64,000 nucleotides of DNA. Source: Cycloclasticus sp. (GTDB lineage Bacteria > Pseudomonadota > Gammaproteobacteria > Methylococcales > Cycloclasticaceae). Of this stretch, positions 1 through 64,000 are shown in pieces (position 1 is the stretch's first letter; each line of letters starts with the position of its first letter). Position numbers and translations under genes: made by a program. Where the stretch lies: the NCBI GenBank assembly GCA_040743155.1, contig JBFLJU010000001.1:1426001-1490000 (forward strand), read 5' to 3'. Under the pieces are notes generated by a model. It was given only the letters and a program-made list of their open reading frames with translations. It made no database searches and was not told the DNA's origin.

Positions 1-359
1 TGCTGATTTAACACTTCTTATTATTGTTTAAGCGTAACGAGCTGCTCCTTCAGGTGATCCACTTCAACACTTTTATTATTTTTATTTCCAAAAAACATCT
101 TGTATTACAACAACGCTAGTAATAGTTAACCAAGTACAAACGGCATGCCAAATAATGAATCTAAATATAGCTCACATTTAAGGAATAAATATCCAGTAAC
201 TTAGAAGTTTTTTTCATTCTCCAAATCGCTTTATCGCTTAACATGAATATGCGTTAAATCATATATTTCGCCCAGCGCAACGCGCTTAAATAACGCCACA
301 AACTTAAGAACCTCACTTAACAAACCACCCTTAATATCGTGCTCATGACTTCTCTAAAC
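1..359. other. Non-coding left edge
   Basis: AT-rich sequence with no convincing open reading frame, RNA gene or repeat. It lies downstream of the minus-strand SDR gene. I see no strong hairpin with a T-tract. Confidence 0.5.
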
Positions 360-1157
360 TTATTTAGGTAAACAACTCTTAATCAACGCCAGTTGCTTAC
401 TAATCGAACTATCAACCAGTGCAGGAAAAACTCCATTAATACGAGCAAACAACTTCTCCGGCCAACCAACGTAATACCTTTGTTTATTAGACTCAACAAA
501 TTCAACAAACTCTTTTGCAACTTGCGATGGCTCATCAACATGCGTATCAAGCGCCGCATTCAATGCATCAACATTAGCATCATTAAGAGGGGTTTTAGTC
601 GCTCTTGGTGCAAAATAACGAACAGCAACACTACTATCAGATAATTCCCGAGCAAGCGCCTCGGTAAAGCCTCGCAGACCAAATTTACTCGCGCTATACA
701 CCACAAAGCCTGGAAAACCTATACTGCCAAAAGCAGAGCCAACATTAACAATTTGAGAACTTTTTTGAGCTTGCAGAATTGGCAACATAGCCTGAGTTAA
801 AAGAATAGTGCTCGTCAGGTTGGTATGAATTAATGATATAACCTGTTCTTCCTCTGTCTTATCAAACGATTTGAAGGCACCGATACCTGCATTGTTCACC
901 AACATGTCCACGCCAGATTCTAGCGCCTGGCAATAACTAATAATCGTTTCTCTGCCATCAGCCGTGGCAATATCACATGACACAACGGAATGACCTTCCC
1001 CTAATAATTCAGCTAATTTGGAGAGTTTTTCTGTGTTACGGCCAATTAAAACAAGTCGTGCACCTTTTGAAGCAAGCTCCTCAGCCAATGCACCACCAAT
1101 ACCACCACTCGCCCCTGTTAAAACAACTGTTTTTCCTTGCACTATAAACTCCCTCAT
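360..1157 (-). CDS. SDR family NAD(P)-dependent oxidoreductase
   Basis: A 265-residue classical short-chain dehydrogenase/reductase. The Rossmann nucleotide-binding motif TGASGGIG is at residues 14-21, the NNAG motif at 88-91, and the catalytic Ser141, Tyr154 and Lys158 are in place (YSASK). The C-terminus is long enough to place it among the cytosolic oxidoreductases of about 260 residues. Substrate cannot be read from the sequence; relatives act on sugars, acyl chains, steroids or small ketones. It stands alone, separated by 655 bp from clpX upstream, so the neighbours do not suggest a pathway. The start is the ATG before REFIVQGKTVVLTG, the usual short lead-in to the first beta strand. Confidence 0.88.
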   Translation of the reverse strand: MREFIVQGKTVVLTGASGGIGGALAEELASKGARLVLIGRNTEKLSKLAELLGEGHSVVSCDIATADGRETIISYCQALESGVDMLVNNAGIGAFKSFDKTEEEQVISLIHTNLTSTILLTQAMLPILQAQKSSQIVNVGSAFGSIGFPGFVVYSASKFGLRGFTEALARELSDSSVAVRYFAPRATKTPLNDANVDALNAALDTHVDEPSQVAKEFVEFVESNKQRYYVGWPEKLFARINGVFPALVDSSISKQLALIKSCLPK

Positions 1158-1812
1158 TTATCTCGATTAAATTATAAAAATACTAGCATACTAACTGCAT
1201 AATTGTTTACCGCATCGAATGATAAGAGCTAGATCAGATGGAGCAGTATTTAACAAATACTGCCTAAATAAAAAAACTGCGCTCCTTTGTCTATTTAAAA
1301 AGAAGCGTTTGAATGTTTATGAAGTTACGATTATTTATAAGTCTAGGCGTTTATATTCAACCTTAGAAAATTGAAGCAAGAGTTAAAAACCAGAGATAAA
1401 ACAGGAAACGCTTACTAAAAAGCGGTTGCTAAATGCTAGCAGAGGCCACAAACGCAGCCATATTAGAACCAAATAAGCTCTGTAAGAATGCTTGATGGGA
1501 GGTATTAAGCTCTGATTGAAGTAATTTTGATAAGGCCCAAAATTATCCCTTTCCTACGCCCAGTGTAACTAAACAGCCTAGCTTAACCGTTCACTTCTAG
1601 GGTTCTAGGCACAGATACTAACGGCGTCCATCAGCGCCACATTTAGCAGCAAAGCAACGGAGAAAATAACCGATTAATTTATCAATCGAACAGTTTAAAT
1701 TCAAATTAGCGACTGCTAATTTATAAATTTTTGCGAATCAGGTATTACTTAGCAACAAGAGTCGATGAGAACGAACATACACCTGCCGCTAAGCATATTT
1801 AGCTACTTATGA
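1158..1812. other. 655-bp non-coding gap downstream of clpX
   Basis: No supportable gene, tRNA or repeat family is visible on either strand. In many gammaproteobacteria lon and hupB follow clpX here; neither is recognisable. I cannot identify a strong terminator for clpX: only a short GCTAA/TTAGC inverted repeat close to its stop codon, without a T-tract. Confidence 0.5.
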
Positions 1813-3087
1813 CTAAGTGTGATTCAACGATGCCCGCTTTTTTTCATTGTCATAAATAAACATAGGAGCTGACTCGCCTCGAATCACCTTATCATCTATC
1901 ACAACTTTACATACATTATCCAACGAAGGTAGGTCGTACATTGTATCTAGTAAGACACTCTCCAAAATAGTCCTTAAACCGCGAGCACCCGTTTTACGAA
2001 GCATTGCTTTTTTGGCCACTTCCCGTAGCGCTTCGCCCCTAAACTCTAACTCAACGCCTTCCATATCGAAAAGCCTTTTATACTGTTTAGTTAATGCGTT
2101 TTTAGGCTCACTTAAGATCTCAATTAAGGCCTCTTCATCCAGTTCTTCAAGCGTAGCTACGACAGGCAACCGGCCGACAAACTCAGGAATCAGGCCGTAT
2201 TTAACAAGATCCTCTGGTTCAACATTTTGTAACACGTCGCCAACATCAAGCGCATCATCTTCACTAATAACCTCAGCTGAAAAACCAATACCAACATTTT
2301 TCTGCGTACGGTCGTTAATAACTTTATCTAAACCTGCAAATGCACCACCAACAATAAATAAGATATTAGCCGTATCAACTTGCAAAAATTCTTGCTGCGG
2401 ATGCTTCCTACCGCCTTGTGGAGGAACTGAAGCCACCGTTCCTTCGATCAATTTCAATAGCGCCTGCTGCACGCCTTCGCCTGATACATCTCGCGTTAAA
2501 GAAGGGTTATCTGATTTACGTGAAATCTTGTCAATTTCATCAATATAAACAATGCCACTTTCTGCTTTTTCAACATCAAAGTCACATTTTTGTAGGATTT
2601 TTTGAATAATGTTTTCAACATCTTCACCAACATAACCCGCCTCAGTTAATGTTGTCGCATCTGCGATGGTGAATGGTACATTTAACATTCTGGCCAAGGT
2701 TTCAGCCAATAACGTTTTACCCGATCCAGTTGGCCCAATCAGTAAGACATTACTTTTAGCAAGCTCAACATCATTCGTGCCCTGCTTTGCATTAAGACGT
2801 TTATAGTGATTATAAACAGCTACAGATAAGATCTTTTTCGCTTGTTGTTGACCGATGACATACTTGTCTAAAGATTCTTTTATTTCAGCGGGTTTAGGTA
2901 ACTCGCCCCCAGCAGCAGAGGCTTCATTTTCTTCAAGCTCTTCTTTAATAATGTCGTTACAAAGCTCTACGCATTCATCGCAAACAAAAACAGAAGGGCC
3001 TGCAATTAATTTTCTAACTTCGTGCTGGTTTTTACCACAAAACGAGCAAATTAGAATTTTGCTATCGTTTTCATTGTTGTCACTCAT
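1813..3087 (-). CDS. clpX: ATP-dependent Clp protease ATP-binding subunit ClpX
   Basis: AAA+ unfoldase that recognises tagged substrates such as SsrA-labelled proteins and feeds them to ClpP in the cytoplasm. The 424-residue length is normal. An N-terminal zinc-binding domain has four cysteines (C14, C17, C36, C39). The Walker A motif GPTGSGKT and Walker B region [10 protein letters not shown] follow, then the IGF-type ClpP-docking loop (VGIGFSAEV) and the small AAA domain. It is the last gene of the tig-clpP-clpX series, 114 bp after clpP, leaving room for a separate promoter. Confidence 0.98.
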
Positions 3088-3201
3088 ACAAACCTCATTT
3101 CTTTAACGCTACTACTATATCTGACAGCTGCTTTGCTCTCAATCTTTCATTCATCTAAGGCATAGTATGGTTGAGATTTCGAATCTGTCTAGCACAAACG
3201 G

Positions 3202-3834
3202 TTATTTCTCAGAACCATCCACACTTCGAGCTTTTAATACTTTATCGATTAAACCGTAATCAACAGCTTTTTCGCTACCCATAAAGTTATCTCTGTCGGT
3301 ATCACCTTGTATAACCTCAATCGGTTGGCCGGTATGTTCAGCCATAATGTTATTTAAGCGATCACGAATCAGCAGGATTTCTTTGGCGTGAATATCAATA
3401 TCTGATGCTTGGCCTTGAAAGCCGCCTAAAGGCTGGTGAATCATCATTCTTGAGTGTGGCAAAGCAAAGCGTTTATCTTTTGCACCACCGGTCAATAATA
3501 AAGCACCCATGCTAGCCGCTTGACCAATACACATCGTGCTGACGTCCGGTTTAATAAACTGCATCGTGTCGTAAATAGACATACCCGCCGTGACCGAACC
3601 GCCCGGCGAATTAATGTATAAATGAATATCTTTATCTGGGTTTTCAGATTCTAAAAACAACATTTGAGCGACAATCAAGTTGGCCATATGGTCTTCAACT
3701 TGTCCGACCAAAAAGATAACTCGTTCTTTCAGAAGTCGAGAATAAATATCATATGAACGTTCACCGCGTGCGGTTTGCTCAACCACCATTGGAACCAGAC
3801 CTAGCGCTGTCGCTTCAGGCGTATTGCTCTGCAT
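3202..3834 (-). CDS. clpP: ATP-dependent Clp protease proteolytic subunit ClpP
   Basis: Serine peptidase that forms the tetradecameric degradation chamber docked by ClpX. With the start at 3834 the protein has 210 residues. The catalytic triad is Ser108 (GQAASMG), His133 ([10 protein letters not shown]) and Asp182 (DRDNF), the same spacing as in E. coli ClpP. I prefer this ATG over the one four codons upstream (3846) because a GGGA stretch sits about six bases before it and the upstream ATG has no ribosome site. It lies between tig and clpX in the usual order. Confidence 0.97.
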
Positions 3835-3862
3835 ATTTATTCCCATTTTTTAAATGTGTTAG

Positions 3863-5170
3863 TTATCCAACAGCTTGTGCTGGTGTCATTAGCTCTTCAA
3901 ACGATAAGGATGTTTCAGTTACTTTTGCTTTTTCTAGTACCCAATCAACAAGTTGATCTTCTAAAACAACACTCTCAACCTTATTTTTCTCTTCAGGATT
4001 TGAGTTATACCAGTTAATCACTTCTTCAGGAGACTGATATGTTTGGGCGAACTCTTCAATACGCGCTTGAACCTTATCTTCATCCGCTTTTATGTCATTT
4101 TGCTTTATAACTTCAGATAATAACAAGCCTAATTTAACGCGCTTTTTCGCTTGCTCAGTAAATAATTCTTTAGGTAAATCAGGCTGAGCAGGTTGGCCAG
4201 CTTGCGCTGCCTTTTCGTTTAATGATGCAACCATTTGGTTCACTTCATTATCGATTAATGCTTCAGGGATAGAAACTTCGTTGTTTTCCACAATCGCATC
4301 CATCACGATTTCTTTACGCTTTGTTGCTAATGCGCGGCTCAACTCACCCGTCATGTTTTTTGTAAGGTCTGCTCTAAAGTCAGCCATATCACCACTTTCA
4401 ACGCCAAATTCTTTAATGAATTCTTCGTTTACTTCAGGTAATTCGCTTTTTTCCACTTTATCAACGTCTACATCAAAGACACCCACTTTTCCAGCGAAGT
4501 CTTTCTGTTGATAATCTTCAGGGAAGGTCACTTCAAAGTTTAGTTTTTCACCCGTTTTAACGCCTGTTAAGTTTTCTTCAAAACCAGGAATCATGCTCTT
4601 TGAACCTAAAACAACTGGGAAACCTTTAATTGGTTCTTCAGAAACCGGCTTATCGCCCACGTTACCTTCAAAACTTATTGTTACCTGATTTCCATCTTTT
4701 GCTTTTGTCTTAACTTCTTTCCAAGTGATTTTTTGCTTCTGTAGCTTCTCAACCATGTTATCAATATCAGACTCTGCAATTTCTGCAACCGGAGCATTTA
4801 GAGATAATTCTTCAATAGGGTTGATGGTGATTTCTGGATAAACCTCAAAGCTTGCCGAAAACTCATAGCCGTCTGTTTTATCGTCATTCGGCGTAATAAC
4901 TGGCGCACCCACTGGGTTCAACTTTTCTTCCATAAGAGCTTTATAGAAGAAGCTTTGCGTTAATTCTGATAAGGCTTCAGCTTTAACACTGGCACCAAAT
5001 TTCTTTTTAATGACGCTCATAGGCACTTTGCCAGGTCTAAAGCCATCAATACGCGCATTGCGTTTCACATCGTCATAGCGCTTATTTATCGCTGTATCCA
5101 CCTCTTCTTGAGGAACGACAATTGTTAATGTTCTTTTAATATCAGAATTAGACTCAACAGAAACCTGCAT
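3863..5170 (-). CDS. tig: Trigger factor (ribosome-associated chaperone / PPIase)
   Basis: Chaperone that binds the ribosome exit tunnel and shelters nascent chains. The 435-residue protein has the N-terminal ribosome-binding domain with the signature GFRPGKVP (residues about 44-51). The central FKBP-type domain covers about 155-235 and includes the segment VGDKPVSEEPIKGFPVVLG. A long helical C-terminal substrate-cradle domain follows. It lies 28 bp upstream of clpP, so the two are probably co-transcribed, and it follows a tRNA-Leu gene on the same strand. Confidence 0.97.
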   Translation of the reverse strand: MQVSVESNSDIKRTLTIVVPQEEVDTAINKRYDDVKRNARIDGFRPGKVPMSVIKKKFGASVKAEALSELTQSFFYKALMEEKLNPVGAPVITPNDDKTDGYEFSASFEVYPEITINPIEELSLNAPVAEIAESDIDNMVEKLQKQKITWKEVKTKAKDGNQVTISFEGNVGDKPVSEEPIKGFPVVLGSKSMIPGFEENLTGVKTGEKLNFEVTFPEDYQQKDFAGKVGVFDVDVDKVEKSELPEVNEEFIKEFGVESGDMADFRADLTKNMTGELSRALATKRKEIVMDAIVENNEVSIPEALIDNEVNQMVASLNEKAAQAGQPAQPDLPKELFTEQAKKRVKLGLLLSEVIKQNDIKADEDKVQARIEEFAQTYQSPEEVINWYNSNPEEKNKVESVVLEDQLVDWVLEKAKVTETSLSFEELMTPAQAVG

Positions 5171-5213
5171 ATTTATTCTCTAGTGTTGTTTTAGATGGTG
5201 TTATTCAAATAGA

Positions 5214-5299
<86 letters not shown>

Positions 5300-5393
5300 T
5301 TTTGGTTGGAAATAATGTGCGGTATCATACCGACTCTTGCAACACTTTTGCACCTCTTTTCTAGACAATTTTATTTAAAACCTAAAAACCCTA

Positions 5394-6260
5394 ATGAAAG
5401 CCACCAGTTTTTTTATTTTTTACTTCTTAATAGCATCCCTTATGGCCGCTTTAATTGCCTACCCATTATTTCAATTTGTCGGTAATAATTCATACCGCTT
5501 CGAAAGCTGGGTAACCCGCTCCGCGCTATTATTTTTAATTTTGGGTTTAATCCCTTGCTTTAAGTTCTTTAAGTTGTCGTTACTCAGCATTGGATACAAT
5601 ACGACTTTTAAGCATTCTTTAAAACAACTTTCTAAGGGATTTGTTTCTGGGCTATTGATACTCGGCGTCGTTGTTTTTGCACTAATCTTTTTCGACGTCA
5701 GAACCACATCGGCCGATGAGCAGTTAACACTTAAACTCATTGTTAAGGCCCTACTCGCAGGCATTGTCGTGGCGCTGATTGAAGAAACGCTTTTTCGTGG
5801 GCTCTTTTTCAAGTTAACGCAAACTTGGCATAACGCCTTTACCGCTGTTTTTGTTAGTAGCTTTTTCTACGCTATCTTGCATTTCATCAAACCGATTGAG
5901 CACATCGACCAAAGCGTGCTGAGCATTCAAAGTGGTTTTGAGGTTATTTTTAATGCGTTTAGCGCTCTTACAAGTATGCAAGCAGGTGATTTCTTGGCCT
6001 TATTCAGTGTCGGTGTTCTGCTGGCATTGGTTCGACTTAGAACCAACACCTTAACTTACTGCATCGGCCTTCACGCCAGCTGGGTTTTTCTAATAAAAAT
6101 AGTTAAGGAATTAACTGATAATAATCGGCATGCGGATTTAGCTTACCTAACGGGTCAATACGATGGCATAGTGGGTCTTCTCAGCTTTGCTTGGATTGCA
6201 TTACTCTCTATTATCTACATGATCTATATCATTAAATCGAAGGATCGCGTCTCTTCTTAA
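5394..6260 (+). CDS. CPBP family intramembrane glutamic endopeptidase
   Basis: A 288-residue polytopic membrane protein with about seven hydrophobic helices. It carries the CPBP (CAAX protease/bacteriocin-processing, formerly Abi) signature: EETLFRGLF with Glu130, Glu131 and Arg135, a following helix with His163 (YAILHF), and a late His in GLHASWV. These residues form the active site of the Rce1-like intramembrane proteases. The bacterial substrate is unknown. It is transcribed away from tRNA-Leu/tig and ends just before the feo promoter, so it is probably not part of the feo operon. Confidence 0.85.
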   Translation: MKATSFFIFYFLIASLMAALIAYPLFQFVGNNSYRFESWVTRSALLFLILGLIPCFKFFKLSLLSIGYNTTFKHSLKQLSKGFVSGLLILGVVVFALIFFDVRTTSADEQLTLKLIVKALLAGIVVALIEETLFRGLFFKLTQTWHNAFTAVFVSSFFYAILHFIKPIEHIDQSVLSIQSGFEVIFNAFSALTSMQAGDFLALFSVGVLLALVRLRTNTLTYCIGLHASWVFLIKIVKELTDNNRHADLAYLTGQYDGIVGLLSFAWIALLSIIYMIYIIKSKDRVSS

Positions 6261-6271
6261 AAACCCTCTCC

Positions 6272-6299
6272 TTGACATGCTTTGCTTATGGATTAGAAT
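6272..6299 (+). promoter_or_regulatory. Predicted sigma-70 promoter of feoABC
   Basis: A perfect -35 hexamer TTGACA at 6272-6277 is followed, after 16 bp, by a -10 hexamer TAGAAT at 6294-6299. The feoA start codon is 31 bp further on. Confidence 0.7.
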
Positions 6300-6312
6300 G
6301 GGAATCATTATC
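6294..6312 (+). promoter_or_regulatory. Fur-box-like operator over the feo -10 element
   Basis: The 19-bp site matches the Fur consensus at about 15 of 19 positions, with a perfect right half (AATCATTATC). It covers the -10 hexamer, so Fur-Fe(II) bound here would block initiation. This fits the known iron repression of feo genes. Confidence 0.75.
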
Positions 6313-6330
6313 ATTACCGTTTAATACTCC

Positions 6331-6579
6331 ATGTCAAGAACCAACGAATTGACAACTAACAGCACGTTAGCCGATATTGCGATCGGTCAAAAAGTGATGT
6401 TACGCAAAAATCAAATGGATCATAAGCTAGAAAAAAAGCTGTTAGCTCTTGGCTTTTCAAAATTGATTCCCCTTCAAGTAACACAAAAAAGAAAAGGCGG
6501 CCTAGTTGTTAGCATAGGTAACGCGCGCATTGCCTTAAACGAGGCCTTAGCGCAACAAGTCCTAATTCAATCACTATGA
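6331..6579 (+). CDS. feoA: Ferrous iron transport protein A
   Basis: An 82-residue small SH3-fold protein of the FeoA family, including the region LEKKLLALGFSKLIPLQVTQKRKGG typical of the domain. It is cytoplasmic and is thought to assist or regulate FeoB. It begins the feoABC operon directly behind the Fur-overlapped promoter, and its stop codon overlaps the feoB start by 4 bp (ATGA), indicating translational coupling. Confidence 0.93.
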   Translation: MSRTNELTTNSTLADIAIGQKVMLRKNQMDHKLEKKLLALGFSKLIPLQVTQKRKGGLVVSIGNARIALNEALAQQVLIQSL

Positions 6580-8933
6580 CAAAACAATGCTGCGACGCAG
6601 CCACCCCAGTATCACTATCAAATAAAAGCCCTGTTGTTGCCGTTATTGGCAACCCAAATTGTGGCAAATCAACGTTATTCAATGCCATTACAGGCATAAA
6701 GCAAAAAACAGGTAATTGGCCTGGGGTGACGGTTGAACGTCGGGAAGGCCTTGCTAAAATTAACGATCAAGAAATCATACTCGTTGACCTACCTGGTGTT
6801 TACGCACTCGATAGTGATCGCGAGGCGCTGGATGAACAAATTGCCCGCCAATATATTTTATCGGGTGAAGCCGATGCTTTATTAATCGTTGCTGATGCTG
6901 CCAATCTAGAGCGCAGTCTCTATCTTACGAGCCAGTTATTAGAAACGGGCATACCAGCGATCCTGGCTTTAAACATGATGGATGTCGCTAAATCTAGAGG
7001 CATGGATATCAACCTTGACGCCTTATCTCAGTCGTTAGGCTGTCCAGTTGCCGCCATCATGGCACGGCAGAACAAAGGTATCGATGCGCTTTTGAAGCAA
7101 CTTTTAGAGGCTCTACAAAATAAAACCAATCAGCATCTTGAAATCGACTACCCTTCAGCCATTAAGTCAGCCATCGGCGAGATAAGTCCCACATTAAACA
7201 CCGGGCAACAATCACAGTTTATTTTGCAGTGGCACGCAATCCAGTGTCTAGAGGGTTACTTCTCACCAACGACGACCGAGCAAACACACGAGGCTTGCCG
7301 CCGCTTGCAGCTCGCCATTCAAGAAGAAACCGGAGAAGACGCGGACACGCTTATTGCTGCTAGCCGCTATGAATTTTCACATCAGTTAACCTCGCAGGTT
7401 GTTGAACAAACAAAAAGCACTCAACAAACATGGTCCGACCGCGTAGATAAAGTGGTTCTTAGCGATTATTTTGGCCTGCCAATCTTCTTCTTCAGCATCT
7501 ACTTAATGTTCAGCATCACCATTAATTTTGGTGGCGCATTAATTGATTTTTTCGATATCACTGCGGGCGCACTGTTTGTCGATGGCTTGAAAATACTGCT
7601 CCAGAATTTGGGTTTCCCAAACTGGTTTCAGGTCTTACTCGCCGATGGTTTAGGCGGTGGCATTCAGGTTGTCGCGACCTTTATTCCAATCATCGCCACT
7701 TTGTACTTCTGTCTATCTATTTTGGAAGACTCAGGTTACATGGCACGTGCCGCCTTTGTGATGGATCGCTTTATGCGCAAACTCGGTTTACCCGGTAAAG
7801 CCTTCGTACCGTTGATTGTTGGTTTCGGTTGTAACGTGCCATCCATCATGGCAACACGCACCTTAGAAAAACAGCGCGACCGCATCATGACCGTGATGAT
7901 GGCGCCCTTCATGTCCTGCGGCGCTCGGCTGTCGGTTTACGCATTATTTGCCGCGGCCTTTTTCCCTCAGTCTGGGCAAAACATCGTTTTCTTACTTTAT
8001 CTGCTCGGTATCGCCGCCGCTATTTTTACCGCACTACTGCTAAAAAGCAGCGTGCTCGAAGGCGAGTCTGATAGCTTCCTTATCGAACTGCCGCCTTATC
8101 ATCGCCCTGCTATTAAAAGCTTATTTCTTCACACTTGGGAACGCTTAAAGTCCTTCGTGCTGGAAGCAGGCAAATTCATTGTCTTAATGGTCATGGTGAT
8201 TAATATCTTAAATTCTGTGGGAACAGATGGCAGTTTCGGCAACGAGAACAGTTCAAAATCTGTGTTGAGCGAAGTGAGCAAAACATTCACTCCCGCCTTT
8301 GAACCCATGGGTATTCAAGAAGAAAACTGGCCAGCCATCGTCGGTATTTTTAGCGGCTTATTGGCAAAAGAAGTCGTTGTTGGCACACTGGATGCTGTTT
8401 ATTCAAACCTTGAAGGCAACACCGGCGAAGATGAAGAAAGCTTCAGTCTTAGCGCAAAGTTCTCAGAAGCTATAAGCACGACTAACGAAAACTTAAGCGA
8501 TGCATTCCATAATATGGGTGACCCGCTCGGTTTACGCACACTCGATGCCAACAGTAATATTGAAGAGGCGGCAACAGAACAAGACGTCAGCCACGCCCTA
8601 TTCGGCACCTTAGTAAAATACTTTGATGGCAAGGTCGGCGCTTTTAGTTACCTGTTGTTTATACTTTTGTATGTGCCGTGTGTGGCGGCCATTGCAGCCG
8701 TTCAACGAGAAACAGGCACACGCTGGGCAATGTTCTCCATTTTTTGGAGCTTATACCTCGCCTATAGTATGGCCACTTCTTTCTATCAAATAGCATATTT
8801 TAGCCTGCACCCAACGCAAACGTTGATATGGCTTGGTATCTTTTTTGTTGGGTTTTTAGCTATTTGGCTAACCCTACGCCAACTAGGCCAAAAACTGCTC
8901 GCTATTGATCACTCTGTCGTCGGAAGCACATGA
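6576..8933 (+). CDS. feoB: Fe(II) transporter FeoB (GTPase-permease)
   Basis: Inner-membrane ferrous iron permease of 785 residues. The N-terminal G domain has G1 GNPNCGKS (25-32), the switch I segment GNWPGVTVERREG, G3 DLPG (71-74) and G4 NMMD. A helical GDI-like region leads into two Gate domains with many membrane segments; the conserved cysteine-containing stretches GFGCNVPSIMATRT and APFMSCGARLSVY are visible. It overlaps feoA and feoC by 4 bp on each side. An extra soluble segment near 575-690, rich in acidic residues and serine, separates the late membrane helices, as in other proteobacterial FeoB proteins. Confidence 0.97.
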   Translation: MTKQCCDAATPVSLSNKSPVVAVIGNPNCGKSTLFNAITGIKQKTGNWPGVTVERREGLAKINDQEIILVDLPGVYALDSDREALDEQIARQYILSGEADALLIVADAANLERSLYLTSQLLETGIPAILALNMMDVAKSRGMDINLDALSQSLGCPVAAIMARQNKGIDALLKQLLEALQNKTNQHLEIDYPSAIKSAIGEISPTLNTGQQSQFILQWHAIQCLEGYFSPTTTEQTHEACRRLQLAIQEETGEDADTLIAASRYEFSHQLTSQVVEQTKSTQQTWSDRVDKVVLSDYFGLPIFFFSIYLMFSITINFGGALIDFFDITAGALFVDGLKILLQNLGFPNWFQVLLADGLGGGIQVVATFIPIIATLYFCLSILEDSGYMARAAFVMDRFMRKLGLPGKAFVPLIVGFGCNVPSIMATRTLEKQRDRIMTVMMAPFMSCGARLSVYALFAAAFFPQSGQNIVFLLYLLGIAAAIFTALLLKSSVLEGESDSFLIELPPYHRPAIKSLFLHTWERLKSFVLEAGKFIVLMVMVINILNSVGTDGSFGNENSSKSVLSEVSKTFTPAFEPMGIQEENWPAIVGIFSGLLAKEVVVGTLDAVYSNLEGNTGEDEESFSLSAKFSEAISTTNENLSDAFHNMGDPLGLRTLDANSNIEEAATEQDVSHALFGTLVKYFDGKVGAFSYLLFILLYVPCVAAIAAVQRETGTRWAMFSIFWSLYLAYSMATSFYQIAYFSLHPTQTLIWLGIFFVGFLAIWLTLRQLGQKLLAIDHSVVGST

Positions 8934-9154
8934 TCTTATTAGAAATTAGGGATTACATAAAAGCAGCAGGCAGCGCCCCCGTACGCGACCTTGCTCTACA
9001 CTTCAATATAGCTCACGACGACGCCCAATCCATGATCGAACATTGGGTTAAAAAAGGTTACGTAAGAAAACTACCGCCCGGCTCGCTTTGCCAAGGTGGT
9101 TGTCGTAGTTGCGACCCTGATAGCATAGACATTTATGAATGGAGCAAGACCTAA
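8930..9154 (+). CDS. feoC: FeoC-like transcriptional regulator / FeoB-associated protein
   Basis: A 74-residue winged-helix protein, overlapping feoB by 4 bp. The N-terminal half is helix-turn-helix-like (LEIRDYIKAAGSAPVRDLA). The C-terminal loop is cysteine-rich (CQGGCRSC), matching the Fe-S or redox-sensing wing described for FeoC proteins. In enterobacteria FeoC is tied to FeoB stability and oxygen response; that role here is inference from family and position. Confidence 0.85.
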   Translation: MILLEIRDYIKAAGSAPVRDLALHFNIAHDDAQSMIEHWVKKGYVRKLPPGSLCQGGCRSCDPDSIDIYEWSKT

Positions 9155-9273
9155 GCTCACTGAACTTTTCTAAAAAACACTAAAACAGCTTTAGAGAAAA
9201 TATCGCTACCCATGTTGCTAAACTATCAATAGAGCTAAACGCCTGTGTAAAACCTGCCGATCTGCAGCGCTTT

Positions 9274-10038
9274 TTACGCTAACAAATCATCTGTAAAAAC
9301 ACGTTCATCTTTCAAGCCAATCCCAGACAATTGCATACGTTTCGCTTCGGTTAGCAAATAAAGTAAGGTATCTGCTGCTTTCTCATAACTAAGCCCAGCC
9401 GGCCTGATATTAGACACACAGTTTCTATTCGCATCTGTATTGCCTATTTGCGGTTTATGAACAACATAAGCGCCCAAACTATCAGGGCTACCTAGGCCTG
9501 GTCGTTCGCCAATTAAAATAACTGCCATTTTTGCACCGATTAACGCACCAATTTCATCTTCTACCGCAACCCGCCCAAAGCGCGCAACTAGCAACGGTGC
9601 AATACGCCAGTTGAGTCCTATTAAGCGAGGTAGCAGCAAGGCCAATACAGCCTTAGCATGTTTATCAGCAGCCATCGCTGACAAGCCATCACTAACAATA
9701 AAAACCACCTCATAAGATGCAGCATTATTACGTAATAATTGTTGCGAGTCAGCGTCTAAACAACGCCCTAAATCAGGCCTCGTTAAATAACGAGAGCGAT
9801 CTTTGGCTTGGCTTTCAAGCAATAAAACTGCGCCGTTAATCGGCATTAATTTTTTAACGAGGGCATCGCTATCAAATTCATGATGAACCGCATCACGGGC
9901 TTTTGCGTGCGCCAACTTAAAATCCAGCCAATCATCGGTTCTAAGACTACCACCGGCTCGGCCCAAGGCAATACGCGCCGATGTAAACGCCTTCAAATTA
10001 AACCAAGGGTCGTTCAAGCTGATGTTGGAATCGCTCAT
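9274..10038 (-). CDS. eutC: Ethanolamine ammonia-lyase small subunit
   Basis: Light chain of the adenosylcobalamin-dependent enzyme that converts ethanolamine to acetaldehyde and ammonia. The 254-residue protein has the family motifs RIALGRAGGSLRT near the N-terminus, the cobalamin-side segment VFIVSDGLSA, and LIGERPGLGSPDSLGAY. The C-terminal block with NCVSNIRPAGL is also present. It is shorter than the enterobacterial subunit (about 295 residues), mainly at the N-terminus, as in many non-microcompartment versions. It follows eutB by 7 bp. Confidence 0.95.
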   Translation of the reverse strand: MSDSNISLNDPWFNLKAFTSARIALGRAGGSLRTDDWLDFKLAHAKARDAVHHEFDSDALVKKLMPINGAVLLLESQAKDRSRYLTRPDLGRCLDADSQQLLRNNAASYEVVFIVSDGLSAMAADKHAKAVLALLLPRLIGLNWRIAPLLVARFGRVAVEDEIGALIGAKMAVILIGERPGLGSPDSLGAYVVHKPQIGNTDANRNCVSNIRPAGLSYEKAADTLLYLLTEAKRMQLSGIGLKDERVFTDDLLA

Positions 10039-10045
10039 AAGTACC

Positions 10046-11422
10046 CTATTGAGCCATCAGCAATGGGTGCTGCTCACTGGCAGGTAACAACATATTGCTG
10101 TCATTAATAATATGCATCGACTTAAGCCATGCCTCAAACTCAGGCGCTGGCCTTTTGCCTAACACTTGCCTCAAGTAGTGCATATCATGGAATGAAGTCG
10201 ATTGATAATTGAGCATGATGTCATCAGCACCTGGCACACCCATAAAAAAATTACAGCCAGCAACACCTAACAGCGTTAACAAATTGTCCATATCATCCTG
10301 ATCAGCCTCTGCATGATTGGTATAACAAACATCACAGCCCATCGGCAAACCGAGTAACTTGCCACAAAAATGATCCTCTAAGCCCGCACGGGTAATTTGT
10401 TTACCATCGTACAAATATTCCGGCCCAATAAACCCAACCACACTGTTCACCAAAAAAGGGCTATATTTTCTCGCCACGCCATATGCTCTGGTTTCTAACG
10501 TCTGCTGATCAATACCGTGATGCGCCTGCGCAGATAAACACGAGCCCTGCCCCGTTTCAAAATACATCACCTGCTGGCCCACCGTGCCTCTATTTAGCGA
10601 CAACGCCGCTTGCTTTGCTTCCTCAAGCATATTCAAGTCAATCCCAAAGCTTTTATTCGCCGCCTCTGTCCCAGCAATGGATTGAAAAACAATATCAACC
10701 GGCGCACCTTGATTGATCGCTTCCAGTTGTGTCGTCAGGTGCGCTAAGACGCAGGACTGTGTTGGAATATCAAAACGTTGAATAAGCTCGTCTATATTAG
10801 CCACCAGTCGCTTGACACTTTCCACACTGTCTGTCGCCGGGTTAATACCAATCACTGCATCACCGCAGCCGTACATCAAGCCATCTACTATTGACGCACC
10901 AATGCCTTTTGCATCGTCTGTCGGGTGATTCGGCTGTAGCCTAGTAGCCACGCAACCTTGTAGCCCTATCGTGTTACGAAACTGACTCACTACCTGACAT
11001 TTACTGGCGACTAATATCAGGTCTTGGTTACGCATCAACTTACTCACCGCGGCCACCATCTCAGGCAGTAAGCCGCTCGACAATGCCGCTAACTCGGTCG
11101 AAGTCATCGAATAAGATAATAAGCGGTTACGTAAATCACCGACCGTATCATTTTCTATTTTTTGAAACGTTTCAGCATGATGCTCATCGAAAATTAAACG
11201 ACTCACTGCGTCAGATTCAGGCGGAATTAACGGCTCTTCAAGAAAGCGCTTAAGCGGCGTATTTGCCAACAACATCTGCGCTACAACACGCTGTTCCTCA
11301 GTTTCGGCCGCAATACCCGCTAAGTAATCACCACTTTTAACGGACGATGCTTTCGCCATTAAGTCGGCTAGGTTTTTAAACCGGTATGAACACCCGCCAA
11401 TTGAATACCTGTAGTCAGCCAT
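10046..11422 (-). CDS. eutB: Ethanolamine ammonia-lyase large subunit
   Basis: Catalytic TIM-barrel chain of ethanolamine ammonia-lyase, 458 residues, the usual length. Recognisable segments include the N-terminal YRFKNLADLMAKASSVKSGD, GLMYGCGDAVIGINPATDS and FETGQGSCLSA. The C-terminal segment GCNFFMGVPGADDIMLNYQ carries part of the active site. It forms a two-gene operon with eutC. No eutA reactivase, eutK/L/M/N/S shell proteins or aldehyde dehydrogenase are nearby, so this is the minimal soluble form, probably used to obtain nitrogen or carbon from ethanolamine. Confidence 0.97.
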   Translation of the reverse strand: MADYRYSIGGCSYRFKNLADLMAKASSVKSGDYLAGIAAETEEQRVVAQMLLANTPLKRFLEEPLIPPESDAVSRLIFDEHHAETFQKIENDTVGDLRNRLLSYSMTSTELAALSSGLLPEMVAAVSKLMRNQDLILVASKCQVVSQFRNTIGLQGCVATRLQPNHPTDDAKGIGASIVDGLMYGCGDAVIGINPATDSVESVKRLVANIDELIQRFDIPTQSCVLAHLTTQLEAINQGAPVDIVFQSIAGTEAANKSFGIDLNMLEEAKQAALSLNRGTVGQQVMYFETGQGSCLSAQAHHGIDQQTLETRAYGVARKYSPFLVNSVVGFIGPEYLYDGKQITRAGLEDHFCGKLLGLPMGCDVCYTNHAEADQDDMDNLLTLLGVAGCNFFMGVPGADDIMLNYQSTSFHDMHYLRQVLGKRPAPEFEAWLKSMHIINDSNMLLPASEQHPLLMAQ

Positions 11423-11476
11423 TGTTTTAAGGTTTACCTCCCTTAGTGATCACATAACGTCGAAACGACTCAAATA

Positions 11477-12535
11477 TTACTTAAAATAACCACCAAAATT
11501 TTGCCTAACCTTTTGTATAGGAATTGAAATACCAAAGCCTGTGTTAAGCGCAGAGCCTTGCGCCACTTTTATGGTGTTAACCGCTACCACATGCCCATTA
11601 TCGGTAATCAGTGGCCCACCACTATTCCCAGGTAAAATTTTTGCGTCAGTGGCAATTCCCCTTGCTGAAATTTGAGTCACCGTCCCCTCGGTTAGCTGAT
11701 CTCGCAAACCCAACGGGCTGCCAATCGCATGTACACTGGTGCCCTGTGACACCCGTTCTGTCGAAATTTCAAGATACGGCGCCTTACATGCGTCCACTTT
11801 AAGCAAGGCCAAATCGTCTTTAGACGACACCTTAATAAGCTTCGCTTTAGCTTTCGTGTTGTCTTTTAAAATAATTTCAAATGACCGCGCCACATTTGAA
11901 ACCGCGCTTGAGAAATTAAATTCCGACTGTTGTTGTTTGAATTTTCGCTCGGCCTCATTCAACCGTCTTGAAGCCTCATTAATTTGTTGTTTATCTTGGT
12001 GATATTGCTGCTCATAAAGCGAATATTCCCGCTGCGATACTTGCCTTTCTCTTTCAGACGACAAACCATCCATATAAAGCTTAAAGTCATCTAGTCTTTG
12101 CTTATTGATGAGCAGCCGCTCTTCCTGATTAGCAACCTCCAGCTTCTTTCGCTCAAACATTAAGGCGTTTTGCTTTATCTTAGCTTCCGTAACAACCCAC
12201 TGCTTCCCCTTGGCCGGACGTACGACGTGTTTATTAGTAATAAGGTAGCAGTCATCCGTTACAAAAAAACCAGAACCTGAACCAAGCTGACTTCTAACCG
12301 TCACTACCGCCATCGTCGCTTTTTGAACTGGATTACTAGGGCTATATTTGTCATTCAATAATGCAACAAAATCTCTCGTTTTCCCAGATGATGAGCCAAA
12401 ACCTCGATAAGAACGAACAGCTGTAGAACCGGCAGATTTTTTAGGTGAGTCAGAAAACTGCCAACGCCCATTCTCATCCTTGTATTTAAAAATCTCTGCC
12501 ATGCAAGTACTCTGAAAAAAACACACAAAGAACAC
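11477..12535 (-). CDS. Secreted DUF4124 / trypsin-like serine protease with helical insertion
   Basis: The 352-residue frame starts at a GTG. A short hydrophobic stretch ends in TCMA, followed by a DUF4124-type domain (AEIFKYKDENGRWQFSDSP, about 13-31) and a chymotrypsin-fold protease. The triad is His103 (NKHVV), Asp241 (DDLALLKV) and Ser305 (LPGNSGGPL), as in the HtrA/DegP group, but no PDZ domain follows. Between His and Asp lies a highly charged helical insertion (about 120-205) rich in Q, E, R and K, probably a coiled coil. The signal peptide looks incomplete: another frame starting at a TTG (12567) encodes a better leader and would join this frame by a one-base change in a run of seven Ts. 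The gene follows the DUF5610-like gene closely. Confidence 0.75.
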   Translation of the reverse strand: MFFVCFFQSTCMAEIFKYKDENGRWQFSDSPKKSAGSTAVRSYRGFGSSSGKTRDFVALLNDKYSPSNPVQKATMAVVTVRSQLGSGSGFFVTDDCYLITNKHVVRPAKGKQWVVTEAKIKQNALMFERKKLEVANQEERLLINKQRLDDFKLYMDGLSSERERQVSQREYSLYEQQYHQDKQQINEASRRLNEAERKFKQQQSEFNFSSAVSNVARSFEIILKDNTKAKAKLIKVSSKDDLALLKVDACKAPYLEISTERVSQGTSVHAIGSPLGLRDQLTEGTVTQISARGIATDAKILPGNSGGPLITDNGHVVAVNTIKVAQGSALNTGFGISIPIQKVRQNFGGYFK

Positions 12536-12586
12536 GCATAAAACGAACTTAAAAAGAGTCGATTCAATAAGCGTCGGGTTGATTTC

Positions 12587-13156
12587 TCAATCCTCTAACG
12601 TAAAGCTGTCAACGAACGCATTTAATTTAGTTTGCACCAACTCATAGGTTTCATCAATGTTACTGGCGATCTCGTCCTCTAAAACATTTAACCCATTTAG
12701 AATATCTCGAGCTTCTGAGAAACCCTTCTCAATACCGCCTTTAATAAGCTCAGTAAAGGCCAACAGCGCCTCATCCTCAACTAATTCAGGGTGCTGCTCT
12801 TGATAGCTCGCAAAAAAGGCTGTGCTCAAAGAAACAATTCGCTCTGCCGTCGCATCCGGACTAACATCCAGGTCCGAATCATAGGCATTTTGAATTGCAC
12901 TCTCTCCTAAGCTAGCACTCAACGCTTCATTAATGCCGTCGAGAGCCGTTTTTAGCACTAATGCCTGAGGAGAATCAGCCGCACTCAAACTAATCGTTGA
13001 TTCTAAAATAGCCGAGTTAAGTGATTTTTTTGCTAAATTTTTCTCGTGTGCCAGTGCCGAAACTTCTTGCCCCATTGGGCCATCCGCTTTCTTATCGTTA
13101 CTTTTAGCCAAGTTTTGCACTTGTTGATTAAAGGGAATCGATGCTTGAATAGTCAC
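12587..13156 (-). CDS. DUF5610-like hypothetical protein
   Basis: A 189-residue acidic, mostly helical protein with no signal peptide or membrane segment. Residues about 45-185 resemble the DUF5610 family, which has no established function; I am only moderately sure of this match. The first 40 residues look disordered (QQVQNLAKSNDKKADGP). The stop codon lies about 20 bp before the possible TTG start of the downstream protease, so the two genes are probably co-transcribed. The ATG is preceded by an AGGAGG-like ribosome site (complement of cctcct at 13162-13167). Confidence 0.65.
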   Translation of the reverse strand: MTIQASIPFNQQVQNLAKSNDKKADGPMGQEVSALAHEKNLAKKSLNSAILESTISLSAADSPQALVLKTALDGINEALSASLGESAIQNAYDSDLDVSPDATAERIVSLSTAFFASYQEQHPELVEDEALLAFTELIKGGIEKGFSEARDILNGLNVLEDEIASNIDETYELVQTKLNAFVDSFTLED

Positions 13157-13576
13157 AATATCCTCCTGATTTTGCTGAACTAACAGTGTACAACTATTTT
13201 ATCGGCCATATCTGTAGGAAGTTTAGCGGTATGGAGGGTTAAAACACCTTATCTGACAGCAATTTCTTTCTCAATGGCGTTGGTTTCAAAACAAATCGTC
13301 AGCAGAATTCACGTTAATGTAGGCCGTAGCTGTTATGCAAAAAAGCTACTCCCTTACTCTTTAATTATATAGCTCACTCACTCTGCCCTTGACCATTAAG
13401 TAAACCACTTCCCGCAAAACAGTATATAGCTTCATTGCCTTTTCCTGATCTGTATCAAGGCGTTAAAAGCTCTATCCTCCTAGAATTTACACAGAAGTGA
13501 GCTGTCAAACAAATTGTGTGCCGGTTCTTCTTAATAAAAACCATTTCCAGTATCTACTTAAAGAGGACAGAATATT
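13157..13576. other. Divergent intergenic region upstream of the dioxygenase operon
   Basis: 420 bp between divergent units. It must hold promoters for the DUF5610-like gene (minus) and the dioxygenase genes (plus), but I find no -35/-10 pair good enough to assign. A short GTAGCT/AGCTAC inverted repeat lies near 13325-13350 and an imperfect palindrome (CCTGAT/ATCAAGG) near 13444-13461. Neither is assignable to a known regulator. Confidence 0.4.
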
Positions 13577-14908
13577 ATGAGCAACGATATCGATTATCAT
13601 CAATTTATTGACAACGAAGAAGGATGGGTTGACCGTCGCATCTTTTGGGAAGAAGAGATTTACGAACAAGAGTTAAAACAAATTTTTGCCAAATCATGGC
13701 AATTTATAGCGCACGATTCAATGATTCCTAATGCGAATGATTTTTACACCACGTACATGGGTGAAGACGGCGTTATCGGCGCACGCCAAAAAGACGGGAG
13801 CGTCAAAGTATTTTTGAATTCCTGCCCACATCGAGGTAATAAATTTTGCTATGCCGATGAAGGCAACACACGCTCCTTTATTTGCAACTACCATGGCTGG
13901 AGCTTTGGTATAGACGGCAAACTAGGTGCCTTAGCAAATGAACACGTTTACGATGACGGTGATATCGATAAAGAAAAGTGGAGCCCCAAACAAGCACGCG
14001 TTGCCACATATAAAGGCCTAATATTTGCTACTTTTGACCAAGAAGCACCCTCACTTGAAGAATGGCTTGGCGATTTCCGTTGGTACTTAGACATGATGTT
14101 CGACAACGACGGTGAAACCGAATTCATCAGCGGTGGCATTAAGTCGTACGTTAACGCTAACTGGAAGTTTGGTGTTGAAAACTTCGTTGGTGACGCCTAC
14201 CACGCACTTTGGAATCATGACTCTGGCCTTAAAGCGATGAACAATGGCGAAGGCTTTGGCCCAGCGGTTAATGAAGAATCCTTCCATGCCAGCGTTAATG
14301 GGCACGGTTGGGAGTTTGGTACCGATGGTTACGCCGATGTGTTGATAACAGGACGCCCTATCTGGATGAAATACGTCCAAGATGTGATTAAACCAAAAAT
14401 GGAAAAAACGCATGGCGAATTGCGTTCAAAAATATTTGGTTCGCTCGCTTCGGTGTCTATTTTCCCAAACATTTCGTTCCTACCCGGCATTCAAACCTTC
14501 CGTGTTTGGTTACCTAGGGGACCTAAAAAGCTTGAACTAAGAATTTTCACCATCGTTAATAAAAATATGCCTGATGAAGTCAAGCAAGAAATTAACCTTG
14601 GCTGTATGCATACCTTTAACCCTGCCGGTGTGTTGGAAATGGATGACGGCGAGAACTGGGAAGGCAACACGCAAGTGAACAAAGGCTATCTAACTCGCCA
14701 AGAAAAATTGCATTATGGCTGTGGCATTAGTCGTGAAATTGAACACGAAGAGTTACCGGGCATTATTTATGCCGGTCAATTTAATGATGCCAACCAACGA
14801 CATTTTTACACCCGTTGGGCCGATTTAATGAATGCTGATAAGTGGGACGACGTACCAACTCGCTACACACCTCGCTTCACCGGCAAAACCACTATTGAGG
14901 AAGAATAA
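13577..14908 (+). CDS. Rieske aromatic-ring-hydroxylating dioxygenase, alpha subunit
   Basis: Large catalytic subunit (443 residues) of a ring-hydroxylating dioxygenase that adds O2 to an aromatic ring to give a cis-dihydrodiol. The Rieske [2Fe-2S] ligands are Cys83/His85 (CPHR) and Cys103/His106 (CNYH). The mononuclear iron site is Asp206, His209 and His214 (GDAYHALWNH), with the carboxylate ligand in the DDGEN segment (356-360). This matches the biphenyl/naphthalene/PAH group. The beta subunit follows after 1 bp and an extradiol dioxygenase after that, suggesting a catabolic unit for mono- or polycyclic aromatics. No ferredoxin or reductase is encoded here. A GAGG ribosome site precedes the ATG. 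The exact substrate is not readable. Confidence 0.93.
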   Translation: MSNDIDYHQFIDNEEGWVDRRIFWEEEIYEQELKQIFAKSWQFIAHDSMIPNANDFYTTYMGEDGVIGARQKDGSVKVFLNSCPHRGNKFCYADEGNTRSFICNYHGWSFGIDGKLGALANEHVYDDGDIDKEKWSPKQARVATYKGLIFATFDQEAPSLEEWLGDFRWYLDMMFDNDGETEFISGGIKSYVNANWKFGVENFVGDAYHALWNHDSGLKAMNNGEGFGPAVNEESFHASVNGHGWEFGTDGYADVLITGRPIWMKYVQDVIKPKMEKTHGELRSKIFGSLASVSIFPNISFLPGIQTFRVWLPRGPKKLELRIFTIVNKNMPDEVKQEINLGCMHTFNPAGVLEMDDGENWEGNTQVNKGYLTRQEKLHYGCGISREIEHEELPGIIYAGQFNDANQRHFYTRWADLMNADKWDDVPTRYTPRFTGKTTIEEE

Positions 14909-14909
14909 G

Positions 14910-15446
14910 ATGTCGACAGCACAAGAAGATATGAGCCTAGCCGCGGTTTCTATTGAAACGCTTATCGAAGTTCAACAATTTCTATATCGCGAAGCACGCA
15001 TTCAAGATATGGAGAAGTTCCGTGAGTGGCTCACTATGCTAACCGATGACGTTCATTATTGGATGCCATACCGTTACCAGCGCTACCGTAAAAATGAGAA
15101 AGAACCCACCATTTACGACCAATCGTATTATTGCGACACAATGGAAGATTTGAAAAAGCGCGTCATCCGCACCGAGACCGGCACCTGTTGGTCAGAAGAT
15201 CCAGCGACTCGCGCTGCTCATGTTGTTACCAATATTGAAGTAGAGCCAACCAGTAATCCTGATGAGTTCACCGTGTACTCGTTAATCACAGTTCATAGAA
15301 ACATGAATGAAGATGAAGAGCACACGATGATAGGACACCGAACAGACCTCATAAGGCGTGTGAACGGTGTTTTAAAACTCGCTAAAAGAAAAATTATTCT
15401 TGATCAAAACATCTTCATGAATAAAAGCTTAAACGTTTACTTATAG
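14910..15446 (+). CDS. Aromatic-ring-hydroxylating dioxygenase, beta subunit
   Basis: Small structural subunit of the alpha3beta3 dioxygenase, 178 residues, SnoaL/NTF2-like fold. Typical segments are FLYREARIQDMEKFREWLTMLTDDV (written as separate helices here), the aromatic-rich YWMPYRYQRY, and the C-terminal strands RTDLIRRVNG and LAKRKIILDQNIFMNKSLNVYL of the family. An in-frame ATG exists upstream at 14832 but lies inside the alpha gene. The ATG at 14910 follows GAGGAAG at a good distance and gives the standard length. The gap to the alpha stop codon is a single base. Confidence 0.94.
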   Translation: MSTAQEDMSLAAVSIETLIEVQQFLYREARIQDMEKFREWLTMLTDDVHYWMPYRYQRYRKNEKEPTIYDQSYYCDTMEDLKKRVIRTETGTCWSEDPATRAAHVVTNIEVEPTSNPDEFTVYSLITVHRNMNEDEEHTMIGHRTDLIRRVNGVLKLAKRKIILDQNIFMNKSLNVYL

Positions 15447-15469
15447 CGCAACTCATTAAGCATTAAAAA

Positions 15470-15493
15470 AAGGCCCTGCTAATGCGGGGCCTT
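15470..15493. terminator. Hairpin between dioxygenase beta subunit and extradiol gene
   Basis: A 7-bp GC-rich stem AAGGCCC/GGGCCTT with a 10-base loop. On the plus strand it is followed only by a short T-rich stretch, so it may attenuate rather than end transcription into the next gene. On the minus strand it is followed by seven Ts, a better intrinsic terminator for stray antisense transcripts. Confidence 0.5.
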
Positions 15494-15517
15494 CTTAAAT
15501 ACAAACTGGAGAAATAT

Positions 15518-16414
15518 ATGGTTGAAGTAATAGAGCTGGGTTACGTTGGTCTCAATGTAACAGACATGGAAGCGTGGAGAAGCTACGCAACCGAGTGTAT
15601 AGGGTTAGAAATTGCTGAAAGCGATAAAGATGATCGTTTTTACCTAAGGATGGACAAACAACACCACCGCTTCACTATTTTCAAATCTGACCAAGATGAC
15701 CTTGCCTATATGGGCTGGCGCGTAAAAGGGCAGGAAGAATTTAAAGCCATGCAACAGCAATTGACCGATGCAGGTGTTGCCTTCCGCGTAGGAACAGAAG
15801 AAGAAGCACGTGAACGCCACGTGTTGGCTCTCATTAAACTTGACGATCCTTCTGGAACGCCGAACGAAATTTACTACAGCCCACAAGTAGACGTGATGAA
15901 GCCTTTTCACCCTGGGCGTCCAATGCATGGCAAATTTGTTGCCGGTAATCAAGGGCTAGGACACGTTCTAGTACGTTCTGATGATGATCAGGCCACTTAT
16001 GATTTCTATAAATTACTGGGCCTAAAAGGATCAATTGAATATAGAATTGCGCTGCCCGATGGCAATTGTGCTGAACCCGTTTTCATGAGCTGTAACGACC
16101 GCCAACATTCAATTGCTTTTGGTTTTCATGGCATGGTTGAACGCCTAAATCACCTGCATATCCAGTACACAGAATTCGATGATTTAGGCATCTCACACGA
16201 TACCATTCGTAATCAAAAAATTGATGTAGCCATGCAGCTGGGCAAGCACGCTAATGATCAGCTTTACACTTTCTACTCGCCAACACCGTCAGGTTGGTTA
16301 ATGGAACTCGGTTGGGGCGATTGCGTCAAACCAGAAGCTCAAGAGCACTATACTGGCGATATTTTTGGCCACGCAGTGGAAGCAAGCGGTTACGGCATGG
16401 ATATTGAGTTATAA
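15518..16414 (+). CDS. Type I extradiol ring-cleavage dioxygenase (BphC/NahC-like)
   Basis: Fe(II)-dependent vicinal-oxygen-chelate enzyme of 298 residues that opens catechol-type rings next to the hydroxyls. Two tandem domains are visible. The second carries the iron ligands His149 (GLGHVLV), His212 (LNHLHIQ) and Glu263 (LMELGWG), with spacing like 2,3-dihydroxybiphenyl 1,2-dioxygenase. With the Rieske subunits upstream it probably cleaves 2,3-dihydroxybiphenyl, 1,2-dihydroxynaphthalene or a similar diol. The start chosen is the ATG at 15518 after GGAGAAATAT; an ATG 36 bp upstream lies inside the hairpin and has no ribosome site. No dehydrogenase or hydrolase of the pathway is adjacent. Confidence 0.92.
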   Translation: MVEVIELGYVGLNVTDMEAWRSYATECIGLEIAESDKDDRFYLRMDKQHHRFTIFKSDQDDLAYMGWRVKGQEEFKAMQQQLTDAGVAFRVGTEEEARERHVLALIKLDDPSGTPNEIYYSPQVDVMKPFHPGRPMHGKFVAGNQGLGHVLVRSDDDQATYDFYKLLGLKGSIEYRIALPDGNCAEPVFMSCNDRQHSIAFGFHGMVERLNHLHIQYTEFDDLGISHDTIRNQKIDVAMQLGKHANDQLYTFYSPTPSGWLMELGWGDCVKPEAQEHYTGDIFGHAVEASGYGMDIEL

Positions 16415-16461
16415 AAAGTCACGACTGCATGGGTTAATTAAACCCTTCGCAACAAGTCTGT

Positions 16462-16496
16462 AAAAAGAAACGCTCATTAACTTGGGCGTTTCTTTT
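16462..16496. terminator. Bidirectional intrinsic terminator
   Basis: A 10-bp stem AAAGAAACGC/GCGTTTCTTT, extendable by a wobble and one more pair, with T-rich flanks on both strands. It separates the plus-strand extradiol gene from the minus-strand membrane-anchor gene. Confidence 0.8.
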
Positions 16497-16513
16497 ATCA
16501 CCTGACTAGACTG

Positions 16514-17056
16514 TCACCTCAAGCCTATTACCTGATAGTTACCTTTAGTCTTTAAAGAAACTTCGATTGGCTTGCCGCTTTCATTTTTCCAGTACCAGCC
16601 GTGAGAACCATTAAACGGCACACTTTTTGAGCCATTACCCTTATCTGCCGTTGCCTCTTTATAGCTTTTAAAATAGCCCGTTGTGTCTCCCTGCGGCTCA
16701 CCGTGGAAATCAAAATAAAGCATCGCACCATCTGTCTGCCATGAGTATTCCAACACCGCATCTTTTTCCAAATAAAACTTATACTCTAAGCCGCTATTAG
16801 CAGGGATAGTCAATTTAACAGTATCTTCCCGTAACAATGTTCGCTCATCACACGAGCCTAGCGTTGGCTTAACTGCTTGCTCAGCATTCTCCGCCATCAC
16901 AGTTAAACCCATGGCCTTGCCGAAACCAGTCGGGTCGATGCCATATTCCGCCGGCAGTACAACCGTTAACAAAATAATCACCGCTAAAATGCTCGCAATA
17001 ATTGATGCTTTAACCAGCGAAGCAAGAGATTGAATAGGGTGCTCTATTTTATTCAT
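16514..17056 (-). CDS. Transmembrane anchor protein paired with HupE/UreJ protein
   Basis: A 180-residue protein with one N-terminal membrane helix (about 14-36, ASLVKASIIASILAVIILL) and a periplasmic domain of about 130 residues rich in beta strands (YSWQTDGAMLYFDFHGEP, HGWYWKNESGKPIEVSLK). Homologues are commonly annotated only as transmembrane anchor proteins and sit beside HupE/UreJ genes; no function is established. It begins 6 bp after the HupE gene on the same strand, so the two are almost certainly co-expressed. The aromatic-rich C-terminal domain might bind a ligand, but that is speculation. Confidence 0.75.
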   Translation of the reverse strand: MNKIEHPIQSLASLVKASIIASILAVIILLTVVLPAEYGIDPTGFGKAMGLTVMAENAEQAVKPTLGSCDERTLLREDTVKLTIPANSGLEYKFYLEKDAVLEYSWQTDGAMLYFDFHGEPQGDTTGYFKSYKEATADKGNGSKSVPFNGSHGWYWKNESGKPIEVSLKTKGNYQVIGLR

Positions 17057-17062
17057 AATAAT

Positions 17063-17803
17063 TTAACTCGTTACGGAATAGCCGACCATTTGATAGCCAA
17101 ACAGTATCAAACCTCCGGTCATTAATAGTGTGTTTGTCATAGTCGAAAACAAATAAAAACTACGGTGCCTACGCCAAAAACTCAAGCCAATCAAAATGAA
17201 AACCAAGGCCACAAACTGCCCCAGCTCTACCCCAACGTTAAAGGCCAACAAGTTTTTCCACAAACCTGTTTGAGGTAACGCAAAATCTTGAATCTTAGTC
17301 GCCAAACCAAAACCATGAAATAAGCCAAATATCGCAACGGCAACTTTAGTATTCGGTTGAAAACCAAGCAAACGATTGAAGCCACCCAAGTTATCAAAGC
17401 CTTTATAAACAATGGATAAACCAATAATCGCGTCAATTAAATAAGGATTCAGCGCAATATTATTCAACACACCCAACAATAAAGTAATGCTATGCCCCGC
17501 CGTAAACAGGCTCACGTATAACAGCACTTCGCGTTTTCTAAATAAAAAGAAAATAACGCCTATCAGAAACAACAAATGGTCATAGCCCGTCAGCATATGT
17601 TTCGCACCGATATAAAGAAAAGGCCCAATGGCAACGCCCTCGTTCGCCAACAAAAAACGTTCAGTGCTCGCATCCACACCATGAGCTAACACCCCAGAAG
17701 AGCTGATGAGACACAACAAAAAGGCGAACACAAGCATATGAGGCACTCTAAACACGGTAGCACCCCAGATTTTTTGGTATAAATAAAGTGTAAATTCTTT
17801 CAC
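17063..17803 (-). CDS. HupE/UreJ family membrane protein
   Basis: A 246-residue polytopic membrane protein with about seven hydrophobic segments. After an N-terminal helix, the mature part starts with HGVD (His41). Typical HupE/UreJ_2 signatures follow: GAKHMLTGYDHLLFLIGVI, TAGHSITL and LFGLFHGFGLA, rich in histidine and aspartate that could handle metal ions. HupE and UreJ are linked to nickel or cobalt uptake beside hydrogenase and urease genes, but no such genes are here. The metal specificity is unknown. Its partner is the downstream anchor protein. Confidence 0.82.
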   Translation of the reverse strand: MKEFTLYLYQKIWGATVFRVPHMLVFAFLLCLISSSGVLAHGVDASTERFLLANEGVAIGPFLYIGAKHMLTGYDHLLFLIGVIFFLFRKREVLLYVSLFTAGHSITLLLGVLNNIALNPYLIDAIIGLSIVYKGFDNLGGFNRLLGFQPNTKVAVAIFGLFHGFGLATKIQDFALPQTGLWKNLLAFNVGVELGQFVALVFILIGLSFWRRHRSFYLFSTMTNTLLMTGGLILFGYQMVGYSVTS

Positions 17804-17963
17804 AAACTTCCCTAAAGAGATCGCTCTAATGCACCGGCAACTACAGCCGACAAACGCCTATTATAACAACCACTTAGTACTGTTACAAAGCACCAACCCA
17901 AAAATCGTTTGCCTTTGCCATGTACCCAAAAGACACATATGGTTTTGTAAAATATTTAGGCAT

Positions 17964-18604
17964 GTTGGGCTTCTTGCATCAGCCCAACCTACGGGTAATG
18001 TTCTACTTTGAATACGGGATTTGTAGGTTGGCGCTGAGTTTACGAAGCCCAACAAATTTACCTCAAAACATTTAACCGTTACATGTGTTCGATTGGGTTC
18101 TGTTGGGCTTCTTGCATCAGCCCAACCTACAGATAATGCTCTACTTTGAATATGGGATTTGTAGGTTGGCGCTGAGTTTACGAAGCCCAACAATCTACCT
18201 CAAAACATTTAACCGTTACATATGTTCGATTGGGTTCTGTTGGGCTTCTTGCATCAGCCCAACCTACGGATAATGCTCTACTGCGGATATGAGGACTTGT
18301 AGGTTGGCGCTGAGTTTACGAAGCCCAACAATCTACCTCAAAATATTTAACCAATGCATATGGCCCATTGGGTTTTGTTGGGCTTCTTGCATCAGCCCAA
18401 CCTACGGGTAATGTTCTACTTTGAATATGGGATTTGTAGGTTGGCGCTGAGTTTACGAAGCCCAACAATTCACCTCAAAACATTTAACCAATACATCTGT
18501 TCGATTGTGTTCCGTTGGGCTTCTTGCATCAGCCCAACCTACGGGTCATGTTCTACTTTGAATACGAGATTTGTAGGTTGGCGCTGAGCCCGCGAAGCCC
18601 AACA
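17964..18604. repeat. REP/BIME array A: five tandem units, period about 137 bp
   Basis: Units begin at 17964, 18102, 18239, 18377 and 18514. Each has two hairpins in opposite orientation. The first is GTTGGGCT/AGCCCAAC ending in CTAC. The second is GTAG followed by GTTGG-C-GCT/AGCCCAAC with one bulged C. The linker between the hairpins and the spacer between units are also nearly identical across copies. GTAG plus an imperfect hairpin is the hallmark of REP elements mobilised by RAYT transposases. Short reading frames inside (for example 17861-18193) are repeat artefacts. Confidence 0.92.
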
Positions 18605-18620
18605 GGATTAGAGCACTGAC

Positions 18621-18929
18621 TTAACTGGTTGTTAAATAGGCGTTAATTGCTTTGTGCGCATGTCCTGCCTTGGACATTTCCATGCGGATGCTGTCGCGTT
18701 GACTATGTGAATATTTTGTTAGAATTTTATTCTTCTCTAAAATAAATTGAATACCTTCCGCGAGTTTGGAAGGTTCAATATTGGGCTTTGAGTCAAACAA
18801 GGTTTTAATCGCGTCATCTCTTGTTTTTTCTAATTCAACAACTGCGTCCCAGTCACCGTTCTCGGCTAATTCAATGAGCTTTTTAGTGTCGGCAATAATG
18901 CTAATCAACTGTTGTAAATCGGCACTCAT
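18621..18929 (-). CDS. fliT: FliT-like flagellar chaperone
   Basis: A 102-residue helical protein directly downstream of fliS, the normal fliT position. Family similarity is weak in sequence but consistent in length, predicted helices (LISIIADTKKLIELAENGDWD) and context. FliT proteins bind the filament cap protein FliD and, in enterobacteria, the FlhDC regulator. It is the last gene of the late flagellar unit and ends 16 bp before REP array A. Confidence 0.7.
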   Translation of the reverse strand: MSADLQQLISIIADTKKLIELAENGDWDAVVELEKTRDDAIKTLFDSKPNIEPSKLAEGIQFILEKNKILTKYSHSQRDSIRMEMSKAGHAHKAINAYLTTS

Positions 18930-18938
18930 AAGGGCTTA

Positions 18939-19331
18939 TTATTGCGCCGCATTGGGGTCAATCGCATCCCAGCCCATTTTAACTTGACTCAATAATTTTC
19001 CTGCCTCATCCAAGAGCGAATCGTCATTCGTCATATTAGCTTGTAATAAAATATGACTAATATATTCATATAAAGCATCAAGATTCTTAGAAATTTCACC
19101 ACCTTGTTCAAAATCTAAGCTGGATTTAAGCCCGCCAACAATTGAAATAGCACTACCAATCTGTTCACCTTTCTTAGCAATATCATTCTGCTTTAATGCC
19201 GCTTTCGCTGACAAAATTCTTGATAAAGCCCCATCCAACAACATTTGAATCAATCGGTGTGGTGAAGCATCCATTACACCACCATGAGCACCCATTTGTT
19301 GATACTGCTTTAATGCTGTTACACCATTCAT
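18939..19331 (-). CDS. fliS: Flagellar export chaperone FliS
   Basis: A 130-residue four-helix protein that keeps flagellin unpolymerised in the cytoplasm until export. The N-terminal YQQMGAHGGVMDASPHRLIQMLLDGAL block and the segment YEYISHILLQANMTND are characteristic. It sits 20 bp after fliD and 9 bp before fliT. Confidence 0.95.
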   Translation of the reverse strand: MNGVTALKQYQQMGAHGGVMDASPHRLIQMLLDGALSRILSAKAALKQNDIAKKGEQIGSAISIVGGLKSSLDFEQGGEISKNLDALYEYISHILLQANMTNDDSLLDEAGKLLSQVKMGWDAIDPNAAQ

Positions 19332-19351
19332 ATTATTCTCCGTAAAATGAA

Positions 19352-20725
19352 TTATTTACTATTTGGATTATAAGCACCTGGCAAGCTAGCCAACTGCTGT
19401 GTTAAAAAACTACTTTGGTTTTGCAATGAACTGACTATCGCATCCATTGCGGAAAATTGAGATAACAAGCGGCTTTCTATCGATGATAATCGCCTATTTA
19501 AGGCCAAACGTTGCTCACCAATATCATCAATACGATCTTGCAAACCTTCGGTACGTGACTCAATAATGCCATCTGAACCAATATAGCCATCAATAATGCT
19601 ATCTAGTGTATTTGCAATACCGTTTGTTGCTGCAAAAAGCTCACCCACTTGATCAAAACTTGAATCTAACGCTTCATCAAGCGTTGTTGAATTTATTTCT
19701 AGCTTGCCCGTATCATCAGTCGTAATACCAAGCTCTGCTAACGTGCTAAAAGTGCTCGATAGACCAGACACCGAAGATGATATTTCTTGTCTAATAGAGT
19801 TTTGAATACCCCTTAAAACTGAATCACCTAACAAAAGCCCACCCGTATCAGTTGTTGCATTATATGAACCTAATGCATTAAACGTACTCACCAAGCCATT
19901 ATAGTTTGCAACAAATTGATTTATTTTTAACTCAACCGCTGCTTTATCTTCGGCAACGGTCAATTTTTCTCCTGCACCTACACCCACAGCCGTTATCGTA
20001 ATACCATCTATAACGCTAGCAAATGTATTGTTGGAGCTACTGATTAGCTGCGCATCAACTTTAATCTGCCCATCTAACGCTGCTGCTGGCTCATTCAATT
20101 GTGCATTAACCAACCTAGATAAACCCGCATCACCCATAGCAGTAATCGTTATCGCATTATCTAAGCCCGTATCATTTGCCGTAAATACCAGCTTCTGTTC
20201 TGTGCCACCTAACCCATCATCCACGTTAATAATTGAAGCTGTTAAGCCTGAATTATCCGTTGCTGCATTTATCGCATCACGTACATCAGTTAACGTATCA
20301 GTTCCACTCACAACGATATCAAAAGAATCGGCAGCTTGAGTTAACGTCAAAGTACCGCCTCCAACTGCTTCCGCGGATGCAAAACCATCTGTTGTTATCA
20401 GCTTATTCGCCTGTGCAAGCTGAATGACTTCAACACCATATTGCGATACATCGGCCGTTTCATCTGCCGTCGCCGTAAAAATATCAGAATCACTCGATGT
20501 TCCTGAACGGACTTGAAAGTCTGTTAAATCCTGTAAACCTTGTACTGCCGATTGGAAAATAGACAGCGAGGATTTTAGCCCTCCATAAGCAGAAATATCG
20601 CCTTGATACTCTGCCTCTCTAACATTAAGTCTGTTCGCCGTTGCCGAGCCTTCCGCAGCCACTAGCTGCGTAACTAAAGAGTTAATATCTAACCCTGACC
20701 CAATACCTGGTGATGAAATTGACAT
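19352..20725 (-). CDS. fliD: Flagellar hook-associated protein 2 (filament cap) FliD
   Basis: The 457-residue filament-cap protein, exported and assembled at the filament tip to fold incoming flagellin. The N-terminal signature SSPGIGSGLDINSLVTQLV and the C-terminal coiled-coil (SRTEGLQDRIDDIGEQRLALNRR) are clear. A central region contains a flagellin hook-IN-like stretch. It lies downstream of flaG and upstream of fliS. Confidence 0.95.
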   Translation of the reverse strand: MSISSPGIGSGLDINSLVTQLVAAEGSATANRLNVREAEYQGDISAYGGLKSSLSIFQSAVQGLQDLTDFQVRSGTSSDSDIFTATADETADVSQYGVEVIQLAQANKLITTDGFASAEAVGGGTLTLTQAADSFDIVVSGTDTLTDVRDAINAATDNSGLTASIINVDDGLGGTEQKLVFTANDTGLDNAITITAMGDAGLSRLVNAQLNEPAAALDGQIKVDAQLISSSNNTFASVIDGITITAVGVGAGEKLTVAEDKAAVELKINQFVANYNGLVSTFNALGSYNATTDTGGLLLGDSVLRGIQNSIRQEISSSVSGLSSTFSTLAELGITTDDTGKLEINSTTLDEALDSSFDQVGELFAATNGIANTLDSIIDGYIGSDGIIESRTEGLQDRIDDIGEQRLALNRRLSSIESRLLSQFSAMDAIVSSLQNQSSFLTQQLASLPGAYNPNSK

Positions 20726-20776
20726 AATTGATTCCTGTTACATGTATTAAACAATACTATGCAAAAATCAGACCTC

Positions 20777-21193
20777 CTATGCCTTTCCGTTTACTAACAA
20801 ACCAACACCTCTCTCATCCGCTACCGCTAATGTCTCCGAAATGTGTTCCGCTATTGCTAACACCTGATCTGATGGGAACTTGCGGATCTCTTGACCTGTT
20901 TCTCTATCTGTAATCGTAATAACAGAACGGCCCGTTTCTTCATGCACCGAGAATTGAATGCCGCGCTGAATGCTTTGAACAAAACTATTCAAGTCACTCA
21001 CCGTTTCTTCAAGCTTCTTTTGCACGTCCTGCGATTCGTTAAGTTCATTTGCCAGCGGCAACACCTTGCCGGCAACCTCAGACTCTAACTTTACTTTACT
21101 AACAGCAACATCCGCAGGCGACACGGCAACAGAAGGTGCTTTAGACGAAACCGCCTTAAGTACTGACTGTAAATTTACCGTTTCCATATTCAT
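20777..21193 (-). CDS. flaG: FlaG family flagellar protein
   Basis: A 138-residue FlaG protein. The conserved C-terminal domain covers about 70-125, with the strand pair IQFSVHEETGRSVITITD and the motif IRKFPSDQVL. FlaG affects filament length in polar-flagellated bacteria; its mechanism is unclear. It lies between fliC and fliD, as in Pseudomonas and Vibrio. Confidence 0.93.
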   Translation of the reverse strand: MNMETVNLQSVLKAVSSKAPSVAVSPADVAVSKVKLESEVAGKVLPLANELNESQDVQKKLEETVSDLNSFVQSIQRGIQFSVHEETGRSVITITDRETGQEIRKFPSDQVLAIAEHISETLAVADERGVGLLVNGKA

Positions 21194-21266
21194 GTCTCCT
21201 AGTTAGGATGGAATCGGCCTTACCTTATCATTAAGATGGATAAGACCGACCCAACGACCTAATAGC

Positions 21267-22676
21267 TTACTGTAGTAAGGCCAACACGTTTTGTGGCAAT
21301 GAATTCGCTTGCGACAAAATTGAAACACCGGCTTGTTGAAGGATTTGCGCTCTTGTTAAAGCAGCAGTTTCTTCAGCAAAATCGGCATCACGAATACGAC
21401 TACGTGATGCGCTCAAGTTTTCTGATGTTGTTTGAATACTTGACACGATAGATTCAAAACGGTTCTGTACCGCACCTAGTGAAGCTCGACTAGAGTTAAT
21501 GGTTGTTAACGCTGCATCAACAGATGCGATAGCTGCATTTGCACCATCAACGGTAGCAACTGTTGTATTAGCGATTGATGTTCCACTCAGTGCACTCGCA
21601 GTAGTAGCCGCTGTAAAACCAGCGTCAGTAGGCGCAGTGCCACCTATGGTAATCCCTGTTGTTCCCGTTGTATCCAAAGTAATAGTACTTCGAGTCGTTG
21701 CGGCTGCAGCAATACCAAGTGCCCCCACAGTAAAGGTACCGCTCGTTTGAGTAACTGAATGGACAATATTTGAACCATCCGTATTTGTCAAGTCAATACC
21801 TGTTCCATCATCAACAGCCGTTACGCCAGTCGCAGCAGAAATAGCATTAATTGAACTTACAATAAGTGTACGATTTCCCGCTTGAGTCGCGCCACCTAGA
21901 TTAAGGTCAATGCTTGCTGTGGTAGTGCCGTTAATAGTGATAGTACCAACACCAGCTGCAGGCACAGCTGTTGTACCGCCACTAACAGTCAAGGCATTAG
22001 CTGTTGCAGTTACATCTGTACCAGACAATGCATTAATCGCAGTGGCTACAGTTGACGCATCACTTGCAACAGCACCTAATGTAACACCATTGATAATAAC
22101 GTCACCTGCTCCAATCGCATTAGCCGTTACAACACCGCCTGTAACTGACGCACTAAAGCTTGCACCCAATGCGGATGTTCTAGCACTAGAAATTGATGAA
22201 ACTGTTACAGTTTCACCCGCATTCGCGCCCACTTGGAATTGCTGTGCGGTAAAAGTACCATCTAATAATTGAACACCATTAAACGCACTAGTTGAAGCCA
22301 CACGATCAATCTCAGCAACTAACTGAGCTGTTTCTAACTGTAGAGCAGCTCGATCAGATGATGAGTTTGTTGCGTTAGCTGATTGAACTGCTAACTCACG
22401 AATACGTTGTAAGTTGTTAGTAATCGCAGCTAAATCACCCTCTGCGGTTTGTGCAAGTGAAATACCATCATTCGCGTTACGTTGGGCTTGGTTTAAACCA
22501 CGAATTTGCGCTGTAAAACGTTCTGAAATAGCAAGGCCGGCAGCATCGTCTTTCGCGCTGTTAATACGTAAACCGGATGAAAGTCTTTGTAACGATGTAT
22601 TCAAAGCATTCTGAGATGTATTCAGGTTTCTTTGAGCCGTTAAAGACGCAATATTACTGTTAATGACTTGAGCCAT
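21267..22676 (-). CDS. fliC: Flagellin (filament subunit)
   Basis: The 469-residue major filament protein. The N-terminal D0/D1 region ([35 protein letters not shown]) and the C-terminal D1/D0 region ([31 protein letters not shown]) are fully conserved. The middle (about 170-375) is rich in Ala, Thr, Val and Gly and contains at least two flagellin hook-IN-type stretches ([35 protein letters not shown]). It has a sigma-28-type promoter, and a TTACTCC-complement ribosome site (GGAGTAA) before the ATG. Confidence 0.97.
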
Positions 22677-22770
22677 TTTATTACTCCTTCGTAAGCTAGA
22701 CGCTTACTTTTATCTAAAATTGACGGATATATCTTTCATTCTTCCTAGATATTCACCGCCTCCGACTAAG

Positions 22771-22797
22771 GTATCGGCGCAATAAAATTTTTCTTTA
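22771..22797 (-). promoter_or_regulatory. Sigma-28 (FliA) promoter of fliC
   Basis: On the minus strand, TAAAGAAA, 11 bases, then GCCGATAC. This matches the consensus TAAAGTTT-N11-GCCGATAA with exact spacing. It lies about 95 bp upstream of the flagellin ATG. Confidence 0.85.
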
Positions 22798-22877
22798 GAG
22801 TTTATTTTGAAGTTTTTAATAACAACACAAAACCTGACGCGCATCACAATTTGCAAGAATCGTAGGTTAGGTTTCAT

Positions 22878-23706
22878 GTAGGTTGGTGCTGAGTTTACGA
22901 AGCCCAACATAACCACATGCAATATTTAAAACCCTTCACATGATTGTTGAGCTCATTGTAGGTTGGGCTGCGCTTTTTAAGCCCAACAATGTGGCCGAGG
23001 TATATTCCCTGTTTTTTTTGTGCGGTGCTTTAATCTGTTGGGCTTCCTTCGTCAGCACCAACCTACGTTGGTGTTGCTTACGGGTGTAGGTTGGCGCTGA
23101 GTTTACGAAGCCCAACATAACCATATTCAACATTTAAAACCACTCGCGTGTTTGTTTGGCTCATTGTAGGTTGGGTTGGGCTGCGCTGTTTAAGCCCAAC
23201 AATGTCGCTTGGGTATATTCCCTGTTTTTTTTGTGTCGGTGCTTAAATCTGTTGGGCTTCCTTCGTCAGCACCAACCTACGTTGGTGTTGCTTACGGGTG
23301 TAGGTTGGTGCTGAGTTTACGAAGCCAAACATAACCATATTCAATATTTCAAGCCATTCGCGTGTTTGGTTCAGCTCATTGTAGGTTGGGCTACGCTTTT
23401 TAAGCCCAACGATATGGCCGAGGTATATTCCTTTTTTTTGTGTCGTGCTTAAATCTGTTGGGCTTCCTTCGTCAGCACCAACCTACGTTGGGGCTTTTCT
23501 AGGTTGGCGCTGAGTTTACGAAGCCCAACATAACCCTATCAAAAATACAAACACGACCAAATATCCCCATATGATCGTGTTGGGCTTCATGTAGGTTCGA
23601 TTGGGTTGGGTTGCGCTTTTTAAGCCCAACAATGTGGCCGAGGTATATTCCCTTTTTTTGTGTCGGTGCTTAAATCTATTGGGCTTCTTGCATCAGCCCA
23701 ACCTAC
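22878..23706. repeat. REP/BIME array B: about four units, period 207-220 bp
   Basis: Each long unit has three hairpins: a GTAG-GTTGGYGCT hairpin with an asymmetric loop, a GTAGGTTGGGCTGCGC hairpin ending AAGCCCAAC, and an inverted one (GTTGGGCTTCC...CCAACCTAC). The inverted copies start at 23038, 23251, 23458 and about 23678. Units share a spacer with GTATATTCC and a T-run of variable length. The last inverted element (23678-23706) differs and resembles array A. The array fills the space between the flagellin promoter and the RAYT gene. Confidence 0.9.
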
Positions 23707-23725
23707 GTTGGTGGTCGAATATATT

Positions 23726-24259
23726 TCACCTTTCGCCCCAACCGCCTTTGTCTTTTTCTTTATCACCAGCACCCCAATTTTTGCTTATATCACCCTTTTT
23801 TATATAACGGTGGATGCTTGAATACGGCCATTTAACCGCTTGTTGCACGTAACCATGTTTTACGGGGTTGTAATGTATGTAATTGATGTGCGCTTGATAA
23901 TCGTTGTCATCACGAATTAAATGTTCCCAATAACGGCGTTGCCATATACCTCTTTCACGTTTTGATGCGCGGCTTGGGTTAACGTGTTCGCCTTTTGGTA
24001 TTTTCCGCGAAAAACCGGCTTTTATTAACTTCCAACGTGTTGCGTAATCGTTATCACCAACCGGTAAGGTGATAAGGGCGTGTAAATGATCGGGCATGAC
24101 CACCATGGCGTCTATTTTGAAGGAGTGCCGTTGTTTTACGGTTTGAATGCTTTGGCGCAATGCGTCGATTTTATCGACCAATAAAGTGCTTTTTCTATTC
24201 GCTAAGTTTACGGTGAAGAAATAGCTAGCGCCTTTGATGTTTGCTCGACGGTATTGCAT
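23726..24259 (-). mobile_element. REP-associated tyrosine transposase (RAYT, TnpA_REP) gene
   Basis: A 177-residue single-domain Y1/HUH transposase of the IS200/IS605-like superfamily. The metal-binding HUH motif is His58-Leu-His60 (MPDHLHAL). The RAYT-typical segment GIWQRRYWEHLIRD follows, then YIHYNPVKHGYV with the candidate catalytic tyrosine Tyr127 (or Tyr130). The C-terminus is basic and glycine-rich. RAYTs cut and join REP hairpins at GTAG. The gene is intact and sits between arrays B and C, 19 bp and 36 bp from REPs whose GTAG ends face it from both sides. It is not a usual insertion sequence: no accessory orfB is present. It is coding; the ATG is at 24259. Confidence 0.92.
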
Positions 24260-24295
24260 GCGTTAAATCCTTTTAACGGTGTTTTGTTGTGTAAT

Positions 24296-24929
24296 GTAGG
24301 TTGGTGCTGAAGTATCAAGCCCAACGTATTAATTTAAACATGCCATTGCTTTAAATTGTGCATTTTGTTGGGCTCCGTGCCTTAGCCCAACCTACGGGTT
24401 GTGCGTTGTTTCTTATTATTTTGTAGGTTGGCGCTGATGTAAGAAGCCCCTACAATCCCGATCAAATACGCAAGCACGATCCAATATTCTAGATGGTCGT
24501 GTTGGGCTGCGTGCCTTAGCCCAACCTACGCGGTTGTGCGTTTTTTCTTATTATTTTGTAGGTTGGCGCTGATGTAAGAAGCCCCTACAATCCCGATCAA
24601 ATACGCAAGCACGATCCAATATTCTATAGGGTCGTGTTGGGCTTCATGCTTCAGCCCAACCTACGGGTTGTCGTTATTTCTTATTATTTTGTAGGTTGGT
24701 GCTGATGTAAGAAGCCCAACAAACCCGATCAAACACGCAAGCACGATCAAATGTTCTATAGGGTCGTGTTGGGCTTCATTCTTCAGCCCAACCTACGGGT
24801 TGTACGTTGTTTCTTATTATTTTGTAGGTTGGTGCTGATGTAAGAAGCCCAACAATCTCTGTCAAAAATACAAGCACCGTCCAATATTCTAGAGGGTCGT
24901 GTTGGGCTTCATTCTTCAGCCCAACCTAC
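24296..24929. repeat. REP/BIME array C: five units, period about 134 bp
   Basis: Inverted hairpins start at 24367, 24501, 24636, 24768 and 24901, each preceded by a GTAGGTTGGYGCTGATGTAAG-type direct hairpin. The spacers share the segment CAAGCACGATC and TTCTTATTATTTT. Two units have a changed 3' arm (AAGCCCCTAC instead of AAGCCCAAC), shared between them, showing local unit duplication. The last hairpin ends two bases before the flgL stop codon. Confidence 0.9.
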
Positions 24930-24931
24930 AT

Positions 24932-26161
24932 CTATAGGTGATTGAATAAGGATAGGCCTTGTACTTTTACAAACGCTTGTTGTGCGGCTTGCAAAGATAC
25001 GATTTGCAAGTTAAACCGGCTGATGGCTTCTGCCATGTCTATGTCTTCAATTTGTGACTTGGTTGACTGAATACTTAATTTAAAGTCTTGGTTGACATTA
25101 TCCTGGCTATCTAGAACATTAAGGCGTGCGCCTATTTGTGCTCGTACGTCTAAGATGCGGCCGAGTGCGGTGTCGAGTTGATCTAGGTGGTCATACAAAG
25201 GAATTGAAACGGTTGTTGCACTGATGCTCGTCGGCATGGCTGAAACATTAAGCTCGCCTTCTCCTTGCGTTTTGGCCGTTACTATTATCACATCGGCATT
25301 AACATCGACATTCACTGTATCGTCATTCGTTGTTATCGCCGCACCAAAGTTTGTGGCGGTAGCTGATGGAGAGCCACTAATGGCTACAATAACATTAGTA
25401 GCATCCGCTGCTGGTAGCCCACCTAAGCCATCATCAAAGTGATAGTTAATTCCATTAATTGTTGCAGTTTCACCATGAGCTACTGTGCCCACGGTTAAAG
25501 CCGTTTCCTCGGCAGCTGGTCGATTACTCGATAAATCCGTTGCCAAACCATATAAAGTAGCAAATATGCTTTCTGCATTGCCGTTTTTGTCTTTCAAGTC
25601 AAAAAACACTTCGGCCCCTGAGTTGCCATCGGTAACGGTCCTGTTTTCACCTACTTTTAAATACCGCTCACCTTGATCACCATTAAAGCTAAAACTGCCG
25701 GTTTGCGCCGAACCTGAAAATGGCTCTGTTTGCGCTTTAAAGCCTGCATATAAATAATCACCACTGCCGTCTTTGCTATTAGCCAGCGCAACAATCTCGT
25801 CCAAACGCTGAAACATTTCTAGTGCTATCGATTGTTTGTCTACTGCCGAATTGGTGCCGTTAAACCCTTGAACAGCCAATTCACGTACACGCTGTAAATT
25901 ATTGGTGACACTGTTCAGCGCGGTATCGGATAATGACAGACGGTTTCTTGCATAATCTAAGTTGTCTTGAAACTGATCGATTCGGCTAAGCGATTGGTTT
26001 AAGTCGAGCAACCTCACGGAGCCTGACGGGTCATCAGACGGCGTGAGAATTCGTTTGCCGAGCGATATTTGTTGTTGCGTTTGGTTAACTTGCGCCTGCT
26101 GAAGCAAGATTGAGTTTATACCCAGTTGTTGCGCTAGGCTGGTTGAGATTCTGTCCATCAT
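24932..26161 (-). CDS. flgL: Flagellar hook-associated protein 3 FlgL
   Basis: Hook-filament junction protein. The 409 residues exceed the usual 300 or so. The N-terminal D0/D1 (RISTSLAQQLGINSILLQQAQ, ISLGKRILTPSDDPSGSVR) and C-terminal flagellin-like regions are intact. The extra length is an inserted domain (about 220-320) with a TINGINYHFDDGLGG stretch resembling hook-IN repeats. It shares its first base region with the flgK stop and is followed immediately by a REP hairpin. Confidence 0.94.
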   Translation of the reverse strand: MMDRISTSLAQQLGINSILLQQAQVNQTQQQISLGKRILTPSDDPSGSVRLLDLNQSLSRIDQFQDNLDYARNRLSLSDTALNSVTNNLQRVRELAVQGFNGTNSAVDKQSIALEMFQRLDEIVALANSKDGSGDYLYAGFKAQTEPFSGSAQTGSFSFNGDQGERYLKVGENRTVTDGNSGAEVFFDLKDKNGNAESIFATLYGLATDLSSNRPAAEETALTVGTVAHGETATINGINYHFDDGLGGLPAADATNVIVAISGSPSATATNFGAAITTNDDTVNVDVNADVIIVTAKTQGEGELNVSAMPTSISATTVSIPLYDHLDQLDTALGRILDVRAQIGARLNVLDSQDNVNQDFKLSIQSTKSQIEDIDMAEAISRFNLQIVSLQAAQQAFVKVQGLSLFNHL

Positions 26162-28140
26162 TATCTAAACGCTCCCAATAGTGTGTCGAAGATGGTTCGT
26201 GACGTTAAAACCACTTGGCTTGCCGCTTGGTAGGCTTGTTGAAAACGAATCAAATTAGCCGCTTCTTCATCCAAGTTTACGCCACTGATCGCGTCTTTTG
26301 ACGCGATGGTTTGTGCTAATAAGCCATTTTGCGCCGCGCTGTTTATTTCCGCTGATTGTGTACGACGCCCCACATCTGCGATGACTTGACCATACAGGTC
26401 CTGAAAGGAGGCTGTTCCTCCCGACAAGGTCCGCGCTGTTTGCAGGTCTGCTAAGAAGTTTGCATTTCGATTGTCACCCGTGCCACCTGTATTATCAACC
26501 AATGAAAACGTATCGGCATTATCAGGCTGGCCGGTGAGGGTAAATTTAACATCACCAAAGCCTGTTACGTTAACGCTATATTCCATGCCATTATTTGTGG
26601 CTGGGTCATAGTCGATAGACCCTAATGAATTACCACCGGTATCGGTTATCGCGTAGCCACCTTGGGCAAACAAACTCGTATCATAAGTCAAGATGATGCT
26701 CGCGGGTAAAGGCGCCGCAGCTAAACTGGCCGGTAAGGTTGCCGCTTGCAAGCCATCAACGGCAATGTTGCCCAAACCACCTGTGCCGGCGTTAACTGCG
26801 GATGTTTGCGAGACAATCGGTAGCGCAACCGCAACGTCTCTTGGGTCAGTGATCGCTAATGAGAAGTTGCCAGCTGCATTACGTGTAGGGCTAGCAACTG
26901 TGTAGTCGTTATTTGCGTTTACTGCGGATAAGTCGAATGTTAAGCCATCATATAAAATGGGTGTGCTGCCAGAAATAGTACCTGAAGTTGAAGAATTATC
27001 CGACAGCCGAGTGATTGTATAACCCGTACCAGGCGGCGCCGTTCCGTCGGTAGTCACCGTATATGCACTACTGGTGATCAATGATGGGTCCGTCACGCTA
27101 ACACTTAGGGAACCCGCGTTAGCATCATTTTTAAAATTCGTAACAACCGGATCACTGAAAAAATTCGAACCCTGGTCACCATCCAAATCAACACCATTAG
27201 CATGCTGCTGATTAACTGAATAGGCTAAACCGATGGCGATTTCGCCCAATGAGTGGATCGCTGGGTCCAACATTTCTTCTTTAAAACGTAGGGTTCCGCC
27301 TATTTTACCCCCGGTCATCAATTGCGTGACAACTGTGCTAGCCCCACTTTGATTAAACACGATATCAACTGAACTTGGATCTACAGAGGGTGCCATCGCC
27401 AGTGTATTGCTAGTAATACCTAGCACCAAGGGCTGTCCGCTACCGATAAAAACGTTAACCGCTCCATTTTCTTGCTCGTTTGTACTAACGTTTAGCAGCG
27501 TTGATAAGTCGTCAATTAATTTATCACGCTGATCTAGCAAATCATTGGGTATACGGCCGCCGGAGGAACCGAGCGCCACAACGATTTTATTATTGATCGA
27601 CGCGATGTTTTCACCCAGTGTATTAACGTCGTTGAGTTGGTCTTCTAACGAACCGGTGAGTTGCCTACTGATGTCGCTGAATAATTGGTCTAATGTTCCA
27701 AAACGGCTTTCTAAAGCCTGACCTTCTGTTAACAGCACTTGCCTTGCCGGTATCGATGATGGGTCATCGGCCACTGTTTGAACCGCATTGAAAAAATCTT
27801 GTAACGCCGAGCTGAGTCCAACATTTTCGTTTGCTAGCACGCCGTCTACTTGGCTAGCAAATCCCAGATAGGCATCTAATTCTGACGCCGCAGTACTACT
27901 GCTTCTAAATTGCGTACTTAAAAATGTATCGTAAATTCTGCTAACGTTTGTTGTACCAACCCCCGAACCAACGTAACCCGCGCCTGTCAATTGTGGGTTA
28001 TTTGCGTCTAATTCGACCCGCTGACGACTATAGCCTTCTGTTGTTGCATTAGCGATATTATGACCGGTTGTATCGAGCACATTCCTAAACGCCGTTAAGC
28101 CGGACAACCCACTGAGCAATAAATCAGCCATTATCGCCAC
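26161..28140 (-). CDS. flgK: Flagellar hook-associated protein 1 FlgK
   Basis: The 659-residue first junction protein between hook and filament, secreted by the flagellar export apparatus. The N-terminal signature GLSGLTAFRNVLDTTGHNIAN and the helical RQRVELDANNP are typical. The C-terminus VNLDEEAANLIRFQQAYQAASQVV is the conserved D0 helix. It lies 52 bp downstream of flgJ. Confidence 0.96.
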   Translation of the reverse strand: MAIMADLLLSGLSGLTAFRNVLDTTGHNIANATTEGYSRQRVELDANNPQLTGAGYVGSGVGTTNVSRIYDTFLSTQFRSSSTAASELDAYLGFASQVDGVLANENVGLSSALQDFFNAVQTVADDPSSIPARQVLLTEGQALESRFGTLDQLFSDISRQLTGSLEDQLNDVNTLGENIASINNKIVVALGSSGGRIPNDLLDQRDKLIDDLSTLLNVSTNEQENGAVNVFIGSGQPLVLGITSNTLAMAPSVDPSSVDIVFNQSGASTVVTQLMTGGKIGGTLRFKEEMLDPAIHSLGEIAIGLAYSVNQQHANGVDLDGDQGSNFFSDPVVTNFKNDANAGSLSVSVTDPSLITSSAYTVTTDGTAPPGTGYTITRLSDNSSTSGTISGSTPILYDGLTFDLSAVNANNDYTVASPTRNAAGNFSLAITDPRDVAVALPIVSQTSAVNAGTGGLGNIAVDGLQAATLPASLAAAPLPASIILTYDTSLFAQGGYAITDTGGNSLGSIDYDPATNNGMEYSVNVTGFGDVKFTLTGQPDNADTFSLVDNTGGTGDNRNANFLADLQTARTLSGGTASFQDLYGQVIADVGRRTQSAEINSAAQNGLLAQTIASKDAISGVNLDEEAANLIRFQQAYQAASQVVLTSRTIFDTLLGAFR

Positions 28141-28192
28141 CCTTGCTTACTTGAATGTTCATCATTGAATATCCCATTTGATAGTTATCGGC

Positions 28193-29140
28193 TTAAGCCG
28201 ATATACCTGAAGTTGCTGCTGGTTTGGCAGGTGTTAATTCACTCAACTGTTCGCGGCCTAAAATTGAGATGATTTTCTTTGCATACGCTGGGTCTGTTGC
28301 ATAACCGGCTTTTTGCAAACCCTTAATAAAACCTTCGTTGGAGTCAACTTTTTCCAATGCTTGCTGATAACGTGGGTTTTGTTTTAAGAATTGAACGTAG
28401 TCGTTAAAACTTTCCTCAAAGCTATCGTAGGCACGGAATGTTGCTTGGCGCTTGGAGGCGACGCCGTTTTCGTACTCCACCGTTTGTACCGATACTGTTT
28501 TACCTTCCCAACCGTGCGATGCTTTTATGCCAAATAGGTTGTGGCTACTTTGCCCTGCTTTATTTTGCATTACGTGCTTGCCCCAGCCTGTTTCTAACGC
28601 CGATTGCGCCAGTAATACCCGTGCATCGACACCCAGTTTTTGAGCTGCTTGTTGTGCTTGTGGCCAAAGTGTATTAATAAACTCTTCTGGTGAGTTTATG
28701 TTACTGACCGGCTGTTTACTGCCGTCTACTTTTTGTACATCGCTTTCTTGTAAGGCACCTTGTATGCGTTGCACAGCAAACTCACGATAATTGACGAGGC
28801 TTTGCCCGTTTGGTTCTGAATTAGTTTTTGCGTTGCCACCGAGTTGTTGAACGATCATATCGGCTAAACCAAGCTTACCCCGTTTAGATAGGTCCAATGA
28901 AATTTGGTCGTCGTACATGGATTCGTAAAACTTTGTTTTTTCGTTACTTATTAGCTCCGAATCGGGCACGGTATCACGCATGCTTTTTAGCATCATTTTC
29001 AAGAAGATGGTTTCAAATTGACGTGCAACCTCTTCCAATGCCGCTTGTTTTTCATCACTAGCGCCACCGGCTTTCGCTTTTAATTGCGCTAAACCGTTAA
29101 AGTCTGCATAAATGTCTGCTTGTGAGCCGCCGATATTCAT
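28193..29140 (-). CDS. flgJ: Flagellar rod assembly protein / peptidoglycan hydrolase FlgJ
   Basis: The 315-residue bifunctional form. The N-terminal rod-cap domain (about 30-110) has FETIFLKMMLKSMRDTVPDS. The C-terminal glucosaminidase domain (about 155-305) opens the cell wall for the rod and carries LLAQSALETGWGKHV with the catalytic glutamate. It starts at the base where flgI stops (TAATG overlap). Confidence 0.96.
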   Translation of the reverse strand: MNIGGSQADIYADFNGLAQLKAKAGGASDEKQAALEEVARQFETIFLKMMLKSMRDTVPDSELISNEKTKFYESMYDDQISLDLSKRGKLGLADMIVQQLGGNAKTNSEPNGQSLVNYREFAVQRIQGALQESDVQKVDGSKQPVSNINSPEEFINTLWPQAQQAAQKLGVDARVLLAQSALETGWGKHVMQNKAGQSSHNLFGIKASHGWEGKTVSVQTVEYENGVASKRQATFRAYDSFEESFNDYVQFLKQNPRYQQALEKVDSNEGFIKGLQKAGYATDPAYAKKIISILGREQLSELTPAKPAATSGISA

Positions 29141-30237
29141 TAGATAACAATAAGCTCCGCGGTTAGCGCCCCTGCGCTTTTAAGTGCTTCTAAAATGGCT
29201 ACCAAGTCACTCGGGCCTGCGCCTACTTGGTTAACCGCTCTTACAATTTCATCGAGTGACACACCGGGGTCAAACACGAACATGCGTTTATTTTCTTCGG
29301 TGATGGTGATGTCGGACTCTGGCGTTACCGTCGTTTCACCTTCTGAAAAAGCACCCGGTTGACTAACATTTAATTTCTCATTAATCGTTACCGTTAAGTT
29401 ACCGTGAGAAACCGCTGCTGGCCTTACTTTCACCTGACTATTAATAACGACCGTGCCGGTTCTTGAGTTAATAATAATGCGCGCGGCTGATTGCGCTGGC
29501 TGCACTTCCAGATTTTCGAGCAATGACATAAACGCCACACGCTGTGCGGGATCGCGCGGCATATTCACCTTGATACTGCCACCATTGATTGAGTGTGAGG
29601 TTTGTGGCCCAATCGTTTTATTGATGGATGTTGCTAAACGATTTGCTGTGGTGAAATCAAAGGTGTGCAAATTTAAGGTGATCGAACTGCCTTCATTAAA
29701 GGGGCTATATACGGAACGCTCTACCGTTGCGCCATTGGGAATATTACCCACGGTTGGTATATTCACACTCACCTTCGAGCCATCATTACCCGATGCGCTT
29801 AGACCGCCGACGATAAGATTGCCTTGCGCTATGCCGTAAATTTTCCCATCCGCACCTTTTAGTGGTGACATTAAAAGGCTGCCGCCACGTAAACTACTGG
29901 CTTCGCCAATGGCATTAACCGTTACATCAATCATTTGTCCGGGTGTCGCAAACGGCGGCAATGACGCGTGAATAATAACCGCGGCTACGTTTTTAGACTT
30001 TATTTGAACGTTGGATGGGATTTTGACGCCCATTTGGCTCAACATGCTGCGCAAGCTTTGTGAGGTAAAATCACCCGACTTTACTTTGTCACCCGTTCCA
30101 TTTAACCCAACCACGACGCCATAACCGACCAATTGGTTAGAGCGTACGCCCGTAATAGAGGCCAAATCTTTAATCCGTTCTGCGTAGGCCGTTGAGATAC
30201 CAATGGCTAACAACAGAACGAGGGTTAATTTTTTCAT
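29140..30237 (-). CDS. flgI: Flagellar P-ring protein FlgI
   Basis: Periplasmic P-ring subunit. I start it at the third of three consecutive ATG codons because AAGGAG lies six bases before it, giving 365 residues with a clean signal peptide ([18 protein letters not shown]). Conserved stretches include [20 protein letters not shown] and [19 protein letters not shown]. It is followed directly by flgJ and preceded by flgH with a gap of about 10 bp. Confidence 0.96.
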
Positions 30238-30247
30238 CATCATCTCC

Positions 30248-30928
30248 TTAAAACGGGAATACCGCGCTGATAAAGAACCGTGCTAGCCAGCCAATTTTAT
30301 TGGCGTCTGCTAGTGCACCTTCGCCGGTATACATAATGGTCGCGTCAGCTATTTTTGTAGAATCGACACTGTTATCTGGATTAATATCCGTTGGACGAAT
30401 AATGCCCGCGACACGAATGTATTCGTTGCCTTGATTCAGGCGCACTCGTTTTTCACCGCGAATTCTTAGGTAGCCGTTAGGCAATACGTCGACAACGCTC
30501 ACCGTAATGCTGCCACTTAAACTGTTGTTTTGAGTGCTCTCAGATTCACCGGCAAAATCACTTCCTGAGGTTAAACCGCTGTTGAAATTCAAACCAAATT
30601 TAGAGGGGTCAACCATGCCCAAAATTGTGGGCGTAGAAATAGCGGTACTGTTGTCTTTTTTGATGTCCGTATCCGCTTGTTTCTTCGCATTCGTTTTTTC
30701 AACTAAATTGATGGTCAAGATATCGCCAATTCTTCTTGCTCTTATATCTTCAAATAAGCGTACTTCGTATCCCGCTTGATAGATTGAGCCATTATTATTC
30801 TTAGGCACTTGATACGCTGTTGGTTTAGCCGGTACGTATTCAGGATCGTGCCGAGGCTTACCCATGTTATCCATCATCGCGCAACCGGGTAATACGGCAA
30901 CTAAGATTAAAAGGCTAATGACTTTCAT
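30248..30928 (-). CDS. flgH: Flagellar L-ring lipoprotein FlgH
   Basis: Outer-membrane L-ring subunit. A lipoprotein signal with lipobox LPGC is present. I choose the ATG at 30928 (MKVISLL), nine bases after AGGA, over the two upstream ATGs at 30934 and 30937. The body contains [26 protein letters not shown] and the C-terminal [18 protein letters not shown], both family hallmarks. Confidence 0.95.
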
Positions 30929-30946
30929 GCTCATCATTCCTACTGG

Positions 30947-31735
30947 TTATAAATCCTGCATTAAACGTTGCAACATTTGATCTGAATTTGAGATGGCTTT
31001 TGAATTCATCTCATAGGCACGTTGCGTTTCAATCATGCTGACCAATTCTTCTACTACATTGACGTTCGATGTTTCCAATGAACCGCCAGCCAACAGACCA
31101 ACCCCCGTTTCACCCGGCGTTGTTACCGTTGGGCTACCGCTGGATAATGATTCTCTAAATTGATTTTCACCGATAGGGTCTAAGCCCGTTGGGTTAATAA
31201 AATCAGCCAAGGTAATATTACCAACCTGTGTTGGTGTTGTATTACCTGCTTGCAGCACTGACACTGTGCCGTCTACGCCTACGGTTACACTTAATGCGTC
31301 CGTTGGAATACTGATGGATGGCTCTAATGGATAGCCACCGGATGTGACCATTTGGCCATCTCCATCTAATTTAAAACTGCCGTCACGTGTATAGGTGATA
31401 CTGCCGTCTGGGCGAAGGATTTGGAAAAAGCCACGACCGTTTACTGCTATATCTAAGGAGTTGCCTGTTTGTTGGATTGTACCTTGGGTATGCGTTTTTT
31501 CTGTTGCCACTGTGCGAACACCGGTGCCAATTTGTAGACCTGTTGGCAATATGGTGTCTTGTGATGACTGCGCACCCACTTGCCGCACATTTTGATAGAG
31601 CAAGTCTTCAAACACTGCTCGGGATTTTTTGTACCCCGTTGTGTTTACGTTGGCCAAGTTATTGGAAATAACAGACATCCGCGTTTGTTGCGCTTCAAGT
31701 CCGGTTTTGCTGATCCACATTGATTGTGTTGACAT
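30947..31735 (-). CDS. flgG: Flagellar basal-body distal rod protein FlgG
   Basis: The 262-residue distal rod subunit. It has the rod/hook N-terminal motif [22 protein letters not shown] (in two helices) and the C-terminal [22 protein letters not shown]. It is encoded 10 bp after flgF in the standard order. Confidence 0.97.
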
Positions 31736-31745
31736 ATTCTTTCTC

Positions 31746-32486
31746 CTAACTGATGCGCATTAACTGTGCGCTTGTTGCTTCGTTTTCACTGACTGTTTTC
31801 ATCATTTTGACTTGCAGTTCAAAATTACGCGCCAACTCAATCATGCTAACCATGGCGCTGACCACACTCACGTTACTGCTTTCGACCGAACCCGACACCA
31901 ATCGAACCTCTGCACTGGGCTCTGCATCTGCACCACTTTTTAATCTGAACAAGCCGTCCTTACCTTTTTCAACGTCAGCCAACTCTGGGTTCACCAGTTT
32001 GATTCTGTCGATAGCTGATAAAGTGGCCGCGCTATCGCCCAAGGGGATAATGCTGATAGTACCGTCACTGCCAATTTCTATCTTTGAAGATTCCGGTAGA
32101 GAAACAGGCCCGCCGCCACCCATAACAAGTAAGCCAGTACCGGTGGTTAACAACCCTGTTGGCGTTATTCTTAAATCACCAGCGCGTGTATACGCCTCCG
32201 CACCATCTTCTGCCTGAACGGCCAACCAGCCGTCACCGGCAATAGACACATCCAACTCACGGCCTGTTGACTGCATGGTTCCATGGTTAAAATCTATACC
32301 TGGACGCTCTGCCATCGCATACACATTCGACGGCAATCCCGCGCCATACACCGGCATGCTTCTAAACTGTGACAAATCTGCTTTAAAGCCAGTGGTATTC
32401 GCATTCGATAAATTATGTGAATTTACCGCTTGCGCCAACATCGCTTGTTTGGCTCCGCTCATTGCTACGTAAAGGCTGGTATCCAT
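31746..32486 (-). CDS. flgF: Flagellar basal-body proximal rod protein FlgF
   Basis: The 246-residue proximal rod subunit. It has the N-terminal [20 protein letters not shown] and [13 protein letters not shown], and the C-terminal [20 protein letters not shown]. It lies between flgE and flgG; the 27-bp gap to flgE leaves little room for a separate promoter. Confidence 0.96.
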
Positions 32487-32513
32487 TTGATTTCTCTCTT
32501 AGTTAGCTAGTGA

Positions 32514-33812
32514 CTATCGGATATTAATAATGGCTGTTTGAATTTCGTTTTCGGTTGAAATCGCCTGAGCATTCGCTTGGAAATTACGTTGGGCGGTAAT
32601 CAGACTAACGAGCTGTGTTGCGATATCTACATTAGATGCTTCCAAAGCACCCGACTGTAGCGAACCAAAACCCGCTGTGCCGGCTGAGCCGATAACTCGA
32701 TCACCCGCGCCAAATGTTTCCGCCCAAGAGGTATCACCCAATTGACGTAACCCTTTAGTGTTTGGAAATGTCGCTAAGGCAACCTGACCTAATTCAGTCG
32801 ATTGTCCATTGGTAAATGTCGCGGACACAATGCCTGATTCATCGATGCTAATACCGCTTAAACGACCTGAGGCAAAACCATCTTGGCTTAAAGAATTAAC
32901 GGCGAAATCACCGCCATATTGCGTCGTATCTGAATAATCAAACGTTAATGTTAAATCTGTCGCACCGTTACCCAGTGCTAAACCGTCAAAAGCAATATCA
33001 CCGTTTGTGGTTACAATCGGCGCACCACCATTATCAACGCTGATATCTGTAAAGCTACCTAACCCATCAAACGTCATCGTAAAAAAGTTATCGGTCGTGC
33101 CATTTAATGACAACCGCGTACCATCGACATAGGTGTGTACCTGCCACTCATTCGCGCTTGGGTCGCTGGCTACGTAATACATAGTGGCAGAAAAGTCATT
33201 CCCGAGAGAATCATAAACCCTTGTCGATGTTGAATGGTTGTATGTATCTGCGTCTGTCACGTCAAATAGAGCCGGGTTAATAGGCGACGCACCTCCGTAA
33301 CCACTCGGTGTTACTTGCTGTGCGTTTAAATTCAAAACGGGGGTAACCGTTGTTGACGCACTAGGAGCTGAGTCCCCAGTGCTCAGCTGTAAAGACGCTA
33401 ATGCACCCGTGTTAAATGTACCATTTGCATTGGCTGGAAACGTTTGTAACTGACGGCCCGAGCTATCTACAACAAAGCCATCTTTATCGGTTGTAAATGA
33501 ACCAGCTCTTGTATAAGCATTCGTTCCCGCATCATCCAGAACAAAAAAACCTTCCCCGTTAACCGCCAAGTCTAAATTACTGGAGGTAAATTCAACATTA
33601 CCTTGACCAAACTGTTGCGAAACACTCGAGACACGAACACCACTACCGGGTGAGTTACCTGAGACACCGGTAAATGATGTTGCAAACACGTCCGCAAACT
33701 CGGTACGAGATTCTTTAAAGCCGTTAGTCGATGCGTTAGCGATATTATTACCAATAACAGATAAATCCGTTGCTGATGCGTCCAGGCCACTTAATGAGGT
33801 ACGAAATGACAT
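32514..33812 (-). CDS. flgE: Flagellar hook protein FlgE
   Basis: The 432-residue hook subunit. The N-terminal FRTSLSGLDASATDLSVIGN and the motif NASTNGFKESRTEF are conserved, as is the C-terminal LEASNVDIATQLVSLITAQR. Central D1/D2 beta domains are typical. It follows flgD by 19 bp. Confidence 0.97.
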   Translation of the reverse strand: MSFRTSLSGLDASATDLSVIGNNIANASTNGFKESRTEFADVFATSFTGVSGNSPGSGVRVSSVSQQFGQGNVEFTSSNLDLAVNGEGFFVLDDAGTNAYTRAGSFTTDKDGFVVDSSGRQLQTFPANANGTFNTGALASLQLSTGDSAPSASTTVTPVLNLNAQQVTPSGYGGASPINPALFDVTDADTYNHSTSTRVYDSLGNDFSATMYYVASDPSANEWQVHTYVDGTRLSLNGTTDNFFTMTFDGLGSFTDISVDNGGAPIVTTNGDIAFDGLALGNGATDLTLTFDYSDTTQYGGDFAVNSLSQDGFASGRLSGISIDESGIVSATFTNGQSTELGQVALATFPNTKGLRQLGDTSWAETFGAGDRVIGSAGTAGFGSLQSGALEASNVDIATQLVSLITAQRNFQANAQAISTENEIQTAIINIR

Positions 33813-33831
33813 ATTATTCTCCTGTTATTAT

Positions 33832-34512
33832 TTAAAATATTCTTGAAACATTGCTAAACGGCACACTACCTAAGCCGGATAAATTAAGCTGAAGCGGCTT
33901 ACCTAAACCACCTAAAGTGACGCTTTCAACATCTGCTGATATTTGTGTATCCAATTCAAAATTTTGTCCATCAATACGCGCTTGGGCATCAACGTTATAA
34001 ACCCCTGGCGGTGCAATAGTGCCATCGGAACGTGTACCGTCCCATGAGAAGGCTACCGGCCCTGCTGGTTGCGTACCCAATGGAATTGTTCTAACAATTT
34101 GACCAACTGAGTCGGTGATTTTGATGCTCACATCGGGCGAACTAGCCGGTAAGGTTAATTCACCATCAATGCTACCGCCGGCTGTTAAGGCACCTGATTG
34201 AAGGGGTACTGAAACACGTCTACCGACAAGGTTGGCTGCTTGCAAGGCTTGGTCATTTGAAACAGATGATGCAAATTCTGCAAATGATGTTTGTAAATCA
34301 CCAATGCCAGACACCGTACTAAACTGCGCCATTTGCCCTAAGAAATCACCGCTTTCCATTGGTTTCATAGGGTCTTGGTTATTGAGCTGCGTGACCATCA
34401 GCTTTAGAAAATCCCCTTGCGCCAAATCATTATTTGATTTTTTGGCATCCGACACTGTGTTCTGTTTAGCGAGACCTAAACTTTGCAGCGTACTAAAGTC
34501 AACTTCTGACAT
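33832..34512 (-). CDS. flgD: Flagellar hook cap / assembly protein FlgD
   Basis: The 226-residue scaffold needed for hook polymerisation. The N-terminal motif GDFLKLMVTQLNNQDPMKPM and the FlgD Ig-like segment (FSWDGTRSDGTIAPPGVYN) identify it. It lies between flgC and flgE. Confidence 0.96.
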   Translation of the reverse strand: MSEVDFSTLQSLGLAKQNTVSDAKKSNNDLAQGDFLKLMVTQLNNQDPMKPMESGDFLGQMAQFSTVSGIGDLQTSFAEFASSVSNDQALQAANLVGRRVSVPLQSGALTAGGSIDGELTLPASSPDVSIKITDSVGQIVRTIPLGTQPAGPVAFSWDGTRSDGTIAPPGVYNVDAQARIDGQNFELDTQISADVESVTLGGLGKPLQLNLSGLGSVPFSNVSRIF

Positions 34513-34524
34513 ATCTATTCTCCG

Positions 34525-34944
34525 TTACTGACCGATTTTTAATGTTTGTTGTAAGAGTTGCTTTGCTGTATTGAGCATCTCAACGTTGTTTTTATAGCTC
34601 TGGCTTGCGGACATCATGTTGGCCATTTCTTCGACCACATTCACATTGGGTTTGAAGATGTAGCCGTCTTTATTCGCCATGGGGTGTTGCGGCGCATATT
34701 CTGTACGAAGTGGCTCTTGGCTTTCGACAACGCCTAGTACACGCACGCCTTTTGCGTTTGAGTTTTGTTGAGTCATTGCACCTTGTAGAACAGCAGCAAA
34801 CACGGGTTGCCGTGCACGGTACGTCTCATTCGTGCTACTACTAACGGTTTCGGCATTGGCCATATTGCTGGCGACCAGGTTAAGGCGCGTTGTTTGCGCA
34901 CTCATGCCGCTACCCGCTACGTCAAAAATATTATATAAAGACAT
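34525..34944 (-). CDS. flgC: Flagellar basal-body rod protein FlgC
   Basis: The 139-residue proximal rod protein. It shows FDVAGSGMSAQTTRLNLVAS at the N-terminus and the C-terminal VNVVEEMANMMSASQSYKNN. It begins 2 bp after the flgB stop. Confidence 0.96.
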   Translation of the reverse strand: MSLYNIFDVAGSGMSAQTTRLNLVASNMANAETVSSSTNETYRARQPVFAAVLQGAMTQQNSNAKGVRVLGVVESQEPLRTEYAPQHPMANKDGYIFKPNVNVVEEMANMMSASQSYKNNVEMLNTAKQLLQQTLKIGQ

Positions 34945-34946
34945 GC

Positions 34947-35339
34947 TTATTCACCCCTTAATGCTGAAAGATAGCCGCTAATCTTGCCGTTCAAGAAACG
35001 CAGCGATGTCTGATAGTCCATCGCATTTTCTGCATATTTAGCTTGTTCAACTTGCGTATCCACCGTATTGCCATCCAACGAAGCACTCGTTGGAGTGCGG
35101 TATGACAACGAAACTGCTGCGGGTGTCTTATCAAACGCAATATGTTGGCTGTGTGTTTGTTTTACGTGACCCGCTGGTGTATTAAGGTTATTTAGGATCG
35201 ACTTGAAATCGAAGTCTCTTGCCTTGTATCCAGGTGTGTCGGCATTGGCCATATTCGATGCCAACACTTCAGCACGTTTAGAACGATATATGAGTGCTTG
35301 TTCGTGTACGCCAAATAATGAATCAATTGTTGTTGCCAT
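34947..35339 (-). CDS. flgB: Flagellar basal-body rod protein FlgB
   Basis: The 130-residue first proximal rod protein. The ATG at 35339 (MATTIDSLFGVHEQAL) follows an AGGGG ribosome site; an ATG nine codons upstream would put the start very near the sigma-54 element. Rod motifs LASNMANADTPGYKARDFDF and MDYQTSLRFLNGKI are present. It leads the flgBCDEFGHIJKL series. Confidence 0.95.
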   Translation of the reverse strand: MATTIDSLFGVHEQALIYRSKRAEVLASNMANADTPGYKARDFDFKSILNNLNTPAGHVKQTHSQHIAFDKTPAAVSLSYRTPTSASLDGNTVDTQVEQAKYAENAMDYQTSLRFLNGKISGYLSALRGE

Positions 35340-35369
35340 GTGTCGCCCCTGTTTTGTTAAAAACAATAG

Positions 35370-35385
35370 AGCATGAAGCGTGCCA
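35370..35385 (-). promoter_or_regulatory. Sigma-54 (RpoN) promoter of the flgB operon
   Basis: On the minus strand, TGGCACG-N4-ATGCT: the -24 GG and -12 GC dinucleotides are at the exact required spacing, matching TGGCACGNNNNTTGCA except at two positions. It lies about 30 bp upstream of the flgB ATG. Rod-hook genes of polar flagella are commonly RpoN-dependent. Confidence 0.8.
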
Positions 35386-35442
35386 GATTTATTAACGCTT
35401 ATTTATCAATAAGATAGCTATTTAGAACGGCGATTTAATCTA

Positions 35443-35477
35443 CGGCAAAGCGGCAAGAAAGCGGCAAAGCGGCAAGG
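35443..35477. repeat. Short tandem repeats upstream of the flgB promoter
   Basis: Four copies of CGGCAAAG or a close variant, arranged as two pairs 19 bp apart (35443, 35451, 35462, 35470). They lie 60-105 bp upstream of the sigma-54 element, where an enhancer-binding activator (FleQ/FlrC type) would act, and directly after the cheR stop codon. Confidence 0.6.
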
Positions 35478-35498
35478 GAAAGAGCATATAGAGGGCTT

Positions 35499-36311
35499 TT
35501 AGATTTTACGGTAACACTTGCAAGTAGCATCTCGAATCGTTTCTAAGCCGTTAATCTCTGACGGTATTATTTCCGAGCTACTTAAAAACAGGTAAGCCCC
35601 CGGCTTCATCACATTAACAATACGATTTAAGATGTCTAATTTGGTAGGCCCTGCAAAATAAAGCAGTACATTCCGACAAAAAACGATATCAAATTGACCA
35701 AGGGTTGAAAAATTATCGAGTAAATTTAACTTTCGAAAAGATGTTCGTGCTCGATGCCTAGGTGAGATCTGTAAACCGTCACGAACACCTGAAAAGTGTT
35801 CCCGTTGTAACTCATTTGGCAAGCCCCTTGAAAGCTCCATATCCGCATAAATACCCTGCTTTGCTTGACGAAGTGTTTTGTCGGAAAGGTCGGTAGCCGT
35901 GATGCTAACCTTAACCTGTTTGCCTGACGCTTTAATATACTTATCAACTGACAGACTAATGCTATAGGGCTCTTGTCCCGACGAGCAGGCTGCAGACCAC
36001 ACACTGAGCGGTGCGCCTTTCTTAGACAACATTGCTAATAGCTTTGTTTCTAAATACTGAAAGTGCGAGGTATCTCTAAACCAAAAGGTTTCATTCGTGG
36101 TCATCGCATCAATCACTTTTGCCGTCAAATCACACGTAGGCATGGCAGCGATCATCGCCAACAAGTCGGAGACCCTATCAAGACCCATTTCTTTCAATAA
36201 GGGCCGCAAACGATTGGACACTAGGTATTGCTTATTATCGGCAAGCGCAATACCGCTACTTCTTTTCAGAAACTTTCTAAAATGCTGAAATTCTTGCGCT
36301 GTTATAGACAC
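35499..36311 (-). CDS. cheR: Chemotaxis protein methyltransferase CheR
   Basis: The 270-residue enzyme that methylates glutamates on chemoreceptors using S-adenosylmethionine. The N-terminal helical domain (FRKFLKRSSGIALADNKQYL) precedes the methyltransferase domain with MTTNETFWFRD, WSAACSSGQEPYS (SAM-binding) and FDIVFCRNVLLYF. It lies 48 bp downstream of cheV, probably co-transcribed. Confidence 0.96.
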   Translation of the reverse strand: MSITAQEFQHFRKFLKRSSGIALADNKQYLVSNRLRPLLKEMGLDRVSDLLAMIAAMPTCDLTAKVIDAMTTNETFWFRDTSHFQYLETKLLAMLSKKGAPLSVWSAACSSGQEPYSISLSVDKYIKASGKQVKVSITATDLSDKTLRQAKQGIYADMELSRGLPNELQREHFSGVRDGLQISPRHRARTSFRKLNLLDNFSTLGQFDIVFCRNVLLYFAGPTKLDILNRIVNVMKPGAYLFLSSSEIIPSEINGLETIRDATCKCYRKI

Positions 36312-36359
36312 CTAAAAGCTCACTCCATTAAATCAAAGCGTTCTCGGCTACTAAGTCCC

Positions 36360-37292
36360 CTACAAGCCCTGCAAATCCCTCATTCTTGCCTGAATAGCGA
36401 CTGCCAGTTCATCCGGTTTATATTTGGCCATAAAAATATCCGCACCCACACGCTCAATCATCGACTGGTTAAACACGCCGCTCAATGAAGTATGTAACAT
36501 AACGTACAAGCCATCTAACGCGGGCATTTTTCGCAGTTCAGTCGTTAAGGTATAACCATCCATTCGTGGCATTTCAACGTCTGAAATCACCATGGTTAGG
36601 AATGACGGAACATCAATGCCGTCAGCGACCCACTTTCTTAATATATCAAAGCCTTCTTTGCCATCATTGGCAACAGTGTACGTTAGCCCTAAATCATCCA
36701 ATACGCTTTTTACCTGACTTTGTGCAACCGCTGAATCATCCACCACAAGCACATGGCCTTTCCTCTCAATCCGCTTATCAATCGTTTCATCAGCGACACC
36801 TTGCGGTGTGCCAGAGACTTCGCTTAGAATTTTTTCAACATCAACAATCAACACGTATTCACCATCAATTTCGGTGAGTGCTGTCACGTAACTATCCGAA
36901 TCACTCCCTTCCGGTGGAGGGTTAATATCCTTCCAATACATATTAATAATACGGTCAACACCACCCACTAAAAAACCCTGAACAGAGCGGTTAAACTCCG
37001 TAATAATGACGAATGCATTATCATTATTCGGCAAGGGTTCTTCACCAATAGCCATTGACATATCCATCACCGGAATATCTCTGCCACGCAATTGGGCAAC
37101 GCCGCGTACAACAGGGTTACCGCCCGGTATTCTGGTGAGTGATGGCACTTGTATCACTTCTTGGATTTTAAACACGTTAATGCCAAATTTTTGACCGCCG
37201 TTTAGCGTAAAAATCAGCAGTTCCAACCTATTCGTACCCGCAAGGTTAGTACGCCTATCAATATCCGTTAGTATTCCCGCCATCGTTGTCAC
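36360..37292 (-). CDS. cheV: Chemotaxis coupling protein CheV
   Basis: A 310-residue fusion of a CheW-like coupling domain (about 20-160; GVAQLRGRDIPVMDM) and a response-regulator receiver domain (about 178-305). The receiver has the acidic pocket Asp185/Asp186 and phospho-acceptor Asp238 (MVISDVEMPRMDG). It links receptors to CheA, with coupling tuned by phosphorylation. It is transcribed divergently from flgA. Confidence 0.95.
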   Translation of the reverse strand: MTTMAGILTDIDRRTNLAGTNRLELLIFTLNGGQKFGINVFKIQEVIQVPSLTRIPGGNPVVRGVAQLRGRDIPVMDMSMAIGEEPLPNNDNAFVIITEFNRSVQGFLVGGVDRIINMYWKDINPPPEGSDSDSYVTALTEIDGEYVLIVDVEKILSEVSGTPQGVADETIDKRIERKGHVLVVDDSAVAQSQVKSVLDDLGLTYTVANDGKEGFDILRKWVADGIDVPSFLTMVISDVEMPRMDGYTLTTELRKMPALDGLYVMLHTSLSGVFNQSMIERVGADIFMAKYKPDELAVAIQARMRDLQGL

Positions 37293-37398
37293 CCTAATAC
37301 ATTATTTATCTATTTATGTTGAAGCAGCGTTAAATTCGGCATATTTAATGCATACATACTTCACACACTCTAATTGCCTTAATAATAGACTAAAATTT

Positions 37399-38100
37399 AT
37401 GAAACTGTTTTTAAAAGCTTTAGTTTTTTTGTTACTCTCGCCATCCCTCGCTATGGCATCGAATACCCGCTTTGAAAATCATCAAAACATCAAAGATCAA
37501 GCCTATTCATATATAGAGTCTAAGCTGAACTCAAAAGAAACCGAATACAGCATTAAGATTCATCATATAGATCACCGAATTAAACTTAAAAAATGCACCA
37601 GTGCTATCGACATAAACCTAACACAAGCACATGTAAAGCCTGGCAAAAACACGTTAAATATTCAATGTAGCTCACCGGTTCCTTGGCGAGTATTTATGAC
37701 CGCGAACGTCACAATATTTTCATACGCCTTGGTCTCCAAGCACCCTTTAAATAAGGGGCATTTAATTCAAAAAAGCGATCTAGCATTAAAAAAGATCGTC
37801 ATTACTGGCCGACGAACCGCCTACTTAAATGATACAAAGCAAGCCATCAACCATGTCCTTAAAAGGCGGGTTAATCGAGGTGACATTATTAGTGTCAATA
37901 ATTTGGCAAAACAGACCCTTATTAAAAAAGGCGACACGATCAGCATCATTGCAAAAAACAATGGCTTTCAAATTAGCATGAAAGGTATCGCCTTAATGGC
38001 CGGTAGCAAAGGCGATAAAATTAAGGTAAAAAACATTAAGACTAAAAAAACCATCCAAGGAATAGTTTTTGATACGCAGACCGTCAGGGTAAATATATGA
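37399..38100 (+). CDS. flgA: Flagellar P-ring assembly chaperone FlgA
   Basis: A 233-residue periplasmic chaperone for P-ring formation. The ATG at 37399 gives a good signal peptide (KLFLKALVFLLLSPSLAMA); the upstream in-frame ATG at 37348 would place 17 polar residues ahead of it. A SAF-like domain (VSKHPLNKGHLIQKSDLALK) and the C-terminal domain (GDTISIIAKNNGFQISMKG) identify it. Confidence 0.93.
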   Translation: MKLFLKALVFLLLSPSLAMASNTRFENHQNIKDQAYSYIESKLNSKETEYSIKIHHIDHRIKLKKCTSAIDINLTQAHVKPGKNTLNIQCSSPVPWRVFMTANVTIFSYALVSKHPLNKGHLIQKSDLALKKIVITGRRTAYLNDTKQAINHVLKRRVNRGDIISVNNLAKQTLIKKGDTISIIAKNNGFQISMKGIALMAGSKGDKIKVKNIKTKKTIQGIVFDTQTVRVNI

Positions 38101-38108
38101 TAACTTTA

Positions 38109-38135
38109 TTAAGTATCCCTGCAGACGGCCGATAA
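38109..38135 (+). promoter_or_regulatory. Sigma-28 (FliA) promoter of flgM
   Basis: TTAAGTAT, 11 bases, then a perfect GCCGATAA. It starts just after the flgA stop codon and ends about 28 bp before the flgM ATG. A sigma-28 promoter for the anti-sigma-28 gene gives the usual negative feedback. Confidence 0.82.
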
Positions 38136-38163
38136 TAAGAAATACATACCAGTAGGAATCATT

Positions 38164-38481
38164 ATGTCTATTAATGTTAAACGAACAACGAGCAAACCCG
38201 CTCAAGCCGCGGCGAACAAATCTGGCGGCGCGGGTAAAAGCAACAAGAGCACCGCACATGCCAGCACAAAAAAACCTGACAACGACAGTGTTAACTTAAC
38301 AAGCACAGCCTCTACACTACAACAAATTGAGCAATCACTCAGTGATATCCCCATTGTCGACAGTGCCCGCGTTGAAGCCGTTAGCCAATCAATTGAAGAC
38401 GGACAATACACCATTGACAATGAAAAAATTGCCGATAGCATTATTAAAAACGAAAGCGCTTTCCAACAACGAAAAAAATAA
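38164..38481 (+). CDS. flgM: Anti-sigma-28 factor FlgM
   Basis: A 105-residue protein with a disordered Lys/Ala/Ser-rich N-terminal half and a helical C-terminal half (DSARVEAVSQSIEDGQYTID, KIADSIIKNE) that binds FliA. It is exported when the hook is complete, freeing FliA for late genes. AGGA precedes the ATG. flgN follows after 2 bp. Confidence 0.93.
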   Translation: MSINVKRTTSKPAQAAANKSGGAGKSNKSTAHASTKKPDNDSVNLTSTASTLQQIEQSLSDIPIVDSARVEAVSQSIEDGQYTIDNEKIADSIIKNESAFQQRKK

Positions 38482-38483
38482 TT

Positions 38484-38975
38484 ATGACCGCTCAATCAGC
38501 AGACCAACTCATCGATATGATTCAAGTCCTTGAGAACACCTCAAGTCAATTAAACGATGTTCTTAAAAAAGAACAAGACATACTAAAGTCGAATGATAGT
38601 CAGGAACTTCTAACCTTATCTAAAGAAAAGAAGGCGCTCGTCTCAAGCCTAGAAAGCCACACAAAAACCACACATATCTTTTTAAGAAACATGAACATTA
38701 ATAAAGGGCTATATGGTTTATCCGACTTTCTCTCTCAAATCAAACCGGGAGAGACTAAAACTCGTTTAACTGATCTATGGCTCAATATTCAATCTTTTGC
38801 TGATACTAACAAAAAACTCAATGATATAAATGGTTCCATTATTGAGTTAAACCGCAGGCACACTCAACGCTCTCTCGATGTTCTTCGCGGACAAACTGGT
38901 TCTACTACTTCAACTTATGGGGCGGATGGACAAACGATGAAAGGCAAAACGTCTAATAACCTTTCTATTGCTTAA
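38484..38975 (+). CDS. flgN: Flagellar export chaperone FlgN
   Basis: A 163-residue helical protein of the FlgN family, chaperone for the junction proteins FlgK and FlgL. The conserved region includes LLTLSKEKKALVSSLESH and LNDINGSIIELNRRHTQRSL. The Thr/Gly/Ser-rich tail is typical. It is coupled to flgM and to the following YcgR-like gene (3-bp gap). Confidence 0.9.
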   Translation: MTAQSADQLIDMIQVLENTSSQLNDVLKKEQDILKSNDSQELLTLSKEKKALVSSLESHTKTTHIFLRNMNINKGLYGLSDFLSQIKPGETKTRLTDLWLNIQSFADTNKKLNDINGSIIELNRRHTQRSLDVLRGQTGSTTSTYGADGQTMKGKTSNNLSIA

Positions 38976-38978
38976 ATA

Positions 38979-39719
38979 ATGAGTTTCTTATCGAGCCTAA
39001 AGTCCCTACTCGCATCAGAAGAAAGGGAACACGACGCTCTAAACGACAACCCAAACTTTATAGTTCGCCCGTCACGAATAAAGCATATGCTCCAATCTCT
39101 GATGGAGTCACACGTCCAAATTTCTATAGTATTGGATGATCAATCAGAGCACACCAGCCGAATACTGGATGTTTCAGAGAATGACATCGTGCTCGACCAA
39201 TTTAATAGCCGTGAAGCGCATAACAAAATGGTAAAGGGTACGATGGTACAAATCGATGCTAAGCACCACTCCGTGCCCTTTAATTTTTCAGCAAGCCTTA
39301 TTGGCACATCACGGGATGGCGGATACATTATTTCAACGCCAGAAAAAATTTACCACCCTCAAAAGCGATCCTTTTTTAGAGTTCCGCTAGTTAATATTGA
39401 GAAGTACAAATTTACTGGGGCCATTCAATACTCAGAAAACCTCGTCTCTGGCTATATTTATGATGTTAGCTTTGGTGGTATTTGTGTCGCCGTATACTCA
39501 AACACTTACATTAAAAAAGGCGACATCCTTTCACCCGCCAGCATGACACTCAAAGGCGGCAATATTATTCAATCTGACTTTACTGTTTGCTCTGTCAAAA
39601 AGTCTCATCAAGAAGGCTTTACACGTGTTGGGTGTGAGTTCCTTGACATTCTTCCCGCTGAAAAAAGAAGCGTCCATAAGTTCATTACAGAATGCGAACG
39701 CGAACGCGCTAGAAAATAA
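38979..39719 (+). CDS. YcgR-like PilZ domain flagellar brake protein
   Basis: A 246-residue protein with an N-terminal YcgR domain (about 25-120) and a C-terminal PilZ domain. The cyclic-di-GMP-binding residues are present: Arg130 and Arg134 (QKRSFFRVPL) and the DxSxxG motif Asp162-Ser164-Gly167 (DVSFGG). Such proteins slow the flagellar motor when cyclic-di-GMP is high. Its place in the flgA-flgM-flgN block supports that role. The GGDEF/EAL protein at 51.6 kb is a possible but unproven partner. Confidence 0.9.
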   Translation: MSFLSSLKSLLASEEREHDALNDNPNFIVRPSRIKHMLQSLMESHVQISIVLDDQSEHTSRILDVSENDIVLDQFNSREAHNKMVKGTMVQIDAKHHSVPFNFSASLIGTSRDGGYIISTPEKIYHPQKRSFFRVPLVNIEKYKFTGAIQYSENLVSGYIYDVSFGGICVAVYSNTYIKKGDILSPASMTLKGGNIIQSDFTVCSVKKSHQEGFTRVGCEFLDILPAEKRSVHKFITECERERARK

Positions 39720-39849
39720 CTGCCACTTATTACGATAAAGCCATAAAAATAAGTGTTTTGCGCTACCCTTAAAAAGCCCATTGGTGATATTATTTCACTG
39801 AAATAAAACAGGGTTTCTTTTTAAAATTCATTTAGCAATTTTTTATACG

Positions 39850-39926
39850 GCCTCGGTAGCTCAGCTGGATAGAGCGCACCCCTCCTAAGGGTGAAGTCGC
39901 AGGTTCGAATCCTGCTCGGGGCACCA
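39850..39926 (+). tRNA. tRNA-Arg (anticodon CCT)
   Basis: A 77-base tRNA with encoded CCA. The anticodon stem CACCC/GGGTG encloses the loop CTCCTAA, anticodon CCT (Arg, AGG). The D-arm AGCTCAGCTGGATAGAGC and the T-arm GCAGG-TTCGAAT-CCTGC are canonical. The acceptor stem includes two G-U type wobbles. Confidence 0.96.
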
Positions 39927-40033
39927 CTTTAGTGTTAAATATTAAGCGCTAAAATATATGAGCTATTTCAATTGTTATGCTTTATTGAAACTCGACTAAA
40001 CTTACATAAATTCAGACTGACGGAATATTTTTG

Positions 40034-42853
40034 ATGAACAACTTAATGCAGTTATTTAAAAGCACTTCTGCCTTCAATGGTGCTAATGCAAATTTTGTTG
40101 AAGACTTGTACGAACAATATCTCAACGACCCAGATTCAGTTGATGAACAATGGCGAGAGCAATTCGGCGTCATACGCGCTAATGCCGACACCATTGATAT
40201 TCCTCACTCTTCCATAAAAAAGCACTTTTCAGATTTAGCTAAAGCCCCAACGGGTGTCCGCGTTATACAAGCAGGCGTTTCATCGGAACAATTAGCAAAG
40301 CAAGCTGCTGTCTCAAGGTTAATGAATGCTTACCGAATTAACGGCCATAAACAAGCAAACGTTAACCCACTTGAACAGCCAAAAACCAAGTTTATTGCTG
40401 AATTAGATATCGCCTTTCACGGGTTAAGCGAACTTGATCTTAACACCCAGTTTGATACCGGAACCTTACACAACACACCTGAACAACTTGCGCTTAAAGA
40501 CATCTTACCGATTCTTAAGAAAACGTACTGTAGCAGCATTGGTGTTGAGTACATGCATATCAGCGATACTGAAATGCGCTCTTGGGTTAGGCGTCGCATG
40601 GAAGGCCCTCGTTCACACTTAAATCTTGATACCGATCAAAAAAAGTGGTTGCTAAAACTACTGACCGCTGCTGAAGGTATTGAGAATCACTTACACAGAA
40701 CCTACGTTGGGCAAAAACGCTTTTCATTGGAAGGCGGCGAAAGCTTAATTCCCATGATTGACGAAATGCTTCAACGTTTAGGTGAGCACGGTGTAAAAGA
40801 AACCGTTATTGGTATGGCTCACCGAGGACGCTTGAACGTACTCGTTAATATCTTTGGTAAAAAGCCGTCCATTCTATTTGAAGAGTTTGAAGGCAAACGT
40901 TCAGCATCACCTGCTAAAGATGGCTCAGGTGACGTTAAGTACCATATGGGCTTTTCATCTGACATCAGCACACCAGGTGGCGACATGCATATAGCATTGG
41001 CCTTCAACCCCTCTCACCTTGAAATCATCAACCCCGTTGTTGAGGGTTCTGTACGCGCTCGACAAGATCGACGCGGTGAGACCGGTGAAGATGAAGTGGT
41101 CGCCATTCAAATTCATGGTGATTCAGCTTTTTCTGGTCAAGGCGTTATTATGGAAACCCTGCAAATGTCGCGTACTCGCGCTTATGGCACCGGCGGAACC
41201 ATTCATATTGTCATTAACAACCAAGTAGGCTTTACGACTAGCAACCCGGCTGATACTCGCTCTACGCTGTATGCTACCGACGTTGCAAAAATGCTCGAAA
41301 CACCTATTTTGCACGTTAATGCCGATGACCCTGAAGCGGTACTATTTGCTGCTCAACTAGCGGTTGATTTCCGCCATGAATTCAGACAAGACATTGTTTT
41401 AGACATGGTTTGCTATCGCCGTCGCGGTCACAACGAGGCCGACGAACCAGCCGTTACCCAACCACTCATGTACAAAACAATTCGTGCATTACCAACAACG
41501 CGTAAAATTTATGCTGACCGTGTGGTCAACGAAGGCACTTTAACGACCGACATTCCCGTTGCACTAGAGGCTGACTACCGCTCTTCTCTTGAAAAAGGCG
41601 AGATCGTTTCACGCCCTATTCTCGAACATAAAGTAAACCCATTTGTAGCTAAGTGGGATGCCTTCTTGTCTAGCAAATGGGATGACCCTTGTGACACCAC
41701 CGTACCGGCAAAAGAATTCCATAAAATATCCGATTTAATGCTAACGCTACCTCCTGAATTTTCATTACAAGGCCGGGTAGAGAAAGTATTAGAAAGCAGA
41801 AAGAAAATGTCCGTTGGCGCTCAACCTATTGATTGGGGCTACGCTGAAAACATGGCCTATGGAACATTGCTCAGCACAGGTCGCAACATCAGAATGACCG
41901 GCCAAGACGTAGGCAGGGGGACCTTCTTCCATCGCCACGCTGTACTCCATAACACACAAAATGGTGAAACATACACCTCCCTGAGGCACTTACTGCTGGA
42001 ACAAGGAACCTTTTCCTTATACGACTCGTTCTTGTCTGAAGAAGCTGTTTTAGGCTTTGAATACGGCTACTCCACAACGGAACCGGACGACCTTGTGATT
42101 TGGGAAGCGCAATTTGGCGATTTTGCCAACGGCGCACAAGTACTGATGGATCAATTTATCAGCTCTGGCGAAACCAAGTGGGGCCGCCTATGTGGTCTTG
42201 TGATGCTATTACCACACGGTTATGAAGGCCAAGGCCCTGAACATTCATCAGCACGTTTAGAACGCTACTTACAATTGTGCGCTGAGCACAATATGCAAGT
42301 ATGTGTACCGTCTACGCCGGCTCAAATTTTCCATTTATTGCGTCGTCAAGCTTTGAGTAACTTCCGCAAACCCTTGGTAGTCATGAGCCCAAAAAGCTTA
42401 TTACGCCATAAACTTGCGACCTCTACGTTAGAAGAATTAACAGAAGGGAAATTCCAACCACTGATTCAAGAAGTAGATGACATTGACCCCAACAAAGTAA
42501 CACGTATCGTCGTGTGCTCAGGCAAAGTCTATTACGAGCTACTTGAGCAACGCAGAAGAGACGGCCTTGAGAATGTTGCCATATTGAGAGCAGAGCAGCT
42601 TTACCCGTTCCCTATCGATGAGTTGCATGACTCATTTGACCAATACCCGAAATTGAAGCAGCTCGTTTGGTGTCAAGAAGAACCAATGAACCAAGGTGCG
42701 TGGTATCAAATTAGGCATCGATTCTTTGACTTACTGAGCGAAAAATTAGATCTCTCATATGCAGGTCGACCTATGTCAGCATCTCCAGCCGTTGGTCAAT
42801 TTAGCTTACACGTTGAGCAACAGCAAAAACTTATCCACACAGCACTTTATTAA
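40034..42853 (+). CDS. sucA: 2-oxoglutarate dehydrogenase E1 component
   Basis: Thiamine-diphosphate-dependent decarboxylase of the 2-oxoglutarate dehydrogenase complex, 939 residues from the ATG at 40034 (a TTG one codon before is less likely). Family signatures include the N-terminal LYEQYLNDPDSVDEQWREQF, GMAHRGRLNVL, the Mg/ThDP site HGDSAFSGQGV, YRRRGHNEADEPAVTQP, and MLLPHGYEGQGPEHSSAR. It leads sucA-sucB-lpd. No succinate dehydrogenase genes precede it. Confidence 0.98.
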   Translation: MNNLMQLFKSTSAFNGANANFVEDLYEQYLNDPDSVDEQWREQFGVIRANADTIDIPHSSIKKHFSDLAKAPTGVRVIQAGVSSEQLAKQAAVSRLMNAYRINGHKQANVNPLEQPKTKFIAELDIAFHGLSELDLNTQFDTGTLHNTPEQLALKDILPILKKTYCSSIGVEYMHISDTEMRSWVRRRMEGPRSHLNLDTDQKKWLLKLLTAAEGIENHLHRTYVGQKRFSLEGGESLIPMIDEMLQRLGEHGVKETVIGMAHRGRLNVLVNIFGKKPSILFEEFEGKRSASPAKDGSGDVKYHMGFSSDISTPGGDMHIALAFNPSHLEIINPVVEGSVRARQDRRGETGEDEVVAIQIHGDSAFSGQGVIMETLQMSRTRAYGTGGTIHIVINNQVGFTTSNPADTRSTLYATDVAKMLETPILHVNADDPEAVLFAAQLAVDFRHEFRQDIVLDMVCYRRRGHNEADEPAVTQPLMYKTIRALPTTRKIYADRVVNEGTLTTDIPVALEADYRSSLEKGEIVSRPILEHKVNPFVAKWDAFLSSKWDDPCDTTVPAKEFHKISDLMLTLPPEFSLQGRVEKVLESRKKMSVGAQPIDWGYAENMAYGTLLSTGRNIRMTGQDVGRGTFFHRHAVLHNTQNGETYTSLRHLLLEQGTFSLYDSFLSEEAVLGFEYGYSTTEPDDLVIWEAQFGDFANGAQVLMDQFISSGETKWGRLCGLVMLLPHGYEGQGPEHSSARLERYLQLCAEHNMQVCVPSTPAQIFHLLRRQALSNFRKPLVVMSPKSLLRHKLATSTLEELTEGKFQPLIQEVDDIDPNKVTRIVVCSGKVYYELLEQRRRDGLENVAILRAEQLYPFPIDELHDSFDQYPKLKQLVWCQEEPMNQGAWYQIRHRFFDLLSEKLDLSYAGRPMSASPAVGQFSLHVEQQQKLIHTALY

Positions 42854-42882
42854 AAAATAGACTTTATTAAAAGGAATAAACC

Positions 42883-44136
42883 ATGAGCATTGAAGTCGTA
42901 GTACCTAGCCTTCCAGAATCTGTTGCAGACGCCACTTTAGTTACTTGGCATAAACAAGCAGGTGACACTATCTTAAAAGATGAGAACCTAGTTGATCTTG
43001 AAACTGACAAAGTTGTTCTTGAAGTACCTGCATTGACCGATGGTATTTTGGCAGAAATTATTGAACCTGAAGGTTCTACCGTTTTAAGCGGTCAATTATT
43101 GGCCCGCATTGAAGCCAGTGATGGCGCAGCTATATCAAGCCCTAAGGCTGCCCCAGTAGCGACCGAAGCGGAAGCGACAACGCTACCTGCTGAGAAAAAT
43201 TCTGGCTCAACCGCCACACTAAGCCCTGCTGTTAGAAAGTTAGTGGCTGAACATGGACTAGACCCTACAAAAATTGCGGCAACAGGTAAAGGCGGCAGAA
43301 TTACAAAAACTGACGTTCTAAATTACATTAAACTTGAACCTAGTAACAATATGTCGTCAGCTGTTACAAGTATGACAAACTCTGCACCAACTAAAGCTGC
43401 AGCAGCAACACAATCGCCTATATTACCGACCAGTGACCGTGCTGAACAACGCGTCCCTATGACACGCCTCCGTGCAAAAGTGGCTGAACGTTTGATTCAG
43501 GCACAGCAAAACACGGCTATGTTAACGACTTTCAACGAAGTTAACATGCAACCCATCATGGATATCCGCTCTAAATACAAGGAAAAATTCACCAAGGTTC
43601 ATGAGACTAAACTCGGCTTTATGTCCTTTTTTGTTAAAGCAGTCGTTGAATCACTTAAACTTTTCCCTGCTGTTAACGCATCGGTTGATGAACAAGACAT
43701 TATTTACCATGGTTACTACGACATTGGTATTGCAGTATCTTCCCCTCGTGGCTTAGTCGTTCCTGTCTTAAGGGATGCTGATCTTAAAAACTTTGCAGCC
43801 ATTGAAAGCGGTATTGCTGAATTTGGTGCAAAAGCGCGTGACGGAAAATTGGGCCTGGACGACTTAACAGGTGGAACCTTCACTATCACTAACGGTGGTA
43901 TTTTTGGTTCTATGATGTCCACACCTATTTTAAACCCGCCGCAAAGTGCCATTTTAGGTATGCATGCCATTAATCAACGCGTTATGGTAGAGAATGGCGA
44001 AATGGTTATTCGCCCTATGATGTACCTTGCATTATCGTATGACCACCGCATTATTGATGGTAAAGAAGCCGTGTCTTTCTTGGTTACTATTAAAGATTTC
44101 TTGGAAGACCCTTCACGGTTATTGTTAAACGTTTAA
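42883..44136 (+). CDS. sucB: 2-oxoglutarate dehydrogenase E2 component (succinyltransferase)
   Basis: A 417-residue core enzyme that carries the succinyl group on lipoate to CoA. One lipoyl domain (lysine in ETDKVVLE, about residue 43) is followed by an Ala/Thr-rich linker. The peripheral-subunit-binding domain ([18 protein letters not shown]) and the catalytic domain ending in [13 protein letters not shown] follow. It sits 29 bp after sucA and 21 bp before the lpd start. Confidence 0.98.
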
Positions 44137-45591
<1,455 letters not shown>

Positions 45592-45615
45592 ATCTTCGTA
45601 TGTATTAAAGTGTAA

Positions 45616-45645
45616 AAAGAGCTGGTTTTAACCGGCTCTTTTTTT
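45616..45645 (+). terminator. Intrinsic terminator of the suc operon
   Basis: A GC-rich stem AAAGAGCTGGTT/AACCGGCTCTTT with one G-T wobble and a minimal loop, followed by a T7 run. It lies 25 bp after lpd and before the fumarase start. Confidence 0.88.
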
Positions 45646-45679
45646 GATAATTACAACCATTGAACAATAGGATTTTCTC

Positions 45680-47203
45680 ATGACCATCATCAAACAAGAC
45701 GACCTGATCGAAAGCGTTGCCGCCGCTTTCCAATTTATTTCTTACTATCACCCAAAAGATTACATTCAAGCGCTTGGCAAGGCCTATGAGCTTGAAGAAT
45801 CCCCAGCAGCAAAAGACGCCATGGCGCAAATTCTCTTAAACTCACGCATGTGTGCGATGGATCATCGCCCTATTTGCCAAGACACCGGCATTGCCAACTT
45901 ATTCTTAGAAGTTGGCATGGATGTTCAATGGGATGCCACCATGAGCGTAGAAGAGATGTGTAACGAAGGGGTCAGACAAGCCTACAAGCACCCAGACAAT
46001 GTTCTACGGGCCTCTATTGTCTCTGATCCTCTCGGCGCACGAAAAAACACCGGTGATAACACACCCGCCGTTGTACACACTAAAATCGTACCGGGTAACA
46101 CCGTCAGCATTCACGTGGCAGCCAAAGGTGGTGGTTCAGAAAATAAATCTAAGTTCGTTATGCTAAACCCTAGTGATAGCTTAGTGGATTGGGTACTTAA
46201 AACGGTCCCCACAATGGGCGCTGGTTGGTGTCCACCCGGTATTTTAGGTATTGGTGTAGGCGGTACCGCTGAAATGGCGATGAAACTCGCTAAAGAATCA
46301 CTGATGCAACACATTGATATTCAGGAACTCAAAGATCGTGGCCCAGAAAATCGCGCAGAAGAAATTCGCTTAGAACTGTTTGAGAAAGTTAATGCTCTAG
46401 GCATCGGCGCACAAGGCCTTGGCGGTTTGACCACTGTCTTGGATGTAAAAATTAACCATATGCCAACACACGCCGCATCACTACCAGTGGCAATGATTCC
46501 AAACTGTGCCGCCACCCGCCACGCACATTTTGTACTTGACGGATCAGGCCCTTCATTTATAGAACCACCAAAACTCGAAGATTGGCCTGATATTGCTTGG
46601 GCACCCGATGCACAAACTAAACACGTTAACCTCGACACCGTGACTGAAGAAGAAGCTCAATCATGGCAACCTGGGGATCGTTTATTACTCAGTGGTCATA
46701 TGCTAACCGGACGTGATGCCGCACATAAGCGTATTGCCGATATGTTTGCTAACGGTGAAACCTTGCCTGAAAACGTTAATTTCAAAGGCCGCTTCATCTA
46801 CTACGTTGGCCCTGTTGACCCAGTTGGCGATGAGGTTGTTGGCCCTGCTGGCCCTACAACCGCCACACGTATGGATAAATTCACCGAGATGATGTTGGAC
46901 AAAACTGGCTTACTCGGCATGATAGGCAAAGCAGAACGCGGCCCAGCGGGTATTGAAGCCATTAAAAAGCATAAGGCCACTTATTTGATGGCCGTTGGTG
47001 GCGCCGCTTATCTTGTCTCAAAAGCCATTAAAGATTCTAAAGTGATTGCTTTTGAAGACCTGGGTATGGAAGCGATCAGGGAGTTTTATGTAGAAGACAT
47101 GCCAGTAACCGTTGCCGTAGACTCACACGGCGAGTCTGTACACAAAACTGGCCCTGCACTGTGGCAATCCAAAATTGCCGGCATTCCTATCGTTAGCAAA
47201 TAA
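45680..47203 (+). CDS. Class I fumarate hydratase (Fe-S)
   Basis: A 507-residue oxygen-sensitive [4Fe-4S] fumarase of the FumA/FumB type, converting fumarate to malate. Three cluster cysteines lie in RPICQDTG, GWCPPGILGIGVGG and IPNCAATRHAHF. The C-terminal beta domain has GPAGPTTATRMD and GMIGKAERGP. It directly follows the suc terminator, so it is a separate TCA-cycle unit. Confidence 0.95.
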   Translation: MTIIKQDDLIESVAAAFQFISYYHPKDYIQALGKAYELEESPAAKDAMAQILLNSRMCAMDHRPICQDTGIANLFLEVGMDVQWDATMSVEEMCNEGVRQAYKHPDNVLRASIVSDPLGARKNTGDNTPAVVHTKIVPGNTVSIHVAAKGGGSENKSKFVMLNPSDSLVDWVLKTVPTMGAGWCPPGILGIGVGGTAEMAMKLAKESLMQHIDIQELKDRGPENRAEEIRLELFEKVNALGIGAQGLGGLTTVLDVKINHMPTHAASLPVAMIPNCAATRHAHFVLDGSGPSFIEPPKLEDWPDIAWAPDAQTKHVNLDTVTEEEAQSWQPGDRLLLSGHMLTGRDAAHKRIADMFANGETLPENVNFKGRFIYYVGPVDPVGDEVVGPAGPTTATRMDKFTEMMLDKTGLLGMIGKAERGPAGIEAIKKHKATYLMAVGGAAYLVSKAIKDSKVIAFEDLGMEAIREFYVEDMPVTVAVDSHGESVHKTGPALWQSKIAGIPIVSK

Positions 47204-47221
47204 GCCTGTACGTTAAAAACT

Positions 47222-47255
47222 AAAAAGCCAAGCTTCTTAGAAGCTTGGCTTTTTT
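47222..47255. terminator. Bidirectional terminator between fumarase and parC
   Basis: A long stem AAAAAGCCAAGCTTCT/AGAAGCTTGGCTTTTT with a very small loop and T-runs on both strands. It serves two convergent genes. Confidence 0.92.
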
Positions 47256-47274
47256 ATGCCTTTTGTAGCAAGCG

Positions 47275-49518
47275 TTATTCTTTAATGACTAATTCAATAC
47301 CATCCGGATTTTGATAACCCCTAGGAAGTTTCGCACCACGCTGAGCTCGCTTACCCCGGTATACATCTAAGTCAGAAAGTTTGAGGTTTATGTGCCGTTT
47401 CCCCGCATGAATACGAATAGCTTGCTGTTCATTCACTACACAAAAGCCCAGCACAGCATCATCACTCGATTTTAGATCTTTGCTTGGTATTTGAATGAGC
47501 TTATTACCCTTACCTCTGGATAGTTCAGGCACCTCATTCACTGGAAAGATTAATAGCCGCCCTTGTTTACTAACAATGGCAACAAGGCCTTCTTGACCCT
47601 CAAATAATGTTGGTGATAACACTTGTGAACCTTGCGGTAAGGACAGTAATGCCTTGCCTGCTTTATTCTTTGTATAAAGTTCACTCAATTGAGTAACAAA
47701 GCCATAACCAGCATCAGATGCCAACATAACACTTTCGTCTTTCCCCGCTATTACATCGGTAAACATCGCGCCGGCTGCTGGTTTTAAATTGCCGGTTAAG
47801 GGTTCACCTTGGCCACGCGCTGAAGGCAAGTTATGCACAGCTTGGTTATATACTCGCCCTGTCGAATCTAGGAAATAGACCAAACTATTACTGCGCCCTC
47901 TGGCCGACGATAAGTACTCATCACCTGACCTAAAGGTCAGACTTTTTGGCTCAATATCGTGTCCTTTGGCAGCGCGCACCCAGCCTTTTTGTGAAATAAC
48001 AATCGTCATCGCTTCATTTGGAATAAGCGCTCGCTCATCGAGTGCTTGCGCCGCCTCTCTAATCACTATCGGTGAGCGTCTTGCATCACCATAAAGTTCC
48101 GCGTCTGCTTGAATTTCCTTTTTAACCAAGGTGCGTAGACGTTGCTTGGAGCCCAATATTTTCTCCAACCCATCACGTTCCTTTGCCAACTCGTCTTGTT
48201 CAGCGCGAATTTTAAACTCTTCTAATTTAGCTAATTGTCTTAATTTTATTTCTAAAATCGCGTGCGCTTGCACATCGCTAATACCAAAACGCGCCATTAA
48301 CGCTGCTTTTGGCTTATCTTCTTCCCTGATAATTTTAATCACTTCATCAATGTTCAAATAAGCGATTAATAGACCGTCTAGTATATGCAAACGGTCATTT
48401 ACTTTATCTAAACGATAATCCAGCCGTTTTCTAACCGTTTCAATTCGGTAACTAAGCCATTCGGTTAACATCACCTTTAAATTTTTAACCTGTGGTTTGC
48501 CCGACAAGCCAATCACATTAAAGTTGACTCGGTAGCTACGTTCTAAATCGGTGGTCGCAAAAAGATGTGACATCAGTTGTTCAATATCCACTCGATTAGA
48601 ACGTGGAGAAATAACTAAACGCGTTGGATTTTCGTGATCCGACTCATCCCTTAGGTCTTCAACGATGGGTAATTTTTTTGCCTGCATTTGTGCGGCAATT
48701 TGTTCAAGCACTTTCGCACCCGACACTTGATATGGCAAAGCGGTAACAATAATCTGCCCCTGTTCCATTTCATAACACGCTCTTGCACGCAAACTACCTC
48801 GGCCCGTTTCATACATCGCACGAATATCTTCACTCGAGGTAATTATTTCGGCTTCAGTCGGAAAATCGGGGCCTTTAATATGCTCCAATAAAGTCGCCGT
48901 GTCTGCCTTTGGCTCGTCCAACAAACGAATACAAGCCGTTGCTACTTCATTCAAGTTATGTGGTGGAATATCAGTCGACATACCGACCGCAATGCCGGTT
49001 ACGCCGTTTAATAATAAATTAGGTAAACGGGCTGGCAATAAAACAGGTTCTTGTAGCGTGCCATCGAAATTATCTGTCCATTCAACCGTGCCCTGTCCTA
49101 ATTCGCTCAATAAGCTTTCAGCATAGGGTGCAAGGCGTGATTCGGTATAACGCATTGCCGCAAATGACTTAGGGTCATCCGCTGAGCCCCAGTTACCCTG
49201 ACCATCAACCAAGGGATAGCGATAAGCAAACGGTTGCGCCATATGCACCATCGCTTCATAACAAGCACTATCACCATGCGGGTGAAACTTACCCAATACA
49301 TCACCCACGGTTCTCGCTGATTTTTTAAACTTCGCCTGATTCGATAAGCCCAATTCAGACATCGCATACACAATCCGACGCTGAACAGGTTTTAAACCAT
49401 CCGCAATATGCGGTAATGCGCGATCAAGAATCACGTACATGGAATAGTCTAAATAGGCTTTTTCCGTAAATTCTTTTAACGGAAGCGTTTCAATATTTTC
49501 AAACTGTGTTTTGCTCAT
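47275..49518 (-). CDS. parC: DNA topoisomerase IV subunit A
   Basis: The 747-residue DNA-cleaving subunit of topoisomerase IV, which decatenates daughter chromosomes. The catalytic tyrosine is Tyr124 (AMRYTESRL). The quinolone-determining region keeps the susceptible residues Ser84 and Glu88 ([10 protein letters not shown]). C-terminal beta-pinwheel repeats are present. It lies 9 bp after parE on the same strand. Confidence 0.97.
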
Positions 49519-49527
49519 ACGTCTTCT

Positions 49528-51414
49528 CTATATATCCGCCAAATTACCACTTTCTTCTAACCACGCTTTGCGATCAGGTGCGCGCTTTTTCGCCAACAGC
49601 ATATCCATCTTGGCATGTGTCTCATCGCCGTTTTCCATACCTAGCCTAACTAGGCGACGTGTATCGGGATCTAGCGTTGTGACGCGTAATTGTGACGGGT
49701 TCATTTCACCCAATCCTTTAAAACGCTGTACATTAATTTTACCTTTTAACTTTTCAGCGGCTATACGGTCTAATACACCTTCTTTTTCAGCATCATCCAA
49801 GGCATAAAACACCTGTTTGCCAACATCAATACGGTACAACGGCGGCATCGCGACATAAATATGCCCCGCTTCTACCAAGTGCCCAAAATGACGAACAAAT
49901 AATGCGCACAATAAGGTCGCAATGTGTAGCCCGTCCGAGTCCGCATCCGCGAGTATACAAATTTTGTTGTAGCGCAGGGCTTTCAAATTTGGCGAGCCGG
50001 GCTCTACGCCTATCGCCACCGAAATATCATGTACTTCCTGCGACGCCAATACGTCCACAGGATCAACTTCCCAAGTATTCAATATTTTCCCGCGTAACGG
50101 CATAATCGCTTGAAATTCACGATCCCGCGCTTGCTTAGCGGAGCCACCCGCAGAATCGCCTTCCACTAAAAATATCTCAGAACGATCGGAATCTTGTGAT
50201 GAGCAATCGGCTAATTTCCCGGGCAAAGCAGGCCCCGAGGTAACCTTTTTACGAATAACTTTCTTACCCGCTCGCTGTCTATTTTGCGCGCGTTGAATGG
50301 CAATTTGCGCAATTTCTTCACCAATCGCTGGGTGCTGATTTAACCATAAACTAAAACTGTCTTTCGCCACACCCGATACAAATGCCGCGCACTCACGCGA
50401 AGTTAAACGTTCTTTTGTTTGCCCTGAAAACTGTGGATCTTCTAGCTTAATAGACAATACGTAATGGCATCGCTCCCAGACATCATCCGGCGTAATTTTA
50501 ACGCCTCGCGGTAATAAAGATTGGAACTCACAAAACTCTCGCACCGCTTCGGTTAAACCCGTACGCAAACCGTTAACATGTGTACCACCTTGCGCAGTTG
50601 GCACCAAGTTCACATAACTTTCGGTTATTCCCTCTCCTGCATCAGTTGACCACGCTAACGCCCATTCAACCGACTCACGCTCGCTGTTAGCAGAAAATAA
50701 AAATCCTTCCGGTGGTAATAAAGTGAGGTGCTTTAGCTGACCGAGCAAGTAGTCTGTCAGACCATTTTCGTAATACCATTCTAGCTTCTCAGCACTGCCT
50801 TCGTCATGCAAGGTGATCCGCAGCCCCGGACAAAGTACCGCTTTAGCGCGCAATACATGCTTGAGTTTTGAAAGTGAGACTTTAGGCGTATCAAAATAAC
50901 TAGGCTCAGGCTTAAAACGCACGGAAGTTCCTGTATTTTTCTTCCCTACCGTTCCAAGCTCAACTAAATCGGAGACTTTATCGCCGTTTTCAAAAGCCAT
51001 ATGCCAACGTATTCCGTCTCGCTTAACCTCAACATCAACACGGCTAGACAGAGCATTAACAACTGAAATACCGACACCGTGTAAACCGCCTGAAAATTGA
51101 TAGTTTTTATTGGAAAACTTACCGCCTGCATGCAGCCTGGTAAGAATCAACTCAATACCCGGCACAGCATGTTCTGGGTGAATATCCACCGGCATCCCAC
51201 GGCCATCATCCACTATTTCTATGGCACCATCTTTAGACAGTACCACATCAATTTTTGATGCAAAACCGGCTATCGCTTCATCCACACTGTTATCCAGAAC
51301 TTCTTGCACAAGGTGGTTTGGGCGAACCGTATCGGTATACATACCGGGGCGTTTTTTAACCGGGTCAAGCCCGCTTAACACCTCAATGTCAGAGGCACTG
51401 TATTGACTGCTCAT
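49528..51414 (-). CDS. parE: DNA topoisomerase IV subunit B
   Basis: The 628-residue ATPase subunit. The GHKL ATP site shows EVLDNSVDEAIAGF and GGLHGVGISVVNALS. The TOPRIM domain has LVEGDSAGGSAKQARDR and ILADADSDGLHIATL, and the C-terminus contains QRFKGLGEMNPSQL. The specific length and missing GyrB insertion distinguish it from gyrB. It is upstream of parC in one operon. Confidence 0.97.
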   Translation of the reverse strand: MSSQYSASDIEVLSGLDPVKKRPGMYTDTVRPNHLVQEVLDNSVDEAIAGFASKIDVVLSKDGAIEIVDDGRGMPVDIHPEHAVPGIELILTRLHAGGKFSNKNYQFSGGLHGVGISVVNALSSRVDVEVKRDGIRWHMAFENGDKVSDLVELGTVGKKNTGTSVRFKPEPSYFDTPKVSLSKLKHVLRAKAVLCPGLRITLHDEGSAEKLEWYYENGLTDYLLGQLKHLTLLPPEGFLFSANSERESVEWALAWSTDAGEGITESYVNLVPTAQGGTHVNGLRTGLTEAVREFCEFQSLLPRGVKITPDDVWERCHYVLSIKLEDPQFSGQTKERLTSRECAAFVSGVAKDSFSLWLNQHPAIGEEIAQIAIQRAQNRQRAGKKVIRKKVTSGPALPGKLADCSSQDSDRSEIFLVEGDSAGGSAKQARDREFQAIMPLRGKILNTWEVDPVDVLASQEVHDISVAIGVEPGSPNLKALRYNKICILADADSDGLHIATLLCALFVRHFGHLVEAGHIYVAMPPLYRIDVGKQVFYALDDAEKEGVLDRIAAEKLKGKINVQRFKGLGEMNPSQLRVTTLDPDTRRLVRLGMENGDETHAKMDMLLAKKRAPDRKAWLEESGNLADI

Positions 51415-51598
51415 AAAATGGTTTTTACCGTCTATAATTAATGGTTTTCAACGTCGGCAGATCATATCATTTCGCCTCATTGCCACAATCTTTTTTAAGC
51501 TGCATTTTAAATTAAACGTTTATCTGAGAATCAGCTATTATTCCAAGGACGCTTAGTTTCCTTCGCCCTAAAAAAAAATTTGCTACTTAGTATCCAAT

Positions 51599-54592
51599 AT
51601 GGAAAAAGAACTACTAGAAAAAATTGATCAGATACTTCATTTACCTTTATCTGATTACCATAAGTTAAAACTTGTCTTACGCCAAACGCTTAAAGCACTG
51701 CGTGCAGATAGATGCTGGTTACTTTACCCTTGTCGCCAAAACGCCGACAAGTTCCTCGTTCCCATTGAAGAAACAACGCCTGATTATCCAGGTGCCAGTC
51801 AGATAAAAGCATATATACCTGCCGGTGTAGTATTTGAAGATATTGCTCGAGTCACACTGACTTCCACGGAGTCTGTTAGCTTTGATTTGTCATCACCCCT
51901 GTGTCAAGTTGCAGCAAGTGGCTATGAACTATACAAAATAAAATCTCAAATGGCCTGTCAAATACCCATCAAGGGGGCTGAGACTTGGGCCATAGGAATT
52001 CATCATTGCGCAGAAAGCCAAGAGCATTCTGACGAAGAAAAAAACCTATTAACCGCCGTTGCAAAAAGAATAAGTCACACGCTCAAAGGCCTACTTGACA
52101 TTCCCAACTTAGTTAACGCTGCAGAATTGTCTACCGAGATTCTTGATAACGGCCCTTTAGCACAAGTTATATATAATCTTGAGCGTCAAGTTGTTTATGC
52201 CAATAACGCGTATTGTGATATGAACCAACGCCCATTATCTGAAATGATTCATCAATATGGAGAACAGTTTTTAAGCAAAGAAAAGCAACACCTATTCAAA
52301 GAATTTTTCGACGAAATTAAAGCAACTGGTCATGGTTTCGCTAAAGGTCAAAAAATCACCGGAGACGGGCAGCTCATTCACACCGAAAACACCGGCACAC
52401 TTATAACTTACAACGGTGAGCCCCATTACCTTATTACCGCGAAAGATATTACCCGTGAAACAAAAAGTCGTAACGACTTACATGACACCCTAGATATACA
52501 ACACGCTATTCTTGAAGCGACTGATGATGGCGTACTTGTTGAGGACAGCCACAGAAACATCATTGCAATCAATCAAAATTTTTATGATTACTTCAAAATA
52601 ACCCCGGTCCAAAATAATGGCGACATTAAAACACTGGATTTATTAACCGCTGGTTTACCCGTCTTGCATAACCCAGAAGAAATCAAACCTATCGTCACAA
52701 AACTTCACCCAACGTCTAAAGAGAGAAACCTAGCTACCCTCCACTTATTGGACGGCACAATTTTACACATGGATTCATTTCCGCTGATTCATCTTGACCA
52801 GATTAAAGGCCGGGTTTGGTATTTTAAAAATATCACTAAAACGGTACGTTCCACCCAAGCCTTAGAAAACGCTCTCGATATTCACCGTGCCATCATGGAC
52901 GCCTCAGACGATGGCCTATTGGTTGAAGACACAAACAGGCGAATCATTAGCGTTAATCAAGTTTTCCTTGAAACCTTCGACATCCAAATTGAAGCAAGTC
53001 AGATTAAAGGAAAAACAGCACCGGAGGTCTTCACAATGGGTGCTCACCTTATATCCAACACTGAAGAAGCTAACAATATAGTTTTCAATCTCTCGCCAAC
53101 AAAAAATGAAAAGACAAGCACTAAAATATATTTAAAAGATGATTCTATTTTAGACCTAACGTCGTTTCCATTAATACGTGATAACACCATTCACGGGCGA
53201 GTTTGGTATTTTAAAAACATTACTGAAAAACATAATTTAACTGAAAAGTTAAGTTTTGAAGCCACGCATGATTCACTGACAAAATTAACAAACCGACGTG
53301 GCTTTGATGAAAAGTTAAAACAGGTCATCAAGCAGATAGAGACCGATAATGCCGCACACGCCTTACTGTATTTAGATTTAGACCAGTTTAAAATCATCAA
53401 TGACACCTCTGGTCATAGCGCAGGAGACATTGCCCTCATTGAAGTGAGTAAGCTTCTGAGTAGTTTACTTCGTCAAGCAGATCTTCTGGCTCGCGTTGGC
53501 GGTGATGAGTTTTCTATTCTTCTACCAAATTGTTCGCTTAATATGGCAAAGAAAATTGGAGAAAAAATATGTCAGTCAATTGATGAATACGTATTTTCTT
53601 GGGAAGGCAATGAGTATCACTTAGGTGTTAGCATCGGCATCATTAGTCTGGATTGCACTGTAGACTCTTATGAAGACGCTTTGAAATTAGCCGACACCTC
53701 ATGCTACCTTGCTAAAGAAGCAGGCCGAAACCGCATTCACGTTCATACCACATCCGACCAAGCTGTTATGCAACGGCTCCAACAAGGCAACGTTGTTAGC
53801 CAAATTCAAGAAGCATTGAGAACTGACCAGTTTGTCTGCTATCTACAAAAAATTTGCCCCGTTAAAACCGGTAACGATAAATACTCCAACTTAAGCATTT
53901 ATGAAGTACTCGTTCGAATGCTCGACCAAAAGGGAGTCCTCGTGGCCCCGTTCGTTTTCCTACCCGCCGCCGAACGCTACAAGTTAATGCACAAAATTGA
54001 TCATTGGGTTATAGAAAATAGCATTCAAAATATGGCTGAGATTCAAGATCAGATCGGCTGCCTTAGCATCAACCTGTCTGGGCAAACTATCGCTCATGAA
54101 GACACCTATGACGTCATCGTCAATGTTATTGAGCGTTCCGGCATGCCTACTAATAAACTGTGTTTTGAAATTACTGAAACGGCCGCTATCTCGAATCCAC
54201 AAGTAGGCATTGAATTCCTTAATAAACTACGCGCGCTCGGCTGTAAAATTGCCCTTGATGACTTTGGCACCGGTTTATCCTCATACGAATACTTAAAAAA
54301 ACTACCCGCTGATATTCTAAAGATTGACGGTCAATTTATTAAAGGCATGCTGACGGATGAACTAGACCTTGCAATGGTAAAATCCATTAATGAGATTGGC
54401 CACCTCATGGGTAAAAAGACCGTTGGTGAATTTGTAGAAAATGCCGAAATTTTTGACCAATTAAAAGAAATCGGCGTTGACTACGCGCAGGGCTATCATC
54501 TACATAAACCTTGCAGCATGCAAAGTGTAATAGAGGAACAACGGCTAGCGACTGGTACGACTAATCTAAATCTGCAGTCAACGAGTCTCTGA
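51599..54592 (+). CDS. GAF-PAS-PAS-PAS-GGDEF-EAL cyclic-di-GMP signalling protein
   Basis: A 997-residue cytoplasmic sensor without membrane segments. Domains: GAF-like (about 20-165), PAS (about 175-295), two closely related PAS domains (about 298-420 and 424-545), GGDEF (about 550-710) and EAL (about 735-980). The PAS pair looks like an internal duplication (both end with GRVWYFKNIT). The cyclase motif GGDEF is intact. The phosphodiesterase has EVL in place of EAL but keeps its glutamate, plus EITETAA, DDFGTGLSSYEYL and GEFVEN, so both activities are possible. The 3' end overlaps the convergent DUF3501 gene by 32 bp. Signal sensed is unknown. Confidence 0.93.
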   Translation: MEKELLEKIDQILHLPLSDYHKLKLVLRQTLKALRADRCWLLYPCRQNADKFLVPIEETTPDYPGASQIKAYIPAGVVFEDIARVTLTSTESVSFDLSSPLCQVAASGYELYKIKSQMACQIPIKGAETWAIGIHHCAESQEHSDEEKNLLTAVAKRISHTLKGLLDIPNLVNAAELSTEILDNGPLAQVIYNLERQVVYANNAYCDMNQRPLSEMIHQYGEQFLSKEKQHLFKEFFDEIKATGHGFAKGQKITGDGQLIHTENTGTLITYNGEPHYLITAKDITRETKSRNDLHDTLDIQHAILEATDDGVLVEDSHRNIIAINQNFYDYFKITPVQNNGDIKTLDLLTAGLPVLHNPEEIKPIVTKLHPTSKERNLATLHLLDGTILHMDSFPLIHLDQIKGRVWYFKNITKTVRSTQALENALDIHRAIMDASDDGLLVEDTNRRIISVNQVFLETFDIQIEASQIKGKTAPEVFTMGAHLISNTEEANNIVFNLSPTKNEKTSTKIYLKDDSILDLTSFPLIRDNTIHGRVWYFKNITEKHNLTEKLSFEATHDSLTKLTNRRGFDEKLKQVIKQIETDNAAHALLYLDLDQFKIINDTSGHSAGDIALIEVSKLLSSLLRQADLLARVGGDEFSILLPNCSLNMAKKIGEKICQSIDEYVFSWEGNEYHLGVSIGIISLDCTVDSYEDALKLADTSCYLAKEAGRNRIHVHTTSDQAVMQRLQQGNVVSQIQEALRTDQFVCYLQKICPVKTGNDKYSNLSIYEVLVRMLDQKGVLVAPFVFLPAAERYKLMHKIDHWVIENSIQNMAEIQDQIGCLSINLSGQTIAHEDTYDVIVNVIERSGMPTNKLCFEITETAAISNPQVGIEFLNKLRALGCKIALDDFGTGLSSYEYLKKLPADILKIDGQFIKGMLTDELDLAMVKSINEIGHLMGKKTVGEFVENAEIFDQLKEIGVDYAQGYHLHKPCSMQSVIEEQRLATGTTNLNLQSTSL

Positions 54593-55142
54593 TGTTATCC
54601 GCTATCTTAATTTTCTGTTGGTACGCCGCATGATCAACACCCGCATGAATTGCGGTACCTTTTTTAGCCGCTTCCACCATTTTGTCCGTTAGTTCAAAGC
54701 GTAAAAAATGCACCGATGAGGTTTTTTCTTCTGTTTCGCGTTCCAAATCTTCGTTTGCAATCGGAAAAACTTTTTCATAACCATCAACCTGAACCCAAGT
54801 CGCACGTTCGATACCAATCATCTTTCCCAGTGCCACTTTACGATCATCAATATCATCAAACTGAATCATCATCGTTACCTTCCAGTTGCTACCATCAGGA
54901 ATTAACGGATTGTACGTTTCAATTTCTTCCATAATGCCAGCCGATTCGAATATCTTTTCTGCACGTAGCATCTCTTGAACTTGGTAATGCATAGTCAAGT
55001 TATCTTCGAAGTGTAAGCTGATATTTTCACCTATCTGCACAATTCTATTTTTTTTATGTGCCCGCACGTTTTTTCTAAACTCAGGTCTTAGGTTTGAATA
55101 TTCTTCCAAACTATATAATTCATCTTTTACTAATTTCTTCAT
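54561..55142 (-). CDS. DUF3501 family protein
   Basis: A 193-residue soluble protein with the DUF3501 pattern: N-terminal LYSLEEYSNLRPEFRKNV, the strand IVQIGENISLHFED, then RAEKIFESAGIMEEIETYN and DGSNWKVTMMIQFDD. No enzymatic motif or cofactor site is evident. It is the third gene of the rubrerythrin/HdrD-like cluster, starting 16 bp after the Fe-S gene, and shows recurring linkage to such genes in other proteobacteria as far as I recall. Its function is unknown. Confidence 0.85.
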   Translation of the reverse strand: MKKLVKDELYSLEEYSNLRPEFRKNVRAHKKNRIVQIGENISLHFEDNLTMHYQVQEMLRAEKIFESAGIMEEIETYNPLIPDGSNWKVTMMIQFDDIDDRKVALGKMIGIERATWVQVDGYEKVFPIANEDLERETEEKTSSVHFLRFELTDKMVEAAKKGTAIHAGVDHAAYQQKIKIADNIRDSLTADLD

Positions 55143-55158
55143 TATCGGTTCCTTGGGC

Positions 55159-56484
55159 TTAAATCCCGTATGCTTGTCGTAACAAGCTGATTGGGTTCTT
55201 TACGTTTGCAGTATCGTCTAGAGCTTCAGCAATATGATCTGCAGCCATTGGACAGTCACTGGAGAAGACGTCTGCTTCGGCTTTTTTTACACGATTGATG
55301 ACTGGCTTGGCAATTTTTTTGGAAATCTCGTGGAACTCGCTCTTTAGCGCATAAGTCCCATCGTGCCCCGAACATCGTTCAATCGCATTAACCGATGTAT
55401 TTGGGATCAACTCCAACAACTCTTTTGTCTTTAAGCCAATATTTTGTACCCGCAAATGACAAGCGACTTGGTACGAAACAGTACCTAATGCATCTTTAAA
55501 GTTTGTTTCTAATAAACTCGCTTTATGCCGAAGCATCAAATATTCAAATGGATCAAAAATAGCATCACGAACTTTTGCAACATCCGCATCATCTGGAAAC
55601 ATCAACGGTAGTTCCTGCTTAAACATCAACACACAAGAAGGCACCGGCGCAATCACATCCCAACCATCATTAATTAATTTGATAAGCTGGGGAATATTGT
55701 TATTTTTAAGCCGTTCAACTTCCTCTAAGTCGCCAAGTTCAAGCTTAGGCATGCCACAGCAACTCTCTTGAGTTGCCATCGTAACGGCTACTTTATTGTG
55801 CTCAAGCACTGCGACTAAATCATTCACTAAATCGGGGCGATTGTAGTTGCCATAACAAGTCGTGAAAATAGCTACTTTACCCGTGGTCTGATCACAAGTA
55901 ACAGGACTAATCGCTGCGTGCTCGCGTTTGTTAAACTGTTTTCTCGCGGTATCACTGTGATAGTCAGGAATAACTGCATCAGGGTGAATCCCCAGTTGGC
56001 TGTCTAATAAACGTCTAACCGCGCTATTCTTATTTGCAGCATTTACCACATTGACCAGAATAGGAATGGACGCTAATTTACCTAGCTTATCGGTTGACGT
56101 AATCAATTTATCACGTCTTTTCACTTCATCTTTTTTATACTTAACCGCTTTCGCGCGAAGCATTAAGTGGGGGAAATCCAAGTCCCATTCATGAGGCGGC
56201 ACATAGGGGCATTTCGACATAAAGCACATGTCACATAGGTAGCAATTATCCACCACATCCCAATAAACTTTTTTATCGACACTGTCGAGTTCCATCGTTT
56301 CCGATTCATCAATGACATCGAATAACAGAGGGAATGCATTACATAAGTTAAAGCAACGTCGACATCCGTGGCAGATATCAAACACACGGTCTAATTCGTG
56401 AAATAAATTGGCTTCGTTATAGAAATCTGGATTTTTCCAATCCAGTGGATGACGTGTTGGAGCTTCTAAACTACCTTCTCTCAT
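55159..56484 (-). CDS. HdrD/GlpC-like Fe-S oxidoreductase (CCG domain)
   Basis: A 441-residue protein with two [4Fe-4S] ferredoxin-type sites: Cys38, 41, 44, 48 (CHGCRRCFNLC) and Cys81, 84, 87, 92 (CYLCDMCFMSKC). Two CCG-type cysteine-rich domains follow. The first has a full CCG at Cys242-Cys243 (ESCCGMPKLE). The second has Cys342 and CSGHDG at 371, a one-cysteine variant. There is no transmembrane segment. It resembles heterodisulfide reductase HdrD and GlpC subunits and probably carries electrons to or from a partner. Position between rubrerythrin and DUF3501 suggests a role in peroxide reduction, which is inference. Confidence 0.88.
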   Translation of the reverse strand: MREGSLEAPTRHPLDWKNPDFYNEANLFHELDRVFDICHGCRRCFNLCNAFPLLFDVIDESETMELDSVDKKVYWDVVDNCYLCDMCFMSKCPYVPPHEWDLDFPHLMLRAKAVKYKKDEVKRRDKLITSTDKLGKLASIPILVNVVNAANKNSAVRRLLDSQLGIHPDAVIPDYHSDTARKQFNKREHAAISPVTCDQTTGKVAIFTTCYGNYNRPDLVNDLVAVLEHNKVAVTMATQESCCGMPKLELGDLEEVERLKNNNIPQLIKLINDGWDVIAPVPSCVLMFKQELPLMFPDDADVAKVRDAIFDPFEYLMLRHKASLLETNFKDALGTVSYQVACHLRVQNIGLKTKELLELIPNTSVNAIERCSGHDGTYALKSEFHEISKKIAKPVINRVKKAEADVFSSDCPMAADHIAEALDDTANVKNPISLLRQAYGI

Positions 56485-56503
56485 GTTCTATTCTCCAAGA
56501 AAA

Positions 56504-56529
56504 AAGGAGGGCACGCGCGTACCCTCCTT
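56504..56529 (-). terminator. Intrinsic terminator/attenuator after rubrerythrin
   Basis: The stem AAGGAGGG-AC/GT-CCCTCCTT with one wobble has a short GCGC loop. On the minus strand it is followed by a T6 run (complement of aaaaaa at 56499-56504). It lies between rubrerythrin and the Fe-S gene, so read-through would set a higher rubrerythrin to Fe-S protein ratio. Confidence 0.78.
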
Positions 56530-56545
56530 CTTAAATTACAGCAAA

Positions 56546-56965
56546 CTAAGCGTTTAAAGAATCTAACGCCTTTTGGAAACGGTTCGCGTGTGAACGTTCC
56601 GCTTTTGCTAATGTTTCAAACCAATCAGCAATCTCATCGTGACCTTCATCACGTGCTGTTTTAGCCATACCTGGGTACATGTCTGTGTACTCATGAGTTT
56701 CGCCAGCAATAGCTGCTTTAAGGTTGTCTTCTGTAGCACCAATCGGTAAACCAGTCGCTGGATCACCTGTTTCTTCTAAATACTCAAGATGACCGTGCGC
56801 ATGGCCCGTTTCACCTTCAGCAGTTGAACGAAAAACAGCTGATACATCGTTATATCCTTCGACGTCTGCTTTGCTTGCGAAATATAAATAACGACGGTTT
56901 GCTTGTGACTCACCTGAAAACGCGTCTTTTAAATTCTGTTCTGTTTGAGAACCTTTAAGTGACAT
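56546..56965 (-). CDS. Rubrerythrin (diiron domain only)
   Basis: A 139-residue ferritin-like diiron protein that reduces hydrogen peroxide. Ligand motifs are visible in GESQANRRY, EGETGHAHGH, GETHEYTDMY and KAERSHANRF. The usual C-terminal rubredoxin domain (two CxxC pairs) is missing; the protein contains no cysteine. It therefore needs an external electron donor, perhaps the adjacent Fe-S protein. A strong promoter with two palindromes lies upstream. Confidence 0.95.
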   Translation of the reverse strand: MSLKGSQTEQNLKDAFSGESQANRRYLYFASKADVEGYNDVSAVFRSTAEGETGHAHGHLEYLEETGDPATGLPIGATEDNLKAAIAGETHEYTDMYPGMAKTARDEGHDEIADWFETLAKAERSHANRFQKALDSLNA

Positions 56966-57002
56966 AGTAATTCCTCTTTGTTGAATGATATCAATTCTAC
57001 CT

Positions 57003-57017
57003 TTAGACTAGGTCTAA
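57003..57017. promoter_or_regulatory. Inverted repeat TTAGAC-N3-GTCTAA, candidate operator
   Basis: A perfect 6-bp inverted repeat with a 3-base spacer, 11 bp downstream of the rubrerythrin -10 hexamer and so at or just after the transcription start. A repressor here would block the promoter. The regulator cannot be named from sequence; a redox or Fe-S-type (Rrf2) factor is one possibility. Confidence 0.5.
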
Positions 57018-57027
57018 GAGTAAGTTC

Positions 57028-57056
57028 AAGATACGTTACTGATTAAAACATGTCAA
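57028..57056 (-). promoter_or_regulatory. Sigma-70 promoter of the rubrerythrin cluster
   Basis: On the minus strand a perfect TTGACA (57051-57056), 17-bp spacer, then TATCTT (57028-57033). The start codon is 63 bp downstream. Confidence 0.78.
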
Positions 57057-57070
57057 CATCATCGATGATG
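57057..57070. promoter_or_regulatory. 14-bp perfect palindrome next to the -35 element
   Basis: CATCATCGATGATG, a perfect self-complementary sequence touching the -35 hexamer. It may bind an activator of the rubrerythrin gene, or serve the divergent xseB side. Inference only. Confidence 0.45.
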
Positions 57071-57158
57071 ACTTAAATCCGTATAATGATGTAAAAAAAC
57101 AAGCATATTCCATCGGTACGGTAACGTATTTCCTCTAATAAAATCAATTTAACAGATC

Positions 57159-57383
57159 ATGGCTAAAGCAAAAAAACTCAACTTAGAATCCTCGCTTCAA
57201 TCACTAGAAGAACTTGTTGATCGCATGGAAAATGGCGGCTTAAGTTTAGAAGAATCACTAAAGGAATTTGAACAAGGCATTAAGTTGATCCAATCTTGCC
57301 AAAGCGCTCTGACTGACGCCGAACAAAAAGTTGAAATTTTATTGAGTAAATCCGCCCTCGCTAAACCTGTTGATTTTAATTAA
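57159..57383 (+). CDS. xseB: Exodeoxyribonuclease VII small subunit
   Basis: A 74-residue helical protein with the family signature [20 protein letters not shown] and [16 protein letters not shown]. It binds the XseA large subunit, encoded elsewhere. It leads the xseB-ispA-dxs series common in proteobacteria; ispA starts 22 bp later. Confidence 0.95.
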
Positions 57384-57405
57384 ACAACCTTGACACCTGC
57401 TACTC

Positions 57406-58290
57406 ATGACTTCATTCGGGCAATTCCAACAAATAAAAGTTAAGCAAATTGAGGCTGCGTTAGAGCAACTCCTTCCTGCTAATACGGTTGAGCCAGCGCG
57501 CTTACACGATGCCATGCGCTATTCAACACTCAATGGCGGCAAACGGATTAGAGCAATGCTGGTATATGCCACGGGGCACTTACTCGAAATACAACCGTCT
57601 TTGCTAGATAGCATTGCGAGCTCCATTGAGCTTATTCACGCTTACTCCCTCATTCATGATGACTTGCCCGCGATGGATGACGATGATTTACGCCGCGGCA
57701 AACCCAGCTGCCATAAAGCGTTTGATGAAGCCACTGCCATTTTGGCAGGCGATGCGTTATTAACACTCGCTTTTAACGTATTAGCAAAAGCCGAATGTAC
57801 AGCAGAACAAAAAGCTCATTGCATTCTACTCTTGTCGCAAGCATCCGGCTCTAGAGGGATGGTAGGTGGTCAAGCCATTGACCTGGCAAATGAAGGGAAA
57901 TCAATTTCCATTGCTGAAATTGAAAACATGCACCTGCATAAAACTGGAGCGCTAATCTGTAGCTGCATCACCTTAGTTGCCAGCATAAAGTTTCAGCCAA
58001 GCGATGCTGAGTTTCGGCATTTAAAACATTATGCTGAATGCATCGGATTGGCCTTTCAGGTACAAGATGACATTCTCGATGAAACCTCATCCACCGAGGC
58101 TCTTGGAAAAACTCAAGGTAAGGACAAACAAGCTGAGAAGTCGACCTACCCTTCCGTACTGGGCTTGAGTGCCTCCAAGCAATTAACAACAGATTTATAC
58201 GACGAATCGATCGAGAATTTATCGCACTTTAGCGAACGTGCTGATTACCTTAGAGACATCGCAAAATTCACTATTTCCCGTCTTTCATAA
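57406..58290 (+). CDS. ispA: Farnesyl diphosphate synthase (polyprenyl synthetase)
   Basis: A 294-residue trans-prenyltransferase joining IPP with DMAPP/GPP to make farnesyl diphosphate. The first aspartate-rich motif lies in LIHDDLPAMDDDDLRRG and the second in QDDILDE. The GGKRIRAMLVY substrate motif is near the N-terminus. It lies between xseB and dxs. Confidence 0.95.
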   Translation: MTSFGQFQQIKVKQIEAALEQLLPANTVEPARLHDAMRYSTLNGGKRIRAMLVYATGHLLEIQPSLLDSIASSIELIHAYSLIHDDLPAMDDDDLRRGKPSCHKAFDEATAILAGDALLTLAFNVLAKAECTAEQKAHCILLLSQASGSRGMVGGQAIDLANEGKSISIAEIENMHLHKTGALICSCITLVASIKFQPSDAEFRHLKHYAECIGLAFQVQDDILDETSSTEALGKTQGKDKQAEKSTYPSVLGLSASKQLTTDLYDESIENLSHFSERADYLRDIAKFTISRLS

Positions 58291-58380
58291 TTACTATCGT
58301 TCAAGAATAGTATTAACTTGCATAGTCCTAGCTAGCAAACGATAATACGCACCCTTAATCAAACGTATTATGAATATTAC

Positions 58381-60249
58381 GTGACAGCGTCGGCAAAACA
58401 TCCCATTCTAGATAAAGTTAACCTTCCTAGCGACTTACGTGAGCTGCCTGAAGATGAGCTCATCACGTTGGCACACGAGTTACGCGACTTTCTAATATCT
58501 TCTGTCAGCAAATCTGGCGGACACCTTTCTGCGGGCCTTGGAACAGTTGAACTCACCGTCGCTTTACACTATGTTTTTAACACGCCAAATGATAAATTAA
58601 TTTGGGATGTTGGTCACCAAGCCTACCCGCATAAAATTTTAACCGGCCGTAAAGATAAAATTTCAACCATTCGCCAACAAAATGGTGTTGCCCCTTTTGT
58701 TACACGCTCGGAAAGCGAATACGATGCTTTTGGCGTTGGTCACTCAAGCACATCGATCAGTGCCGCTTTGGGCATGGCCATTGCTGCCGCTATTAATAAT
58801 GAAGAAAAGCGCACCGTTGCCATTATTGGTGACGGCGGCATAACAGGCGGCATGGCTTTTGAGGCGCTAAACCACGCTGGTGCCTTAGACGCTAACTTAT
58901 TAGTGATTCTAAACGACAACGACATGTCTATTTCGCCGAATGTTGGCGCAATGAAAAACTATTTAGCCAAAATCCTATCCGGCAAGTTGTATACAACCGT
59001 AAAAGAAGGCAGTAAAAAAGTCATGGCTAACATGCCCAGTGTTTGGGAATTGGCTAGACGAACTGAGGAACACGTCAAGGGCATGGTCGTACCAGGCACC
59101 TTATTTGAAGAATTAGGTTTCAACTATATCGGCCCCATTGATGGCCACCACTTACCAACCTTAGTTAAAACATTATCCAACCTTAAAGATCTGCAAGGCC
59201 CACAATTTCTCCACGTGGTCACGCAAAAAGGCAAAGGCTACTCACCTGCCGAGGCTGACCCTGTGAGCTACCACGGTGTATCCACATTCGACCCCAGTAA
59301 AAAGAACCTACCTGAGAAAACACCTAGTTCAGCGACTTACACCGAAGTGTTCGGGCAATGGCTGTGCGATATTGCGAGAGTCAATGATAAAGTTGTTGGC
59401 ATCACACCCGCTATGCGCGAAGGCTCTGGCATGGTGGAATTTGAGCAACAATACCCTGAGCGCTATTTCGATGTTGGCATTGCAGAACAACATGCAGTCA
59501 CCTTGGCGGCGGGGATGGCTTGCGAGGGCTTAAAACCTGTTGTCGCCATCTATTCAACTTTTCTACAACGTGGCTATGATCAACTTATTCATGATGTTGC
59601 TCTACAGCATTTACCCGTACTTTTTGCTATTGATCGCGCCGGTCTCGTTGGGCCCGATGGCCCTACCCACGCTGGCTCTTATGACTTTAGTTATTTACGC
59701 TGCCTGCCTAACATGGTCATCATGGCGCCTGCTGATGAAAACGAATGCCGTCTCATGCTTACAACTGGCATTGATTATAATGGCCCCGTTGCTGTCCGCT
59801 ATCCACGTGGTAAAGGCCCAGGCGTGCCCATTAGCGACTCTTTTGAGAGCATTGAAATTGGTCGAGCTATTAATGTTCGCCAAGGGAAAGGCATTGCGTT
59901 GTTAGCGTTTGGTTCAACCGTCACCCCAGCACTTGAAGTAGCCGCAGAGCTAGACGCGACCGTCATCAATATGCGTTTCGTAAAACCGCTTGATGAAGCG
60001 ATGATTCGACAAGTAGCAGACACTCATGCAACCTTATTCACCCTTGAAGAAAATGTTGTCGCCGGTGGCGCAGGCAGCGGCATCAATGAGTTTATAAACC
60101 AGTCTTCGATTAATGTTAAGGTCTTTAATATTGGCCTACCAGACCTCAACATCGAGCACGGTTCTAGAGAAGAATTATTACAAGAAGCTGGCCTTGACGC
60201 TACAAGCATACAAAGCACCATAGCCCAACACCTAAAATCAATCACCTGA
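58381..60249 (+). CDS. dxs: 1-deoxy-D-xylulose-5-phosphate synthase
   Basis: A 622-residue thiamine-diphosphate enzyme making DXP from pyruvate and glyceraldehyde 3-phosphate, the entry step of the MEP isoprenoid pathway. The start is a GTG. Signatures: [20 protein letters not shown], ThDP motif [31 protein letters not shown] and [15 protein letters not shown]. It is 90 bp after ispA, which supplies the downstream step. Confidence 0.97.
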
Positions 60250-60274
60250 CTCAATCGAGTTCACTAATAAAATT

Positions 60275-61060
60275 ATGACCATCGAAGACGTACAAAACCA
60301 CCCCGATTCTAGAAACATACCGATCAACAAAGTGGGCATTAAAGATATTCGCCACCCATTTACTTTCGTTGACAAAGAAGGCCACCAACAAGCAACAGTC
60401 GGTACCTTTAAAATGTCGGTCAATTTGCCGCATCACCAAAAAGGCACACATATGTCACGCTTCGTGGCACTGTTAAATGAAGATTGCCAACAATTATCGA
60501 TAAAGGGGTTTGCGGCATTATTAGAAAAAATGACGCATAAGCTCGAAGCCGACACAGGTTATATCACGGCTGATTTTTTATACTTCGTCAATAAAGCCGC
60601 TCCCGTCACCGGTGTTCAAAGCTTATTGGACTACCAAATAAAACTCGAGGGGCAGTGGTCCGAGTCAGCCACCTCCATTAACATCAGTGTGGTCATCCCT
60701 GTCACTAGCTTATGCCCATGCTCAAAGAAAATTTCTGAGTATGGCGCGCATAACCAGCGCTCTCACATCACCGTTAGCGCGGCGATCGACGGTAATATTT
60801 GTGCTGAGGACATTATCCAACTGGTAGAAAAGCAAGCCTCTAGCGAACTGTTCAGCCTACTGAAAAGACCCGATGAGAAATACGTGACTGAGTTGGCCTA
60901 CGACAACCCAAAATTTGTTGAAGACGTTGTCAGAGATGTTGCCAGCGAACTCAATGAGGATTCTCGAATTCTAGCCTATACTTTAGAGGCAGAAAACTTT
61001 GAATCTATACACAATCACTCTGCTTACGCGGTGATTGAAAATAATAAATTAACTAAATAA
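60275..61060 (+). CDS. folE2: GTP cyclohydrolase FolE2 (type IB)
   Basis: A 261-residue GTP cyclohydrolase I of the FolE2 family, first step of tetrahydrofolate and queuosine synthesis. The key metal site [18 protein letters not shown] is present, and the N-terminal [15 protein letters not shown] is typical. Type IB enzymes can work with metals other than zinc. It starts 25 bp after dxs. Confidence 0.95.
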
Positions 61061-61076
61061 GACCGGAGCACCAGCA

Positions 61077-62681
61077 ATGTCTAACACCTTAGACCTATCC
61101 CAATACGGAATAACGGACGCCAGCGAAATCATCCACAACCCTTCATTCGACGTTTTATTTGAAGAAGAAACCCGTGATGACCTAACAGGTTATGAAAAAG
61201 GAACAATCACCAACCTAGGCGCTGTTGCTGTCGACACAGGTATTTTTACTGGACGCTCACCTAAAGACAAATACATTGTCATGGATGATGTATCGCGCGA
61301 TACCGTCTGGTGGTCCACACAAGGTAAAAATGACAATAAACCTTTATCCGAGGAAAACTGGGGCAACCTTAAGAAGATTGTTACTAAACAACTATCAGGT
61401 CAACGCTTATTCGTTGTTGACACCTTTTGCGGTGCTAACAAGGACTCTCGCCTAGCAGTCCGCTTTATTGTTGAAGTCGCTTGGCAAGCTCATTTTGTTA
61501 AAAATATGTTTATCCGCCCGACTGAAGAAGAGTTAGCAGATTTTGAACCTGACTTTGTCGTCTTAAACGGTGCAAAAACAAATAACCCCGACTGGAAAGA
61601 ACACGGCCTTAACTCAGAAAACTTTATCGCCTTCAATCTCACTGAAAAAGTGCAGCTCATTGGTGGCACTTGGTACGGCGGTGAAATGAAAAAAGGCATG
61701 TTCAGCATGATGAACTACCTCCTCCCCCTTCGTGGCATGGCATCTATGCATTGTTCCGCCAACATTGGCAAAGAAGGTGACGTGGCTATTTTCTTTGGCT
61801 TATCGGGTACCGGCAAAACAACGTTATCAACCGATAAAGACCGTCAGTTAATCGGTGATGATGAACATGGCTGGGATGATGATGGCATTTTCAACTTTGA
61901 AGGTGGCTGTTATGCAAAAGTTATTAACCTAAACAAAGAAGACGAACCGGAAATTTATGGCGCTATTCGCCGCGACGCTCTATTGGAAAACGTCACTTTA
62001 TCTGATGATAACGTGATTCAGTTTGCTGATAATTCTAAAACTGAAAACACCCGTGTTTCATATCCCATTGAGCATATTGAAAATATCGTTAAACCAATTT
62101 CAAAAGGTGGTCACGCTAAAAAAGTGATCTTTTTAACAGCCGACGCCTTTGGTGTAACACCGCCTGTTTCTAAATTAACAGCCGAACAAACGAAATATTA
62201 TTTCTTGTCTGGCTTCACTGCTAAGTTAGCAGGCACAGAACGCGGAATTACCGAACCAACACCAACGTTCTCCGCAGCCTTTGGCGCCGCTTTCTTGTCA
62301 TTACACCCAACAAAGTACGCACAAGAATTAGTCAAACGTATGGAAGCCGTTGATGCTGAGGCATACTTGGTCAACACTGGCTGGAATGGTACCGGTAAAC
62401 GTATTTCTATTAAGGACACTCGCGGCATTATTAATGCAATTCTCGATGGTTCTATTGAAACAGCCGATACAAAAAACATCCCCTTGTTCAATCTCGAGGT
62501 TCCAACATCTCTACCCGGTGTAGACAGCAATATCCTAGACCCAAGAGACACTTATCAAGACCCAGCACTGTGGGATAAACGAGCGCAGGAACTGGCCCAT
62601 CTTTTTATCGCTAATTTCGAAAAATATACCGACAACGACGAAGGTAAATCACTCGTTGCCGCTGGCCCGAAGGTTGATTAA
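61077..62681 (+). CDS. pckA: Phosphoenolpyruvate carboxykinase (ATP)
   Basis: A 534-residue ATP-type PEPCK that decarboxylates oxaloacetate for gluconeogenesis. The P-loop is [11 protein letters not shown], the substrate site RSPKDKYIV near residue 60, and the metal-binding HCSANIG and DDEHGW blocks are intact. It fits a cell that grows on aromatic or acidic substrates feeding the TCA cycle. GGAGCACCAGC precedes the ATG. Confidence 0.97.
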
Positions 62682-62700
62682 CGTCTAGCAAAAACATCAA

Positions 62701-62730
62701 AAAAGGCCGTGCAATAGCACGGCCTTTTTT
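62701..62730 (+). terminator. Intrinsic terminator of pckA
   Basis: A perfect 12-bp stem AAAAGGCCGTGC/GCACGGCCTTTT with an AATA loop and T6, 20 bp after the pckA stop. Confidence 0.93.
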
Positions 62731-62778
62731 GTGTTATCTTGGCTCTTATCAACCGAGTTCTTATTACTTAACGTTTAT

Positions 62779-64000
62779 ATGCCCAGCAACGCAACAAACA
62801 ATATACGGCCTGGAAATAAAAAAAAACGCAAAGGGCGCATTTTTCAGCGTGGACGCCAGCTTGACGCCACCGCTCAAGTCGAGCTTAAAGAACTGCTAGG
62901 CTCCAAGCCCCGACGCAAAGACCTGCTAATCGAATACCTCCATCTGATACAAGATAAATGGGGATATATAGGTTCTTCACATCTCATGGCGTTAGCCAGC
63001 GAACTCCAACTATCTCAAGCATCTGTCTATGAGGTGGCCAGCTTTTACCACCATTTTGATGTCGTTAAAGAAGACCAAACACCCCCGCCAGAACTAACCA
63101 TTCGAATATGTAACTCGCTCAGTTGCAGCATGACGGGGTCAAGTAAGGTACAAGATGAACTCAACAGCCTAGCACCTAGTAATATTCGCATCATACCGGC
63201 ACCCTGCATGGGCTTGTGTAACGAGGCACCCGCGGCTGCCATTGGCAAGAATTACGTCGGTCATGTATCCGCCGCCTCACTGCTTAATGATGCAAACAAT
63301 AAACAAGTCAGCCCAGTGTTACCGAGCTATCAATCCTACGAACAATACATAAAAAACAAGGGTTACCAGCTCTTTCAAAAGCTAGTTCAACAAGAGCTAA
63401 ACAGCAACGACATCATCGACACTCTTGAACAAAGTGGCTTAAAAGGCCTTGGCGGTGCCGGATTCCCTACCGCTAACAAGCTAAGAATTGTAAAAGAACA
63501 ACCGTCGCCAAGGTATTTCTGCGTTAACGCCGACGAAGGTGAACCGGGTACCTTTAAAGACCGGCATTACCTCTCAACCGAACCTCACCAGTTTTTAGAA
63601 GGCGTGTTAATCGCCGCTCACATCATTGATGCGAGCAAAGTGTATATCTATTTGCGTGACGAATACGCCGCCATCTATCAACTATTGAAACTTGAACTTC
63701 AAAAACTTATTGACCACTCGCTCATTGAGGACGGTTATATTGAACTGAGACGCGGTGCAGGCGCTTATATCTGCGGAGAAGAATCCGCCATGATTGAATC
63801 CATTGAAGGGAAGCGCGGATTACCACGCCAACGGCCACCCTACGTCGCCCATCAAGGGTTATTTGACCGGCCAACTCTGGTGCAGAATGTAGAAACCTTA
63901 TATTGGATACCAAACATTTTGCACAAGGGCGCCGAGTGGTTTAACAAGCAAGGCAAAAACGGCGCTTTAGGCATTCGTTCATTTTCCCTATCGGGTAGAG
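62779..64000 (+). CDS. NuoE-NuoF fusion, probable NAD-dependent formate dehydrogenase beta subunit (3' end cut off)
   Basis: An open frame of at least 407 residues that continues past the window. The N-terminal part is a NuoE-like thioredoxin-fold domain with the [2Fe-2S] cysteines Cys111, 116, 143 and 147 (CNSLSC, CMGLC). The NuoF-like part follows with GLGGAGFPTANKL, the FMN/NAD segment NADEGEPGTFKDR and ICGEESAMIESIEGKRG. The N-terminus has a basic lead (GNKKKRKGRIFQRGRQ). NuoE and NuoF are separate in complex I; fused forms occur with soluble formate dehydrogenases and hydrogenases. The catalytic subunit should lie right of the window, so this assignment is provisional. Confidence 0.85.
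   Translation, partial: MPSNATNNIRPGNKKKRKGRIFQRGRQLDATAQVELKELLGSKPRRKDLLIEYLHLIQDKWGYIGSSHLMALASELQLSQASVYEVASFYHHFDVVKEDQTPPPELTIRICNSLSCSMTGSSKVQDELNSLAPSNIRIIPAPCMGLCNEAPAAAIGKNYVGHVSAASLLNDANNKQVSPVLPSYQSYEQYIKNKGYQLFQKLVQQELNSNDIIDTLEQSGLKGLGGAGFPTANKLRIVKEQPSPRYFCVNADEGEPGTFKDRHYLSTEPHQFLEGVLIAAHIIDASKVYIYLRDEYAAIYQLLKLELQKLIDHSLIEDGYIELRRGAGAYICGEESAMIESIEGKRGLPRQRPPYVAHQGLFDRPTLVQNVETLYWIPNILHKGAEWFNKQGKNGALGIRSFSLSGR

Follow-up and report, generated by a model that had tools for sequence, protein, structure and literature searches.

In the sections of the published account drawn on here, the aerobic-type rubrerythrin system is described as three genes encoding a rubrerythrin without a rubredoxin domain (RBR), a GlpC-like Fe-S protein named RFO and a DUF3501 protein, occurring together in 185 of 4461 genomes, and RFO is put forward as a substitute for the missing rubredoxin domain (Cardenas, Quatrini, and Holmes 2016, PMC5114695). 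The same sections place RBR and DUF3501 without RFO in the Thermoproteales and the RFO gene of Hydrogenobacter thermophilus apart from the other two, and pose the donor of the RFO-less forms as a question still to address. A fusion of DUF3501 with RFO has been published for Nitrosomonas, and certain protists carry the trio as well, with mitochondrial targeting predicted. Ferriperoxin of H. thermophilus is described as a peroxidase reduced by NADPH and FNR in vitro and needed for aerobic growth of that organism (PMC3317640). In B. pseudomallei, bpss1837, bpss1838 ("ferredoxin") and bpss1839 (rubrerythrin) each rise ~3.3-fold with H2O2, and the rubrerythrin binds Mn, Co and Fe promiscuously at partial occupancy. 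In the rubrerythrin-like, Irr-regulated mbfA of alphaproteobacteria, the Irr box overlaps the transcript start and this is taken as a repressor position in the part of the report considered (PMC3413700).

The RBR-RFO-DUF3501 Locus

The window, the whole 64,000-nucleotide stretch of Cycloclasticus sp. DNA that was analyzed, contains the following three open reading frames, found where the initial annotation had placed them.

56546..56965, minus strand: RBR, aerobic-type rubrerythrin, 139 amino acids, a diiron ferritin-like domain alone, no cysteine
55159..56484, minus strand: RFO, GlpC/HdrD-like Fe-S protein, 441 amino acids, 16 cysteines
54561..55142, minus strand: DUF3501 protein, 193 amino acids, no cysteine

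Neighboring genes in the window are parE, farnesyl diphosphate synthase and dxs (NCBIfam-confirmed). RBR matches the Pfam Rubrerythrin model (PF02915) with 105 bits, above the cut-off, and its Pfam matches are confined to Rubrerythrin/Ferritin-like models, bearing out the earlier description of a rubrerythrin devoid of both rubredoxin domain and cysteine. It is 82-96% identical to the RBRs adjoining RFO in the compared genomes, and its best PDB matches include the B. pseudomallei rubrerythrin (PDB code 4di0) and sulerythrin (PDB code 1j30). RFO matches the CCG model (PF02754) with 54.7 bits, above the cut-off, and the 4Fe-4S Pfam models match it only below their cut-offs. The DUF3501 protein matches PF12007 with 235 bits against a cut-off of 25, and its fold, an Ig-like β-sandwich with a helical insertion, is like that of a member of the same family (PDB code 3fjv, 45% identity, Z 26.1). 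This is the only clear structural match, the next rows (Z < 7, CrdA and a GAE domain among them) lying within the usual background, and a functional assignment by fold was set aside.

The three genes are an aerobic-type rubrerythrin operon of the kind already described, with nothing different in gene content; the locus shares with the published system, in the parts considered, the three families, the three-gene arrangement, the missing rubredoxin domain and the GlpC-like RFO (PMC5114695). RBR falls in one group with the likewise rubredoxin-less ferriperoxin, the difference being that RFO does not figure as a donor in the part of the ferriperoxin account considered (PMC3317640). The RBR-promoter palindrome and OxyR-like sites, the hairpin after RBR, the changes in the second CCG site of RFO and a short ferritin-like neighbor appear to be additions to the known trio, and none was met in the literature, the search having been mostly aimed elsewhere. 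The hairpin and the histidines of the second CCG site were not met in the sections of PMC5114695 considered, and the strings "Irr," "OxyR," "regulat" and "encapsul" are absent from its main text.

Redox Motifs of RFO

Two ferredoxin-type motifs, C38-C41-C44-C48 and C81-C84-C87-C92, precede two CCG sites in RFO, CCG1 (C210/C242-C243/C284) and CCG2 (C342/C371-S372/C411), the latter being the CSGHDG variant of the initial annotation. Its description of the protein as soluble is plausible because no 19-residue stretch exceeds a mean Kyte-Doolittle value of 1.21. Fifteen cysteines are invariant in all 142 alignment rows, and in 142 of 142 rows CCG2 lacks two of the five GlpC-set cysteines. His-374 and His-343 are present in 140 of the 142 rows, being absent from G450 and G547. 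The solo RFO of genome G358 retains both, so these histidines are not strictly tied to the partner proteins, and a strict tracking of partners by the pair is ruled out.

RFO is a CCG-domain protein closest to GlpC, as expected of RFO, and on these matches would be of the COG0247 type. It is 27% identical to GlpC of E. coli K-12 (anaerobic glycerol-3-phosphate dehydrogenase subunit C) and like it has a pair of [4Fe-4S] motifs at the N terminus and a pair of CCG domains. However, the second CCG cysteine set is full in GlpC, with Cys-330 and Cys-372 where RFO has Ser-372 and Ala-414; RFO scores below the NCBIfam GlpC cut-offs (223.6 versus 278 and 151.7 versus 279.9 bits), and in the window its neighbors are RBR and DUF3501 rather than glpAB. 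HdrD, which we take to be defined by a full cysteine set at each of its two CCG sites (noncubane clusters), differs from RFO in the same second site. The AF2 model of RFO has a pLDDT of 89.3, and its CCG part resembles LutA (an integrative model) and HdrB in fold (TM 0.61-0.65 for HdrB, depending on the target). Against PDB sequences, a single-sequence search with RFO gave no match at E 0.01 and a profile search gave a best match no better than E 0.1.

Predicted Promoter, Candidate Operator and Intergenic Hairpin

Three candidate regulatory features accompany the genes.

57028..57056, minus strand: predicted RBR promoter, TTGACA-17-TATCTT, by conservation
57002..57018, no strand assigned: candidate palindromic operator TTTAGACTAGGTCTAAG, an Irr/ICE-like box at the RBR promoter
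56500..56529, minus strand: intrinsic-terminator-like hairpin in the RBR-RFO gap, a candidate attenuator

TTGAC and TATCTT are common to all five of five aligned upstream sequences, one of them with TTGACT; the promoter prediction is supported by this conservation, because a promoter scan yielded fewer promoter-like sites than in shuffled sequences. Of 119 unique regions upstream of RBR, 89 carry the palindrome, compared with 0-2 in 20 shuffles, and TTGAC lies 37-43 nucleotides ahead of it in 56 of 85. We take the ICE consensus to be TTTAGA-N5-TCTAAA and presume that the palindrome is an Irr/ICE box, although at the inner positions it mostly has C..G in place of the A..T of ICE. With the half-site pattern that we assumed for OxyR, 11 of the 119 regions have an OxyR-like site instead of the box and 1 has both (Fisher p 5e-7), and 19 have neither. 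A gene for Irr adjoins the trio in five loci (L138, L135, L137, L136 and L229); in the window together with 400 kb of its own genome no match to irr was found. Across 888 kb scanned, three palindrome sites lie away from RBR, at two loci, upstream of katG. The arrangement resembles that of mbfA in having an Irr box at the promoter, but mbfA is another protein (PMC3413700), whereas here the box precedes an RBR-RFO-DUF3501 operon, mostly in gammaproteobacteria.

The 71 nucleotides around the hairpin fold with -27.2 kcal/mol (z -5.3). By a strict test, terminator-like hairpins occur in 36 of 115 RBR-RFO gaps (mean 2.2 and maximum 5 in shuffles) versus 1 of 108 RFO-DUF3501 gaps, the latter gaps being shorter. 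The hairpin of the window is missing from the output of the simple scan that gave the promoter-like sites.

Linkage of the Three Genes across Genomes

Two samples were surveyed, one of the phylum (249 genomes) and one of the class (369 genomes). At the family-level thresholds of the phylum sample (RFO E < 1e-100, RBR identity at least 82%), DUF3501, RFO and RBR are each found in the identical 13 of 249 genomes. In the class sample DUF3501 and RFO are each found in 160 genomes and RBR in 158, with 153 of 369 carrying all three and 166 carrying any; co-occurrence of DUF3501 with RFO has a hypergeometric log10 p of about -93, the related genomes being non-independent. Among 80 genome-contig loci, 69 have three complete genes, and all 69 are ordered RBR-RFO-DUF3501 on one strand. 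The linkage of the trio is far beyond chance. The survey proposed in the initial annotation thus returned association where its absence would have counted against the idea, and the cluster is a conserved unit of a lineage tied to peroxide defense, in which, apart from the diiron protein, redox motifs occur in RFO alone. The notion that RFO stands in for rubredoxin is not new, since it is stated in the published account (PMC5114695).

Thirteen of the 166 class genomes are without at least one gene at these thresholds and all were kept in the counts. Re-examination suggests apparent gene loss at contig ends in five (G593, G429, G496, G446 and G533), while in G403 the cluster is probably broken up and G519 seems to be affected by low genome completeness (72%). 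Others look real: G308 has RBR-DUF3501 without RFO; G450 and G547 have an RFO-like gene only, with neither DUF3501 nor aerobic-type RBR; G358 has its solo RFO beside chemotaxis-type genes, with RBR and DUF3501 not found; and G277 has RBR alone. G323, with RBR, the short ferritin-like gene and DUF3501 at a contig end, is perhaps a real exception, and at locus L041 RBR-RFO is present with DUF3501 absent within its 13 kb. Long open frames at L187-L191 that resembled a DUF3501-RFO fusion are other-frame artifacts.

Proposed Function and Alternative Explanations

The operon probably, though with modest confidence, encodes a cytoplasmic hydroperoxide-reducing module in which RFO is a dedicated electron carrier to RBR, under Irr/Fur-type repression and with an attenuating hairpin. 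By analogy with relatives, RBR would act as a peroxidase, reducing H2O2 or an organic peroxide at its diiron site, and RFO would supply its electrons, which may pass from the two [4Fe-4S] motifs and the full CCG1 site to the remodelled CCG2, whose three cysteines and His-374, perhaps with His-343, would form the exit side toward RBR. The DUF3501 protein, cysteine-free in this copy, would be a non-redox accessory, and an adaptor or metal-loading role for it is suggested because it stays with RBR where RFO is absent. A putative Irr/Fur-type repressor at the palindrome would hold the operon silent until a change in peroxide or iron status, and attenuation at the hairpin may yield more RBR than RFO and DUF3501, which would suit a catalyst that draws on a shared carrier.

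Against this reading stand the in vitro reduction of a rubredoxin-less RBR by FNR alone, the RFO-less G308 and Thermoproteales, the solo RFO of G358 with its two histidines, the RBR-RFO pair without DUF3501 at L041, the many RBR-RFO gaps whose hairpin fails the strict test and the 19 upstream regions with neither box nor OxyR-like site. ORF clustering of the 80 flanks returned mostly housekeeping synteny, and no recurrent electron source was seen among the 22 commonest clusters (crude ORF calls, clusters named by eye). RBR may instead be fed by general carriers (FNR or ferredoxin), with RFO and DUF3501 acting elsewhere, for instance in the reduction or loading of its metal site. For ferriperoxin, NADPH and FNR suffice in the part of that report considered (PMC3317640), and the initial statement that the usual route of electron delivery is closed to this rubrerythrin goes too far for that reason. 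The promiscuous metal binding of the B. pseudomallei protein means that metal selection may need help, and both RBR-DUF3501 pairs without RFO and the solo RFO of G358 exist. However, 153 of the 166 genomes with any of the genes have the full trio, and the [4Fe-4S] motifs and CCG site of RFO resemble a multi-center wire; supply by general carriers is on balance rather unlikely.

An iron-sequestration module, with RBR as a peroxide-using ferroxidase, sometimes alongside EncFtn, and RFO driving iron reduction or release, is suggested by a short EncFtn-class ferritin (s-FLP, PF22277, best PDB match 3k6c) that separates RFO from DUF3501 at 16 of the 80 loci and by the Irr-type (iron) regulator adjoining five. 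Co-occurrence, however, does not tie EncFtn to the trio: it is present in 16 of 40 trio genomes versus 12 of 40 trio-less genomes, lies beside the trio in only 7 of those 16 and was not found in the window's genome. The links to katG and to OxyR-like sites speak for peroxide, making this explanation quite improbable. No encapsulin shell near s-FLP was evident by eye in the flanking ORFs of 8 loci. That RFO is a thiol/disulfide reductase of the HdrB/HdrD kind with no part in RBR catalysis would agree with the LutA- and HdrB-like fold of its CCG part but not with a CCG2 short of two of the five GlpC-set cysteines or with its genomic tie, which is to RBR, and we consider it very improbable.

A more detailed form of the dedicated-carrier reading, offered tentatively, is a peroxide operon under Irr-type repression, whose RFO would be a GlpC descendant with CCG2 rebuilt as a three-cysteine, one-histidine site passing electrons to RBR with the help of DUF3501, some lineages having switched to OxyR and others having recruited s-FLP. 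If so, some orphan s-FLPs would gain an operon home outside encapsulins. For the electron supply of the rubredoxin-less rubrerythrins of aerobes, RFO stands as a suggestion in the published sections considered (PMC5114695); the question is now more testable, with one RFO site singled out (C342, C371, C411, H343 and H374) and a likely operator named that is usable for expression tests. G308 must use another donor and G358 offers a solo RFO. The presence of the trio in some protists means that the mechanism would be of wider use.

The RBR-RFO-DUF3501 operon of the window

The window holds three open reading frames on the minus strand at the positions reported in the initial annotation. They encode a rubredoxin-less rubrerythrin (RBR), a GlpC/HdrD-like Fe-S protein (RFO) and the companion protein DUF3501, in that order with intergenic gaps of 61 and 16 nt, and RBR is preceded by an Irr/ICE-like palindrome, termed the box.

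57002-57018, RBR upstream, Irr/ICE-like palindrome
56546-56965, minus strand, RBR, ORF with a clear Pfam match
55159-56484, minus strand, RFO, ORF with a clear Pfam match for the CCG domain
54561-55142, minus strand, DUF3501, ORF with a clear Pfam match

RBR has no cysteine, as previously noted, and DUF3501 likewise has none, with RFO having 16; the ferredoxin motifs of RFO give Pfam matches below cut-offs only. The source genome is a single contig of 2.56 Mb, and the closest RFOs found (78-80%) come from one 'Methylococcaceae' MAG and two Cycloclasticus MAGs. A second PF02915 match in the same genome, a 213-amino acid ORF (L002), is not matched by the window's RBR in tblastn and by eye resembles the Coq7 type.

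Co-occurrence of the three genes

The proposal that RFO replaces rubredoxin as electron donor to RBR came with a suggested check, a survey of whether rubredoxin-less RBR accompanies RFO and DUF3501, and this association is found in both the phylum and class samples. In the phylum sample of 249 genomes each of the three genes is found in an identical set of 13 (RFO E below 1e-100; RBR at least 82% identity). At E 0.001 the RFO profile and the RBR query match 38 and 56 other genomes, respectively, and these extra matches are taken for GlpC-like proteins and other rubrerythrins because they are far weaker, the best being 4e-48 for RFO and 54% identity for RBR. In the class sample of 369 genomes (maximum E 1e-80 for RFO and 1e-55 for RBR) DUF3501 and RFO are each present in 160 and RBR in 158, with all three in 153 and any of the three in 166. 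The trio is complete in 69 of 80 contig loci and is collinear on one strand in all 69, the other 11 having a gene cut, split or missing from the stretch; in one locus (L041) DUF3501 is absent within its 13 kb.

The 13 of 166 genomes with an incomplete set were looked at again individually, and in seven the missing gene seems to reflect a contig end, a broken cluster or an incomplete genome. In genome G308 (loci L313, L249 and L239) RBR adjoins DUF3501, and neither RFO in the genome nor the box was found; G308 is a natural case where RBR needs another electron donor. Genomes G450 (L227) and G547 (L230) have an RFO-like protein and lack DUF3501 and an aerobic-type RBR, their sole RBR being 46% identical with an open frame that could fit a rubredoxin domain. 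Genome G358 carries a solo RFO (L312, 3150-4490, on a contig of 35 kb) whose neighbors, identified by eye, are a thiL-like gene and chemotaxis-type genes, and RBR and DUF3501 were not found in this genome.

Remodeled CCG2 site of RFO and fold of DUF3501

The RFO alignment comprises 148 distinct rows, of which 142 are RFO or RFO-like and six GlpC-type (L139-L143 plus L186, which is GlpC of E. coli). The eight ferredoxin-type cysteines, the four cysteines of the first CCG site (CCG1; C210, C242-C243 and C284) and C342, C371 and C411 of the second (CCG2) are invariant in all 148 rows. GlpC differs in having cysteines at the sites matching RFO Ser-372 and Ala-414, which occur in none of the 142 RFO rows; position 372 is Ser in 137, Ala in three, Thr in one and Ile in one, and position 414 is Ala in 140 and Gly in two. 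His-374 and His-343 each occur in 140 of the 142 rows, missing only in the G450 and G547 proteins, whose genomes lack the partners, aerobic-type RBR and DUF3501. Both CCG2 histidines are kept in the solo RFO of G358, which argues against a strict tie between histidines and partners. We infer that the remodeled CCG2 binds a cluster and has a His among the ligands. The CCG part of the RFO AF2 model (pLDDT 89.3) has a fold like that of LutA (integrative model; E 2e-9) and of HdrB.

The DUF3501 AF2 model (pLDDT 92.7) has the fold of 3fjv (Z 26.1), a β-sandwich with inserted helices, and beyond 3fjv the fold search gave no match above background. Among 136 distinct DUF3501 rows 94 have no cysteine, 34 have one and eight have two, which makes it unlikely that a conserved cofactor is bound through Cys. 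Since DUF3501 stands beside RBR even without RFO, a tentative guess, held with low confidence, is that it acts as an adaptor or metal-site helper.

A short ferritin-like gene in some loci

An EncFtn-like gene encoding about 100 amino acids lies between RFO and DUF3501 in 16 of 80 loci.

L019 7349-7651, s-FLP (short EncFtn-class ferritin) gene
L031 7355-7657, s-FLP gene
14 further loci, s-FLP gene

Both EncFtn-like proteins scanned match PF22277, and the top PDB match is 3k6c. The C terminus is similar to the motif that PMC11202242 gives for its 's-FLP' class, whose encapsulation is called unclear there; no encapsulin shell is evident by eye in the flanks of eight s-FLP loci. EncFtn is not obligate to the trio, because it is over the cut-off in 16 of 40 trio genomes versus 12 of 40 others, is beside the trio in seven of those 16 (counted from coordinates) and was not found in the window's genome. 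The box is absent from the EncFtn loci of this 40 + 40 genome comparison. In genome G323 (L250) RBR, s-FLP and DUF3501 are in a row with RFO not between, and the contig ends inside DUF3501.

Upstream palindrome and candidate regulators

Four close relatives share with the window a TTGAC(A/T)-TATCTT that precedes the palindrome upstream of RBR. The upstream set consists of 119 distinct 300-nt regions (67 from the 80-locus set and 52 from further genomes), reduced from 143 by removing those identical over the last 120 nt. TAGA-N5-TCTA is present in 89 of 119 regions, whereas none of 20 dinucleotide shuffles has it in more than 2 (range 0 to 2), and the top 5-nt palindromic half-site, TTAGA-N5-TCTAA, is present in 86, any half-site in shuffles reaching at most three. 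The box consensus is TTTAGACTNAGTCTAAA; most of the gamma sites differ at the inner bases from ICE, the Irr-box consensus. TTGAC lies 5' of the box in 85 of 89 regions, at 37-43 nt in 56, 10-13 nt in 12 and 23-24 nt in 11, distances at which the box overlaps the predicted promoter, consistent with a repressor site.

The strict palindrome occurs once within the window, and none was found in 400 kb of the window's own genome. In 888 kb of the 80 loci 62 copies are upstream of RBR and four elsewhere, one of the latter lying 50 nt 5' of an RBR that is split (L064). Two tandem palindromes are immediately 5' of katG in L007 (2906-2940), and in L044 (2209-2223) a palindrome is 530 nt before katG, adjoining and preceding an apparent RBR 5' remnant; both katG genes are over NCBIfam catalase/peroxidase cut-offs, share the strand of the RBR operon and immediately precede it. 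For the rubrerythrin-like gene mbfA an Irr box is described where the transcript begins (PMC3413700).

Fur-type genes directly 5' of RBR in five loci (L135-L138 and L229) are all over the NCBIfam IrrA cut-off, that of L229 being below the cut-off of a second Irr model, and in L229 the box sits between irr and RBR. A gene over the IrrA cut-off also lies beside an isolated RBR (L169), and irr is adjacent, within the stretch examined, in four of the eight phylum-sample trio genomes outside the class. The 30 of 119 regions without the box tend to carry an OxyR-like site (ATAG-N7-CTAT) in its place: the site is present in 11 of these 30 and in one region with the box (Fisher p 5e-7, inflated by relatedness), with a mean of 0.37 regions in 30 shuffles, and 19 of 119 have neither. 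Genes near RBR in L061, L070, L021 and L247 are oxyR-like (36-39% identity to E. coli OxyR); the first three loci carry the OxyR-like site, and there OxyR is the top NCBIfam model at 237-241 bits, below the cut-off of 329.

Hairpin between RBR and RFO

The RBR-RFO gap of the window contains a hairpin and T tract (-27.2 kcal/mol, z -5.3), with the stem kept with changed letters in L222, L003 and L005; in L004 the terminator scan detected no hairpin. Terminator-like hairpins are present in 36 of 115 RBR-RFO gaps (median 100 nt; shuffles mean 2.2, maximum 5) and in 1 of 108 RFO-DUF3501 gaps (median 45 nt; shuffles mean 0.6). Given their position after RBR, synthesis of RBR probably exceeds that of RFO and DUF3501, at least in the hairpin-bearing subset.

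Relation to the published system

The trio was named the aerobic-type rubrerythrin system, and the name RFO coined, by Cardenas et al. 2016 (PMC5114695), where all three genes co-occur in 185 of 4461 genomes and compensation by RFO for the missing rubredoxin domain is suggested. The trio is also described in Acidihalobacter (PMC7760498), in Sideroxydans clustered with oxyR and dps (PMC7852563) and in Andalucia, where mitochondrial targeting is predicted for it (PMC7050145). Ferriperoxin, of the aerobic-type rubrerythrin group, acts as a peroxidase with NADPH and FNR and is required for growth in air (PMC3317640). In B. pseudomallei H2O2 raises bpss1837 3.37-fold, bpss1838 ('ferredoxin') 3.31-fold and bpss1839 (rubrerythrin) 3.36-fold (PMC4175613); these are taken to be its trio because PDB 3fjv is a DUF3501 protein of B. 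pseudomallei. In the literature consulted, where the searches touched EncFtn but none of the other three topics, the regulatory box, CCG2 histidines, hairpin and s-FLP link were not met. The window's trio is a member of this published system, system and idea both having been in print before the initial annotation, and RFO as a substitute for the rubredoxin domain stands as a suggestion already made there.
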